NCBI GenBank assembly: GCA_012735465.1
Contig: JAAYHJ010000027.1
Span: 1-50,681 of the forward strand
Length of the DNA stretch: 50,681 bases
Source of the DNA: Clostridiaceae bacterium
GTDB lineage: Bacteria > Bacillota > Clostridia > SK-Y3
Direction of reading: 5' to 3'
Shown here: positions 1 through 50,681 of the stretch, piece by piece
Layout: each line of letters opens with the position of its first letter
How positions within the stretch are numbered: position 1 is the first letter of the stretch
The notes under the pieces: generated by a model
The model's input: the letters and a program-made list of their open reading frames with translations, nothing else
Told to the model about the DNA's origin: nothing
Database searches by the model: none
Position numbers and translations under genes: made by a program

Positions 1-170
1 AAAAAAACTCCAATATCAACAATTTTAAAGGGCATACAACGCAGCGGGTATGTGATATAGCCCGTTGTATCAAAAAGATGGGGATACCTTTAAGTTTAAT
101 TATCCTACAACAAATTGACACTATCGCATCAATAGCAATGATAATGCAAAAATATTTGCCCACAGGCAAT

Positions 171-207
171 AAAGAACTGCATTGGACCATAGCCAATACA
201 GTTCTTT
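171..207 (-). terminator. Stem-loop after alcohol dehydrogenase gene
   Basis: Bases 171-179 pair with 199-207 (AAAGAACTG/CAGTTCTTT), and the inner 181-185 pair with 193-197. It lies just beyond the stop codon of the minus-strand dehydrogenase gene. The T-run is weak, so efficiency is uncertain. Bases 1-170 hold no gene I can see. A separate inverted repeat there (34-41 ATACAACG with 63-70) may be another transcript-end hairpin belonging to sequence outside the window. Confidence 0.45.
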
Positions 208-218
208 GATATAATTTT

Positions 219-1388
219 TTATTTTGCCAGATTATAAATATTTACTATGTCTGCGCTCTTTAATTTAACAAAATTGCCGACCGTATACTGATCCGAACCA
301 GTGCACTTTTGAGCCATTTCTTCAAAACGATCGTCTTCAATGCCTGCATCTTTTAACCTGGTTACCAATCCAATAGAACGGAAAAAGTTTTCCAGTGCTT
401 CGATCCCCTTTAAAGCCGCCCTTTCAAGGGACCATAAAGAAAGATCTACATTCCACACCCTGGAGGCATACTGGGCAAATCTGTTTATATCATGCTTATA
501 CACATATTTCATCCATGCAGGGAATATGATTGCCAGGCCGGCACCATGGGCAATGTCATATATACCGCTTAACTCATGCTCAATATCATGGGAAGCCCAG
601 TCACCGATCCTGCCCGTGTTAAGCAGGTTATTGTGTGCAACCGTACCTGCCCACATGATTTCAGCCCACGCATCATAATTATCGGGCTGCTCAAGTACAA
701 TCGGTATATTGTTTATAATTGTTTTCATGGTTGCTTCTATAAGACGATCGGTTAGTTCTACATTGGGAACATTTGTGAAATAACGCTCCATCAGATGGGC
801 AAGTATATCTGCTGCTCCACATGCTACCTGGTATTTAGGCAGTGTAAACGCCATTTCCGGATTCAGAATGGAAAAACGCGGATAAATCAATTCAGAATTA
901 ACTGCGCGTTTGTATCCACCTTCCTCCTTTGTAATAACGCAACCGGTACTTGCTTCGCTGCCTGCTGCAGGAATGGTCAAAATCGTGCCGATGGGTAAAG
1001 CCTTTTGAGGAACGGCTTTCTCTGTAAAGAAATCCCATACATCGCCATCGTACACAACACCCATTGCTATTGCCTTGGCAGAGTCAATAACGCTACCGCC
1101 ACCCACTGCCAATATAAACCCGATATTGTTTTCGCGGCATATACGAATCCCTTCATATACAAGGCTTAGCCTGGGGTTAGGTTTTACACCGGAAAGTTCA
1201 ACTATTTCAATTCCTGCTTCCTTCAGGGAAGTAACCACCCTGTCATAAAGCCCGGTTTTTTTAATACTTCCTCCACCATAGTGAAGCAATACCTTATTGG
1301 CATATTGACTTACTTCCTTACCTACTTGTTTTTCAGTGCCTTTACCAAAAATAATTTTTGTCGGGTTTTGAAACGTGAAGTTTATCAA
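219..1388 (-). CDS. Iron-containing alcohol dehydrogenase (BdhA/YqhD type)
   Basis: NAD(P)H-dependent group III alcohol dehydrogenase of 389 aa, expected to reduce aldehydes such as butanal or acetaldehyde to alcohols in the cytoplasm during fermentation. The glycine-rich nucleotide site is AVGGGSVIDSAKAIA. The metal ligands are expected in CGAADILAHLMERYF and in the segment SHDIEHELSGIYDIAHGAG, which matches butanol dehydrogenase relatives. Start: a TTG at 1388 lies 5 nt after AGGAGGG, and the protein then begins INFTFQNPTKIIFGKG, as is normal for the family. The longer frame up to 1448 has no ribosome site. It is a single-gene unit with its own upstream region and 3' hairpin. Substrate is inferred only from family resemblance. 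Confidence 0.9.
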   Translation of the reverse strand: MINFTFQNPTKIIFGKGTEKQVGKEVSQYANKVLLHYGGGSIKKTGLYDRVVTSLKEAGIEIVELSGVKPNPRLSLVYEGIRICRENNIGFILAVGGGSVIDSAKAIAMGVVYDGDVWDFFTEKAVPQKALPIGTILTIPAAGSEASTGCVITKEEGGYKRAVNSELIYPRFSILNPEMAFTLPKYQVACGAADILAHLMERYFTNVPNVELTDRLIEATMKTIINNIPIVLEQPDNYDAWAEIMWAGTVAHNNLLNTGRIGDWASHDIEHELSGIYDIAHGAGLAIIFPAWMKYVYKHDINRFAQYASRVWNVDLSLWSLERAALKGIEALENFFRSIGLVTRLKDAGIEDDRFEEMAQKCTGSDQYTVGNFVKLKSADIVNIYNLAK

Positions 1389-1398
1389 TTGTTTCCCT

Positions 1399-1455
1399 CC
1401 TATATATAGGCTTTTTTGTTGTAATCTAAGTTTTATATTATAACGCAATTATGCG
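1399..1455 (-). promoter_or_regulatory. Upstream region of dehydrogenase gene with two palindromes
   Basis: Two perfect palindromes precede the gene: CCTATATATAGG at 1399-1410, overlapping the Shine-Dalgarno sequence, and CGCA-ATTA-TGCG at 1444-1455, just upstream of a TATAAT-like -10 on the minus strand. No good -35 is visible. Either could be an operator. The sequence is not a recognisable Rex box. Confidence 0.3.
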
Positions 1456-1510
1456 CTAACCACATATTATATTTATTCCCATTTGTAAACCTTATTAACA
1501 AGTTTCCTGA

Positions 1511-1546
1511 AAAAGTCCTAAATGGCCAATGCCATTTAGGACTTTT
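1511..1546 (-). terminator. Strong intrinsic terminator of the GH43 gene
   Basis: A perfect 16-bp stem (1511-1526 with 1531-1546) closes a 4-nt loop, with five T after the stem on the minus strand. It begins 15 nt beyond the stop codon of the large GH43 gene. It is symmetrical and could also act on plus-strand transcripts. Confidence 0.9.
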
Positions 1547-1560
1547 TTCAGTGTAATAAA

Positions 1561-4500
1561 TTATTGTACTTCAATCACATCCGACAGAGGAACTTGGTTT
1601 GTTTCATCAATGCCTTTACCATCCCATACAAACACTTTAACCTTATGTCCGTCAATTTCACGCGGAAGCCTGAATCCGGCTATCATCTTTTCCGTTGCCC
1701 CGACCGGTATGTTCTTGGAAATATATGTGAAATTGATCATTCTGTCCTGAGCATCATACAGTGCTACTATAACCATAACATCCTCGAAAACGGTGTTATC
1801 GTTATTGGTTGCCTGTACATGGGCATAGAACATCTTGTTCGGTTCAAGGGTTTCCGGAGTCCAAGTCGTTTCTATATCAAAGTCATAATCCACATCCGTT
1901 ACGGTTACAGTTGCGGTTACTATTGAGCCAGGCAGATATCCGTCCTTGGGAGGTATTCCAAAATACGGTGTTCCGTCTTCATGCCAGTAAACAACTGCTA
2001 CGCGAGCATACCTTGTTGCATCGTATAAAGGATCGTATCCCGATACTCCGGAATACCTTTCGTTAGGCCGTGCATGATAAGACAGTATTACCGTCTCACC
2101 GTCTTCTGCAATGGTAAAGGTCGCATGTCCAGGTCCAAACTGCTGGGTCTCTGGGCTGGAGATCATCAATGGGTACGGCAACTTATGCCATGAAGCCGGA
2201 TCCAAAAGGTTGGTTTCCGGGGAATCTTCTGCCCACATGAGGCCAATACAGTAAGTTGAATCGGTGGACCCTGCTGCATAGGCCATGTATATCTTACCAT
2301 TTCTCTTTATTACAGTAGCACCTTCAAGGACCCTGTCCCTTCTGCGCTCCCAGGTGTATTCCGGTGTAGCAATAGTTACTTGTTCATTGCTAACCCTTGT
2401 AAGGGTCTCCAGTTTTGCAATGTTTATATTGGAGTCTCCCGATGGTTTGTGAGCCCATACATAGTACCATTCTCCATTGTGTTCAAATACCGTTGCATCA
2501 AGGTCAAAGGTTTCGTTGACAATATTCTCAACCTTAACCGGTCCGGTCCAGTTTCCGGCCATGGGATCCTGGGAATCACAGATCAGTGCATAATTGCGCA
2601 ATGCCCAAATGGAATCGGATCTGGCACCTGCAAAGTAAATGACCCAAGTTCCCTGTTCTTGTCCTTTGAACTTCACATAGTGGATCTCTGGAGCCCAAAT
2701 ATGGTATGATGCAGGTCCGGACTGAGGCCTCCAGAATATTACTCTTTCTTCTGCCGTTGCAAGTCCTTGTATAGTTTCTGCTCTTCTTATGGCAATGCGG
2801 TCATACTGGGCACTTGCCTGACCATTCCTGCTATAATCCATATAAGAGGATGTGTAATAGTAATACCCATCCGGTCCTTTATATATATTGGGGTCGGCAC
2901 CATTCTTATTTATAGGATTCACATAATCCGGAGCATCTGCCACTCTTCCTGTAACCGTAAATATTCCGGGCTGTGAGTACTTATCAGGATCTATTTCTTC
3001 CCAAATAATTTCCTTTTCTTCTTTAGTGCCGTCGCTGTAATTTACTATTCCTTTGCTTGGAAGCTCAGGGGCTTTATCCACATTTGTTAATACATTGATA
3101 CTTTCCGTACTTACCGGAATCTTTGGTGTTCCAATATGATAAATCATCTTTTCTACTTCCAGGTTTGTTACTTGGAGTATGCTGCCTACCACCGCATTCT
3201 TGGGTGCTCCTTCAAGGCTTACACCTTCAGGCAATGCTGCCGGATAATCCGTGCCTGTATATGGAGCAGCTGCGGATGGAGTGGTAAAGTTCTTATCTAT
3301 TGTATTATAATATACATTTCCGTTCTGATCTTTCCATATGATTATATAATTATCGTTTTCAGGATCGTATTTAGCCTGGGGTTCCCGAACATATCTGCCG
3401 CTGCTTCCTACCGTAATAAGCCTTTGATTACTCCAGTGAACAAGGTCGGTGGAATCCCAGTAATTAATGGTTGTATCGCTAATGCTACCATTTGGCCTTA
3501 CTGTGGTTGCCAGCAGTACATAGGTCCCGTCTTGTTTCTGGAATATGAACGGATGACGATACTGCTTAGCATTATTGTCATTATAACTGGTGTTATGTTT
3601 ATAGAAAAGAATACCCTTGTTGTCATTTAACGGTGTCCAGTTAACTCCATCTGTGCTGTATGCAAGGTGCAAACTGTCATCATAGAAACCCATGTAATCA
3701 ACTCTTGAACCAGTTGAACCTGTTTGTTTTGTATAAGCCATGACATAAGCAGTTTCAGTTACAGTAACATTTACAGTTACACCTGCGCCAGGCAAATATC
3801 CGTCCTTTGGAGGTATTCCAAAATACGGTGTTCCGTCTTCATGCCAGTAAACAACTGCTACCCGGGCATATCTTGTTGCATCGTATAAAGGATCATATCC
3901 CGATACTCCGGAATATCTTTCGTTAGGCCGTGCATGATAAGACAATATTACCGTCTCACCGTCTTCAGCAACGGTAAAGGTAGCATGGCCAGGTCCAAAC
4001 TGCTGGTTTTCCGGGCTGGCAATCATCAAAGGATACGGTAACTTATGCCATGAAGCCGGATCCAAAAGGTTGGTTTCCGGGGAATCTTCTGCCCACAAAA
4101 GACCAATACAGTAGGTTGAATCAGTGGATCCTGCTGCATAGGCCATGAAGATCTTGCCATTCTTCTTTATTACCGTAGCACCTTCAAGAACTCTGTCTCT
4201 TCTGCGTTCCCAGGTGTATTCCGGTTCGGCAATAATCGGCTGTTCATCTCCGATTCTAGAAATGGTTTCTAATTTTGCAATACTGATATTGGAGTTGCCG
4301 CCAATCTTATGGGCCCAGGCATAATACCATTCTCCATTGTGCTCAAACACTGTTGCATCAAGGTCAAAGTTTGAACCTTTCAGGTTTTCTATTTCAATCA
4401 TATCGGACCAGCTTCCTGTCATAGGATCCTGGGAATCACAAACAATTACGTAGTTATGCAAGTTAAAAGGCTGGTCTACTCTTCCGCCTGCAAAGTAAAT

Positions 4501-6684
4501 TGCCCATGTTCCCTGTTCCTGTCCCGGGAATTTTACATAATGAATCTCTGGAGCCCAAATATGGTATGATGCAGGTCCGGATTCTTTTCTCCAGAATACT
4601 ACTCTTTCTTCTGCTGTTGCAAGCCCTTGTATTGTTTCAGCTCTTCTTATGATAATACGATCGTACTGTGCATTTGCCTGTCCGTTCTTATCGTAATTCA
4701 TATAGGAAGATGTATAATAATAGTATCCATCCGGTCCTTTAAATATATAAGGGTCAGCACCGTTTTTGTTAATCGGATTCACATAATTTGGAGCGCCTTC
4801 AAACACACCTGATACCTTGAAAGAACCCTTCTTAGAAAGCAAGTCAGGATCAATTGGATCCCAGTTAACAGCTTTTTCTTCTGTAGTACCGTCACTATAA
4901 TATACGATAGCAGTACTTGGTAGGTCAGGAGTCTGACCGGCCGGTACAGTAATCTCTAAATCATCAATATTTGAACCTACAGGAATTGTTGGTGTTCCAA
5001 GTTGAGCTTTAATCTTTGCCAACTCTTCTTCAGATACAGTAAATAAGCTTCCGATTATTGCATTTTTAGGAGGATTGCTAACATCCACATTTTTCATAAT
5101 CTTTGCAGGATAATCGGATCCGGTGTATGGAGCAGGCCCGGATGCTTCATTGAAATCCTTATCGATCGTGTTATAGAACACATTGCCTTCTCCGTCGCTC
5201 CACATGATAACATAGTTATCATTTTCTGCATCAAATTTTACCTGCGGCTTTCTGGGCCAGCTGATTCTTTCGCCTCTTACTTTAATCAATTTCTGGTTAG
5301 TCCAGTTCAGAAGGTCGGTGGACTCCCAGTAATGTATTGTTTCCTCGGCAACACGTCTGCTTCCACTGGTAGGGAAGTCAAAAGTACCATCATACATTAC
5401 GGATGTTGCCACTAAACCATAGGTTCCATCTTCTTTTTGGAATATAAACGGGTCGCGGAACTGTCTTGCTTCTGGTCTGTTATAACCAATATTTCCGCCC
5501 TTTTCAGGGATATAATAAAGTATACCCTTATTATCATTTAATGCAGTCCAGTTAACACCATCTTCACTATAGGCAAGATGTAAGCTGTCATCATGGAAGC
5601 TCATATAATCCGCTCTTGAGCCCGATGTTCCTACTTCCTTACTGTAAGCCATGATATATATTCCTTCAACGCGCGGAACTACAACTGTAAACTGCTTTGT
5701 AGCTGTCGCATTACCTAATGTAAGGGTAGCCGTTAATGTTACAGTAGCATCTTCGTCATCTTTAGCAGGGCGTTTTACTTTACCATCGTTTGTTATTACA
5801 GCTTCATTATCAGATTGCCATGTGATAATAGATCCATTTACTCCCTTTGTAGGAAGATCCATATCCTTTATAACTGCACTTGTATCTCCCAGTGTAAGAG
5901 CAGCTTTGTCCTGTTCTATGTAATATGCATGTATTTGATTGCTTAGAGCGGCTACTTCTGCTGCACTTAAAGCCCTATTATACACACGGAAATCATCTAC
6001 GATACCGCCAAAGAACGGGTCACCTGAATATAAAGATCTACCTATATATCCACCATAAGATTTAGACGGATCATGTACATCAGAAGGCTTAATTGTTACG
6101 TCACCGCGCCTGGATACTTCTACACCATTTATGTACAGTATTATTTCCTGAGTATCTCCGGAAACAACAAGAGTAACATGGGTCCACTCACCTATCTTCA
6201 AACCATCAGAATAATTTATTCTAGCTTCTGCATTATAAGAACCCGTAGTTATTGCTCCTGCAAGACCTCCGGACCAGTGGTTTGGAGATACAAAAATATA
6301 TCTCTGATTGTCGGGTCCAAACCCATAGAAAAACTGGTTAGTCACAGCAGCACTATAGTTTATAAATGAGGAAATTGTAACATTATTTAGACCTGCCATT
6401 ATACCATTAGGAATTTCCACATAGCCACTATTAGTACCGCCATTCAACTTAAGAGCATTTCCTACTACACCGCTTACAAAACTTGCATTGTTAGAATTTC
6501 GCAGTATACCATTGCGTCCATTGCCTGATGAGTCTACGATTGTTGTTCCTGCTGTCTCATCAAACTTGTACCATAGTAACAAGCCTTCTGTTGACGGTTC
6601 TTCAGCAAATACTACTCCGGCAGGAATAAGAACCGACGCCAGGAATACAAAAACAAGCACCATTGAGACTACCTTTTTAAACAT
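1561..6684 (-). CDS. Secreted LamG / tandem GH43 arabinofuranosidase-xylosidase-like enzyme
   Basis: A 1707-aa exported polysaccharide-degrading protein. Numbering follows the longer frame starting at 6690: signal peptide 1-29 (cleavage near VFAEE), LamG concanavalin-like domain about 35-250, atrophied Ig-like domain about 260-338. Two repeats follow (344-970 and 981-1590). Each has a partial five-blade-like segment, a group-4 Ig-like linker (575-633, 1196-1253) and a complete GH43 propeller. The GH43 acidic residues are visible: D646, D778, E836 in copy one and D1266, D1398, E1456 in copy two, with WAPEI motifs at 712 and 1332. An accessory beta domain closes the protein (1602-1709). There is no dockerin or SLH anchor, so it is probably a free extracellular enzyme. 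Start: the ATG at 6684 has GGAGG at 6 nt; the ATG at 6690 abuts it and is unsuitable. Arabinan or arabinoxylan is the likely substrate. Confidence 0.88.
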   Translation of the reverse strand: MFKKVVSMVLVFVFLASVLIPAGVVFAEEPSTEGLLLWYKFDETAGTTIVDSSGNGRNGILRNSNNASFVSGVVGNALKLNGGTNSGYVEIPNGIMAGLNNVTISSFINYSAAVTNQFFYGFGPDNQRYIFVSPNHWSGGLAGAITTGSYNAEARINYSDGLKIGEWTHVTLVVSGDTQEIILYINGVEVSRRGDVTIKPSDVHDPSKSYGGYIGRSLYSGDPFFGGIVDDFRVYNRALSAAEVAALSNQIHAYYIEQDKAALTLGDTSAVIKDMDLPTKGVNGSIITWQSDNEAVITNDGKVKRPAKDDEDATVTLTATLTLGNATATKQFTVVVPRVEGIYIMAYSKEVGTSGSRADYMSFHDDSLHLAYSEDGVNWTALNDNKGILYYIPEKGGNIGYNRPEARQFRDPFIFQKEDGTYGLVATSVMYDGTFDFPTSGSRRVAEETIHYWESTDLLNWTNQKLIKVRGERISWPRKPQVKFDAENDNYVIMWSDGEGNVFYNTIDKDFNEASGPAPYTGSDYPAKIMKNVDVSNPPKNAIIGSLFTVSEEELAKIKAQLGTPTIPVGSNIDDLEITVPAGQTPDLPSTAIVYYSDGTTEEKAVNWDPIDPDLLSKKGSFKVSGVFEGAPNYVNPINKNGADPYIFKGPDGYYYYTSSYMNYDKNGQANAQYDRIIIRRAETIQGLATAEERVVFWRKESGPASYHIWAPEIHYVKFPGQEQGTWAIYFAGGRVDQPFNLHNYVIVCDSQDPMTGSWSDMIEIENLKGSNFDLDATVFEHNGEWYYAWAHKIGGNSNISIAKLETISRIGDEQPIIAEPEYTWERRRDRVLEGATVIKKNGKIFMAYAAGSTDSTYCIGLLWAEDSPETNLLDPASWHKLPYPLMIASPENQQFGPGHATFTVAEDGETVILSYHARPNERYSGVSGYDPLYDATRYARVAVVYWHEDGTPYFGIPPKDGYLPGAGVTVNVTVTETAYVMAYTKQTGSTGSRVDYMGFYDDSLHLAYSTDGVNWTPLNDNKGILFYKHNTSYNDNNAKQYRHPFIFQKQDGTYVLLATTVRPNGSISDTTINYWDSTDLVHWSNQRLITVGSSGRYVREPQAKYDPENDNYIIIWKDQNGNVYYNTIDKNFTTPSAAAPYTGTDYPAALPEGVSLEGAPKNAVVGSILQVTNLEVEKMIYHIGTPKIPVSTESINVLTNVDKAPELPSKGIVNYSDGTKEEKEIIWEEIDPDKYSQPGIFTVTGRVADAPDYVNPINKNGADPNIYKGPDGYYYYTSSYMDYSRNGQASAQYDRIAIRRAETIQGLATAEERVIFWRPQSGPASYHIWAPEIHYVKFKGQEQGTWVIYFAGARSDSIWALRNYALICDSQDPMAGNWTGPVKVENIVNETFDLDATVFEHNGEWYYVWAHKPSGDSNINIAKLETLTRVSNEQVTIATPEYTWERRRDRVLEGATVIKRNGKIYMAYAAGSTDSTYCIGLMWAEDSPETNLLDPASWHKLPYPLMISSPETQQFGPGHATFTIAEDGETVILSYHARPNERYSGVSGYDPLYDATRYARVAVVYWHEDGTPYFGIPPKDGYLPGSIVTATVTVTDVDYDFDIETTWTPETLEPNKMFYAHVQATNNDNTVFEDVMVIVALYDAQDRMINFTYISKNIPVGATEKMIAGFRLPREIDGHKVKVFVWDGKGIDETNQVPLSDVIEVQ
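1921..5661 (-). repeat. Intragenic tandem duplication of a ~620-codon GH43 module
   Basis: The coding stretch 3781-5661 is repeated at 1921-3750 within the same gene. The GH43 halves are near-identical in protein and long blocks are also near-identical in DNA (for example around 1930-2260 versus 3790-4120). The amino-terminal halves and Ig-like linkers have diverged more. This implies a fairly recent duplication or gene conversion of the catalytic part. Confidence 0.9.
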
Positions 6685-6923
6685 AAACATCCTCCATTCT
6701 TTTTTTATTTTTTAGTAAGTCTTCTTCACTATGCTTATAAAAAATGCCTCCCCTCCCTTGTTTTTAAGCCCATATAAAAAAAGACATGTACCAATTCTAC
6801 AGTCTGGCAGAAACGCAGTCAGCATAAGTACATAGTCTAAAATAAATTATATAATACTGAAACATGTTATTCAATTATATGAATTTATAATATTCTGCTA
6901 TAATGTTTAAAATTCCGAAATAA

Positions 6924-8390
6924 TTATTCTTGTTTCTTGTTAAAGGTTAATTGAATTTCCGTACCTTCTCCCACCTTGCTTCTAATTTTAATTTTGCCTT
7001 TATGTCCAAGTATAATGATTTTAGCAATGGACAAACCCAACCCATGCCCCCCTTTTTCTTTTGTCCTTGATTTATCCGAGCGATAAAACCGATCAAAAAC
7101 ATGTTCCAGGTCTTCTTTCGCAATTCCTATACCCGTATCCTTGACAGAGACAATCACTTTGGATTCTACCATTGATGCTTTGATAATTATTTCCCCATCC
7201 TTAGGCGTATATTTCACCGCATTATCAATAAAAATCCTGATAGCTTGCTTAATCCTGTTCCGGTCTCCATAAAGAGTCAGATTTTCCTGTAAACTGCACA
7301 TAATCTTATGATTATTATTATCAATTAACCTTGTTTCTCTGACCAACTCAGTCAGCAGTTGGGATAAATCAAAGGTTTCTTTTTGCAGTACAAGTGTTTT
7401 TGCATCATGGCGGGCTAAAAACAAAAGTTTTTCTACCAGCTCTTTCATGTTCTCCGTTTCATTTTTAATAGCTTCAATGGACTCTTGCAAAACCTGGGGG
7501 TCATTTTTGCCCCATCGGTCCAACAGATTTGCATATCCCTGTAAAACGGCAATAGGAGTCCTTAGTTCATGGGATACATCGGATACAAATTGCTGCTGCT
7601 GATTATACGAGTTTTCTATCCTATCCATCATGCTATTGATGGTTTCGGCCAATTCTTTCAGCTCATCCTGGACTCCCTCTAAATTAATGCGCAGGCTCAG
7701 ATTATTGCCCGATATCCTCTTGGCTGTTTCTGTTATATCTTTTATGGGCTTTATTACCCTGCTGCTTGTTTTGGCACCGTGTACAACCGTTACAAAAATT
7801 ACTGCTATGTGAGCCACCATGGTAAAAGATAAAAACCTTATAATGAGTAAAATGCTCTGGTCAATATTCTTATACATTATAACCTGGTATTCCGTACCCT
7901 CGTAAACCTTCTCATCCCTGAAAACAAGGTATATGTTATCCCCGTGTTTTTTTACAGGGAGGTATCTGAATGCTGTGTAATCCTCCTGAAAGGCATCTCC
8001 TATTATATGGATATTTTTGCCTTCACTGTCCATCACAAGGCAGATTAACTCATTGTATTCAATAATATTCTTAAAATCCTTTACGGCCTTACCACCTGAC
8101 TTTTCAAATAAACTTGTAAAGCTGTTTCCTGCCCGTGTTAGCTGATTCCATGCAGTACCCAGGGTGATAAAACCAAATGCGGCATTAATCAATAAGGTGG
8201 ATAACAGGAGGGAGGTCATTAACTTGCGCACATATACCAATGTTAACCTGAAACTAATAGAAAAGCGTATCCTCCGTACAATATTTTCGGTGGTATTCTT
8301 TGTGATAATATATAATTGTGCTGCAGCCAATGCAATCATTCTTTTCAGTGCATCTACGGGATTACCAGGTTTTTGCTTATTGTTGTTCAT
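6924..8390 (-). CDS. Sensor histidine kinase (ArlS-like)
   Basis: Membrane histidine kinase of 488 aa. Transmembrane segments lie about 57-77 and 180-203 and enclose an extracellular sensor loop of about 100 aa. A HAMP domain (about 205-260), a HisKA domain with phospho-acceptor H274 in SHELRTP, and an HATPase domain follow, the last with N-box N390, DTGIGI (418-423) and GHGLGLS. It overlaps the response regulator by 14 nt, so the two are translationally coupled and form one system. The sequence does not reveal the stimulus. The GH43 gene lies next downstream on the same strand, but no shared operator was found, so a regulatory link is only a possibility. Confidence 0.93.
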   Translation of the reverse strand: MNNNKQKPGNPVDALKRMIALAAAQLYIITKNTTENIVRRIRFSISFRLTLVYVRKLMTSLLLSTLLINAAFGFITLGTAWNQLTRAGNSFTSLFEKSGGKAVKDFKNIIEYNELICLVMDSEGKNIHIIGDAFQEDYTAFRYLPVKKHGDNIYLVFRDEKVYEGTEYQVIMYKNIDQSILLIIRFLSFTMVAHIAVIFVTVVHGAKTSSRVIKPIKDITETAKRISGNNLSLRINLEGVQDELKELAETINSMMDRIENSYNQQQQFVSDVSHELRTPIAVLQGYANLLDRWGKNDPQVLQESIEAIKNETENMKELVEKLLFLARHDAKTLVLQKETFDLSQLLTELVRETRLIDNNNHKIMCSLQENLTLYGDRNRIKQAIRIFIDNAVKYTPKDGEIIIKASMVESKVIVSVKDTGIGIAKEDLEHVFDRFYRSDKSRTKEKGGHGLGLSIAKIIILGHKGKIKIRSKVGEGTEIQLTFNKKQE

Positions 8391-9069
8391 CTTTAAATTG
8401 ATACCCCATTCCCCTGATTGTGTGGATATATTTTACGCCGTACTTATCATCAATCTTTGTCCTAAGATATCTTATATATACATCCGTAATATTCGTATCC
8501 CCCACATAATCATAACCCCATACTTTATCCAGTATCTTTTCCCGCGTCAGTACAATACCCTTATTTTTCATCAGGTATTCCAGCAATTGAAATTCTTTCT
8601 TTGTCAGGGAAATTTCTTCGCCCTGAAACGTTACCCTGTGTCCTTCCGCATCCAGTACCAGTTTTCCTGCTGATAATACCTTTTTGTTCTGAGCCCCCTG
8701 TATAAAACGGTTTCTTTTCAGAATTGCCCTTATCCTTGCAAGCAGTTCTTCTATGGCAAAGGGCTTGGTAATATAATCATTTGCACCCGTATCCAGGCCC
8801 ATCACTTTGTCCGACACATCATCCTTTGCCGTCAGCATGATGATTGCCACTTCCGATTCCCTGCGAATCCTGCGGCATACTTCAATACCGCTCATTTCCG
8901 GCAACATTAAGTCGAGAATGATTATATCAAAGTTTCCTGATAACCCTCTTTCATACCCCGAACGGCCATCATGCACTACTTCCACTTCATATCCCTCATG
9001 CTTCAGTTCAAGTTCAAGGAAGCGGGCAATCTTTACTTCATCTTCCACTATTAATATTTTATTGGCCAT
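8377..9069 (-). CDS. OmpR/PhoB-family response regulator (ArlR-like)
   Basis: Cytoplasmic transcription factor of 230 aa and partner of the overlapping kinase gene. The receiver domain (1-120) has acidic pocket E9/D10, phospho-acceptor D53, T80 and K102. The winged-helix DNA-binding domain (about 130-228) ends in the typical RGMGYQF. The start ATG has GGAGGTGG 6 nt upstream. It is the first gene of the two-component pair. The overall pattern resembles ArlR/CssR-type regulators of Firmicutes, but target genes cannot be assigned from the sequence. Confidence 0.94.
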   Translation of the reverse strand: MANKILIVEDEVKIARFLELELKHEGYEVEVVHDGRSGYERGLSGNFDIIILDLMLPEMSGIEVCRRIRRESEVAIIMLTAKDDVSDKVMGLDTGANDYITKPFAIEELLARIRAILKRNRFIQGAQNKKVLSAGKLVLDAEGHRVTFQGEEISLTKKEFQLLEYLMKNKGIVLTREKILDKVWGYDYVGDTNITDVYIRYLRTKIDDKYGVKYIHTIRGMGYQFKDEQQ

Positions 9070-9108
9070 GCCGCCACCTCCGCAACAATTTTTATAATCA
9101 TAAACAGG

Positions 9109-9135
9109 AAAGCGACAGTGTACCCTGCCGCTTTT
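9109..9135 (-). terminator. Possible terminator between DUF4342 gene and response regulator
   Basis: A short stem AAAGCG/CGCTTT with partial inner pairing sits just past the stop of the DUF4342 gene on the minus strand. The T-run is poor, so read-through into the two-component genes is plausible. Confidence 0.35.
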
Positions 9136-9146
9136 GTTACCATGTC

Positions 9147-9650
9147 CTATTCAATCGTATGTTCATTATAACCATCTTCACCCTTTTTTTCAAGATTAAC
9201 CTTTGAAGATGGCTTGTCTTCCGTAAAACTTTTTGCCGCCCTTTTCACTCTTTCCGATACATCAACTATAGCATCATCCACATCCATAACCGTCCCTTCA
9301 GGCTTCTTTATAGTCATTCTGCATCCGGTAATAAATATGATGATTAATGAAAACACCATAAAATGAATGCTAAAAAGCAGAGCCAGTATTAAATAATTTA
9401 CAGGAACGTTTACCACCGTTTCTCCCTTATAGGTTACAATGAATTTTGTCCTGTTACCTTTAATAAACAACCTTCTCAGCTTTTCATAAAAGCTGGTAGT
9501 CCCATCGTTACGAATTCTTTTACTTTTTTCCAGTTCAATAAGCGCTTCCACTATGTCGCCATTGTGTTTTTCAAGCAGCACCTTTGCTTCTTCATAGCTT
9601 ATGTTTGCCCTTTTTCTTAATTCTTCAATCTTTTCAAATGAAATTGACAT
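9147..9650 (-). CDS. DUF4342 protein with UBA-like N-terminus
   Basis: 167-aa membrane protein. Residues 5-45 resemble a UBA/TS-N helical bundle (ELRKRANISYEEAKVLLEKH). Residues 52-85 are a basic DUF4342-like segment, and one strongly hydrophobic helix spans about 86-109. The tail after it is charged (VDVSERVKRAAKSF). The family occurs widely in Clostridia with no established function. The start ATG follows AAAGGAGG at 10 nt. It lies directly upstream of the response regulator in the same orientation with only a weak hairpin between, so it may be co-transcribed with the two-component system. Confidence 0.8.
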   Translation of the reverse strand: MSISFEKIEELRKRANISYEEAKVLLEKHNGDIVEALIELEKSKRIRNDGTTSFYEKLRRLFIKGNRTKFIVTYKGETVVNVPVNYLILALLFSIHFMVFSLIIIFITGCRMTIKKPEGTVMDVDDAIVDVSERVKRAAKSFTEDKPSSKVNLEKKGEDGYNEHTIE

Positions 9651-9842
9651 AAGAACAACGCCTCCTTTACTTTTGTTGATTTTATTATAAATACCAAAAA
9701 TTAATATGTATTTAGTAAAAGATTAAAAAATGATTAGAAATCAAATAACAGTATTTTCTTTTTTACATATAAATTGCTTATTAATACATACTAAGTACTA
9801 GGCATTCAGATACATTATTTAAAAAATAAGGAGAGTGAATAT

Positions 9843-10397
9843 ATGAAAGTTCACAATGATATGACTGCCGATTTCCTTCGCCAGGCTTACAGTGGGGAAA
9901 GCATGGCACATATGCGGTATCTTATCTGGGGAGACATAGCTGAACAAGAAGGGATGCCAAATATAGCAAGGCTTTTTAAAGGGATTGCTTATGCCGAATG
10001 GGCTCATGCGGATAATCATTTCCGTGTGCTTGGGGATATAAAAGGGCCTTTTACGGTTGCAGCCGGTGGAGTTTTCGGAGTTGGCAAGACTGCTGAAAAT
10101 CTGCAGGGTGCCATTGACGGTGAGCTACATGAAGTAAACCAAATGTATCCTGTTTACCTGGAAGCAGCCCGTTTTCAAAATGAAAAAGGGGCAGAAAAAG
10201 CTTTCCATTATGCCCTTGAAGCGGAAAAGATTCATGCGGAGCTTTTCAGCCAGGCCCAGGAAAGGGCTAAGGAAGGAAAGGATATGGAGCTGGATACGCT
10301 ATACGTCTGCCCCTTTTGCGGATACACGGGAACCGGGGAGGCACCCGAAGTATGCCCTGTTTGTGGGGCAAAAAGGGAAAAATTTAAGACCTTTTAA
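9843..10397 (+). CDS. rbr: Rubrerythrin
   Basis: Cytoplasmic non-haem iron protein of 184 aa, expected to reduce hydrogen peroxide with electrons from NADH via rubredoxin and so protect an anaerobe from oxygen. The ferritin-like diiron domain (1-145) shows ligands E19, E52, H55, E94, E97, E128 and H131. The C-terminal rubredoxin domain binds one iron through C156, C159, C171 and C174 (CPFCG and CPVCG). The start ATG is preceded by AAGGAGAG. The gene stands alone, divergent from the DUF4342 gene. I found no convincing PerR box in the AT-rich 190 bp upstream. Confidence 0.95.
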   Translation: MKVHNDMTADFLRQAYSGESMAHMRYLIWGDIAEQEGMPNIARLFKGIAYAEWAHADNHFRVLGDIKGPFTVAAGGVFGVGKTAENLQGAIDGELHEVNQMYPVYLEAARFQNEKGAEKAFHYALEAEKIHAELFSQAQERAKEGKDMELDTLYVCPFCGYTGTGEAPEVCPVCGAKREKFKTF

Positions 10398-10405
10398 AAA
10401 CTTAA

Positions 10406-10426
10406 AGGGGACGCTTTACGTCCCCT
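10406..10426. terminator. Hairpin between rubrerythrin and oxidoreductase genes
   Basis: An 8-bp perfect stem AGGGGACG/CGTCCCCT closes a 5-nt loop between two convergent genes. On the minus strand it is followed by TTTAAGTTTTT, so it serves best as terminator of the oxidoreductase gene. It probably also ends the rubrerythrin transcript. The GGGGAC core recurs at 40244 in this window. Confidence 0.75.
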
Positions 10427-10434
10427 CTCATTGA

Positions 10435-11409
10435 TTATCTGCTGAAAACCTGCTCTAAAATCATATCAATAACCTTTGCATTATTATATGAATCTTCCAG
10501 GCTGACGAGGGGTTCTTCCCCTTCAAGAATACACCTGCCAAACTGCTCTACTTCAAGCAGGTAATTATCAGGACAATCAACATGGATCTCTTCAACCTTG
10601 TCTTTCTTCTTTACGATTATTTTCACATCACCCTTGGTGTTGAACTGAACGGGTACCGAAATAATTCCTTCATCTCCCATTATTGTATATTCGCTTCGGT
10701 CAATACATCTGAAAGAACAATCTGAAACTGCCCTTAAACCATCTTTGAATTCCATCAATGCACAACTGCTTTCGTCAACGCCCGACTGTTCCCCCACATC
10801 TCCGGTAGCAAATACGGAAATCGGTTCCGAACCGGCAATGTAGCGAATTATGTTAATATTATAACAGCCCAGGTCGTAAGTACATCCTCCTCCAACCTCT
10901 TTTATCAGCCTGACATTGTTTAAATCTTTCAATATAAAACTAAAATGGGACTCTATGAAGTTTACTTTTCCAACAACCCCTTCATCAACCAAGCTTTTTA
11001 CTTTAAGCGTTAAGGGGCTATGCCTGTATGCAAAGGCTTCCATAAGCAGGACATTATTTTCCTTACAAACCCTTGCCATTTCTTCTACTTCTTTAGCACT
11101 AATGCCCAAGGGCTTCTCACAAAGTATGTGTTTCTTTTTTTGAGCAGCCTTAAGAACCCATTCATAATGCAAGCCATTGGGTAGAGGTATATATACCGCA
11201 TGGATATCCGGGTCATCCAATAATTCATCATAACTCTCATAAGCTTTTACCGGCTTGTGCTTTTGAACAAACTGATCAAGCTTTTCTTTGTTCCTGCTTG
11301 AAAGAGCATATAAATTTCCGTTATTGGAAGCTTTTATAGCCGGAATAACCGCCGTATCAGCAATTGCTGCACAGCCCAGAACACCCCAGTTCACAAGTTT
11401 TTTATCCAT
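10435..11409 (-). CDS. Gfo/Idh/MocA-family oxidoreductase
   Basis: NAD(P)-dependent sugar or polyol dehydrogenase of 324 aa. The N-terminal Rossmann fold begins NWGVLGCAAIAD. The family-defining EKP motif is at residues 98-100 (HILCEKPLG), and the C-terminal alpha/beta domain carries the substrate pocket around GGGCTYDLGCYNI. The family oxidises or epimerises cyclic sugars such as myo-inositol, 1,5-anhydro sugars or aminosugars. Nothing here fixes the substrate, and no sugar transporter or kinase lies beside it. The start ATG has AGGGGG 7 nt upstream. It is transcribed after the 3D-domain gene with a 53-nt gap and may be co-transcribed. Confidence 0.88.
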   Translation of the reverse strand: MDKKLVNWGVLGCAAIADTAVIPAIKASNNGNLYALSSRNKEKLDQFVQKHKPVKAYESYDELLDDPDIHAVYIPLPNGLHYEWVLKAAQKKKHILCEKPLGISAKEVEEMARVCKENNVLLMEAFAYRHSPLTLKVKSLVDEGVVGKVNFIESHFSFILKDLNNVRLIKEVGGGCTYDLGCYNINIIRYIAGSEPISVFATGDVGEQSGVDESSCALMEFKDGLRAVSDCSFRCIDRSEYTIMGDEGIISVPVQFNTKGDVKIIVKKKDKVEEIHVDCPDNYLLEVEQFGRCILEGEEPLVSLEDSYNNAKVIDMILEQVFSR

Positions 11410-11462
11410 AATTTCGCCCCCTATTACAATTGTTTTATATTAATAATATAACACAGCCATCA

Positions 11463-12998
11463 TCATTTGAGAATTTGTACTTCCACGTATTGCACTCCAA
11501 ATCTTTTTGCACTTTTATTTACTTCCGAACTTCCTGCCTCATCTTCTCCCCAAAAAATATCAATATGGTTTCCCTTAACCAGGCTTCCTGTATCCTCTGC
11601 AATATAAATTCCATCCATGTGCCTGTATTTTTCCGGAAACGTTATCTTAACTCTACTGCCCAACGGTATTACCTTTGGATCAACAGCTATTGTTCTGCCC
11701 ACTGTGGCTTTTGTTCCTGTATATGTAATTCCATATAGAGGATGATTGCGATCTTTACCACAGCTTTCAATTGAAAGATCATAAGCTGTCGCTTTCATTC
11801 TGATTTTGGGTATGCTGTCAAAACATTCATCCCCGGTGTTTTCCCCACGGTTTGCATCATTACTGCTAGCGGTACTTTCGCTGGCACTTTCCTTGGTATT
11901 TACTTCTATTTTTTTATCGGTACTTTCTTCAGCATCCTCCTTGATGTTTGCATCGGTGCTTTCTTCGTTTTTTTGGTTTTCTTCAATATGCTTGCCCTCA
12001 TCAATATGTTGGTTTTCTTCAATATGCTGCTCCCCGGTTTCCGCAGGTTCAGCCTTTTCTTCCTGCGCTGCCTTTTCTGCAACTTCGGGCTCCGGCTTGT
12101 CCTCTTGCAATGATACCGGTTTATCTTCAACCGTATTTTGTTCCGGTTGATAACCAGGATAATCCGTTTCCGTTACCACTGCATTACTCTTGAGTGTTGT
12201 CGTATACCCCATCGTATGATCAAACTGTACGGACGGCATTATCATAGCAATAATACCAATCGCAATACCGGCAGCACAAATCTTTTTTACCAGGCTATTA
12301 TTTAGATATAGAATAATACTAATATCCTTAAAAATACCTGGAGTTGCTTCTTCACCTTTTTCACCAATTGCAGTGGCACATACCATTTCTTCTGCTGATT
12401 CCGTGATTACCTCTTTTGACTCTGCCATGTCTTGCGTGTCATCCCATGAACCTGATAAATCTTCTGTCACAACGGATACGGAAGAAGCTTCTTCATAGGT
12501 TTTTTCGAAACAGTTTACAAATTTTATTCCTCCTGTTTCCCGTTCAACTGCCACGAAAATCCCTGTAATATCCTCCCCGAGATTTTCAGCTGGCATCCCA
12601 TCCATTAGCCTACGCACATTAATAACAAAATTAAACACGCTTTCCCTGGTAACTTGTCCACCCAGTACATGGCTCAGCCAAAGGGTTAGTTCTTTAAAGA
12701 ATGCGTTTCCCATTACCCTTGATTGTATTGCCGCATGAAGAACGTCAAGACAATCAACAGCAAAATAAGGTCTTGCAGTTACGTTGGCAAGAAGGCAGCG
12801 CTTAACCAACCTTTTTTGCTCCTCAGGCAAGTTGGGAATATTACCTTCAAGGATTCTATTTACTGCATCAGCAAAAATAACTGCTTTTTTGCCATAGGGC
12901 AAATCAGGATACTTCCGAGATATATAGGCCCTTATGTTAGATACATTACTCTCAGACAGTATTTTTTTATCCTTCAGGCTAATCACTATGCTGTCCAT
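11463..12998 (-). CDS. Membrane-anchored 3D-domain (double-psi barrel) protein
   Basis: 511-aa single-pass protein. Residues 1-235 form a largely helical domain without an obvious family match, carrying no signal peptide and so presumably cytosolic. One transmembrane helix lies at about 239-257, then an acidic low-complexity linker (about 275-395) rich in Glu with repeated HIEENQ/HIDEGK units. The C-terminal 3D domain (398-484) is the MltA/YabE-type barrel, with conserved Asp in AEDTGSLVKGNHIDIFWG (D468, D480). In YabE- and YuiC-like proteins this domain is a peptidoglycan lytic transglycosylase or stationary-phase wall hydrolase. The architecture suggests a wall enzyme whose cytoplasmic part senses or anchors. 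The start ATG follows GGAGATAAC. Confidence 0.82.
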   Translation of the reverse strand: MDSIVISLKDKKILSESNVSNIRAYISRKYPDLPYGKKAVIFADAVNRILEGNIPNLPEEQKRLVKRCLLANVTARPYFAVDCLDVLHAAIQSRVMGNAFFKELTLWLSHVLGGQVTRESVFNFVINVRRLMDGMPAENLGEDITGIFVAVERETGGIKFVNCFEKTYEEASSVSVVTEDLSGSWDDTQDMAESKEVITESAEEMVCATAIGEKGEEATPGIFKDISIILYLNNSLVKKICAAGIAIGIIAMIMPSVQFDHTMGYTTTLKSNAVVTETDYPGYQPEQNTVEDKPVSLQEDKPEPEVAEKAAQEEKAEPAETGEQHIEENQHIDEGKHIEENQKNEESTDANIKEDAEESTDKKIEVNTKESASESTASSNDANRGENTGDECFDSIPKIRMKATAYDLSIESCGKDRNHPLYGITYTGTKATVGRTIAVDPKVIPLGSRVKITFPEKYRHMDGIYIAEDTGSLVKGNHIDIFWGEDEAGSSEVNKSAKRFGVQYVEVQILK

Positions 12999-13095
12999 AT
13001 GTTATCTCCATATAATTTTCAAATTTTATGGGGAAATGGCAATACTTATTATATCATATATATCGTTCTTCACAGAAATAAGTTTATATTTTGCT

Positions 13096-14067
13096 TCAGT
13101 ATAGGAAATATTTCCCCTTGTCTGAGATTATTGCCAAACTAATTGATAAAATATACACAAGATTTATCATTACAAAATTTTTAACTGCCAAAACAAAGGT
13201 ATCTTTTTTTGTCTGGATTTCAAAAAACTTTTTAATATTTTTGTTCACCGAAATAATTGTCGGTAAAACAAGAACTGCAGTTATGGGTACAATTTTTAAT
13301 ATCATTGACAAAACCAGGATAAGATACATAACATAGTATGATATCCTGAAAAGAATCAATGAATTCTTCTTTCCTATGTATATGGGTAATGTGTATCTTT
13401 TATTTTCGATGTCATCTTCAATGTCACAGATATTGTTGGCAAGCATGATATTTGCAATTCCAATAACAGCAGGTATGGAAACCAAAAACAATTTTAATAC
13501 CTCAAATAGATTGATATAAATATTTACGGCTCCGTTGTCATATGCCAGGGCGGCAATACTTTGGTCATACACGTGTATATAGATGGATAAAAACATAATA
13601 ACAAAACCCATAAAAAACCCGGAAAACAGTTCACCCAAAGGCATTCGGGATATAGGAACAGGTCCAAAGGTATAAAATATGCCCACCGCAAAAGACATAA
13701 CTCCTAATACTAAAACCAATAAATTTGTATTAAAAAACAGCAGAAATCCAAATATAACGGCAATGGATAAAAGCACAAATATTATGCATATAACCTTTCT
13801 CTCACTAAGATTATACCTTACGATTGCATTGTGCTTTTCATAATTATATCCATAGGTCTTATTTGCCTTTTTATAATCACAGTAATTATTGATGGCAGTT
13901 GTAGCCATGTCAATGGATAACAGGGATATGAAAAATAACAAAAAATTTTTTACGTTGAAAGAATCAAACCTATACAGCACATAAGTTGTACCGATGATAA
14001 ACGGTATCATACTTGCAACCTTTGTTTGAATTTCCACCAGCTTCAAAAAACTTTTTATAAACAACAT
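13096..14067 (-). CDS. UbiA-family prenyltransferase (MenA-like)
   Basis: Integral membrane enzyme of 323 aa with about eight or nine hydrophobic segments. It would transfer a polyprenyl chain to an aromatic acceptor, as MenA does in menaquinone synthesis. The two polyprenyl-diphosphate/Mg motifs of the superfamily are visible as NNYCDYKKA (around N60-D64) and NNICDIEDD. No other menaquinone or haem genes lie nearby, so the acceptor is unknown. Start: the ATG at 14067 has GGAGG 8 nt upstream. The ATG at 14082 in the longer frame sits directly on this Shine-Dalgarno site and is rejected. Confidence 0.82.
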   Translation of the reverse strand: MLFIKSFLKLVEIQTKVASMIPFIIGTTYVLYRFDSFNVKNFLLFFISLLSIDMATTAINNYCDYKKANKTYGYNYEKHNAIVRYNLSERKVICIIFVLLSIAVIFGFLLFFNTNLLVLVLGVMSFAVGIFYTFGPVPISRMPLGELFSGFFMGFVIMFLSIYIHVYDQSIAALAYDNGAVNIYINLFEVLKLFLVSIPAVIGIANIMLANNICDIEDDIENKRYTLPIYIGKKNSLILFRISYYVMYLILVLSMILKIVPITAVLVLPTIISVNKNIKKFFEIQTKKDTFVLAVKNFVMINLVYILSISLAIISDKGKYFLY

Positions 14068-14174
14068 ACCGCCAGCCTCCATTATTGATTTTTTGCTTCT
14101 TTATTATTATATCAAAATTATATCAAACCTTTTTCAAACCATCACAAAATAAATGGACTACCCTGCAAAAAAAT

Positions 14175-14231
14175 ATATTGTCAACCTATATATAAATTTA
14201 GGTTGACAATATCTTATTATTAGATTAAACT
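14175..14231 (+). promoter_or_regulatory. BirA-type biotin operator overlapping the bioY promoter
   Basis: Inverted repeat TTGTCAACC (14178-14186) and GGTTGACAA (14201-14209) with a 14-nt centre; pairing extends to 13 bp perfect (14175-14187 with 14200-14212). This matches the known spacing and sequence of BirA operators in Firmicutes (TTGTTAACC-N14/15-GGTTAACAA). Its right arm contains a -35 TTGACA (14203-14208), 17 bp from a -10 TAAACT (14226-14231), so bound BirA would block bioY transcription when biotin is plentiful. Confidence 0.82.
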
Positions 14232-14266
14232 TAAATTGAAGTTTAATGCATTGGAGGGCCTAAACC

Positions 14267-14812
14267 ATGAAAAAACCATCTTTAATTGATTACCTGTATG
14301 CTTCCATGTTTACAGCCCTGGTAGCAGTATCGGGATACATATCAATACCTGTTCCCTTTAGCCCTGTTCCCATTACAGCCCAGTCAATGGCGGTGATGCT
14401 TACAGGCTGTATTTTAAATGTCCGCCAGTCAATCATGAGCATGGTCACCTTTCTGCTTTTAGGTACTATTGGAATTCCCGTTTTTGCAGGGGGCCGGTCA
14501 GGTATAGGCGTTCTTGCAGGTCCAACCGGGGGTTACCTTATTGGGTTTCTTGTAGCTGCAATTATTATTTCCCTTTTAAAAGGCTCAGCAAATAAAATCA
14601 TACGACTTGGAATGGCAAATATACTGGGCAGCATAATAATCTATATTATCGGCACCTCATGGCTTATGTTTGTAACCGGCACAGGGCTTTATGAAGCAAT
14701 AGCCATTGGTGTTCTACCGTACATCCCGGGCGACCTGTTAAAATGTTTTGCCGCAACCTTAGTGGGATATACGGTTAATAATCAGCTTGCATATAGCAAT
14801 ATGAACGAATAA
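14267..14812 (+). CDS. bioY: BioY biotin transporter substrate-binding subunit
   Basis: Hydrophobic S-component of 181 aa for biotin uptake, working alone or with an ECF energy-coupling module encoded elsewhere. About six membrane helices are visible, with the BioY signatures ISIPVPFSPVPITAQSMAV near the N-terminus and GRSGIGVLAGPTGGYLIGF in the middle. The start ATG has GGAGGG 8 nt upstream. It is transcribed alone behind the BirA-type operator and converges with the MerR gene, their stop codons only 1 nt apart. The strain probably imports biotin, at least in part. Confidence 0.94.
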   Translation: MKKPSLIDYLYASMFTALVAVSGYISIPVPFSPVPITAQSMAVMLTGCILNVRQSIMSMVTFLLLGTIGIPVFAGGRSGIGVLAGPTGGYLIGFLVAAIIISLLKGSANKIIRLGMANILGSIIIYIIGTSWLMFVTGTGLYEAIAIGVLPYIPGDLLKCFAATLVGYTVNNQLAYSNMNE

Positions 14813-14813
14813 A

Positions 14814-15581
14814 TTATTGCTTATTCATTCCGGTGTAAATCAGTATGGCATCCCTGAAAAAGGTGGCGGTACCGGGCCTCTTCCTATCATAATAGGCTGT
14901 AAACCTTTCATCATCCACATACATCTGGGCAAGTCCTGCATGGGCTTCTTTTGAATAGCTGTCCCAAAAGTAGCAGAGCCACTGGCGATGCAAGTCTGCA
15001 GCCTTTTGGGCAAGGGGCCCTTCCGGATCACCTGCTTCAAAGGCCAAATCAAGGGTTTCAAGTATACTGTTCCCCAGTTTTTCTATTTCCGCATATTGTT
15101 CCTCAGTCATATCTTTCAGTTTCCTATATGACCGCTCAACCTGTTCATCACCATATTTTTCCCTGATTTCCCTGCCATATTTTTTTTCATTCTCATCAAT
15201 CATTTTTTGTTTAAAGCCTTCAAATTTCTCCTTATCAGTCATAGTCCCTCTCCTTTCATGTAAAGCTATGGTCTTGTCTAAATTGGCTATTAATATATCC
15301 AGTTGTTTTCGCTTATCGAGAAGCTTTTCCCTATGTTCCCTCAAAGCCTTTAAAATGTCAAAAGACGGTGAAGTAATAATATCCTTTATCCTATCCAGGC
15401 TAACTCCAAGCTCTTTATAAAACAATATCTGCTGCAGCTTATCCACCTCTGCTTTACCGTATATGCGATACCCCGAAGAATTAGTCCTTGCCGGTTTTAA
15501 CAGGCCAATCTCATCATAATACCGCAGAGTCCTGGTACTTATGCCTGCCATCTTTGCCAGCTTATGCACCGTATATTCCAT
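14814..15581 (-). CDS. MerR-family regulator with TipAS effector domain
   Basis: 255-aa transcriptional activator. Residues 1-70 are a MerR winged helix (YTVHKLAKMAGISTRTLRYY). A coiled-coil dimerisation helix follows (about 75-115), then a TipAS-type domain (about 130-250) with EEQYAEIEKLGNSI and the late LAQMYVDDERFTAYYD pattern. In TipAL and Mta relatives this domain binds thiopeptides or other drugs and triggers activation. Start: the ATG at 15581 lies 7 nt after GGAGG; the upstream ATG at 15611 lacks a ribosome site. The gene sits behind its own 19-bp-spacer promoter, which suggests autoregulation. No drug pump is adjacent. Confidence 0.9.
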   Translation of the reverse strand: MEYTVHKLAKMAGISTRTLRYYDEIGLLKPARTNSSGYRIYGKAEVDKLQQILFYKELGVSLDRIKDIITSPSFDILKALREHREKLLDKRKQLDILIANLDKTIALHERRGTMTDKEKFEGFKQKMIDENEKKYGREIREKYGDEQVERSYRKLKDMTEEQYAEIEKLGNSILETLDLAFEAGDPEGPLAQKAADLHRQWLCYFWDSYSKEAHAGLAQMYVDDERFTAYYDRKRPGTATFFRDAILIYTGMNKQ

Positions 15582-15602
15582 AATCCCACCTCCGGTAGGA
15601 TA

Positions 15603-15633
15603 ATAATACACTTTTACGTAACGTCAATGTCAA
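15603..15633 (-). promoter_or_regulatory. MerR-type autoregulated promoter with 19-bp spacer
   Basis: On the minus strand a perfect -35 TTGACA (15628-15633) and a -10 TATTAT (15603-15608) are separated by 19 bp, the overlong spacing typical of promoters untwisted by MerR proteins. The spacer carries an imperfect dyad TTGACGT-T-ACGTAAA. It drives the MerR/TipAS gene that begins 22 bp downstream. Confidence 0.72.
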
Positions 15634-15737
15634 CACCTTTTTAACATTTTTGTTGCTATGGCTACCGAGAATTTTTTCCCATTATGTTATTATTAAACCA
15701 TGAATTAATAAAAATAATTAAGAGAAGGGGAATGAAT

Positions 15738-17291
15738 ATGTTTTGTTTTCAATGTGAACAAACAGCAGGCGGTAAAGCTTGTACAAAAATAGGAGTTTGC
15801 GGTAAGCTACCGGAAGTTGCAGACAAGCAAGACGAATTAACCTGTATGCTTGTTGGCCTGGCAAGGGCGGCTGAAGGCAAAAAAACGACGGAACAAACCG
15901 ATGAACTTATGATTCAAAGCCTTTTTGCTACAGTTACAAATGTAAATTTTGACCCTGACCGTATCGACGAACTAAAAAAACTGGTGCAGGAAGAAAAAAA
16001 TAAATTAGGCGGTGGAGAAGACCTGCCCTTTGATGCGCTTTGGAATGGTGATACGGATATCATGTCCCTGCGTTCCACCTTGCTGCTCGGTATTCGGGGA
16101 ATGGCAGCTTATGCCTGGCATGCCCATGTACTGGGTAAAAACGATGAGGAAGTCACTTCCTGGTTCTATAAAGGTATGCGGGCTTTAGGAGAAGAGCATT
16201 CGGTGGAAGAATGGCTTGAACTGCTCATGGAATTCGGGCAAGTTAACTTAAAATGCATGGCCCTTTTAGACGAAGCAAATACATCCACCTTTGGTCACCC
16301 GGTGCCTACAAAAGTTTCCACGGTAATTGAAAAGGGCCCGTTTATTGTTGTAAGCGGTCATGACCTTCATGATTTAAAAGAACTTCTGGAACAAACAAAG
16401 GATAAGGGTATTAATATATATACCCACGGCGAAATGCTGCCGGCTCATGGGTACCCCGAACTTAAAAAATATCCTCACTTAAAAGGGAACTTTGGTACCG
16501 CATGGCAGAATCAGCAAAAGGAATTTGCCGACGTACCCGGTGCTTTTCTGTTTACAACCAACTGTTTAATGCCTCCAAAACAATCCTATGCAGACCGTGT
16601 CTTTACTACCGCTGTGGTAGGTTACCCGGGACTTGTGCATATCCCTACCGTTGACGGAAAAAAGGATTTTACACCGGTCATTGAAAAAGCCCTTGAATTA
16701 GGCGGATGGAACGAAGACGATCATTTTACGGGGATTAACGATGGTTCAGAACTCATGACAGGATTTGCCAGGAATACGGTACTCAGTGTTGCCGATAAAG
16801 TAATTGATGCTGTAAAATCAGGGGCAATAAGGCACTTCTTCCTGGTAGGCGGATGCGACGGTGCAAAACCCGGGCGAAACTATTATACGGAATTTGTTAA
16901 AAGCGCTCCAAAGGATACCATTATACTTACCCTGGCCTGCGGAAAATATCGCTTTAATGACCTTAACATTGGTGAAATAGGCGGACTCCCGCGCATCATG
17001 GACATGGGCCAGTGCAATGATGCCTATTCAGCTATCCAGGTTGCCCTTGCCCTTGCAAAAGCTTTTGACTGCAATGTAAACGAACTCCCGTTAACATTGG
17101 TTCTTTCCTGGTACGAGCAAAAAGCTGTATGTATTCTTCTTACATTGCTTGCTTTAGGTATCAAGAATATTTATATTGGTCCGTCTTTGCCTGCTTTCCT
17201 TTCGTCCAATGTATTAAACGTACTGGTTGAAAAATTTGGATTAAAACCCATCAGCACTCCGCAGGAAGACCTTAAGGCAATTTTGGGATAA
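15738..17291 (+). CDS. hcp: Hydroxylamine reductase / hybrid-cluster protein
   Basis: Cytoplasmic iron-sulfur enzyme of 517 aa that reduces hydroxylamine to ammonia in vitro. In anaerobes it is linked to nitric oxide or nitrosative-stress handling. The N-terminal cubane cluster motif is complete (C3, C6, C15, C21 in CFQCEQTAGGKACTKIGVC). The hybrid-cluster ligands are expected in the segments SGHDLHDLKE, TTNCLMPP, VGGCDG and LACGKYRFN, all present. Start: the ATG at 15738 is 7 nt after AAGGGG; an ATG 6 nt upstream is too close, and the longer frame to 15684 has no site. It is monocistronic, divergent from the MerR gene. The electron-transfer partner Hcr is not adjacent. Confidence 0.95.
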   Translation: MFCFQCEQTAGGKACTKIGVCGKLPEVADKQDELTCMLVGLARAAEGKKTTEQTDELMIQSLFATVTNVNFDPDRIDELKKLVQEEKNKLGGGEDLPFDALWNGDTDIMSLRSTLLLGIRGMAAYAWHAHVLGKNDEEVTSWFYKGMRALGEEHSVEEWLELLMEFGQVNLKCMALLDEANTSTFGHPVPTKVSTVIEKGPFIVVSGHDLHDLKELLEQTKDKGINIYTHGEMLPAHGYPELKKYPHLKGNFGTAWQNQQKEFADVPGAFLFTTNCLMPPKQSYADRVFTTAVVGYPGLVHIPTVDGKKDFTPVIEKALELGGWNEDDHFTGINDGSELMTGFARNTVLSVADKVIDAVKSGAIRHFFLVGGCDGAKPGRNYYTEFVKSAPKDTIILTLACGKYRFNDLNIGEIGGLPRIMDMGQCNDAYSAIQVALALAKAFDCNVNELPLTLVLSWYEQKAVCILLTLLALGIKNIYIGPSLPAFLSSNVLNVLVEKFGLKPISTPQEDLKAILG

Positions 17292-17308
17292 TTATACTTG
17301 TTTAAAGT

Positions 17309-17346
17309 AAAAAAATGACACCGCATTTGTACGGTGTCATTTTTTT
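17309..17346. terminator. Bidirectional terminator between hcp and the second GH43 gene
   Basis: A 15-bp stem (17309-17323 with 17332-17346) of A-run, TGACACCG and its complement closes an 8-nt loop. It has T-runs on both strands, so it ends both convergent transcripts. Confidence 0.93.
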
Positions 17347-17357
17347 ACATGGCTTAA

Positions 17358-20141
17358 TTATTTATCGATAGGATCGGATTTTCCCCATTTTGCAATTAAT
17401 GCCTGCTTTTCTGCTTCAGTGATTGGGAAAATAACTCCATGGGTCGCACCTGACGGCATTCTGTATGTACCTGCTGCAGGGAACTGGAATTGTAAGCTGC
17501 TGATATCATAAGTATACAGCGGTATAAATCCTCTTCTCTGTCCTGCAGCATATTCATCAACCATCAGGCCCCATTTATCCTCACCGTTAAACTTGAACAA
17601 TCCCGGTCCTTCATAACCGCCGGATAAACCGTTAATGTACACTCTATCGGACCATTCTGTGTGGAGAATCTGGGGAGCCGTCTGTATAAATATGCTGTTA
17701 TTATATTCATCCTTACTTACCCTGTAATAAGTATCCCCTGCTTTAATCATGGTTGTGTCTATAACACCGGTGTTTGCTCTAAAGGCAGGTACAAACAGTT
17801 GCGGCTCAGTAAACGTAATGAAATCCCTTGTCTTTGCAATATAAACGCTCTTCTTTCCTTCTGCAAGCATGTGTGCAGACCAGTATACAAGATATTCTCC
17901 TGTCTTTTCATCATAAATTGCTTCAGGAGCCCAGGTACATCCGGCACCTTCCGGTGCAATCTTAACCATTCTCTGCTCGGACCAGTTAATCAGGTCATTG
18001 GATTCCCAAATCATGATCGAATCGCTTCCCTGGGTTGCATATTCATTCCAATTACCAGCCCTGGCATCCAGGTCCGTGGCCATCAGATAGAATTTATCGC
18101 CTTCCGGTGAACGGATGATATACGGGTCGCGCAATCCCTTTGTACCCATGGTGGATTCTATTGTAGGATTAGCATTATTCAAATCATACCACCACAGAGC
18201 ATCATCGCTTATACCAAAGTGGATTTTCTGAACTTCTTCCCTGCCTGCTATTCTTTGGAAACCTGCATATAAGTATCCTGTCAATGGAGGCATTTCATAT
18301 TTAGCTCTTACTCTTACGTTAAACTCTCTTGTAAACTTTGGCTTGTACCCCGGGATGTACAGTGTTGCTTTTAATTTAACATATTGATCTTTATCGCCTC
18401 TCGTTACAACACCGGCAGGTGTCGGGTCATAACCTTCATTGGGTATGTCTTCTGTGGTTATAATACCTTCCGGTACAGCTTTCCATACAATTTTTACCCC
18501 GTCTTTGCTTGTGGGCAATGTAATGTTGCCGCGTATATCGTACTGATTATGTATATACAGGCTGTCCCTAACTTCTTTTATCTTTGCCACTATATTCGAT
18601 GGAGTTGTATCTATTTCAAATACCTCGGACAAGGGCTGCATTTTACTGTCATCTATTGTTGTACCATCCCATACTAATACTCTAACCCTATGGTCAGTGA
18701 CATCGGACGGAAGCTTAAATCCTGCATTTAATCTTTCTGTAGCACCCAATGCAATTTCTTTTGATATATATGATACGTTAATCATTCTGTTATAGCTGTC
18801 ATATAATGCAACAATGGCAATAACGGAAGCATCATTTCCGCTCTTGTTGGTTACGTAAACTTTTGCATCAAACGTAACTCCAGGCTTCAGGCTGTCAATG
18901 TTAGGAATAACCTCTACCGTATAAGGTTCAAAAACGTCAAATACAGTTACATTTGCCACTGCCTTTATATCCGTTCCTTCCACCGTTCCTTCAACCGTGA
19001 AGGGTTCAACCTTTTTAAGTTTTTCATAGTCAATCACGTCCCAAACCACGTCTACCAGGCTTTCGGTTCCGTTATTATACCTTACCTTTACCTTTTCAGG
19101 CAGCTCAGGTAAAATATATAACTCGGTAAAAACTTCCACAGGATCAATGCTTTCAATTTTCAGTTTTAATACGGTTATGTTTGCCACGGCCTTTTTATCC
19201 GTACCGGCTACCGTTCCATATACGGTAAAACTACCTTCTTTATCGTACTGCTGCGGATCAATTGGATCCCAGACAACACCTACTTCCCCGGTGGAGCCAT
19301 CATTAAATTTAACCGTTACAAAACCAGGTAACTTGGGAGCATCTTTTTCAAAGATTACAATATCTACAGGTGAAATTTCTTCTATAACATAATCCTCCAT
19401 TTTATACAATGCCATGATTTCCGATTCGCCCAAGGCTCTGTTATAAATGCGGAAATCATCAATTAAACCGTCCAAATAGGGATCTGGCCATTGGGACCTA
19501 CCGATAAAGTTTTTAGTTGTTTCCCCAAGATCACGAGGTCTAAGGGTAACATTGTTGTTTACTGCAACCTGTACGCCATTTTCGTATAATTTTACCGTGT
19601 TACCGGATTGGGTAACGGCAACATGCTTCCACTCACCAGTCCCCAAACCTGCGTTTCTTCCAGTTATTTGCTCTGCACCATTGCTTCCAACGGTAATGGC
19701 ATACCTGAACCTTGGATTATTTCCTGCATAAGGAGACAGGAACATATACTCGGTGGTATTTGACCCAAAGTCAAATATTCTTGCCCATGTACTGTTGGTG
19801 TCGACTTTAACCCAGGTGGCAATTGTGAAGTCTTCCACATCTTTCATTATACCCTGCGGCAATTCTACGTACGGAGCATTACTGTCACTACTGCCGCCAG
19901 TCATATTAACAGCGTTACCTATTTTACCTTCTGTGGTTGCTGCACCGTTTCTATAGTATGCATTATTTCCTTTCCCGGAAGAGTCATAAGCTATGGTTCC
20001 TCCCGTTTCGTCAAATTTGTACCATGCAATCAAGCCAGGTATTACCTCATCTTCAGCGGATGCGGATACAACGGGTATACTCATAAACATTCCCACTGAC
20101 ATGACCATGACCAGTAACAATGATATTGCTTTTTTACTCAC
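17358..20141 (-). CDS. Secreted LamG / Ig-like / GH43 glycoside hydrolase
   Basis: 927-aa exported enzyme. Signal peptide 1-30 (SIPVVSASAEDE); LamG domain about 32-248; two group-4 bacterial Ig-like domains (about 253-326 and 328-400); an accessory beta domain (405-511) also present at the C-terminus of the large GH43 protein at 1561-6684; an atrophied Ig-like domain (about 515-612); and a C-terminal GH43 five-blade propeller (about 618-927). Catalytic acids are visible: D672 (RDPYI), D795 (VIDTTM) and E844 (YEGPG), plus WAPEA at 737-741. It is expected to cut arabinan, arabinoxylan or a similar polymer outside the cell. The start is GTG at 20141, with a G-rich site (GAGGGGG) about 10 nt upstream. 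Confidence 0.88.
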   Translation of the reverse strand: MSKKAISLLLVMVMSVGMFMSIPVVSASAEDEVIPGLIAWYKFDETGGTIAYDSSGKGNNAYYRNGAATTEGKIGNAVNMTGGSSDSNAPYVELPQGIMKDVEDFTIATWVKVDTNSTWARIFDFGSNTTEYMFLSPYAGNNPRFRYAITVGSNGAEQITGRNAGLGTGEWKHVAVTQSGNTVKLYENGVQVAVNNNVTLRPRDLGETTKNFIGRSQWPDPYLDGLIDDFRIYNRALGESEIMALYKMEDYVIEEISPVDIVIFEKDAPKLPGFVTVKFNDGSTGEVGVVWDPIDPQQYDKEGSFTVYGTVAGTDKKAVANITVLKLKIESIDPVEVFTELYILPELPEKVKVRYNNGTESLVDVVWDVIDYEKLKKVEPFTVEGTVEGTDIKAVANVTVFDVFEPYTVEVIPNIDSLKPGVTFDAKVYVTNKSGNDASVIAIVALYDSYNRMINVSYISKEIALGATERLNAGFKLPSDVTDHRVRVLVWDGTTIDDSKMQPLSEVFEIDTTPSNIVAKIKEVRDSLYIHNQYDIRGNITLPTSKDGVKIVWKAVPEGIITTEDIPNEGYDPTPAGVVTRGDKDQYVKLKATLYIPGYKPKFTREFNVRVRAKYEMPPLTGYLYAGFQRIAGREEVQKIHFGISDDALWWYDLNNANPTIESTMGTKGLRDPYIIRSPEGDKFYLMATDLDARAGNWNEYATQGSDSIMIWESNDLINWSEQRMVKIAPEGAGCTWAPEAIYDEKTGEYLVYWSAHMLAEGKKSVYIAKTRDFITFTEPQLFVPAFRANTGVIDTTMIKAGDTYYRVSKDEYNNSIFIQTAPQILHTEWSDRVYINGLSGGYEGPGLFKFNGEDKWGLMVDEYAAGQRRGFIPLYTYDISSLQFQFPAAGTYRMPSGATHGVIFPITEAEKQALIAKWGKSDPIDK

Positions 20142-20281
20142 CCTACACTACCCCCTCGTTAATTTTAATTTTTACATTGTTTTAAAATGATATCAAAAAA
20201 TATCAAATAAAATGAAAAGAGATGAAGTAAGTAAAATTTTGTACAATTTTTTTATATAATTTGAATAATATGTACATGCTT

Positions 20282-20310
20282 ATATTATCATAATTTTACA
20301 ATTAGGTCAA
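20282..20310 (-). promoter_or_regulatory. Promoter of the second GH43 gene
   Basis: On the minus strand, -35 TTGACC (20305-20310) and -10 TAATAT (20282-20287) are separated by 17 bp, giving a 5' leader of about 135 nt. The leader contains a small inverted repeat TGATAT-N6-ATATCA near 20190-20207. No other gene lies between 20142 and 20338. Confidence 0.55.
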
Positions 20311-20338
20311 TGAACCGCATGAAAATTACATGAATTTT

Positions 20339-22471
20339 CTAGCCTTTCAATCTTTCAGCCAGCATGGTATTGCGCTGTTGAATCTTATTATTTGATACGG
20401 CAATTCCCACGGCTTTCTTTGTTCCCACCAATACAAACACTTCCTTGGCACGGGTTACACAAGTATATAATAAATTTCTCTGCAGCATAAGATAATGCTG
20501 CATGGTAAAGGGCGCAACCACTATCTTGTATTCACTTCCCTGGCTTTTATGAACCGTAATAGCATAAGCCAACACCACTTCATCCAATTCTGTAACATCG
20601 TAATTAACATAATTCCCATCAAAACAAAGCACTAAGTTTTTATCTTCCATGTCAATTTTTACAATGGTCCCTATGTCCCCGTTAAATACATTTTTTTCAT
20701 AATTATTTTTTATCTGCATTACCTTGTCATTTAACCTGTATTCAATTCCGCCATACTTCAAGCTAATGTTGGTAGGATTTAAAGCATCCTGCAGCACAGC
20801 ATTCATATTTTGTGCTCCTGTTTCCCCCCTTTGCATGGGGCATAGCACCTGTATATCATTAATCGGATCAACCCCATAGTAGCGGGGTAGTCTTTTGCTG
20901 CAAAGTTCTTTTATGGTTTCCACTACTTTTTTCGGGTCTTCTTCTTCTATAAAGAAAAAATCACTCTCCCGCCCGGTCTTAAGGTTTGGCATATAACCCT
21001 TGTTAATGCGGTGGGCATTTGTTATTATTGCACTGCCCAGGGCCTGCCTGAAAATCCTGGTCAGGCATATTACTTTCACATACCCCGAATCTATAATATC
21101 TTTCAGCACATTGCCTGCGCCGACCGAAGGCAGCTGGTCCACATCCCCCACCAAAATCACCACTGTTTCATTGGTTACGGCTTTCAAAAGATTATACATT
21201 AAAATTATATCCACCATGGAAGTCTCATCAATAATGAGCACATCGCATTTCAGGGGATTATCCGCATTTTTCTGGTATCCCTCAGGAGGCCTATACTCGA
21301 GCAAACGATGTATGGTCTTTGCCTCCATACCGGTAGCTTCGGACATCCTTTTTGCCGCCCGTCCGGTAGGTGCAGCCAACAGCACCTTTTTACCCATCTT
21401 TTGAAACGCCCTTATAATGGCAAGGGTGGTGGTGGTTTTACCCGTACCCGGTCCGCCGGTCAATACCATGAACTTAGACATTACAGCAGTACGTATTGCA
21501 TCAATCTGCACTTGATCATATTTAATATTATGTTCCCTCTCTATTTCATGAATCAATTTATCTATATTTATAGGAATAATCCAGGTCTGCCCAGATACAA
21601 TTTCCCGTATCCGTTTTGCCGTCCCCGTTTCACTATAATAAAAAGCCGGGAGGTAAATGGCGTCCTTTTCATCCGCTATCACCGATTTTTCTTCTATCAT
21701 CCTGTCAATGGTATCGTTAATCATATCTTCTTCTATTTCAAGCATTTTTACCGCTTCAGAAATCAACTGTTCCCGTAAAGCATAGCAATGGCCGCTGTTG
21801 GAAAGCTCGTTTAACACATAAATAATACCCGCCCGGCAGCGTTCAAAGGATTTTTTTTCGAATCCAAGCTGCTGTGCAATTTTATCCGCTGTCTTAAAAC
21901 CAATGCCCCATATATCATCTGCCAGTCGGTATGGATTGCTTTTGACAATATTAATGCTTTCATTACCATAAGCCTTGTAAATCTTTATGGCATAAGCGGT
22001 GGAAACCCCATTGCTTTGGAGGAACAACATAACATTCTTTATCTCCTTTTGTTCCTGCCATGCTTTTTTAATCATGTCCAATCTTTTCTTACCTATTCCT
22101 TCCACATCCATAAGACGATCCGTATCCTCCTCAATAATCCTTAAAGTGTCTTCTTTAAAACGCCTGACTATTCTCCGGGCATAAACGGGCCCTATCCCTT
22201 TTATTAGCCCGCTGCCCAAATACTTTTCAATCCCTGCAATGGTAGCCGGAACCGATTCCCTATAGTCTATTGCATTAAACTGCTTCCCATACTTGGTATC
22301 GTACTTCCATGAACCCTTAAGGCGCAGCACCGCACCCACATTGACCGCTGCAAGATTACCCACAACGGTTACAAGCTCAGGAAAGCCCTTGCATCTTATT
22401 TTAATAACGCTAAAGCCATTTTCTTCATTTACAAATGTAATTCGTTCAACAACTCCAGTGATATATTCCAT
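20339..22471 (-). CDS. recD2: RecD2-type ATP-dependent DNA helicase
   Basis: 5'-3' SF1B helicase of 710 aa. The N-terminal OB-like and helix-hairpin-helix region (about 1-190, with VEGIGKKRLDMI and GIGFKTADKIAQQLGF) is diagnostic of RecD2 rather than RecD of RecBCD. The helicase core has Walker A GGPGTGKTTT (K345), motif II DETSMVD and a UvrD-like C-terminal VHKSQGSE. RecD2 acts in replication-fork maintenance and mismatch-related repair. Start: the ATG at 22471 gives the typical opening MEYITGVVERITFVNEENGF and follows GGTGAG; two in-frame GTGs upstream are less likely. It starts 27 nt after the addA stop, so it is third gene of an addB-addA-recD2 unit. Confidence 0.93.
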   Translation of the reverse strand: MEYITGVVERITFVNEENGFSVIKIRCKGFPELVTVVGNLAAVNVGAVLRLKGSWKYDTKYGKQFNAIDYRESVPATIAGIEKYLGSGLIKGIGPVYARRIVRRFKEDTLRIIEEDTDRLMDVEGIGKKRLDMIKKAWQEQKEIKNVMLFLQSNGVSTAYAIKIYKAYGNESINIVKSNPYRLADDIWGIGFKTADKIAQQLGFEKKSFERCRAGIIYVLNELSNSGHCYALREQLISEAVKMLEIEEDMINDTIDRMIEEKSVIADEKDAIYLPAFYYSETGTAKRIREIVSGQTWIIPINIDKLIHEIEREHNIKYDQVQIDAIRTAVMSKFMVLTGGPGTGKTTTTLAIIRAFQKMGKKVLLAAPTGRAAKRMSEATGMEAKTIHRLLEYRPPEGYQKNADNPLKCDVLIIDETSMVDIILMYNLLKAVTNETVVILVGDVDQLPSVGAGNVLKDIIDSGYVKVICLTRIFRQALGSAIITNAHRINKGYMPNLKTGRESDFFFIEEEDPKKVVETIKELCSKRLPRYYGVDPINDIQVLCPMQRGETGAQNMNAVLQDALNPTNISLKYGGIEYRLNDKVMQIKNNYEKNVFNGDIGTIVKIDMEDKNLVLCFDGNYVNYDVTELDEVVLAYAITVHKSQGSEYKIVVAPFTMQHYLMLQRNLLYTCVTRAKEVFVLVGTKKAVGIAVSNNKIQQRNTMLAERLKG

Positions 22472-22497
22472 TAAACTCACCACTTCTATTTTTTCAT

Positions 22498-25400
22498 CTA
22501 CATATTTAATATTTCTCCGTTGTCAAAAAGATAGATGTACTTTTCCTTAACCTTTTTACCCGTAAGCTTTTCCAAAGCCATGGCATAATAATTTATCTGG
22601 ATCTTATATCTTTCCCTAATCCTGTCAGCTCCGCCTTCAGGCATATAATCGCTTTTATAATCAATCAATACAATCCCGTCCGCTTCTTCAAAAAAGCAGT
22701 CAATGATCCCCTGCAGCAACACGGTTTCTTCGCCGCACATCCCGTCCTCCATGTCCTTGTAAAGTTCATGGCAGGGAATTTCTATGTTGAAGGGTACTTC
22801 ACGATAAATTTTTTCCGCTTTAAGCATCCTTTTACCCAGGGGCGACTGCAAAAAGCCCCGTATCTTTGCCATATCCACACTTTTTGCCTGTTGTTCGGTT
22901 ATCAGATCCTTTTCTATCATAGCTCTTACCTGAGCTTCAATATCCTCACACCCATAATCCAGGTGCTGCATTATGCAGTGCATTGCGGTTCCCGCTTCAG
23001 CAGCACTTAAGCCCCTTTTTTCCTGGAGGAACAAGGGCTTTTTAATGAGAGCCGGTTGGTACTCAATAAAAGCTCCTGCTTCTTCAGCCATTTCCGCATC
23101 AAACCGCCTCTTTAACTCGGTAACCGAAACCTTTGCCGGCACCCTAGTTACTTTATCAAAGGAATAGTCCCAGCTTAATCTCTTGGATATTTCTTCTGCA
23201 AATTCTGAAAGCTCATCTTCCCCTTTTTTCTCCAATTCATCCAGCCATTTAAGGAAATCGTTTTCCCTGTGCTCCTCAGCAATATTTTCATTTGAAACGG
23301 CGTTTTTGCTCCATATCCTTATATCCCACAGGGACGGGTCATCAATGAGTAAACCTTTGAATTCACTTCCAAACAAAGGATTATCCCTCAAGCCGCTGCA
23401 CCTTTTATGCCTTATAAGGGCAGGTACAATCCAGTCAAGGTAGCTCCTGCTTTTTAACATTTCATATGCCGGGAACTTGTCTTCCTTCACACTTGCATTG
23501 GCAGACCATCTGGCTGCTTCTTTGGGCAGGTTATTTACATGTCCTGTAATAATAAATTTTTCCTTTGCCCTTGTTAAAGCAACATAAAGTATCCTCATTT
23601 CCTCTGACAGGGTTTCGGCTTTTATCTTCTGCATTATTGCCTGCCTGGCTGCAGAAGGCCAGGACAGCCTCAGCTTATGGTCCACTACCTTCGGACCAAA
23701 ACCCAAGTCCTGATGCAATAATATACTTTTTTTCATATCCTTAAAATTAAACTGTTTACCGCAACCGGCAAGTATCACCACCGGGAACTCCAGTCCCTTG
23801 CTTTTATGGATGCTCATAATCCGCACCACGTTATCATTTTCGCTTAAAATTTTAGCACTTCCCATATCTCCCTTGCTGCTCTTTAGCTTATCAATAAAGC
23901 GTATAAAATTAAAAAGGCCTTTATAACTGGTTTCTTCAAACTGCCTTGCCCGTTCAAATAAAATCCTTAAGTTTGCCTGCCTTTGTGGTCCTGCCGGCAT
24001 TGCCCCCACCATGCTATAATACCCCGTATCATTATACAGCTGCCATATAAGCTGGTCGGTGGACATGTACAAAGACATATCCCTCCATTTTTGCAGGTTT
24101 TCAAGAAACTCTATTGCTTTTTTATTAATATCCCCCTGGCCGCTCTGGGCCAGTTTTTTAAGTGCATCAAAAAGCAATCCCTTTTTTTGGACCAGCCTCA
24201 GCTCCGCCAGTTCATCCGTTGTAAAACCAACAATGGGAGAACGCAGCACCGCAAGCAAAGGTATATCCTGCAATGGGTTATCAATAATCTGTAACAGTGA
24301 TAACATAACCTGCACTTCCACCGTCTTAAAAAAGCCGGTACCGGTATCAGCAAAAGAAGGGATCCCCATCTGGGACAGTTCATTTACAAAAACATCCGAC
24401 CAGTTTTTTGAAGTCCGCAGCAGTATAACAATATCCCGAAACTCAACCTTACGATACTCCTTCTTATCATTGTCAAAAACACAAAAATACCTTCCCTCTT
24501 CATCGGGCTTCATCAATTCAAGTATTCTCCGCCCAACCAGCCTTGCTTCACACTGTATATTATCAAGTATCTCCTCTTCTTCTGCCCCCGTCTCTTCTTC
24601 CTTTTCCTCAAGGTCAGGTACCTCTGCCGCATCGGTTTCAATAAGATGGAATTCTACCTCTCCCCCTATAACCTTGTCGCGCATATCACTTTGTAAAAAG
24701 ACCGCTCCCGGGTTTAAGGCTTCCCCATCATCATAATCCAATTCACCCACAGTAACGGACATGATTTGCTTAAATATAAAATTGACGGCATCCACCACTT
24801 CCTTACGGCTTCTGAAATTTTTAAATAAGAGTATCTTCCTGAAAAGGCTTCCCTTTTGTGGCAAATAGGTATTGTATTTTTCCAGGAACAATTCAGGCCG
24901 CGCCTGCCTGAATCTATATATGCTTTGCTTTACATCCCCTACCATAAATACATTGGGATTATTGGCATCCGTTTTGGAAATCATACTTATTATAATTTCC
25001 TGAACCATATTGCTGTCCTGATATTCGTCCACCAGTATCTCTGCAAAGCGTTCCCTGTACCTCAGGGCTATTGGTGAAGGCTTTAGTTTGCCGTCTTCTC
25101 CCTTTTCCGATAAAATCTTAAGGCAAAGATGCTCCAGATCGTTAAAATCCACCACCGATTTACGGCTCTTCTTTTCTTCATATTTTTTGGAAAATTCCTT
25201 TACAAGGCGTACCAGGCATTTTATTTTTGGCTGCATCAGCTTTAAGTCGTTCACGATATCCTCTGAATTGGCCGCAACAAATTTATTGCAGATTTTTTTT
25301 ATCTCTTCTTTTACATTATTCCTGATTTTTTGAACAACATCTTTTTTGGCCAAATCAGCATCTGCACCTATTTTTCTTGGAAGAGCCGCAAATTTTATAC

Positions 25401-26247
25401 TTTTTAATGCATCAAAAAGCCTGTCCCACAGCTTTTCACCCTTATCATCAAGAATCTTCAGTATGGAATCAAAATTCGAAATATCCTTCCTGAATATCGG
25501 CCGGTATTCTTCCAGCCCTGAAGCATCCTTTAACATGTCCAAAGCACGAACCATTATTTCTTTCAGGCCTTCCAACTCAATCCTGATAGTGTCAATCAGT
25601 ATTTTGCCCCATACGGTTTCTGAAAAGTCCAGCCCTTCAGGAATATCAAACTTGTTGGTGTTTTCTTCCAACCACTCTTCCGGCCATGGGCTGCTTTGGA
25701 TAAAGTTATAAACGTCAAGCACCATATTTTGTAGCTCCTGGTCATCCCTGTTGTCCCCATAACACTCCAACAGCTCAAAAAAGTCTTCCTGCTCCTCTTC
25801 ATATTGCTGTTCAAAAAGCTCGTCCAAAGCTTCCAGCTTCATAAGAGTGCTTTCGGTATCGTCAGCAATTCTGAAACCCGGGTCTATATCTATGCTTTCC
25901 AAATTGCTTCTAATAACATCCAGGCAAAAGGAGTGGACAGTGGTAATGCTTGCTTTGCTCAACAGTATTAATTGCCTTTGGATGTTGCCGTCATTAGGGT
26001 TTCTTTCCAATATTGCCGAGATGGCCTGTCCAATTCTTTCCTTCATCTCCGTGGCTGCAGCATTTGTAAAGGTTACCACCAGCAGTTGATCAATATCTAT
26101 AGGATTATCCGCATCGGTTATCATGCGTAGGATTCTTTCCACCAAAACGGCAGTTTTTCCTGCTCCTGCCGCTGCCGCAACCAACAGGTTACCTCCTCTG
26201 CTGTCTATTGCATCCTGTTGTTCTTTTGTCCACTTGGTATCAGGCAT
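22498..26247 (-). CDS. addA: ATP-dependent helicase/nuclease subunit A
   Basis: UvrD-type 3'-5' helicase fused to a RecB-like nuclease, 1249 aa. It is the catalytic motor of the AddAB complex that processes double-strand DNA ends for RecA loading. Walker A is AAAGAGKT (K31) and Walker B/motif II is VDEYQDSN. Helicase motif VHKSKG appears as MSIHKSKGLEFPVV. The C-terminal nuclease motif DYKSDY lies at 1196-1201. It overlaps the addB stop by 8 nt, giving translational coupling and stoichiometric subunits. Length and motif order are normal for the family. Confidence 0.96.
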   Translation of the reverse strand: MPDTKWTKEQQDAIDSRGGNLLVAAAAGAGKTAVLVERILRMITDADNPIDIDQLLVVTFTNAAATEMKERIGQAISAILERNPNDGNIQRQLILLSKASITTVHSFCLDVIRSNLESIDIDPGFRIADDTESTLMKLEALDELFEQQYEEEQEDFFELLECYGDNRDDQELQNMVLDVYNFIQSSPWPEEWLEENTNKFDIPEGLDFSETVWGKILIDTIRIELEGLKEIMVRALDMLKDASGLEEYRPIFRKDISNFDSILKILDDKGEKLWDRLFDALKSIKFAALPRKIGADADLAKKDVVQKIRNNVKEEIKKICNKFVAANSEDIVNDLKLMQPKIKCLVRLVKEFSKKYEEKKSRKSVVDFNDLEHLCLKILSEKGEDGKLKPSPIALRYRERFAEILVDEYQDSNMVQEIIISMISKTDANNPNVFMVGDVKQSIYRFRQARPELFLEKYNTYLPQKGSLFRKILLFKNFRSRKEVVDAVNFIFKQIMSVTVGELDYDDGEALNPGAVFLQSDMRDKVIGGEVEFHLIETDAAEVPDLEEKEEETGAEEEEILDNIQCEARLVGRRILELMKPDEEGRYFCVFDNDKKEYRKVEFRDIVILLRTSKNWSDVFVNELSQMGIPSFADTGTGFFKTVEVQVMLSLLQIIDNPLQDIPLLAVLRSPIVGFTTDELAELRLVQKKGLLFDALKKLAQSGQGDINKKAIEFLENLQKWRDMSLYMSTDQLIWQLYNDTGYYSMVGAMPAGPQRQANLRILFERARQFEETSYKGLFNFIRFIDKLKSSKGDMGSAKILSENDNVVRIMSIHKSKGLEFPVVILAGCGKQFNFKDMKKSILLHQDLGFGPKVVDHKLRLSWPSAARQAIMQKIKAETLSEEMRILYVALTRAKEKFIITGHVNNLPKEAARWSANASVKEDKFPAYEMLKSRSYLDWIVPALIRHKRCSGLRDNPLFGSEFKGLLIDDPSLWDIRIWSKNAVSNENIAEEHRENDFLKWLDELEKKGEDELSEFAEEISKRLSWDYSFDKVTRVPAKVSVTELKRRFDAEMAEEAGAFIEYQPALIKKPLFLQEKRGLSAAEAGTAMHCIMQHLDYGCEDIEAQVRAMIEKDLITEQQAKSVDMAKIRGFLQSPLGKRMLKAEKIYREVPFNIEIPCHELYKDMEDGMCGEETVLLQGIIDCFFEEADGIVLIDYKSDYMPEGGADRIRERYKIQINYYAMALEKLTGKKVKEKYIYLFDNGEILNM

Positions 26248-29200
26248 TGCCTTCCCCCCTCTCTTGCATTAATTCCCATACCTCATCATCATTTTTATCA
26301 TTGAGAATCTTAAAGGAGTTTTCTTTCATTATCGTGTCAAACTGGCAAATAGGCAAGAAATTACAATATTCGCAGGAGTTAATATCATCCTTCTTATAAG
26401 GCTGTATGGACACATTTCCCTTCATGATTTCCGTACACAAGTCTTTTAATAGTTTTCTTACATACCCGCGAAGCAGCTTAAACTGCTCCATTGTAGCAAC
26501 GGAGCTGTTCTTTCCCAATGACCCGTCCTTTTTGATGGTTGCAGGTATTATTAGAGAATTTTTTTCGATGGTTTTATCCATTTCCCTTATAAGCTTTACA
26601 TCTGCAAGCAAAAGCCCTCTCATCTTAAGCTGCCTCATTATAGCCTGCTCAACCTCTTTTTCAGTTATCCTGCCATCAGCCTTTACAATTGGGTCATCCA
26701 CCTTAAAATAAAACATACCGCCGGGTAAATATTTCTCTTTTTCTTCCCCCCAAAGGGCATCCAAATAGGTGACAAGCTGAACCTGCAGGCCGTAAAACAC
26801 GTCTGACAGCTTAAAATCCTTGCTTCCCGATTTATAGTCCACAATTCTCAAATAGGTTCCGCTTTCGGTTTCAAGGGCATCCACCCTGTCAATTCTTCCC
26901 GTAAGCTTTATTTGTTCTCCCGAATCAAGCTCAATTATAATAGGCGGGTATTTTCCCTCATCTCCAAAGCCTACTTCGTATTCTACCGGCTCAAAACTAC
27001 TCCTTCGTATATGCTCGGCTATGAGCCAAACCGCCCTTGTTATCACCCTTTTTAGCCTTTTAGTAAGAACGGTATATCTTTTCGAAGCTACAATTGCCGA
27101 ACCCTGCATCCTCCGGAGCATCTCCTCCACAATTTGTGAAACCTTTTCTTCGCACCATTCCCGGTCAAAATCCCTCCAGGATATGTTTTCTTCTGAAACA
27201 AGCCTTGAAAAACTTTCAATAGCCATATGTATAAAAGTGCCCACATCGGGAGGTGTCAAACGATATATCTTTCGTTCCTTTGCACCAAGCCCGTATTGCA
27301 CATAATAAGCAAAAGGACAGGAAGTATATTTTTCCAGCCTGGACACGCTTAATATAACAGGGCTGCCATAAAGGGCAGCAATTTTATTCCTGCTTACCGG
27401 CTGGGCAATATTCTTATATTGAAAAGCTGAACGGACCAAACTGCATTTTTGTTTCCATTCTTCCTGTTGGCTGTACCAATGGTACACCTCCTGCCAAAGG
27501 GTATTAATCTCTTTTCCATCGGCCTTTTGGCGCAAAGCGGTAATCATATGTTTAAAAGATGGAGTTTTGCAGGATATGAGTTCCATATCCTCATCCGGTG
27601 AACCGGTGCTGATAATATTGCTGGTTTCGGTTATATTGGGAAAAATCTTGCGCAGCCGTGATATTACCATGGAAGGATAACAGGTTCCGCCTTCACTGTT
27701 TGCAATAGGCCAGCTTATCCTTAAATAATTTCCGGCAGTGGTCAATGCCCTATATACAAGATACTGCTCATCAAAAGCCTTTGTCTTAGTATCACTGGCT
27801 AATTCTACCCCTGCACCGGCCAGTATTGCCCTGTCCTGGTCCGAAAGAATACCTTCTTCCAGCTTTGCAGAAGGAAATACTCCGTCATTGGCACCCAGTA
27901 TTAAAAGTGCTTTTACTTCATGGCTTTTGGACCTTTCCAGGTTTCCAACCAATACTTGGTCTAAAGAAGCAGGAATAAGACCTATCTTATACTCATTTAT
28001 TCCTATCTTCAATACATTGGTAAAGCGTTCAATTCCAAAGGTTTCATCCCCCATGACCTCCACGATTTGGTCAAAGAGCTCCATTACAATATTCCACACC
28101 TGGGAATATTCATTTGCCAGATTCAAATTACCGCTTTTTTTAAAGGCATCAATGCTTTTTTCAATCTTTTCAGACACTTCAAGCTCACAAAGGAAATCAT
28201 AAAGGCTTTCGCAAAACTCGGACGCCTTTTTTCTTCCTTTTGTTTTTTGCCTGAATTTAAGCAAAGGACTCACAACCAAGGCCCGGGTTTCGTTTATAGC
28301 TTTAAGCATTTCCTCCTGTTCTTCCGGCCTTTTTTCATCCGGAACAAGACCGGGCTTCATTTTCCATTCTTGTTCATCGGTCCATTGACTGCCCTTTATC
28401 CCGCAAGCCAAAACATAGTTTTCCAGTTGGTCTATCCTTTCCTGGGCTATGCCGGTCATCCCGGTTTTAAGATAGCGGAACACCGACTCATAAGACCAGT
28501 TTTCAATAAAAATATCCAGCATGGATAGGATTAAACGAACCAGGGGATGGTTTGTAATTTCAACCTTTGCATCAATAAAGTATGGGATTCCATACTCGGT
28601 AAAAATAACTTCAACCAGTTTTTGATATTCATTAAGGTTTCCGGTCACAACAGCAATATCCCTGTATCTCATATTCTTTTCCCTGCATAAACGTATAATA
28701 TCCCTTGCAGCAGCTTCAACTTCCAAAAAGATATTACTGGATGAAAATAGGCATATATCCTTTGTCTTTTCTTCGTATTTTTTATATGGATAAGAATACA
28801 AAAAGCTTTCAAGGTGAGAAAGCTCCCTGCTTTTACTAAAACGGAACAACGGCTTTTCATCCATATGTACAACGGGCTCCCTTGGGATTCCCATTTCCCT
28901 GGCTATATTAAGTATTTTTTTATAGGTATTTTTTACCGGTGAAAAAATATCCACACCCCCGTAAAAACCCTCTTCTTCAAGGCAATCGGTACATAAGGTT
29001 ATATTCACCCTTTCCGCCTTTTGCAGCAGGCATGCAATCATTTTGTACTCCTGGGGTGTAAACCCGTCAAAGCCATCAATCCATATTTCGGCGCCGTCAT
29101 ACAGGGAAACTGAACCCATCTTTTCCGAAGCCACGGTTATATCATCATCCGCATCCCTGTATCTTTCTTTTATGGTTTTCTCAAAGGCAGAATAAATTAA

Positions 29201-29680
29201 GTTGAGCTCCGCAATCTTAGCCTTTAGAAAATCGTCCTGCTTAATACCATTACAAACCGATTCAAGCACTTCAGGAGTAATATTATACCTTTTAAACTCG
29301 GTTATCAAAATGGACAAAGTATTGACAAAACCCTGGCCTTTGGCAGGCTTTGATAGTACCTGTAAACTGTCTTTCATTTTATCCAAAATCCTGTACAGAA
29401 CCATGCATTTGCCCGCAGGATGTATATGGGGATATGTTATGCCCCCTGCTTCATTGAAAATCCTAAAGGCCAAACGCCTAAAGCTCAAAACTTCTGTCTT
29501 TAATATGCCTCCTGTCCCTAAAACGGATATAAGATTTCGTTCCGCCTGGAAAGTAAACTGTTCCGGAACAAGCAATATAAGCGGCCTTGCAGCATTCTCC
29601 TTTATTCTGGACTTAATTTCGTTTAAGCAGAAATAGGTTTTACCACTTCCCGACCTGCCGTATATAAACCTCAAACTCAT
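26240..29680 (-). CDS. addB: ATP-dependent helicase/deoxyribonuclease subunit B
   Basis: Partner subunit of AddA, 1146 aa, which recognises regulatory sequences and carries the second nuclease. The degenerate helicase has an intact P-loop GRSGSGKT (8-15). The C-terminal nuclease has the DYKSGSKDF motif. The four iron-sulfur cysteines that staple the nuclease domain are visible: C788 (YTSCPFAYY) and C1103, C1106, C1112 (CEYCNFLPIC). Start: the ATG at 29680 gives MSLRFIYGRSGSGKT, the usual family beginning, with GGGAG upstream. The longer frame adds six residues without support. It is the first gene of the recombination operon, divergent from arginase. Confidence 0.95.
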   Translation of the reverse strand: MSLRFIYGRSGSGKTYFCLNEIKSRIKENAARPLILLVPEQFTFQAERNLISVLGTGGILKTEVLSFRRLAFRIFNEAGGITYPHIHPAGKCMVLYRILDKMKDSLQVLSKPAKGQGFVNTLSILITEFKRYNITPEVLESVCNGIKQDDFLKAKIAELNLIYSAFEKTIKERYRDADDDITVASEKMGSVSLYDGAEIWIDGFDGFTPQEYKMIACLLQKAERVNITLCTDCLEEEGFYGGVDIFSPVKNTYKKILNIAREMGIPREPVVHMDEKPLFRFSKSRELSHLESFLYSYPYKKYEEKTKDICLFSSSNIFLEVEAAARDIIRLCREKNMRYRDIAVVTGNLNEYQKLVEVIFTEYGIPYFIDAKVEITNHPLVRLILSMLDIFIENWSYESVFRYLKTGMTGIAQERIDQLENYVLACGIKGSQWTDEQEWKMKPGLVPDEKRPEEQEEMLKAINETRALVVSPLLKFRQKTKGRKKASEFCESLYDFLCELEVSEKIEKSIDAFKKSGNLNLANEYSQVWNIVMELFDQIVEVMGDETFGIERFTNVLKIGINEYKIGLIPASLDQVLVGNLERSKSHEVKALLILGANDGVFPSAKLEEGILSDQDRAILAGAGVELASDTKTKAFDEQYLVYRALTTAGNYLRISWPIANSEGGTCYPSMVISRLRKIFPNITETSNIISTGSPDEDMELISCKTPSFKHMITALRQKADGKEINTLWQEVYHWYSQQEEWKQKCSLVRSAFQYKNIAQPVSRNKIAALYGSPVILSVSRLEKYTSCPFAYYVQYGLGAKERKIYRLTPPDVGTFIHMAIESFSRLVSEENISWRDFDREWCEEKVSQIVEEMLRRMQGSAIVASKRYTVLTKRLKRVITRAVWLIAEHIRRSSFEPVEYEVGFGDEGKYPPIIIELDSGEQIKLTGRIDRVDALETESGTYLRIVDYKSGSKDFKLSDVFYGLQVQLVTYLDALWGEEKEKYLPGGMFYFKVDDPIVKADGRITEKEVEQAIMRQLKMRGLLLADVKLIREMDKTIEKNSLIIPATIKKDGSLGKNSSVATMEQFKLLRGYVRKLLKDLCTEIMKGNVSIQPYKKDDINSCEYCNFLPICQFDTIMKENSFKILNDKNDDEVWELMQERGEGNA

Positions 29681-29805
29681 ACCTTGCAACTCCCACATTC
29701 GTATATTTGAAAATACATAATTATTACATTTATTTTAGCATATAACGCAATGCATGGTAAAACAATTATTTTACAAATATGGAAATATGCCAGTTATATT
29801 TTTTA

Positions 29806-29834
29806 TTGCAAAAAATTTTACCCGGTGATAAAAT
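29806..29834 (+). promoter_or_regulatory. Arginase promoter
   Basis: -35 TTGCAA (29806-29811) and -10 TAAAAT (29829-29834) are separated by 17 bp on the plus strand. They would start transcription near 29841, leaving a leader of about 110 nt before the arginase start codon. Confidence 0.5.
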
Positions 29835-29880
29835 ATAAAGGACGTTTGATAAATATAAAAGGACGAGCAATTTATGGACG

Positions 29881-29927
29881 GCAGAATTAATAAATTCTGC
29901 TGCTCTTTATTTTTAATTTTTTTAATT
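29881..29927 (+). terminator. Leader terminator (attenuator) upstream of arginase
   Basis: A perfect 8-bp stem GCAGAATT/AATTCTGC with an AATA loop (29881-29900) is followed by a T-rich run to 29927, all before the arginase ribosome site. Upstream, GAGCA (29865-29869) can pair with TGCTC (29901-29905) to extend the stem. No plus-strand gene lies upstream that it could terminate, so a role in attenuation is likely. Confidence 0.55.
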
Positions 29928-29949
29928 AATGTATGAAAGGATAAGTTAA

Positions 29950-30801
29950 ATGAAATATAAATTTTTTGGACTACCAATGCATTACGGAGCAGATTCAATA
30001 GGTTTAAACTTTGGAATTGATGAACTAAAAAAAGAACTTAAGAAAAAAAATCATGACATCATAGAAAAGATTGACGTGGTTAATGCAGAAGAAGATTTTG
30101 ATGAAAAATACATAAAATACATAAATTCCATAACTGCAAATTGTATTTCTCTTGCAAAAAAAGTAAATGAAGCAGTTGTAAATAATTATATTCCTGTTTC
30201 CATAGGCGGGGACCACAGCATTTCCATGGGAAGCATATCCGGAGTTGCAAAAGAAATGGATATAGGCGTTATATGGGTTGATGCTCACGGGGATATGAAC
30301 ACCCACGAAACAACCGTAACCGGAAACATACACGGCATGCCTTTGGCTGCATTGCAAGGTTATGGCCATGAGAAATTAGTAAATATATTTTACAAAGGCC
30401 CAAAAATAAAAACTCAAAACGTGGTTATATTCGGAGCAAGAAATTTTGATTACAGAGAAAAATTATTCATTGAACAATTGGGTGTGAAAGTATTTTATCA
30501 TAAAGACATATTGAATAACGGTTTTACCCGGGAGTTGGAAAAAGCAGTTAACTATCTTACTTCAAAAATAAACAAGATTCATTTAAGCTTTGACCTTGAC
30601 GTTATAAACCCCGATTTGCTGCCCGGAGTAAGCAATCCGGTAGAAGACGGGATAACCCTTGAGCAAGCGGATTATATCTTTGATTTCTTTATTAAAAGCA
30701 ATTTACTAAGCTCTGTAGACATAGTGGAATATAACCCTGCCTTTGACAAAAACCATGTTACACGGGACTTTACGGTGAGATTAATAGAAAAATTCATGTG
30801 A
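29950..30801 (+). CDS. rocF: Arginase
   Basis: Cytoplasmic manganese ureohydrolase of 283 aa that converts arginine to ornithine and urea. Metal-binding motifs of the ureohydrolase family are present: GGDHS (H89), DAHGD (D111, H113, D115) and SFDLDVINP (D215, D217). The GNIHGMPLA segment (H128) matches bacterial arginases rather than agmatinases. A late VEYNPAFD segment closes the family pattern. The start ATG follows AAAGGA. It is a single gene with its own promoter, leader hairpin and terminator, divergent from addB and convergent with the racemase operon. Formiminoglutamase is a less likely alternative. Confidence 0.88.
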   Translation: MKYKFFGLPMHYGADSIGLNFGIDELKKELKKKNHDIIEKIDVVNAEEDFDEKYIKYINSITANCISLAKKVNEAVVNNYIPVSIGGDHSISMGSISGVAKEMDIGVIWVDAHGDMNTHETTVTGNIHGMPLAALQGYGHEKLVNIFYKGPKIKTQNVVIFGARNFDYREKLFIEQLGVKVFYHKDILNNGFTRELEKAVNYLTSKINKIHLSFDLDVINPDLLPGVSNPVEDGITLEQADYIFDFFIKSNLLSSVDIVEYNPAFDKNHVTRDFTVRLIEKFM

Positions 30802-30803
30802 GC

Positions 30804-30841
30804 AAAATAAAGGAACAGTGATTAAGCTGTCCCTTTATTTT
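30804..30841. terminator. Bidirectional terminator between arginase and racemase genes
   Basis: AAAATAAAGG (30804-30813) pairs with CCTTTATTTT (30832-30841), and the inner ACAG (30815-30818) pairs with CTGT (30827-30830). A/T tracts flank both sides. The stop codon of the minus-strand racemase gene lies inside its right edge. Confidence 0.88.
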
Positions 30842-31532
30842 ATCCCGTAATAAGAGTGTCTATTACTATTTCCATCGGATCAATTAACGGAATGCCCATG
30901 TATTCATGTTTTAATACAAGCCCAATTTCAGTACATCCTAAGATTATGAGCTCTGCTCCTTTATCAATCAATTCATTGGCTGCTTCCTCCAGCAGTTGAA
31001 CGGGTTTTCCTTCCGTCACACCGCTCTTTATCCCTTCACTTCCATAAATTGCCTCCATCACTTTTTCCTTTTGAGTGGCATCTTTTGGATAAATAACATT
31101 TGCATTTATTAAGTATTTCTCAAACAAACCGGTTTTAATGGTACCCGTGGTAGCCAAAACCCCAATATTTTTTATTTTAGGATAGAACTCACAAATGTGC
31201 TTTTTTACTTCTACAAAAGCATTGATTATCGGGTAAGAAACTTCCCTTTCTATATCTTTTATAAAATAATGGGCTGTCATGCAAGGTATGCAACCCACAT
31301 CAACACCCAACATCTCCAAATTTTTAGCTGTTTCCACCATAGCTTTTACAGGGCTTTCACCATTATGTAAAATAGCTTCCGTGCGATCGGGAATTTTAAC
31401 ATTGCTGTCGATGATCACACGAAAATGATCCTGGTCCCTTTTGGCATTTGTCTTTTTAATCAAATTCATATAAAAATCTGCCGTGGCCTGAGGTCCCATA
31501 CCACCAATAATACCTATAACCTTATCATTCAT
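30840..31532 (-). CDS. Aspartate/glutamate racemase family protein
   Basis: Cofactor-independent amino-acid racemase of 230 aa. It has the Asp/Glu racemase signature GIIGGMGPQATADFY at the N-terminus and the two catalytic cysteines in CIPCMTAH (C84) and ILGCTEIGL (C200). Relatives interconvert L- and D-aspartate (RacD type). Start: the ATG at 31532 is 7 nt after GGAGG; an ATG 6 nt upstream overlaps that site. It is the last gene of a four-gene operon with a Mur ligase and an ATP-grasp ligase, so its D-amino acid is probably a substrate of one of them. Glutamate or another acidic amino acid cannot be excluded. Confidence 0.88.
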   Translation of the reverse strand: MNDKVIGIIGGMGPQATADFYMNLIKKTNAKRDQDHFRVIIDSNVKIPDRTEAILHNGESPVKAMVETAKNLEMLGVDVGCIPCMTAHYFIKDIEREVSYPIINAFVEVKKHICEFYPKIKNIGVLATTGTIKTGLFEKYLINANVIYPKDATQKEKVMEAIYGSEGIKSGVTEGKPVQLLEEAANELIDKGAELIILGCTEIGLVLKHEYMGIPLIDPMEIVIDTLITG

Positions 31533-31562
31533 TCGCATCCCTCCTTTGAACCTCAACACCCT

Positions 31563-33113
31563 TTAATTATTCATACCTGCTATTCTTTTTACAAGAGGTT
31601 CAAACAGCCTCTCTTTATCCATGGAGGGTCTCAATTTACTCAATTGTTCCAAGGCAATTCTTGCTCCGCAATCCATTCCCTGGCAGCCCGCTAAAAGCAT
31701 AACATCTCCTTTTTCAACAGTTGATAAAGCATGAGCTATGGCATCGGGCAATTCTTCGTACAAATATACTTTTATTCCTGCATCCCTCATAACCTCTTGA
31801 AAAGCTTCTATTTCCTCGTCCTGCACCACATCCTTATCCGTGACATGGGACCGACTTAAAGTTGCAATGATTTCTTTCAGGTGAAGCTTTGGCGCCCAGG
31901 ATGCAATTACTTCCGCATTTTCCCTGTTAACGGTTACTCCCCGGCTTCCTCTTATAGCATATACCAGTTTTAAATTTTTATAGTCCATCATCTCAAGGGT
32001 TTTTAAGGTTACATCTATATTCCCGCTGTTGGCAAAATGGTCATCAATAATTTTAAAATCGTCTTCAAAAACTATTTCAAAACGCCTTTCCACGCCGGTA
32101 AAAGTACGCAGGGTTTTTTGTATGGCAGGAACAGGTACACCGCACAGCAGTCCCACCATAATTGCTACCATTGCATTATATACCGAATGAAAACCGGGCG
32201 TGCGAAGCTCTATGTCAAATTCCTCGGGAGTATATATTATATTATCATCCAATTTAAATGTTTTTCTGATGCTTACCGTGAATTTTGCCCTGCCCGTTGA
32301 CAAATCAATATCCTTACACCATAAATCCCCATTTTCATTTTTAATGCCATAAGTTAATACCTTTGCTCTTGTCTGATTTACCAAAGATGCCGAATAAGGA
32401 CAATCCAAATTAAGTATGGCCCATTGGTGGGGCTCCGCATTTCGAATTAAACTCGCCTTACTGTTGAAATATTTTTCAAAGGACCCGTGAAAATCTATAT
32501 GTTCCCTGCTGATATTGTTAAGGGCAACAATGTCAAAATCCACGTTTCCGACCCTGTTAAGTTCCAAAGCTGCGGAAGAAACCTCCATACACACATGGGA
32601 TACATTATGAGCTTTCATTTGGTAAAAATAGCGATGTAGGTCCAGGGATTCCGGAGTCGTTAACATAGAAGGCTCGGAATAATCACCAAATTCCACTTTT
32701 ACGGTACCTATAAGTCCCGTTTTAAATCCATTGTTCCTCAAAATAGCATTCGTCATAAAGGAAGTGGTGGTTTTCCCGTTCGAAGCCGTAATACCTATTA
32801 TCTTCATATCTTTAGAAGGACTCCCGTAAAATTTATCACCTAAAGCAGCCAATGCCTCCCGACTGTTTGCTACCCGTATCTGAGGTATATCCCAGCCTTC
32901 CTGAAAATCTTCAACAACTGCTGCTATTGCACCGTTTTTTATTGCATCCGGTATATATTTATGTCCATCGGTTTTATATCCCTTTATGCAAACAAATACA
33001 TTCCCTTGAGTGACTTTTTTTGAATTATATGCTATACCGGTTATATCCATATTTTTTAAATTGCGGGTCTCCAGAACATGTATGGATTCTAGCAACTCAT
33101 ATAATGTAATCAT
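31563..33113 (-). CDS. MurE-like Mur ligase with altered specificity motifs
   Basis: ATP-dependent amide ligase of 516 aa, built like UDP-MurNAc-tripeptide synthetase. It has an N-terminal nucleotide-sugar domain (1-95), a central ATPase with P-loop GITASNGKTTT (107-117), LTTPESLDLH and the EVSS and REHIDFHG motifs, and a C-terminal domain (about 335-516). It departs from housekeeping MurE: the DNPR diaminopimelate motif is replaced by LSRS (419-422), the GKGHE motif by GCQGMD (476-481), and the DYAH motif by DDHF (357-360). It is therefore probably not MurE, but a paralogue that loads another amino acid or acts on another acceptor. The start ATG has AAGGAG at 6 nt, 18 nt after the ATP-grasp stop. 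Confidence 0.85.
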   Translation of the reverse strand: MITLYELLESIHVLETRNLKNMDITGIAYNSKKVTQGNVFVCIKGYKTDGHKYIPDAIKNGAIAAVVEDFQEGWDIPQIRVANSREALAALGDKFYGSPSKDMKIIGITASNGKTTTSFMTNAILRNNGFKTGLIGTVKVEFGDYSEPSMLTTPESLDLHRYFYQMKAHNVSHVCMEVSSAALELNRVGNVDFDIVALNNISREHIDFHGSFEKYFNSKASLIRNAEPHQWAILNLDCPYSASLVNQTRAKVLTYGIKNENGDLWCKDIDLSTGRAKFTVSIRKTFKLDDNIIYTPEEFDIELRTPGFHSVYNAMVAIMVGLLCGVPVPAIQKTLRTFTGVERRFEIVFEDDFKIIDDHFANSGNIDVTLKTLEMMDYKNLKLVYAIRGSRGVTVNRENAEVIASWAPKLHLKEIIATLSRSHVTDKDVVQDEEIEAFQEVMRDAGIKVYLYEELPDAIAHALSTVEKGDVMLLAGCQGMDCGARIALEQLSKLRPSMDKERLFEPLVKRIAGMNN

Positions 33114-33131
33114 TTGTTTCTCCTTCCATCA

Positions 33132-34346
33132 TTAATCCCTGGTGTTTTTAACTTCTTGGCGTCGTCCTTTAAAAACCTTTCCCAGTGCCTGTCCCAGTAT
33201 TTTATATAAAAAAGCAAACGCCGGTTTTAAATCCTTCCAGTCCCAAATAGCATAGGCTTTAGGTCTAAAATAAGATAAAAAAACCTGTTGTACAGTTAAT
33301 TGTTTCGTTTTAATGTAATCCCTGACAGCCAAAAAATCTTCAAAAGCATACCAAAACACCAGGTTCGTGTCATATGTAATTGCTTTTGGCTCCAACGGCT
33401 GGCCGGTCAATTCCCGGTAAGCCACATAGGGCATGTTAATCCCTGCCTTATATAATAAGCTGTTTAGATTGGTGGTCCGCACATTTATTTCAATTAAATA
33501 GTACTGCCCCGTTTGGGCATCCTTCTTAAATTCAATTTCTGCAAATCCCTTATACCCTATGGATTCTAAGAATCTTGCACCTATATCAAACAATTCCGGA
33601 ACATATTTTTGCTGGGTATAAACGGACGCACCAAAATTAATGGGATATTGGCGCAGCTTTTGACAGGTAACCCAATGGGTCACCTTAGCATCTTGATTCA
33701 GATAAGCATCAAAGGTATACATGTGGTCGTCAAAGCCGGGTATAATTCTTTGCACAACCACCTCCAGATTTGCCTCTTTTGCCGCGTTTATTGAAGCAAT
33801 CAATTCTTCATCATTGTATACCTTGAACACTTTTTTTCTGAATCTGGATACAAAAGCCGGCGAATCCACGGGCTTTACCAAACAAGGGTACTTTATAAAC
33901 TCCCTGATCTTATTGATTAAATCCGGGTCATTCATGGGTACGGTTTCCGGTACTCTAACCTGATGAGCTATTGCCAGCTCATGTAAAGTACCCTTTTTCA
34001 TAACTTTCGTATAAAGCCCCTGCTCTGTTTGGGGTATTAAAAAATATTTGCGCAATTCCGGTAAATAGGTATCCACAAATTCCACATAAGGGTCGGCACA
34101 GGGAAATAAAACAGGAGGACTGCTCTGTTTTTTTGCATACTCAATCAAGAAATAAAGAAGACCCTCGGGGTCTTCTTTATAATGAGGCCCTATTAATGAT
34201 TCAGTGCAATACTTCGAATGAATACCATAGCTACCTTTTCTTTGATAATCAACAGTGACAACCGGTATACCATGAACACCCAGGCAACGGATAACACTAA
34301 GACCAATATAATAATTCGCCCCTAAAACAACGGCCTTGTTTTTCAT
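33132..34346 (-). CDS. ATP-grasp carboxylate-amine ligase (possible D-aspartate ligase)
   Basis: 404-aa ligase that would activate a carboxylate as acyl-phosphate and join it to an amine. The N-terminal preATP-grasp fold begins KAVVLGANYYIGLSVIRCLG. The ATP-binding lysines are expected in YPCLVKPVDSP and the region before FKVYND. The Mg-binding acidic/Asn cluster is GFAEIEF followed by LIEINVRTT. The carboxylate-amine ligase group includes the D-Asp ligase that adds D-aspartate to peptidoglycan precursors in Enterococcus faecium, whose gene also neighbours an aspartate racemase; that parallel is my main reason for the suggestion. The start ATG is 6 nt after GGGAG, which overlaps the end of the preceding 70-aa gene. 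Confidence 0.82.
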   Translation of the reverse strand: MKNKAVVLGANYYIGLSVIRCLGVHGIPVVTVDYQRKGSYGIHSKYCTESLIGPHYKEDPEGLLYFLIEYAKKQSSPPVLFPCADPYVEFVDTYLPELRKYFLIPQTEQGLYTKVMKKGTLHELAIAHQVRVPETVPMNDPDLINKIREFIKYPCLVKPVDSPAFVSRFRKKVFKVYNDEELIASINAAKEANLEVVVQRIIPGFDDHMYTFDAYLNQDAKVTHWVTCQKLRQYPINFGASVYTQQKYVPELFDIGARFLESIGYKGFAEIEFKKDAQTGQYYLIEINVRTTNLNSLLYKAGINMPYVAYRELTGQPLEPKAITYDTNLVFWYAFEDFLAVRDYIKTKQLTVQQVFLSYFRPKAYAIWDWKDLKPAFAFLYKILGQALGKVFKGRRQEVKNTRD

Positions 34347-34358
34347 CCTTATCTCCCT

Positions 34359-34571
34359 TTACACTATACTAAATAAAGGCAATCTGACTTGAAACCAAGC
34401 CTTACCGTCTGATTCTTCACCGGACGTATCCTTTACCAAACTAATTCTTGGATATCTATCCTTAATATATTTCACTTCATCATCGGACAATCTTAATTCC
34501 CTGTAACAAACTCCATCTTCAAAAGATTTGGACAAAAAATTTTCAAAATTCTTAATTTCATCAGCGGTCAT
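34359..34571 (-). CDS. Small protein leading the ligase operon, function unknown
   Basis: 70 aa, first gene of the operon with the ATP-grasp ligase, whose start lies 12 nt after this stop. I recognise no family. The composition is acidic and mixed, with a predicted helix-turn-helix-like opening (TADEIKNFENFLSKSFEDG) followed by LSDDEVKYIKDRYPRISL and a C-terminal beta-like WFQVRLPLF. There is no signal peptide or membrane segment. The ribosome site AGGGGGAG is strong at 6 nt, and the tight spacing favours a real co-expressed gene, perhaps a carrier, adaptor or regulatory subunit. Confidence 0.7.
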   Translation of the reverse strand: MTADEIKNFENFLSKSFEDGVCYRELRLSDDEVKYIKDRYPRISLVKDTSGEESDGKAWFQVRLPLFSIV

Positions 34572-34880
34572 TTAAGCTCCCCCTTATCTTAGGTTAAGCT
34601 ATTATAATGATAAGCATAAAGCAATAACTTTTCATTTATTTATTGCCATTAATCAGCCATAAATTCTATGATGTGGAGTCTTATGTCTGTTAAACACGGT
34701 CAACTTTGAGTTAACTATATTAAATATTAAAATGATTAATTTTATGCATATCAATTATATTCCCAAATTTGCTAATACGTATACACTGACTTTATATTTA
34801 ATGTTCTAAATTTACTAATATATATACTACTATACCCTATATTACGTAGTCAATAATTTTTACAAAAAATCAAAACCAGA
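34572..34880. other. AT-rich intergenic region upstream of the ligase operon
   Basis: No gene is seen in about 310 bp. It holds a TATAAT-like box on the minus strand near 34600 without a convincing -35. It also holds two imperfect direct repeats of about 24 bp with a 43-bp offset (starting 34765 and 34808; AAATTTGCTAATACGTATAC and a diverged copy). The operon promoter must lie here. Confidence 0.4.
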
Positions 34881-34884
34881 AAAA

Positions 34885-34901
34885 GGCACCTTTTCGGTGC
34901 C
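34885..34901 (-). terminator. Terminator of the ABC-F gene
   Basis: The stem GGCACC (34885-34890)/GGTGCC (34896-34901) with a 5-nt loop is followed on the minus strand by TTTTT. It directly abuts the ABC-F stop codon. Confidence 0.88.
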
Positions 34902-36545
34902 CTATCTATCTTTCAATTTGCGCAGTTCGTTCAATATTTCATGGTATTCTCTATCCAAGGCTTCTCTATCATCATGTTTTGATGGAACTGATAATCTACC
35001 TATAACCTCTGAAAGGCGGTTATTTAATATAATTATTTGTTTTTGAATCTCCTCTTTATTTTTACTTAGATAATTATTTCTTTCACTTAAGTATTCTGTG
35101 AAGGTCCCAACATACATTTTTATCTTTTTATTCTCTATTACTGCAATTTGATTTGCAATAGCATCTACAAATTTTCGGTCATGGGAAACAAACAATAATG
35201 TTCTATCATATTCCCGCAGCGTTTCTTCTATCACTTCAAGAGAATTGATATCCATATAATTAGTAGGTTCATCCAATATGAGTAAATTTATATCACAAAG
35301 CAATATCTTAGCAAAAGAGACTTTTACTCTTTCCCCACCACTTAGGACATCAACCTTTTTATAAATTGAATCGCCCCTAAAAAGCAGCCGGGCAAGCAAT
35401 AGCCTGGCAAAGCTCTCCGGGTATATGCTGCTTTCCATCACATTTTCTATTATACTTGCATCCTTTTTTAAAATGTCCATCTCCTGGCTAAAATACCCTA
35501 TCTTTGCACCTTTAGCAACTCTTATAGCATCATCGCCTTCCACTATCATCTTAATTAAAGTGCTTTTCCCGCAACCATTAGGACCAATTAATGCTACTTT
35601 TGCACCATTATAAATATTAAATGAAGCATTTTGAAATATAATTTTATCACCAAAGGCTTTATTTATATTTTTTCCTTCTATTATTATTTTGCTGTGAAGC
35701 TTGCTGGATTCCAAAATATCCAGTTTAATCTTAGGCTGTTCTCTAGGCTTTTCCTTTACCTCAAGATGCTCAATCCTACTCTCAATATTTTTAACCGCTC
35801 TATCAAGGGTAGCCTTCGCCTTTTGTCCGCCCATCTTATGAAGCCTTGCCTCCGAATTGCCCATCCTCTTAGGCGTTTTTCTCATGCTTTTAATCTTTTG
35901 TTTTGTATCATTAATAACACTTTCAAGCCGCTTTTTTTCTTTTACATATTCTTCAAACTCAAACTGAGCTCTTTCTATTTCTTGAATCTTTTGTGCCTTG
36001 TAATCACTATAATTACCCTTATAAATATTAATCTTGCCGTTTTCTATTTCTAGAATCCGATTGCATAATTTATCTAAAAACTCTCTGTCGTGAGAAATAA
36101 TAAGAAAAGCACCTTTGTACTTCATTAGCTGCTCCTCTATAAACTCAATACCTTGCATATCCACATTGCTGGTAGGTTCATCTGCAAATATTATATCGCT
36201 GTCATCCTCTAAAGCTCCCGCCAGCTTAAATCTCGTTTTTTCTCCACCGCTCATGTTCGCAGACCAAACAGGTTTAATACCAAGCTTTGATGCCATTTCA
36301 CTGCTTATTATTTTTTTATCCGGTGGTTCCAGTTGCGATATATATGCAGCCTTTCCATACAACTTTATCCATCCTTCGTCAGGCTCCAACCTTTTACTTA
36401 ATATATTTATTAAAGTAGTTTTGCCGACTCCATTCGCACCTACTACCCCTATTCTGTCTTCCGAATAAATCTTTAGACTGTCTATATCCAATATCAGCCG
36501 ATCACCAAAATACTTTTTAATATCTTTGCATTCAATTAATAACAT
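34902..36545 (-). CDS. ABC-F ATPase, ribosomal-protection (ARE) type
   Basis: 547-aa soluble twin-ATPase without membrane domains. NBD1 has Walker A GANGVGKTT, signature MSGGEKTR and Walker B FADEPTSN. A long basic, coiled-coil interdomain linker spans about 190-275. NBD2 has Walker A GPNGCGKST, signature LSGGERVK and LILDEPTNYMD. A C-terminal coiled coil follows (about 490-547). ABC-F proteins with this linker and no Arm insertion match the Vga/Lsa/Msr/CplR-like antibiotic-resistance group, which dislodges drugs from the ribosomal exit tunnel, rather than EttA. The drug range cannot be read from sequence, though lincosamide-pleuromutilin-streptogramin is usual for Clostridia. The start ATG is 6 nt after GGGAGGA, which itself lies in a hairpin of a long regulatory leader. 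Confidence 0.88.
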   Translation of the reverse strand: MLLIECKDIKKYFGDRLILDIDSLKIYSEDRIGVVGANGVGKTTLINILSKRLEPDEGWIKLYGKAAYISQLEPPDKKIISSEMASKLGIKPVWSANMSGGEKTRFKLAGALEDDSDIIFADEPTSNVDMQGIEFIEEQLMKYKGAFLIISHDREFLDKLCNRILEIENGKINIYKGNYSDYKAQKIQEIERAQFEFEEYVKEKKRLESVINDTKQKIKSMRKTPKRMGNSEARLHKMGGQKAKATLDRAVKNIESRIEHLEVKEKPREQPKIKLDILESSKLHSKIIIEGKNINKAFGDKIIFQNASFNIYNGAKVALIGPNGCGKSTLIKMIVEGDDAIRVAKGAKIGYFSQEMDILKKDASIIENVMESSIYPESFARLLLARLLFRGDSIYKKVDVLSGGERVKVSFAKILLCDINLLILDEPTNYMDINSLEVIEETLREYDRTLLFVSHDRKFVDAIANQIAVIENKKIKMYVGTFTEYLSERNNYLSKNKEEIQKQIIILNNRLSEVIGRLSVPSKHDDREALDREYHEILNELRKLKDR

Positions 36546-36924
36546 AAAAAATCCTCCCTGTGCTCGAGAGGATAGTATTTTTACGCAAATCTTTATGCAT
36601 TATTTATCAGACATTAAACAATATGTGATATTATAACACCGCCACCTACAGAGATAGAGGACATATTTAATATCACTTTATAAAACCCATATTGTAAAAT
36701 GCAAATATCATTTAAAACTCAAATATGTCACAAAGATATCCACAGCGATAAAAATACTATCCACCCAGAAATTTTTAAAGTACAACAAAAAAACCTTTAC
36801 TTAAGGTAATACCCAGGTCTTATGTGTAATTTTATATAGTGAATTTCTAAAGTGGATTATCTCTTCATCCCTGTAAATACCTTGCCCTTTCTTTATAATA
36901 TGTGATTACAAAAATTCATGCATT
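36546..36924 (-). promoter_or_regulatory. Long structured leader of the ABC-F gene (putative attenuator)
   Basis: The transcript from the 36925-36953 promoter runs about 370 nt before the start codon. Visible elements: (1) a weak terminator, stem ACCTT/AAGGT at 36793-36807 followed by seven T; (2) a hairpin just before the gene (36551-36558 with 36566-36573) containing the Shine-Dalgarno sequence and followed by six T; (3) a 14-nt perfect long-range complement, 36749-36762 with 36570-36583, that would disrupt hairpin 2; (4) a 9-bp pair GTGATATTA/TAATATCAC and an 8-bp pair ACAATATG/CATATTGT between them. Small reading frames occur (MKR-stop at 36857-36868; 16 codons at 36614-36664; 22 codons at 36532-36600, overlapping the ABC-F start), but none has a good ribosome site. 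Drug-responsive attenuation is inferred. Confidence 0.7.
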
Positions 36925-36953
36925 ATTATACTGGTTACCTTCTTTGCTGTCAA
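36925..36953 (-). promoter_or_regulatory. Consensus sigma-A promoter of the ABC-F leader
   Basis: Perfect consensus on the minus strand: TTGACA (36948-36953), 17-bp spacer, TATAAT (36925-36930). It lies just downstream of the tRNA-operon terminator, so it is an independent start for the ABC-F leader. Confidence 0.85.
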
Positions 36954-36967
36954 GACCAACATATAAC

Positions 36968-36997
36968 AAAAAAAACCTCTATCCACTGATAGAAGGT
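36968..36997 (-). terminator. Terminator of the tRNA operon
   Basis: ACCTTCTATC and GATAGAGGT pair around an AGTG loop (36988-36997 with 36975-36983), followed by eight T on the minus strand, 7 nt after the tRNA-Lys CCA end. Confidence 0.9.
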
Positions 36998-37003
36998 CTT
37001 TAA

Positions 37004-37079
37004 TGGTGAGCCATCCGCGATTCGAACGCGGGACACCTTGATTAAAAGTCAAGTGCTCTGCCTACTGAGCTAATGGCCC
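37004..37079 (-). tRNA. tRNA-Lys (TTT)
   Basis: 76-nt cloverleaf including encoded CCA. The acceptor GGGCCAT pairs with ATGGCTC (one G-T), the D-loop is of AGCTCAGTAGGCAGAGC type, the anticodon loop ACTTTTAAT carries TTT, and the T-arm has GTTCGAATC. It is last in the five-tRNA operon. Confidence 0.97.
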
Positions 37080-37085
37080 ATAAAT

Positions 37086-37161
37086 TGGCTGGGATGGCAG
37101 GACTCGAACCTACGCATGCCAGAGTCAAAGTCTGGTGCCTTACCGACTTGGCTACATCCCA
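37086..37161 (-). tRNA. tRNA-Gln (TTG)
   Basis: 76 nt with encoded CCA. The acceptor TGGGATG pairs with CATCCCA, the U1-A72 pair is typical of glutamine tRNA, the anticodon TTG lies in ACTTTGACT, and the discriminator is G. The T-arm carries GTTCGAGTC. Confidence 0.97.
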
Positions 37162-37227
37162 ATATATATATATATTTATATTTTATTTATAATATGTTTT
37201 ATATTTATATATTTTTTATACTAAACA

Positions 37228-37304
37228 TGGGGTGGATAATCGGATTCGAACCGATGACCTCCAGAGCCACAATCTGGCGCTCTAACCAGCTGAGCTATAC
37301 CCAC
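37228..37304 (-). tRNA. tRNA-His (GTG)
   Basis: 77 nt with encoded CCA. The acceptor GTGGGTA pairs with TATCCAC, and anticodon GTG lies in GATTGTGGC. The discriminator C can pair with an encoded G at position -1 (base 37305), the histidine identity element. Confidence 0.97.
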
Positions 37305-37309
37305 CATAC

Positions 37310-37386
<77 letters not shown>

Positions 37387-37389
37387 ACA

Positions 37390-37463
37390 TGGAGCGGGTG
37401 ATGGGAATCGAACCCACGCGGTCAGCTTGGAAGGCTGAAGTTCTACCATTGAACTACACCCGC
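37390..37463 (-). tRNA. tRNA-Gly (TCC)
   Basis: 74 nt with encoded CCA. The acceptor GCGGGTG pairs with CACCCGC, the anticodon TCC lies in CCTTCCAAG, and the T-arm carries GTTCGATTC. It is first in the operon, 30 nt downstream of the -10 box. Confidence 0.97.
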
Positions 37464-37493
37464 ATATACAGCATTTTTAACTGACAGTTTCAT

Positions 37494-37522
37494 ATTATAA
37501 CAGCTTACCATTCAATTGTCAA
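37494..37522 (-). promoter_or_regulatory. Consensus promoter of the tRNA operon
   Basis: Perfect TTGACA (37517-37522), 17-bp spacer and TATAAT (37494-37499) on the minus strand directly upstream of tRNA-Gly, as expected for stable RNA. The 190 bp between here and the clp terminator show no gene. Confidence 0.9.
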
Positions 37523-37712
37523 CATTTTTTTTACTTTTTTAGAAAACTGACCAGCGAAGAATAGTATAACGTAAACAAATATTAAAGTCAACCCGAAAAA
37601 TAATATTTATTTCAAATTATCTTACCGTTCCTGCATTAATATCTTTCTATCTCCTTCATACGAAACATAATTAGTATTATCATTCACTTCTCTACACATT
37701 TAAGCAGGAGAA

Positions 37713-37745
37713 CTACTGCCGGAACACATATTATACCGGCAGTAG
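37713..37745 (-). terminator. Terminator of the clp gene
   Basis: A perfect 10-bp stem CTACTGCCGG/CCGGCAGTAG (37713-37722 with 37736-37745) with a 13-nt loop starts 12 nt after the stop codon. The T-run is short (TTCT), so it may be partly leaky. Confidence 0.7.
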
Positions 37746-37757
37746 CCCAAAGAATTA

Positions 37758-40055
37758 TCAAATAATCCTTTTTCCATTAACATAAAACACTATCTCTTCG
37801 TCTTCCACATCAACAAATATATGGTCCCCTGCACCAAATCCTCCCCTGATGAACAAATCGGCCAACGGGTCCTCTATCATCCTCTGTATAGCCCTACGGA
37901 AAGGTCTGGCACCATATTTTTCATCATAACCCTTCTTGTAAATATGGTTCTTAGTATTCTCAGAAACCTCAAGGGTTACGTCTTTTTCTTTCAATTCTTC
38001 CGCAAGCTCATTTAGCATTAGTCCTATTATATCTATCATTTCTGCTTTGGATAACGGATGGAATACTATTATCTCGTCAACCCTGTTTAAAAATTCGGGC
38101 CTGAATATTTCCTTTAATATGCTCTTTGTCTTGCTCTCCATTTCCTTATTTGAATCACTTAAAAAGCCCAAATTGCCAGTCTTAATATCTGAACCTGCAT
38201 TGGATGTCATCACAATAACAGTATTTTCAAAGCTAACCGTCTTTCCATGACTGTCGGTAATCCTGCCGTCTTCCAGTATTTGAAGCAATATATTAAAAAC
38301 ATCCGGATGAGCTTTTTCTATCTCGTCCAACAGCAATACGGAATATGGTTTCCTGCGAACTTTTTCAGTTAGTTGTCCTGCTTCCTCATACCCCACATAC
38401 CCGGGAGGAGCACCTATTATCTTGGAAACCGTGTGCTTTTCCATGTATTCCGACATATCCAAACGAATCAGCGCTTCTTCGCTGTCAAACAATTCCTGGG
38501 CAAGAGCTTTAACCAATTCCGTCTTACCAACACCCGTAGGGCCTACGAAGATAAACGAAACAGGCCTCCTCCTTCTTTTCAGTCCTGCGCGATTCCTTCT
38601 TATAGCCCTGGCAACGGCCGATACGGCTTCTTCCTGCCCGATAATTCTCTTGTGCAGGCGCTGCTCCAGATTGAGCAGCTTTTCTGACTCTAATTCCGTG
38701 ATTCTTTGCACAGGTATTTTTGTCCATGCTTCAATTACACTGGCAATATCTTCACTTGTCAGATAAACATCCTTTGTGCTTTCTTCAAGCTCTGCAATCT
38801 TTGATAACAATATACATTCCTTTGTTTTTAAATTTGCAGCCTTCTGATAGTCCATTATGGAATCAGCAGACACGGCATTTTCTTTTTCTTCCTGAACCTT
38901 TTTCAGTTCCTCCTTCAAAGCCACCAATTCCACCAGTCCGGTATTTTTTAAATTAGCCCTGGAACCGGCTTCGTCGATAACATCAATGGCTTTATCCGGC
39001 AAGAATCTATCGGTAATATACCTTTCCGACAGTATAACCGCATCCCTTATGACTTCATCGGGGATTTTAACACGATGATAATTTTCATAATATTCCCGGA
39101 TTCCTTTTAATATTTCGATCGTTTCTTCAATACTTGGTTCATCAATTACAATGGGCTGGAATCGCCTTTCCAAAGCCGCGTCCTTTTCAATATGCTTTCG
39201 ATATTCAGCAAAAGTGGTTGCTCCAATTACCTGTATTTCTCCTCTGGCCAGGGCAGGTTTTAAAATATTTGCTGCATTCATTGCACCTTCTGCTTCCCCA
39301 GCTCCGACAATATTATGCAATTCATCAATTACAAGTATGATATTCCCGTTTTCTTTTACCTCCTCCAAAATACTCTTTAACCTGGCCTCGAACTGACCAC
39401 GGAATTGAGTACCTGCAACAATGGAGGTAAAATCCAGCAAATAAATTTCATAATTATATAATTTTGCAGGTACCTGCTTTTCTACTATTCTAAGGGCAAG
39501 CCCTTCTGCTATGGCTGTCTTGCCCACACCCGGCTCACCCAATAAAACAGGGTTGTTCTTTGTCCTTCTGTTTAAAACCTGGATTACGCGATCAATTTCT
39601 TTCTGCCTGCCTATCACCCTATCGATAAGACCGTTTTTAGCTCTTTCGGTTAAATTTATCCCAAATCTATCAAGCATTTTTCTTTTCTTCATATTCTTTT
39701 TATCTGTTACTTTTGTTTTCTTTGATTTATCATCTTTCAACGAATCAGCAGAAGGACTTTCTCTGTTAAAATTGTTTTTGTTGAAGAACTTGCTCATGAA
39801 AGCAAACGGATTGTTATACAATTCTTCCTGGCTCATATTATCCATCAACTCTTGTGAAAAATAATTTGACAACTCCTTATTCATCTGATCAATTTCTTCT
39901 TCACTGATGCCCATCTGGCCTATAAACTGGCTTAAGGGCTTTAAACCCAATTCCTTTGCACAGGATAGGCATAAGCCTTCATTTTTTTGTTCTCCCCGCT
40001 CTATTTTCGTGACAAATACGATAGCAATATTTTTATGACATCTTGAACATAACAT
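37758..40055 (-). CDS. Clp-family AAA+ ATPase with N-terminal zinc finger (ClpE/ClpC-like)
   Basis: 765-aa Hsp100 unfoldase expected to feed ClpP. The N-terminus is a zinc finger (C3, C6, C29, C32) as in ClpE, instead of the tandem Clp-N repeats of ClpC. AAA-1 has GEPGVGKTAI and VIDELHNIVGAG. A UVR-type middle segment (AADSIMDYQKAANLKTKE region) follows. AAA-2 has GPTGVGKTELV, LLDEIEKAHPDV and the C-terminal ClpB-D2 domain ending in DPLADLFI. Start: the ATG at 40055 follows GGGAGAG at 7 nt; the TTG-initiated longer frame is not needed. It is monocistronic, without ctsR, mcsA or mcsB beside it, and I found no CtsR heptad repeats upstream. Confidence 0.88.
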   Translation of the reverse strand: MLCSRCHKNIAIVFVTKIERGEQKNEGLCLSCAKELGLKPLSQFIGQMGISEEEIDQMNKELSNYFSQELMDNMSQEELYNNPFAFMSKFFNKNNFNRESPSADSLKDDKSKKTKVTDKKNMKKRKMLDRFGINLTERAKNGLIDRVIGRQKEIDRVIQVLNRRTKNNPVLLGEPGVGKTAIAEGLALRIVEKQVPAKLYNYEIYLLDFTSIVAGTQFRGQFEARLKSILEEVKENGNIILVIDELHNIVGAGEAEGAMNAANILKPALARGEIQVIGATTFAEYRKHIEKDAALERRFQPIVIDEPSIEETIEILKGIREYYENYHRVKIPDEVIRDAVILSERYITDRFLPDKAIDVIDEAGSRANLKNTGLVELVALKEELKKVQEEKENAVSADSIMDYQKAANLKTKECILLSKIAELEESTKDVYLTSEDIASVIEAWTKIPVQRITELESEKLLNLEQRLHKRIIGQEEAVSAVARAIRRNRAGLKRRRRPVSFIFVGPTGVGKTELVKALAQELFDSEEALIRLDMSEYMEKHTVSKIIGAPPGYVGYEEAGQLTEKVRRKPYSVLLLDEIEKAHPDVFNILLQILEDGRITDSHGKTVSFENTVIVMTSNAGSDIKTGNLGFLSDSNKEMESKTKSILKEIFRPEFLNRVDEIIVFHPLSKAEMIDIIGLMLNELAEELKEKDVTLEVSENTKNHIYKKGYDEKYGARPFRRAIQRMIEDPLADLFIRGGFGAGDHIFVDVEDEEIVFYVNGKRII

Positions 40056-40070
40056 ACGTTTCTCTCCCAA

Positions 40071-40240
40071 ACATAAATACCAACCTTAAAATTTAATTAA
40101 ACTAATAATGTAGTTTATTACAAATGAAATATTTTACCCTATTATATATATTATTTATATATTATATAACCTAAAACTGTGTTGATAATCATGAAATTAA
40201 AAATATTATAACATATTAATAAAAAAATTCATAGCATGAC
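40071..40240. other. AT-rich spacer upstream of clp
   Basis: Very AT-rich, with many TATA-like stretches and no reading frame of note. The clp promoter must be here, but no single -35/-10 pair stands out. I saw no CtsR or HrcA operator. Confidence 0.3.
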
Positions 40241-40243
40241 AAG

Positions 40244-40285
40244 GGGGACAGAAATTTACAAGACTACTCATAAATTTCTGTCCCC
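40244..40285 (-). terminator. GGGGACAG-type hairpin at the end of spoVAEA
   Basis: A perfect 15-bp stem (40244-40258 with 40271-40285; arms GGGGACAGAAATTTA and complement) closes a 12-nt loop. The spoVAEA stop codon (40264-40266) lies in the loop, and the upstream arm encodes its last residues. T-richness after the stem on the minus strand is poor (CCTTGTC), so it may be a REP-like repeat acting as mRNA end rather than a classical terminator. Confidence 0.7.
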
Positions 40286-40842
40286 TTATTTGATGCAGCA
40301 TTAAGAATCTCACGCAGCGCCGCGGTAGTTATGGGTGCACCTATTGAAACATCATCCTTTCCATCCATCTTGCCCGGGTCACCAATACCTACAATCAAGG
40401 GTACTTTAGCATATCTCAAAACGCCCAATGTATCCCCATATATTTTCTGGCCAGGCAATTCATTGCCATTCTTGTCCACAGCATGATTAATTTTTTTACC
40501 GTCCTTTGTAATGGAACAGTCCACCTTTACGCTGTTTCCTTCTTTCCCATTTGATGCAACTGCAACAACCCCCAGCACTTCTATTTCAGGGTTGTTCATT
40601 ATTGTCAGCATTGCTTTTTCTCCTCTTCCTGCTCCCAAATCCCCGCAATCATCCACCATAACCACAACAGGGTCATGTTCCGCCTTACTAATCTGCTCAA
40701 CTATCTCTTCTCCCGAAAGTACCGTAGGGTTTCCGGAAGAAAGGGAAATACATCTTCCTCCGATATTGTGTGCTGCAGTTTCCACCGCACTCTGGGCAAC
40801 CGTATCCCCGTCTGTTACCAGTATAACCCTTTTTTTATCCAC
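40264..40842 (-). CDS. spoVAEA: Stage V sporulation protein AEA
   Basis: 192-aa soluble protein of the SpoVA operon, which governs dipicolinic-acid uptake in developing spores and its release on germination. The sequence closely follows Bacillus SpoVAEA: KRVILVTDGD, GGRCISLSSGNPTVLSGE, VDDCGDLGAGRGEKAM, then VGIGDPGKMDGKDDVSIGAP. The start is GTG at 40842 with GGAGGTG 4 nt upstream, 12 nt after the spoVAEB stop. The last residues (KGTEIYE) come from the arm of the downstream hairpin rather than conserved sequence. It is fourth and last gene of the visible spoVA unit; no spoVAF follows here. Confidence 0.93.
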   Translation of the reverse strand: MDKKRVILVTDGDTVAQSAVETAAHNIGGRCISLSSGNPTVLSGEEIVEQISKAEHDPVVVMVDDCGDLGAGRGEKAMLTIMNNPEIEVLGVVAVASNGKEGNSVKVDCSITKDGKKINHAVDKNGNELPGQKIYGDTLGVLRYAKVPLIVGIGDPGKMDGKDDVSIGAPITTAALREILNAASNKGTEIYE

Positions 40843-40854
40843 GGAACACCTCCA

Positions 40855-41208
40855 CTATTTCTCTTTTGGGCTAAAAATAAGTGCTATTAAATACCCAAAA
40901 AATATTGCCGCTGCAATGCCCCCTGCTGTACTGCTAATCCCCCCCATAAAAGCACCCAACAGCCCTTTTTCCTTTACTTCTTTTAATGCTCCCTTGGCCA
41001 AGGAGTAGCCAAACCCTGTTATTGGAACCGTAGCTCCTGCTCCTCCGAACTTAACCAAGGGCTCATACACTCCTATTGCCGTCAGGACAACTCCAAGGGT
41101 TACAAACAATACCAGTATCCTGGCAGGAGTCAACTTGGTTTTATCAATCAGGATTTGCCCGACAGCGCATATGGAACCGCCTACCAGAAAAGCTCTTATA
41201 AATTCCAT
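40855..41208 (-). CDS. spoVAEB: Stage V sporulation protein AEB
   Basis: 117-aa integral membrane protein with about four helices, inner spore membrane. Family features are the opening FIRAFLVGGSICAVGQILID and the internal FGGAGATVPITGFGYSLAKGA, shared with its paralogue SpoVAC. It is required with SpoVAC and SpoVAD for dipicolinate movement. The start ATG follows GGAGTG provided by the end of spoVAD, so translation is coupled (stop-to-start gap 7 nt). Confidence 0.94.
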   Translation of the reverse strand: MEFIRAFLVGGSICAVGQILIDKTKLTPARILVLFVTLGVVLTAIGVYEPLVKFGGAGATVPITGFGYSLAKGALKEVKEKGLLGAFMGGISSTAGGIAAAIFFGYLIALIFSPKEK

Positions 41209-41215
41209 ACTCTAA

Positions 41216-42238
41216 TCACTCCATCGCATTTTGTATAGTAACAGCATGTGCAATCCCAGGAATAGATTCACCTTGCTGGGAGCTTGTCGGACTCATCAAT
41301 GCTCCCGTCGCTACAAATAATATCTTGTTTAAGTTCCCTTTGGTAAGCTCATGATATAGGTAACCTGCAAGCACCACTGCCGAACATCCACATCCGCTGC
41401 CTCCCGCATGGGTGTCTTGTTTTTCCTTATCAAATATTTCTATGCCGCAGTCGGTAAATATTTTGCTGATATCACATCCTTTTCTTTGGAGCATATCCTG
41501 AGCAATTTCTTTGCCGTAGTATGCCAGGTCCCCTGTAATAATCAAGTCATAATAATCAGGATCAAAGCCCGTGTCTTCAAAATGAGTAAAAATGGTATCT
41601 ACAGCGGCCGGAGCCATTGCTGCACCCATGTTATTTGCATCCTTTATCCCTAAATCAACGATCTTGCCTGTGGTAATATGGGTGATATAGGGCCCGTTTC
41701 CCTTTGAAGACAATACCACTGCTCCCGACCCGGTTACCGTCCATTGGGAAGTAGGAGGTCTTTGCCCACCATACTCAAGGGGAAAACGAAACTGGCGCTC
41801 GGCAGAACAAAAATGGCTTGAAGTGGCTGCTACCACATAATCGGCAAATCCACCGTCTATGAGGATGGAAGCAAGGCTGAGGGATTCTGCCATGGTGGAA
41901 CATGCCCCATAAAGGCCAAAAAAAGGAACCCCCATATCCCGGATTCCGTATGAGGATGCTATGCACTGATTCAATAAATCCCCTGATAAAATGTATTGTA
42001 TATCTTTTATGGACAGGTCGGCTTTTGTCACAGCGGTCATTATTGTTTCCCTAAGCAATTTAGTTTCCGCCTTTTCCCAGGTTTTTTCTCCCCAAAAGCC
42101 ATCTTCAATTATTTGGTCATAATAATGCTTTAAAGGGCCTTCGCCTTCCTTTTTCCCCACGATGGAAGCCGTTGCTAAGATAGAAGGTGGGTTTTGAAAC
42201 TTTACCGTTTGCTTTCCCAACCTCTTTGCCGCTGTCAC
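41216..42238 (-). CDS. spoVAD: Stage V sporulation protein AD
   Basis: 340-aa thiolase-fold protein on the outer face of the spore inner membrane. In Bacillus it binds dipicolinic acid directly. Family landmarks: PPSILATASIVGKKEGEGPL, LYGACSTMAESL (the thiolase nucleophile region), RPPTSQWTVTGSGAVVLSS, DTHAGGSGCGCSAVVLAGY. Start: the GTG at 42238 lies 8 nt after AGGAGG; an upstream in-frame GTG overlaps the Shine-Dalgarno sequence. The ribosome site overlaps the spoVAC stop codon. Confidence 0.95.
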   Translation of the reverse strand: MTAAKRLGKQTVKFQNPPSILATASIVGKKEGEGPLKHYYDQIIEDGFWGEKTWEKAETKLLRETIMTAVTKADLSIKDIQYILSGDLLNQCIASSYGIRDMGVPFFGLYGACSTMAESLSLASILIDGGFADYVVAATSSHFCSAERQFRFPLEYGGQRPPTSQWTVTGSGAVVLSSKGNGPYITHITTGKIVDLGIKDANNMGAAMAPAAVDTIFTHFEDTGFDPDYYDLIITGDLAYYGKEIAQDMLQRKGCDISKIFTDCGIEIFDKEKQDTHAGGSGCGCSAVVLAGYLYHELTKGNLNKILFVATGALMSPTSSQQGESIPGIAHAVTIQNAME

Positions 42239-42250
42239 TTGCTTCACCTC

Positions 42251-42700
42251 CTATAAGGTTTTTACAATAAATGATATTATCCCAACTACAATGGAGGCAA
42301 TTATTCCATAGACCAGAACGGGACCTGCAATCACAAACATTTTTGACGCCATTCCCAATACATATCCTTCACTTTTAAATTCCATTGCAGGAGATACTAT
42401 TGAATTTGCAAATCCTGTAATGGGTACTATAGTTCCTGCCCCCGCATGTTTTGCAATACCGTCATATATATCCAAGCCTGTTAAAAGAGCACCCAGCAAA
42501 ACCATTACAATTGCTGTGGCTCCTCCTGCCTCTTCGACCGACATACCGCGTCCCTTAAAGTAGTTGCTCACTACTTGCCCTACAATACAAATAATTCCTC
42601 CAATTATAAATGCTTTAATCGTATTTTTTATTACAGGCGATTTGGGCATCTTTTTTTGAACATACTTTTCATATTCTTTTTTTGTTAAACCTTGCTCCAT
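42251..42700 (-). CDS. spoVAC: Stage V sporulation protein AC
   Basis: 149-aa membrane protein with a charged N-terminal tail and four to five helices, a mechanosensitive channel component for dipicolinate release in Bacillus. Signature segments are FIIGGIICIVGQVVSNYF and HAGAGTIVPITGFANSIVSPAMEFKSEG (split here by spacing of the family motif). The start ATG follows GAGGAGAGAG. It is first of the spoVAC-AD-AEB-AEA set and is preceded by a 52-aa membrane gene. Confidence 0.95.
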   Translation of the reverse strand: MEQGLTKKEYEKYVQKKMPKSPVIKNTIKAFIIGGIICIVGQVVSNYFKGRGMSVEEAGGATAIVMVLLGALLTGLDIYDGIAKHAGAGTIVPITGFANSIVSPAMEFKSEGYVLGMASKMFVIAGPVLVYGIIASIVVGIISFIVKTL

Positions 42701-42749
42701 CTATGCTCTCTCCTCTTATTTCCATAATAAATTTGCTATTCAATTCCAA

Positions 42750-42908
42750 TTATGAGATTTTATAAAACTCTTGCGTATAAACAAAAGTTCCCCTGCTGGG
42801 GACTTTGTCGTTTAACTTTTTAGCACCCAGTAGCAATAGGATTATGGCAATCGTTATGCCTAGTATTATAATTGGATAAACCAAGCGCTTCAATGCAACC
42901 TTATACAT
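42750..42908 (-). CDS. 52-aa single-pass membrane protein between sigF and spoVAC
   Basis: Short gene found by direct translation: ATG at 42908, stop at 42750-42752, with an excellent ribosome site GAGGTGGG 6 nt upstream. The product starts MYKVALKRLVYPIII, has one transmembrane helix (about residues 10-28), then a polar tail with KKLNDKVPSRG. I recognise no family. It ends 49 nt before spoVAC in the same orientation and lies downstream of the sigF terminator, so it would be the first gene of the spoVA transcript. A perfect GC-rich hairpin (42783-42807) lies inside its 3' half. Confidence rests on the ribosome site, the hydrophobic helix and the position. Confidence 0.68.
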   Translation of the reverse strand: MYKVALKRLVYPIIILGITIAIILLLLGAKKLNDKVPSRGTFVYTQEFYKIS

Positions 42909-43005
42909 GTTTATCCCACCTCAATAATTTATAATGGCGTATGGTTTATGCCTTATAATGAACCATTCTCAAATATATTATTAGAAAAGTCGGCAATTCA
43001 TATGC

Positions 43006-43092
43006 AAAAAAATAACGCCAGTTAGTAGTTACTTACTCAAAAGAAAACTTTTTATCGAAGCCAGCTTTGAGTAAATAACCAAAATGACGTTA
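43006..43092 (-). terminator. Large compound terminator after sigF
   Basis: The inner stem pairs 43028-43041 with 43066-43079 (13 of 14), and the outer stem pairs TAACG 43013-43017 with CGTTA 43088-43092. Seven T follow on the minus strand (43006-43012). It begins 5 nt after the sigF stop and separates the sigma operon from the spoVA genes. Confidence 0.85.
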
Positions 43093-43096
43093 AACA

Positions 43097-43834
43097 TCAT
43101 CCCGCATTAATTTTTTTCCTCATTTCATTTAATATTTTTTTCTCAATCCTGGAAACTTGGACCTGCGAAATGCCTAAGATATTGGCAATCTGAGTCTGGG
43201 TTTTTTCTTTAAAATATCTCAGTATAATAATTTGCTTTTCCCTGGGCTTCAGCGAGTCCAGGATTTGCCTTATGGCAATTTTATTGATCACCTTGCTCTC
43301 ATCGTCGCTACCCTCATCTATCCGGTCAATCAATAAAATAGGGCTGCTATCCCCTTCATGAAGCGTTGCATAGAGGGATTCAGGCGCACTGCCGGCTTCC
43401 ATCGCCATTACCAGCTCTTCCGCTTCAATTTGCATCTTATCTGCTATCTCGCAAATGGTAGGCTCCCTTCCAAGGCTTTTGGCAAGCATTTCTTTTACCA
43501 CCTTTGCCTTGTTTGCCGTTTCCTTCAGTGACCTGCTTACTTTAATCATTCCGTCATCCCGGATAAACCTTTTTATTTCACCCAATATCATTGGTACGGC
43601 ATAGGTTGAAAATTTGACCTGGAAGGTATCGTCAAATTTATTGATTGCCTTTATCAAGCCAATACAACCAATCTGGAACAGGTCATCCAGTTCGTAGCCC
43701 CTGTTTTGGAATCTCTTTACCACACTCCATACCAAACCTATATTGTTTTGTACCAGTATATCCTGAGCTTCCTTATCCCCTGCTTTTGCCTTACGAATAA
43801 GTTCCAGCGTATCCTGGTCAATACCCTGACTCAC
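43097..43834 (-). CDS. sigF: Forespore sigma factor F
   Basis: RNA polymerase sigma factor of 245 aa that starts forespore gene expression. Region 2 carries GLVWSVVKRFQNRGYELDDLFQIGCIGLIKAI and KFSTYAVPMILGEIKRFIRDD; each is written here only as landmark text of the sigma-F/G group. Region 3 is around VSRSLKETANKA, and region 4 has the helix-turn-helix KEKTQTQIANILGISQVQVS. Start: the GTG at 43834 lies 8 nt after GAGG; the nearer ATG and GTG sit too close to that site. It is third gene of spoIIAA-spoIIAB-sigF and is held inactive by SpoIIAB until asymmetric septation. Confidence 0.96.
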   Translation of the reverse strand: MSQGIDQDTLELIRKAKAGDKEAQDILVQNNIGLVWSVVKRFQNRGYELDDLFQIGCIGLIKAINKFDDTFQVKFSTYAVPMILGEIKRFIRDDGMIKVSRSLKETANKAKVVKEMLAKSLGREPTICEIADKMQIEAEELVMAMEAGSAPESLYATLHEGDSSPILLIDRIDEGSDDESKVINKIAIRQILDSLKPREKQIIILRYFKEKTQTQIANILGISQVQVSRIEKKILNEMRKKINAG

Positions 43835-43866
43835 TATCATCACCTCTCTCAGCTCTTTACTCCCTT

Positions 43867-44298
43867 CTACCTGGAACCATTTATTTTTTTAATCATCCTC
43901 ACCCTGGTACCCTTATTTACTTCCGATTCAACTTCCACCTCATCCATAAATGTTTCCATTACCGTGAATCCCATCCCTGAACGCTCCAATTCGGGGCGAG
44001 AGGTATAGAGAGGCTGACGAGCCAGTTCAATATTTTCTATTCCTTTTCCCTTATCTTCTACAATTATTTCTACTGTATCACCAATTATTCTGCAGGTAAC
44101 CACTACATATCCCATAGTGTTTTCGTAACCATGAATGATGGAATTGGTTACCGCTTCTGAGACTGCTGTTTTAATATCTGCAAGTTCCTCAACCGTAGGG
44201 TCCATTTGTGAAACAAACGCCGCAACAGCAACCCTTGCAAAACTTTCATTGCTGGACTTGCTCAAAAATTCTACCTTCATTTCATTATTTACATGCAT
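43867..44298 (-). CDS. spoIIAB: Anti-sigma-F factor / serine kinase
   Basis: GHKL-fold ATPase of 143 aa that binds and inhibits sigma F and phosphorylates SpoIIAA. The N-box is [11 protein letters not shown] (E48, N52). The G1 box is [10 protein letters not shown] and G2 is [11 protein letters not shown]. Length is standard for the family (Bacillus protein 146 aa). The start ATG has AAGGAGG 8 nt upstream. It lies 13 nt after spoIIAA and 32 nt before sigF, the canonical spoIIA gene order. Confidence 0.97.
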
Positions 44299-44311
44299 TC
44301 TTAAATCCTCC

Positions 44312-44647
44312 TTATATTTCTTCTAGTGCACCCTGCATGTCGCTGAAAACAGGCACAATTTTATGTACTCCTGATATGGTAATAATCCTGTTAACCTGGG
44401 GGTTTGGATTCACTATAAGCATCTTTCCATTCCTTTTTTGTATATTCTTATACCTTCCTATAATGACCCCTACCCCTGAACTATCCATAAAGGTAAGCTT
44501 AGTAAAGTCCAAAATCAAATTTTTGTACTGTTTTCTATTTATCTCCTTATCTATTTTGTCTTTAATTTCAACAGAAGTATGATGATCCAGTTCCCCTTCA
44601 ATCTCTGCAATTAAAGTCTTATTTCTGGTTTTAAAACTGACCTGCAA
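44312..44647 (-). CDS. spoIIAA: Anti-anti-sigma-F factor
   Basis: STAS-domain protein of 111 aa that frees sigma F by binding SpoIIAB when unphosphorylated. The phospho-acceptor is S57 in [14 protein letters not shown], matching S58 of Bacillus. The start is TTG at 44647, supported by GGGAGGG 6 nt upstream. It is the first gene of the spoIIA operon, behind a sigma-H-type promoter. Confidence 0.96.
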
Positions 44648-44708
44648 TTATAACCCTCCCATCTTTTAAAATACCGTGGTAAATTATTGAAATTCAAATA
44701 TACTAATC

Positions 44709-44737
44709 ATATTCTACATTAAATTGGAATCTCCTTC
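44709..44737 (-). promoter_or_regulatory. Sigma-H-type promoter of the spoIIA operon
   Basis: On the minus strand a -35 AGGAGATT (44728-44735) is followed by a spacer of about 13 bp and a -10 GAATAT (44709-44714). This fits the sigma-H pattern (AGGAWWT ... GAAT) known for spoIIA in Bacillus. It lies about 60 bp upstream of the spoIIAA start. Confidence 0.65.
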
Positions 44738-44834
44738 CATAAAAAAAGTCTTGTTTTGTAAAATCCTATTTTATTTGCGACAAAAAACAAGAACATACAT
44801 CATTTTTTTCTACAAAAAACTCTTACTTTGCGTC

Positions 44835-44877
44835 AAAAAAACCTGAACGCTACTCTAACTAGATATAGCACTCAGGT
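44835..44877 (-). terminator. Terminator of the folC-TPR transcript
   Basis: ACCTGA/TCAGGT (44841-44846 with 44872-44877) with partial inner pairing is followed by six or seven T on the minus strand, 24 nt after the stop of the TPR gene. Confidence 0.82.
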
Positions 44878-44900
44878 CCTGTTGTTTGACGCCAGATAAA

Positions 44901-45995
44901 TTACTGACTTTGCTGTATTTCATTAATTCTGTTTTTTGCATGCCATACATACTCGCCGTTAGGGAATAAGTTTATAAGTTGGTTATAATAATTTACAGCA
45001 CGGGCATTATCTCCCATAAATTGATTACACCGCCCTGCATAATATAAAGCATATTGATATTGCCTGTTTTTTATATCATACTTAAATAATTCCTCAAAGG
45101 CTGCCAACGCTTCAGAATATTTTCCTGCCTGGTACAGACTGTACCCTTTATTGTAAGTCGCGGTAACAACTGATGGTATAATCTTTTCATACAAAGCCTG
45201 GAACTTTTCATTTTCAACTCCCTGGAATGAAAAATCCTTTAAAGCAAGCAATAGGCTGGCAGCTTTTTCCTGTTGGTTGCTTTCTGCAAGCCGCTCTACC
45301 TCCAAAAGTATCTTCACATTTTCCAGATACTCATCCTTTATTTCCTTATCATCCAATTGCTTTTTCATGCTTTCAATTGTATCATTTGCCTTTTCCAATT
45401 CCAACTGATACTGCTCTATTTTTTCTTGATTGTTCTGAATGGTATTTTGTAAGCTTAAAATCTCATCCTGCGTGCTTTTTTTAATTTCATTCAGGGAATG
45501 AATGAAGAAAAAAGAAGATATCAATACTCCTACAATAAAAATAGCCAAGGCTTTTAAGTAAACATTTTTCACACCCTTTATTGAAAAGAGAGGCCTGGAG
45601 GCTACTGGGGTAACATGTTCCTTAAAACCTTTACTTTTTTTATTATCCTTCGGCTGACCAATCTCTTCAAGATACCTGTGGGCAAGAACGATTACATCGT
45701 CACTCGTAACAACCTCTCTTAACAGCTCTTGTGCCTGCTCGGTTTGTCCCCGCAATATATAACATAAACTCAGCAATACCTTTGCATTTAAAAATCCAGG
45801 ATGGAGAGAAATTGCCTTTTTTAATCCTATGGCTGCTATATCATCACTTTTCATCTGTAGGTCTATAACCGCTTGATTATACAATCTTAATGCGTTTTTC
45901 AATCTTTCCGGATCCATATTATAATTGGAAGCCTGAAAGAAATCCTGTTCTTCTATAATTTTAAACCTGTTGAATTCTTTCCAAACATCCAGCAT
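44901..45995 (-). CDS. Membrane-anchored TPR protein
   Basis: 364-aa protein. An N-terminal cytosolic TPR-like part (about 20-115; LHPGFLNAKVLLSLCYILRG) is followed by one transmembrane helix (about 147-167), a long coiled coil (about 172-225), and a C-terminal block of TPR repeats (about 255-360; YNKGYSLYQAGKYSEALAAFEELF and YYAGRCNQFMGDNARAVNYY are two clear units, quoted separately). TPR arrays hold protein complexes together; the extracytoplasmic array resembles YbgF-like adaptors. No enzyme domain is visible. Start: the ATG at 45995 is 7 nt after AGGTGAG; a GTG 12 nt upstream lies inside that site. It follows folC in the same direction. Confidence 0.8.
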   Translation of the reverse strand: MLDVWKEFNRFKIIEEQDFFQASNYNMDPERLKNALRLYNQAVIDLQMKSDDIAAIGLKKAISLHPGFLNAKVLLSLCYILRGQTEQAQELLREVVTSDDVIVLAHRYLEEIGQPKDNKKSKGFKEHVTPVASRPLFSIKGVKNVYLKALAIFIVGVLISSFFFIHSLNEIKKSTQDEILSLQNTIQNNQEKIEQYQLELEKANDTIESMKKQLDDKEIKDEYLENVKILLEVERLAESNQQEKAASLLLALKDFSFQGVENEKFQALYEKIIPSVVTATYNKGYSLYQAGKYSEALAAFEELFKYDIKNRQYQYALYYAGRCNQFMGDNARAVNYYNQLINLFPNGEYVWHAKNRINEIQQSQ

Positions 45996-46059
45996 AAAAA
46001 AACTCACCTCTCAGTCGGTAATAGTATTAATATTCAACAGTGAACAGAATATTCCTTCT

Positions 46060-47352
46060 TTATTTACTGACTTCAGTAAAAATTTTTCTTACAGCCCCAA
46101 TTAAATATAAGGATCCAAAGCAGCAGACAACATCATCTTCTTTAGTTAACTCCAATCCTGCTTTTACGGCTTCGTGAAAATCCTCTTTAATTATAACCCT
46201 ATTGCAGTACTTTTTTGCAATGTTCCCGATTTCCTCCGCTTTTGCCGCCCGCTCACTTAACGGGCAGGTAGCAATAAACAGGCTTGCTTTAGGAGCTATT
46301 TTTTTAATGCATTTACTGTATTCCTTATCCCTTAACATACCTGCAATCAACGTGATATTCTTACCTGGAAAGTACTGGTCCAGGCATTCCTCCAGTACGT
46401 CCACACCCGATTCATTATGGGCACCGTCAATTACAAAAAGAGGTGACCTTCCTATAATTTCAAAGCGTCCGGGCCATCGTGCTGCTCTCAACCCTGCTTT
46501 AATATCTTTTTCAGATATGCGTATATTATATTTCTTTTTTATGAGTTCAATGGCAGTAATGGCAGTTGCTGCGTTTAAAACCTGATGCTTACCCAAAAGA
46601 TGTATCTTAAGCCCATAATGATTTTTAAAATTAAATATGGTTTCATCCGTTTCAGCAGAAATAATGTGGATATCTGAATAATCCACTTCAGTAACTTCCG
46701 CATTCCTTTCTTCTGCCACCCGCCTAATCACCTGCAATGCGTCAGGGTGCTGATTAGGATATACCACAACCAAACCTTTTTCTTTTATAATACCACTTTT
46801 TTCAAAGGCTATCTTTTCAATTGTATCCCCTAAAACATCCATATGGTCCATGCTAATGGAAGTAATTACAGAAACAAGGGATGTATCTATTACATTGGTA
46901 GCATCAAAACGTCCTCCCAGGCCTACTTCCAAAACCACATAGTCACACTTTTCTTCATAAAAATATTGAAAAGCTATAGCTGCTACAATTTCAAATTCGG
47001 TGGGGTGGGTATACCCCTTTTCCACCATCTTTTGTACAATTGAGCGCACATTGGTCGTTATATCCGCCAGCCGCTGTTGAGGGATATCCTCATCGTTAAT
47101 GCGGATGCGCTCCGTAAACCTCTCAATATAAGGTGATATAAAGGTACCCACCCGGTAGCCTGCCTGCTTTAAAATAGAAGCAATCATAGCAGTGGTAGAA
47201 CCTTTTCCGTTAGTTCCGGCTACATGAATATATCTAAGTTTTTTATGGGGATTATCCATATATTCGAGCAGATTTCTAATATTTTCCAAACCAAGCTTCG
47301 AGCCAAATTTCAATGTGCCGTGTATATAGGCAAGCGCTTGTTCGTAGTTCAT
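46060..47352 (-). CDS. folC: Folylpolyglutamate synthase / dihydrofolate synthase
   Basis: Mur-ligase-fold enzyme of 430 aa that adds glutamate to folates (and possibly to dihydropteroate). The P-loop is AGTNGKGST (K50), followed by TFISPYIERFTERIRI and SISMDHMDVLGDTIEKIAFEKSGI-type landmarks, and a C-terminal DGAHN motif (VIDGAHNESG). Length and order are normal. The start ATG has GAGGG at about 6 nt. It lies 22 nt after valS, and the pairing valS-folC is frequent in Firmicutes. Confidence 0.95.
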   Translation of the reverse strand: MNYEQALAYIHGTLKFGSKLGLENIRNLLEYMDNPHKKLRYIHVAGTNGKGSTTAMIASILKQAGYRVGTFISPYIERFTERIRINDEDIPQQRLADITTNVRSIVQKMVEKGYTHPTEFEIVAAIAFQYFYEEKCDYVVLEVGLGGRFDATNVIDTSLVSVITSISMDHMDVLGDTIEKIAFEKSGIIKEKGLVVVYPNQHPDALQVIRRVAEERNAEVTEVDYSDIHIISAETDETIFNFKNHYGLKIHLLGKHQVLNAATAITAIELIKKKYNIRISEKDIKAGLRAARWPGRFEIIGRSPLFVIDGAHNESGVDVLEECLDQYFPGKNITLIAGMLRDKEYSKCIKKIAPKASLFIATCPLSERAAKAEEIGNIAKKYCNRVIIKEDFHEAVKAGLELTKEDDVVCCFGSLYLIGAVRKIFTEVSK

Positions 47353-47374
47353 CCTATCCCTCGTTCCAAATTTT

Positions 47375-50005
47375 TTAGTTTCTATAGCTGTTTAACTGCT
47401 CAATAACCTTTGAAAGCATATCAGCATACTTCTTGCCCTTTTCTCTTTCTGCTTCTATAACATGGGCAGGAGCTTTGGAGATAAATCCCGGATTATTTAG
47501 CTTGTCATTAACCCTCTTGACTTCCATCTCCAGTTTTTGTTTTTCCTTTTCCAGCCTTTCAATTTCCTTTTCCCGATCCACCAGCTCATCCAAAGGAATA
47601 AATATTTCTGCTCCTTCCACTACCACCGTAACAGCATTCTGAGGTATTTCTATCTTATTATCGGATATAATCACCTCAGAAGCTGAGGCTAACCATTCAA
47701 AGAATATTTTACCCTTTTCAAAGGTTTCTATATCATCTGTCACCACATAAAGCTTTGCCTTCTTTGAAGGTGCTACATTCATTTCAGCCCGTATATTGCG
47801 AATATTCCTTATGGCCCCCATTATAAGCTCCATCTGTTTTTCTTCTTTATCAAATTTATATTCCTCATGATACTCAGGCCAGTTGGAAATCATAATGCTC
47901 TCGCCTTCATGGGGTAAATGCTGCCATATTTCTTCCGTAATAAAAGGCATGAACGGATGTAAAAGCTTTAAGGTATTGGAAAGAACATAGGTCAGCACAT
48001 ATTGGGCTTCCAGCCTGCTGTCGGATTGCTTGTCATACAGGCGTGGTTTCACCATTTCAATATACCAGTCGCAAAACTCGGTCCATATGAAATCATATAA
48101 CTTTTGCACCGCAATACCCAGCTCAAATTTTTCAAGATTTTCCGTAACTTCTTTTACAATGGTATTGTACCTGCTTATAATCCACCGGTCTTCCACTGTC
48201 AGCTTCTCCGTTGCCGGAAGCTTGTTTTCTTCTATTTCAAGATTCATGAGCACAAACCTCGAAGCATTCCAAATCTTATTGGCAAAATTCCTGCTGGCTT
48301 CCACCCTCTCCCAGTAAAAACGCATATCATTTCCCGGTGAATTTCCTGTTGCCAAAGTAAACCTCAGGGCATCCGCACCGTATTTTTCAATTACATCCAA
48401 AGGATCAATACCGTTTCCAAGGGATTTGCTCATCTTACGGCCTTGCGAATCCCTTACAATGCCATGGATGAACACATATTCAAAGGGGTGTTTTCCCGTA
48501 TGTTCCATGGCGGAAAAAATCATCCTTGCCACCCAGAAAAAGATAATGTCATATCCCGTAACCAAAACACTGGTTGGATAAAAGTATTTCAGGTCTTCCG
48601 TCTGTTCCGGCCATCCAAGGGTAGAAAAGGGCCATAGGGCTGAACTAAACCAGGTATCCAGCACATCCGGGTCCTGGGTAACCTTTCCTCCGCATTTTGT
48701 ACATTCGGTTATATCTTCCTTTGAAACAATTACCTCACCACATTCATCACAATAGAAGGCCGGGATACGGTGCCCCCACCATAATTGCCTGGATATGCAC
48801 CAATCATGTACATTTTCCATCCAATTCAAATAAATCTTGCTAAACCTATCAGGCACAAACTTTATGGTACCATCCTTAACTACCCTTATTGCAGCTTCTG
48901 CCAGCGGCTTCATTTTTACAAACCATTGCTTTGATGTAATAGGTTCTACCGTTGTACCGCACCTATAACATTGCCCCACATTATGAGTATGATCCTCGGT
49001 CTTCACCAAGAGGCCCAGTGCCTCTAAATCTTCAACAATTTTCTTTCTGGCTTCGTACCTGTCCATCCCTTCATACTGGCCGCCATTATGATTAATGGTA
49101 GCATCATCGTTCATCACCTTTATCTGGGGCAGATTGTGACGTATTCCTACTTCAAAGTCATTTGGGTCATGGGCAGGCGTAATCTTTACCGCACCGGTTC
49201 CAAAATCTTTATCCACGTATTCATCGGCAATAACAGGTATTTCCCTGTTTAATAAAGGTAAAATAAGGGTCTTGCCCACCAGGTGCCTATAGCGCTCATC
49301 TTCCGGATGTACGGCAACTGCCGTATCTCCCAGCATTGTTTCCGGCCGCGTTGTTGCTATGGTTATAAACTCATCACTGTCTTTTACATAATACTTGATA
49401 TACCAGAAATGGCCGGCTTTTTCTTTGTATTCCACTTCTGCATCCGAAAGGGCTGTAGTGCATTTAGGGCACCAGTTAATAATCCTGTTTCCCCTGTAAA
49501 TCAATCCTTTGTTGTACAGGTTAACAAAGACTTCTCTCACCGCTCTGGAGCATCCTTCATCCATGGTAAAGCGTTCCCTGGACCAGTCACAGGAACTGCC
49601 TAATTTTTTTAGCTGATTTATAATTCGGTTTCCATAGGTATGTTTCCATTCCCATACCCGCTCTAAAAATTTTTCCCTGCCTAAATCATGGCGGGTAATG
49701 CCTTCTTCCTTCCTGAGCATTTCTTCTACCTTTATCTGGGTCGCTATACCGGCATGGTCCGTACCCGGCAGCCATAAGGTGCTATAACCCTGCATCCTTT
49801 TCCAGCGGATTAATATATCCTGCAGTGTTTCATCCAATGCATGTCCCATATGAAGCTGCCCCGTTACATTTGGAGGCGGAATTACAATTGTGAACGGTTC
49901 TTTATTTTCATCCACATCCGCACGAAAATAACCCTTTTCCATCCATTGATTATATAATCTTTCCTCAACTTTTTTGGGATCATATGTCTTGTCAATGTTT
50001 TTCAC
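47375..50005 (-). CDS. valS: Valyl-tRNA synthetase
   Basis: Class I aminoacyl-tRNA synthetase of 876 aa that charges tRNA-Val with editing of threonine. The HIGH motif is HMGH (52-55) in [15 protein letters not shown]. The CP1 editing domain is about 190-340 ([17 protein letters not shown]). Zinc-type cysteines lie in CPKC and [17 protein letters not shown] is at 524-528, an anticodon-binding helical domain follows, and a C-terminal coiled coil ends the protein. The start is GTG at 50005, 7 nt after AGGAGG, which overlaps the stop of the preceding small gene. It is regulated by the upstream T-box. Confidence 0.97.
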
Positions 50006-50016
50006 TAATATACCTC

Positions 50017-50193
50017 CTATCTAATATAAAAAATCAGTATGGCTCCAATAATTACAATAATCAAACCGCCAATCTTCAATAAAGCCAACTGCTGCTCATC
50101 AGGCTCAGCACCTTTTATCCTTTTATACAATGCACCGCCCTTATAACCGACCAACACCCCCAATGCCAGAAACACATAAGCAAGCATCTCCAT
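50017..50193 (-). CDS. Small two-helix membrane protein in the valS operon
   Basis: About 58 aa, with two hydrophobic helices ([20 protein letters not shown] and [18 protein letters not shown]) joined by a charged loop [11 protein letters not shown]. There is no recognised family. Several in-frame starts exist: an ATG at 50205 directly abuts GGAGG, while the ATG at 50193 has 12-nt spacing and is preferred, weakly. It lies between the T-box and valS, its stop overlapping the valS ribosome site, so it is expressed with valS. Confidence 0.7.
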
Positions 50194-50244
50194 AATTACA
50201 TCCATCCTCCACTGGCCACGTTCTTCCTTTATTACATATAATAA

Positions 50245-50490
50245 CCCTCGTCCTTATGAAGGACGAGGGTTTATCCCGCGGTACCACCTTATTTTTCATG
50301 CTGCCATTTACAGCATGAACTCTCTTTGGCGTTAACGGTGCCACCGTCACAACTTACTCTTTCTTTCGGCTGTGCGACTCCAGAGCTACCTTCAGTACCA
50401 CTTTTTCTGAAGAACCTTTCAGCCCACGGGTTCTTCTCTCTTTAGAACAGTTAGTACCTACTCCTCTCTTTCATCGTCTTTAAAAACATT
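50245..50490 (-). promoter_or_regulatory. T-box leader (valine-type) of the valS operon
   Basis: tRNA-sensing riboswitch. The T-box core AAGGTGGTACCGCGG is at 50276-50290, with TGG (for ACCA of uncharged tRNA) in the bulge. The terminator stem CCCTCGTCCT/AGGACGAGGG (50245-50269) competes with the antiterminator. Stem I lies upstream, with a likely specifier codon GTC (valine) at 50376-50378. Low charged tRNA-Val would permit read-through into the small membrane gene, valS and folC. Confidence 0.93.
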
Positions 50491-50499
50491 TTTAAACAT

Positions 50500-50528
50500 A
50501 GTATAAAGTAGCAACGGGGTTTCGTCAA
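50500..50528 (-). promoter_or_regulatory. Promoter of the T-box/valS operon
   Basis: -35 TTGACG (50523-50528), 17-bp spacer and -10 TATACT (50500-50505) on the minus strand, placing the start a few bases upstream of T-box stem I. The remaining 50529-50681 is AT-rich with no gene seen. Confidence 0.8.
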
Positions 50529-50681
50529 GTGGTCATTCATATTTTTATTTTAATTAATATTGCTTTTCATTATCAATTGAGAATCAATATCTGTAAATTA
50601 TTTTTGTCATAGTGTAAAATAATTGTAGGACATTTTAAGGATAAAAAAACAAGAGATCCTCACTTTTTGATACAATAGAAT

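Follow-up and report, generated by a model that had tools for sequence, protein, structure and literature searches.

Results

A CplR-like ABC-F gene and its leader

The window (the whole 50,681-nucleotide stretch of DNA analysed here) encodes at 34902–36545, on the minus strand, an ARE-ABC-F ribosomal protection protein of 547 amino acids, identified by NCBIfam profiles and relatives in the PDB. With NF000355 (ARE-type ABC-F) the protein scores 533.1 bits, above the curated cut-off of 380. The best-scoring NCBIfam model is NF043038 (CplR) and Vga is the second; because the CplR score of 644.7 bits, although the best, is under the curated cut-off of 780, the protein is named CplR-like. Among solved structures its closest relatives are a lincosamide-streptogramin A resistance ABC-F (PDB: 7nhl) and Lmo0919 (PDB: 7nhn). 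Directly upstream of this CplR/ARE1-type gene is a leader, all elements of which are on the minus strand.

The promoter, TTGACA-17-TATAAT at 36953–36925, matches the consensus at 12 of 12 positions, as an earlier note on this DNA had described, and transcription is expected to start near 36919. The same note had considered a start downstream of 36760, which would leave the first arm of its long-range helix untranscribed; the promoter lies upstream of both arms, and in most of the 28 related leaders (see below) the upstream open reading frame (uORF) is likewise preceded, at a comparable distance, by a promoter-like pair. Five tRNA genes (37007–37463, minus strand) are located directly upstream of the ABC-F promoter and have their own terminator at 36995–36976. 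Fragments resembling the last of the five are found on contigs C71, C77, C51 and C85 of the window's genome, and a T-box leader is located near the end of the window (50256–50483, minus strand).

The uORF, ATG AAG AGA TAA (Met-Lys-Arg, 36868–36857), is preceded by a Shine-Dalgarno (SD) stretch, AAAGGGCAAGG, at 36890–36880. The uORF and its SD sit inside a hairpin, SL1 (36884–36732), which is supported by covariation and by probabilities of 0.86–1.0 in the free fold. The outer helix of SL1 (approximately 36884–36871 with 36745–36732) spans the stretch between the uORF SD and the uORF start. In the middle helix (36857–36850 with 36766–36759) the last part of the stop codon, together with the bases 3' of it, pairs with GGGTGGAT, which overlaps the antiterminator arm described below, so that the 3' side of SL1 includes the start of that arm; SL1 is thus the candidate anti-antiterminator. 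The inner hairpin (near 36825–36787) contains a covarying helix and a 5 bp stem (ACCTT/AAGGT, 36807–36793) that is followed by seven uninterrupted T, the whole element spanning 36807–36787. Similar T runs occur in two relatives (L012 and L023), and most others have TTTATTGT instead. The inner hairpin and its T run may act as a pausing signal or as an additional, weak early terminator.

At the other end of the leader a terminator hairpin (36573–36551), identified by scan, conservation and folding, has eight base pairs formed by ATCCTCTC and GGGAGGAT. Its 3' arm contains the SD of the ABC-F gene (GGGAGG, 36558–36553), and it runs into six T (36551–36546) that are followed by the ATG at 36545. 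The terminator scan passes two sites in the stretch, against 0.3 (sd 0.6) in shuffled sequence; the second is 36995–36976, upstream of the ABC-F promoter, which probably serves the tRNA cluster. The earlier note had counted two terminator-like hairpins in the leader. The SD-burying one passes the scan; a weaker hairpin at 36807–36793, also present in the leader, falls below it.

The 5' arm of the terminator overlaps TAAAAATACTATCC (36583–36570), which is a perfect 14-nt complement of GGATAGTATTTTTA (36762–36749). These two segments are the 3' and 5' arms, respectively, of the proposed antiterminator. The complement had been recognized before as taking one arm of the terminator, and it proves exact; none of 150 dinucleotide shuffles of the leader reaches 14 nt (longest 13, mean 8.65). 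The extensions of this helix that had also been proposed, CGC (36747–36745) with GCG (36586–36584) and ATCTTT (36737–36732) with AAAGAT (36594–36589), are found in the sequence and recur in the fold predicted for the stalled state; the region they belong to (36747–36584) includes the variable, self-folding loop between them. The leader as a whole folds with a z-score of −4.88 relative to shuffled sequences, and the antiterminator region of the window with a z-score of −4.52.

Conservation and covariation among related leaders

A scan of genome contigs gave approximately 30 related ABC-F genes (60–73% identity), most with upstream DNA, and 28 leaders were extracted, which together with the window make a set of 29. 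The order of elements is the same in all 28. An SD like AAAGGGCAAGG comes first, then an ATG close by, a segment resembling AATTCACTT and an inner hairpin; GAGTGGATAG, the variable loop and CTATCCTCTCC follow, and the last element is GGAGGGG with a T tract. The uORF SD is conserved in 29/29 leaders and the uORF has three codons of the form M[K/R][I/M/L/K/R]-stop in 26/29; the other three are MRTL, MFN and, in L032, a uORF lengthened by an insertion, the in-frame stop having been lost. The MKR of the window differs from the published MR[I/M] consensus, and MKK, MKI, MKL and MKM occur in relatives. The ABC-F reading frame breaks early in L032 (211 aa), L060 (185 aa) and L031 (365 aa), from either decay or sequencing error.

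In SL1, 36 pairs are paired in 93% of cells and 12 of them have changed on both sides. The covariation score is 0.237, compared with 0.176 (sd 0.007) for shuffled controls and at most 0.081 when the pairing is slid. For the antiterminator, ten pairs are 96.9% paired across the 29 leaders with a score of 0.227 (shuffled 0.157, sd 0.014; slid at most 0.115). Lack of conservation or covariation in the two arms, named in the earlier note as the result that would count against its helix, is thus the opposite of what is found. The key antiterminator pair, 172/210, is G-C in 14 leaders, A-U in 12 and G-U in two; since it has changed at least six times on the ABC-F protein tree it is not one inherited difference, the independent-pairs test being too small for significance. 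The terminator is present in 29/29 leaders, 90% paired, with two pairs changed on both sides. GGAGGGG and its T tract adjoin the start codon, and nearly all leaders retain the T tract uninterrupted.

The loop between the two antiterminator motifs varies from 116 to 302 nt among the relatives. In L016 and L032 it contains long, near-perfect inverted repeats (region fold z-scores −8.7 and −8.4) resembling small inserted elements, so the loop can take up insertions without loss of pairing between the arms.

A covariance model of SL1 (R1) matches in 14 of 391 genomes across the class and in 38 of 207 genomes of the family of G371, which holds Clostridium relatives. Matched loci, 41 of which were inspected (the window's own included), precede an ABC-F gene in 40 cases. 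The exception (L102) is a weak match (E = 0.007) inside an unrelated ORF and was taken as chance, so the leader is tied to the ABC-F gene family. One match (L100, E = 4.3e-6) has an MRI uORF and a leader of about 213 nt, fitting the published description of the Clostridioides difficile leader. Searching the window's own genome with R1 gave no second copy besides an antisense echo of the known one. No Rfam 15 family scores above its gathering threshold in the leader; there is one chance match (E = 3.1), and neither a riboswitch nor a T-box is matched.

Predicted switching of the fold on uORF occupancy

In equilibrium folding, which does not include kinetics, the free leader of the window has the terminator at a probability of 0.97, the antiterminator at 0.00 and the middle helix of SL1 at 0.86. 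Keeping 32 nt around the uORF start single-stranded, as a mimic of a stalled ribosome, brings the antiterminator to 0.98 and the terminator to 0.08. When this footprint is slid along the whole leader, the antiterminator is freed only while the 5' edge lies between approximately 36897 and 36857. The MKR start is the only one of 19 candidate starts that switches the predicted fold when occupied. Occupation of an 8-codon ORF at 36919 (MNFCNHIL), of a 26-codon TTG ORF at 36788 or of the 16 further candidates leaves it as it was.

The free state is the same in 29/29 leaders (antiterminator 0.00, terminator 0.89–1.00). With the footprint on the uORF, 16/29 reach an antiterminator probability of 0.5 (mean 0.57) and several respond weakly; extending the footprint slightly, to include the entire SD, raises the mean to 0.71. 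Shifting the footprint by −32, +32 or +64 nt leaves all 29 below 0.5. By analogy with known drug-sensing leaders, and given the conserved M[K/R]x-stop pattern and the predicted fold switching, the Met-Lys-Arg uORF is very probably the ribosome-stalling sensor.

Discussion

We are confident that the leader works as a cplR-type attenuator that depends on the ribosome, and that it is a long-loop relative of a known switch. Transcription would start near 36919. Without drug, ribosomes would not linger on the Met-Lys-Arg uORF, and SL1 would form and hold the 5' arm of the antiterminator; as the 3' end of the leader emerges, ATCCTCTC would pair with GGGAGGAT and transcription would terminate just before the ABC-F start codon, the SD staying buried in any read-through RNA. 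A drug that targets the peptidyl transferase centre (pleuromutilins, lincosamides and streptogramins A being the candidates by analogy) would stall the ribosome at the uORF start, so that SL1 could not close. The freed GGATAGTATTTTTA would then pair with TAAAAATACTATCC, removing the 5' arm of the terminator, and transcription would continue with the SD exposed. The switching of the fold on uORF occupancy is a computed prediction; drug stalling, termination in vivo, induction and the resistance spectrum we infer from the C. difficile homologue and from the protein family.

The antiterminator and SD-liberating helix, which the earlier note took to be switched by drug-stalled ribosomes or another signal, fits the covariation in 29 leaders, the fold simulations and the experimental dissection of C. 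difficile cplR; the perception there of an SD-burying hairpin that ends in six T was likewise borne out. That note had named no sensor, and had missed both the Met-Lys-Arg uORF and the 5' anti-antiterminator.

The SD lies within the 3' hairpin, which raises the question of whether the hairpin, terminating poorly, merely hides the SD so that the switch acts purely on translation of a full-length mRNA. A C. difficile poly-U mutant is still drug-regulated (PMC10201436), so repression by SD burial alone is possible. The uninterrupted T tract that follows the stem in nearly all leaders would be superfluous for a spaced SD, however, and termination at the start codon has been mapped in C. difficile (PMC10201436); we regard purely translational attenuation as improbable. 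A leader so long, strongly structured and conserved might instead sense through SL1 a signal other than the ribosome, such as a metabolite, an uncharged tRNA or a protein. This is less probable still: searches of the leader match neither a riboswitch nor a T-box, SL1 contains a conserved SD, start codon and stop codon, the predicted fold switches only on uORF occupation and the C. difficile homologue needs uORF translation (PMC10201436). As for the 14-nt complement being a chance match, complements of 8–9 nt normally arise by chance in AT-rich DNA such as this leader, but the shuffles never reach 14 nt and a chance origin is contradicted by the conserved, covarying arms in 29 leaders, leaving it a negligible probability.

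Within the cplR-type reading, the long-loop leaders could form a distinct class, in which the clade-specific self-folding loop and the seven-T inner hairpin of the window add a checkpoint for early termination or pausing, and in which varied second and third uORF codons (MKR, MKK, MRM, MFN and others) tune the inducing drugs. We consider this rather unlikely.

The analysis extends a proven drug-sensing switch of C. difficile to many, mostly environmental, Clostridia, with RNA states backed by covariation, and supplies a covariance model for a leader that nothing in Rfam matches. How uORF codons set which antibiotics induce resistance is named as an open question in the C. difficile study (PMC10201436), and the range of uORFs seen across species offers a natural data set with which to address it. 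As far as the papers found in our search show, what is new is the evidence from covariation, the distribution across many Clostridia, the MKR, MKK, MKI and MFN variants and the lack of any Rfam match.

Comparison with known systems

The switch architecture itself, which the earlier note did not recognize, is already known from the C. difficile cplR leader (Obana et al. 2023, PMC10201436), and the window probably holds a longer-looped homologue. The C. difficile leader is 212 nt long and has a Met-Arg-Ile uORF within a 5' hairpin; its terminator, the stem of which sequesters the SD, ends at the start codon, where termination has been mapped, and its antiterminator forms when a ribosome stalls on the uORF. 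Mutants of the uORF, the stem and the poly-U tract behave accordingly under lincomycin or retapamulin (PMC10201436). The window shares the homologous ABC-F gene, the tripeptide uORF in a 5' hairpin, an SD-hiding terminator that ends at the start codon and an antiterminator that forms on uORF occupancy, in our case as computed. It differs in its uORF (MKR rather than MRI) and in the length of its leader (approximately 375 nt rather than 212), owing to the longer antiterminator loop, and the perfect 14-nt antiterminator core and the inner hairpin with seven T are unlike C. difficile cplR. The published uORF search took 300 nt of upstream sequence (PMC10201436) and would miss the uORF of the window, which is 323 nt away.

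By its description, the vmlR leader of Bacillus subtilis (Takada et al. 2022, PMC9226507) follows the same logic, with a uORF in an anti-antiterminator, an antiterminator, an intrinsic terminator and burial of the SD. Its uORF is MIN, a NusG-dependent pause has been shown, and its terminator and SD-burying hairpin are separate, whereas one hairpin does both in the window (PMC9226507). In the parts of the sources available to us, two surveys of structured bacterial RNAs contain no ABC-F leader and one uORF motif, of hflX. According to the passages available on lmo0919 (vgaL), vga(A) and msrD, these are likewise ARE-ABC-F genes whose induction depends on a drug stalling ribosomes at short upstream ORFs; the uORFs and RNA structures described for their leaders differ from those of the window.
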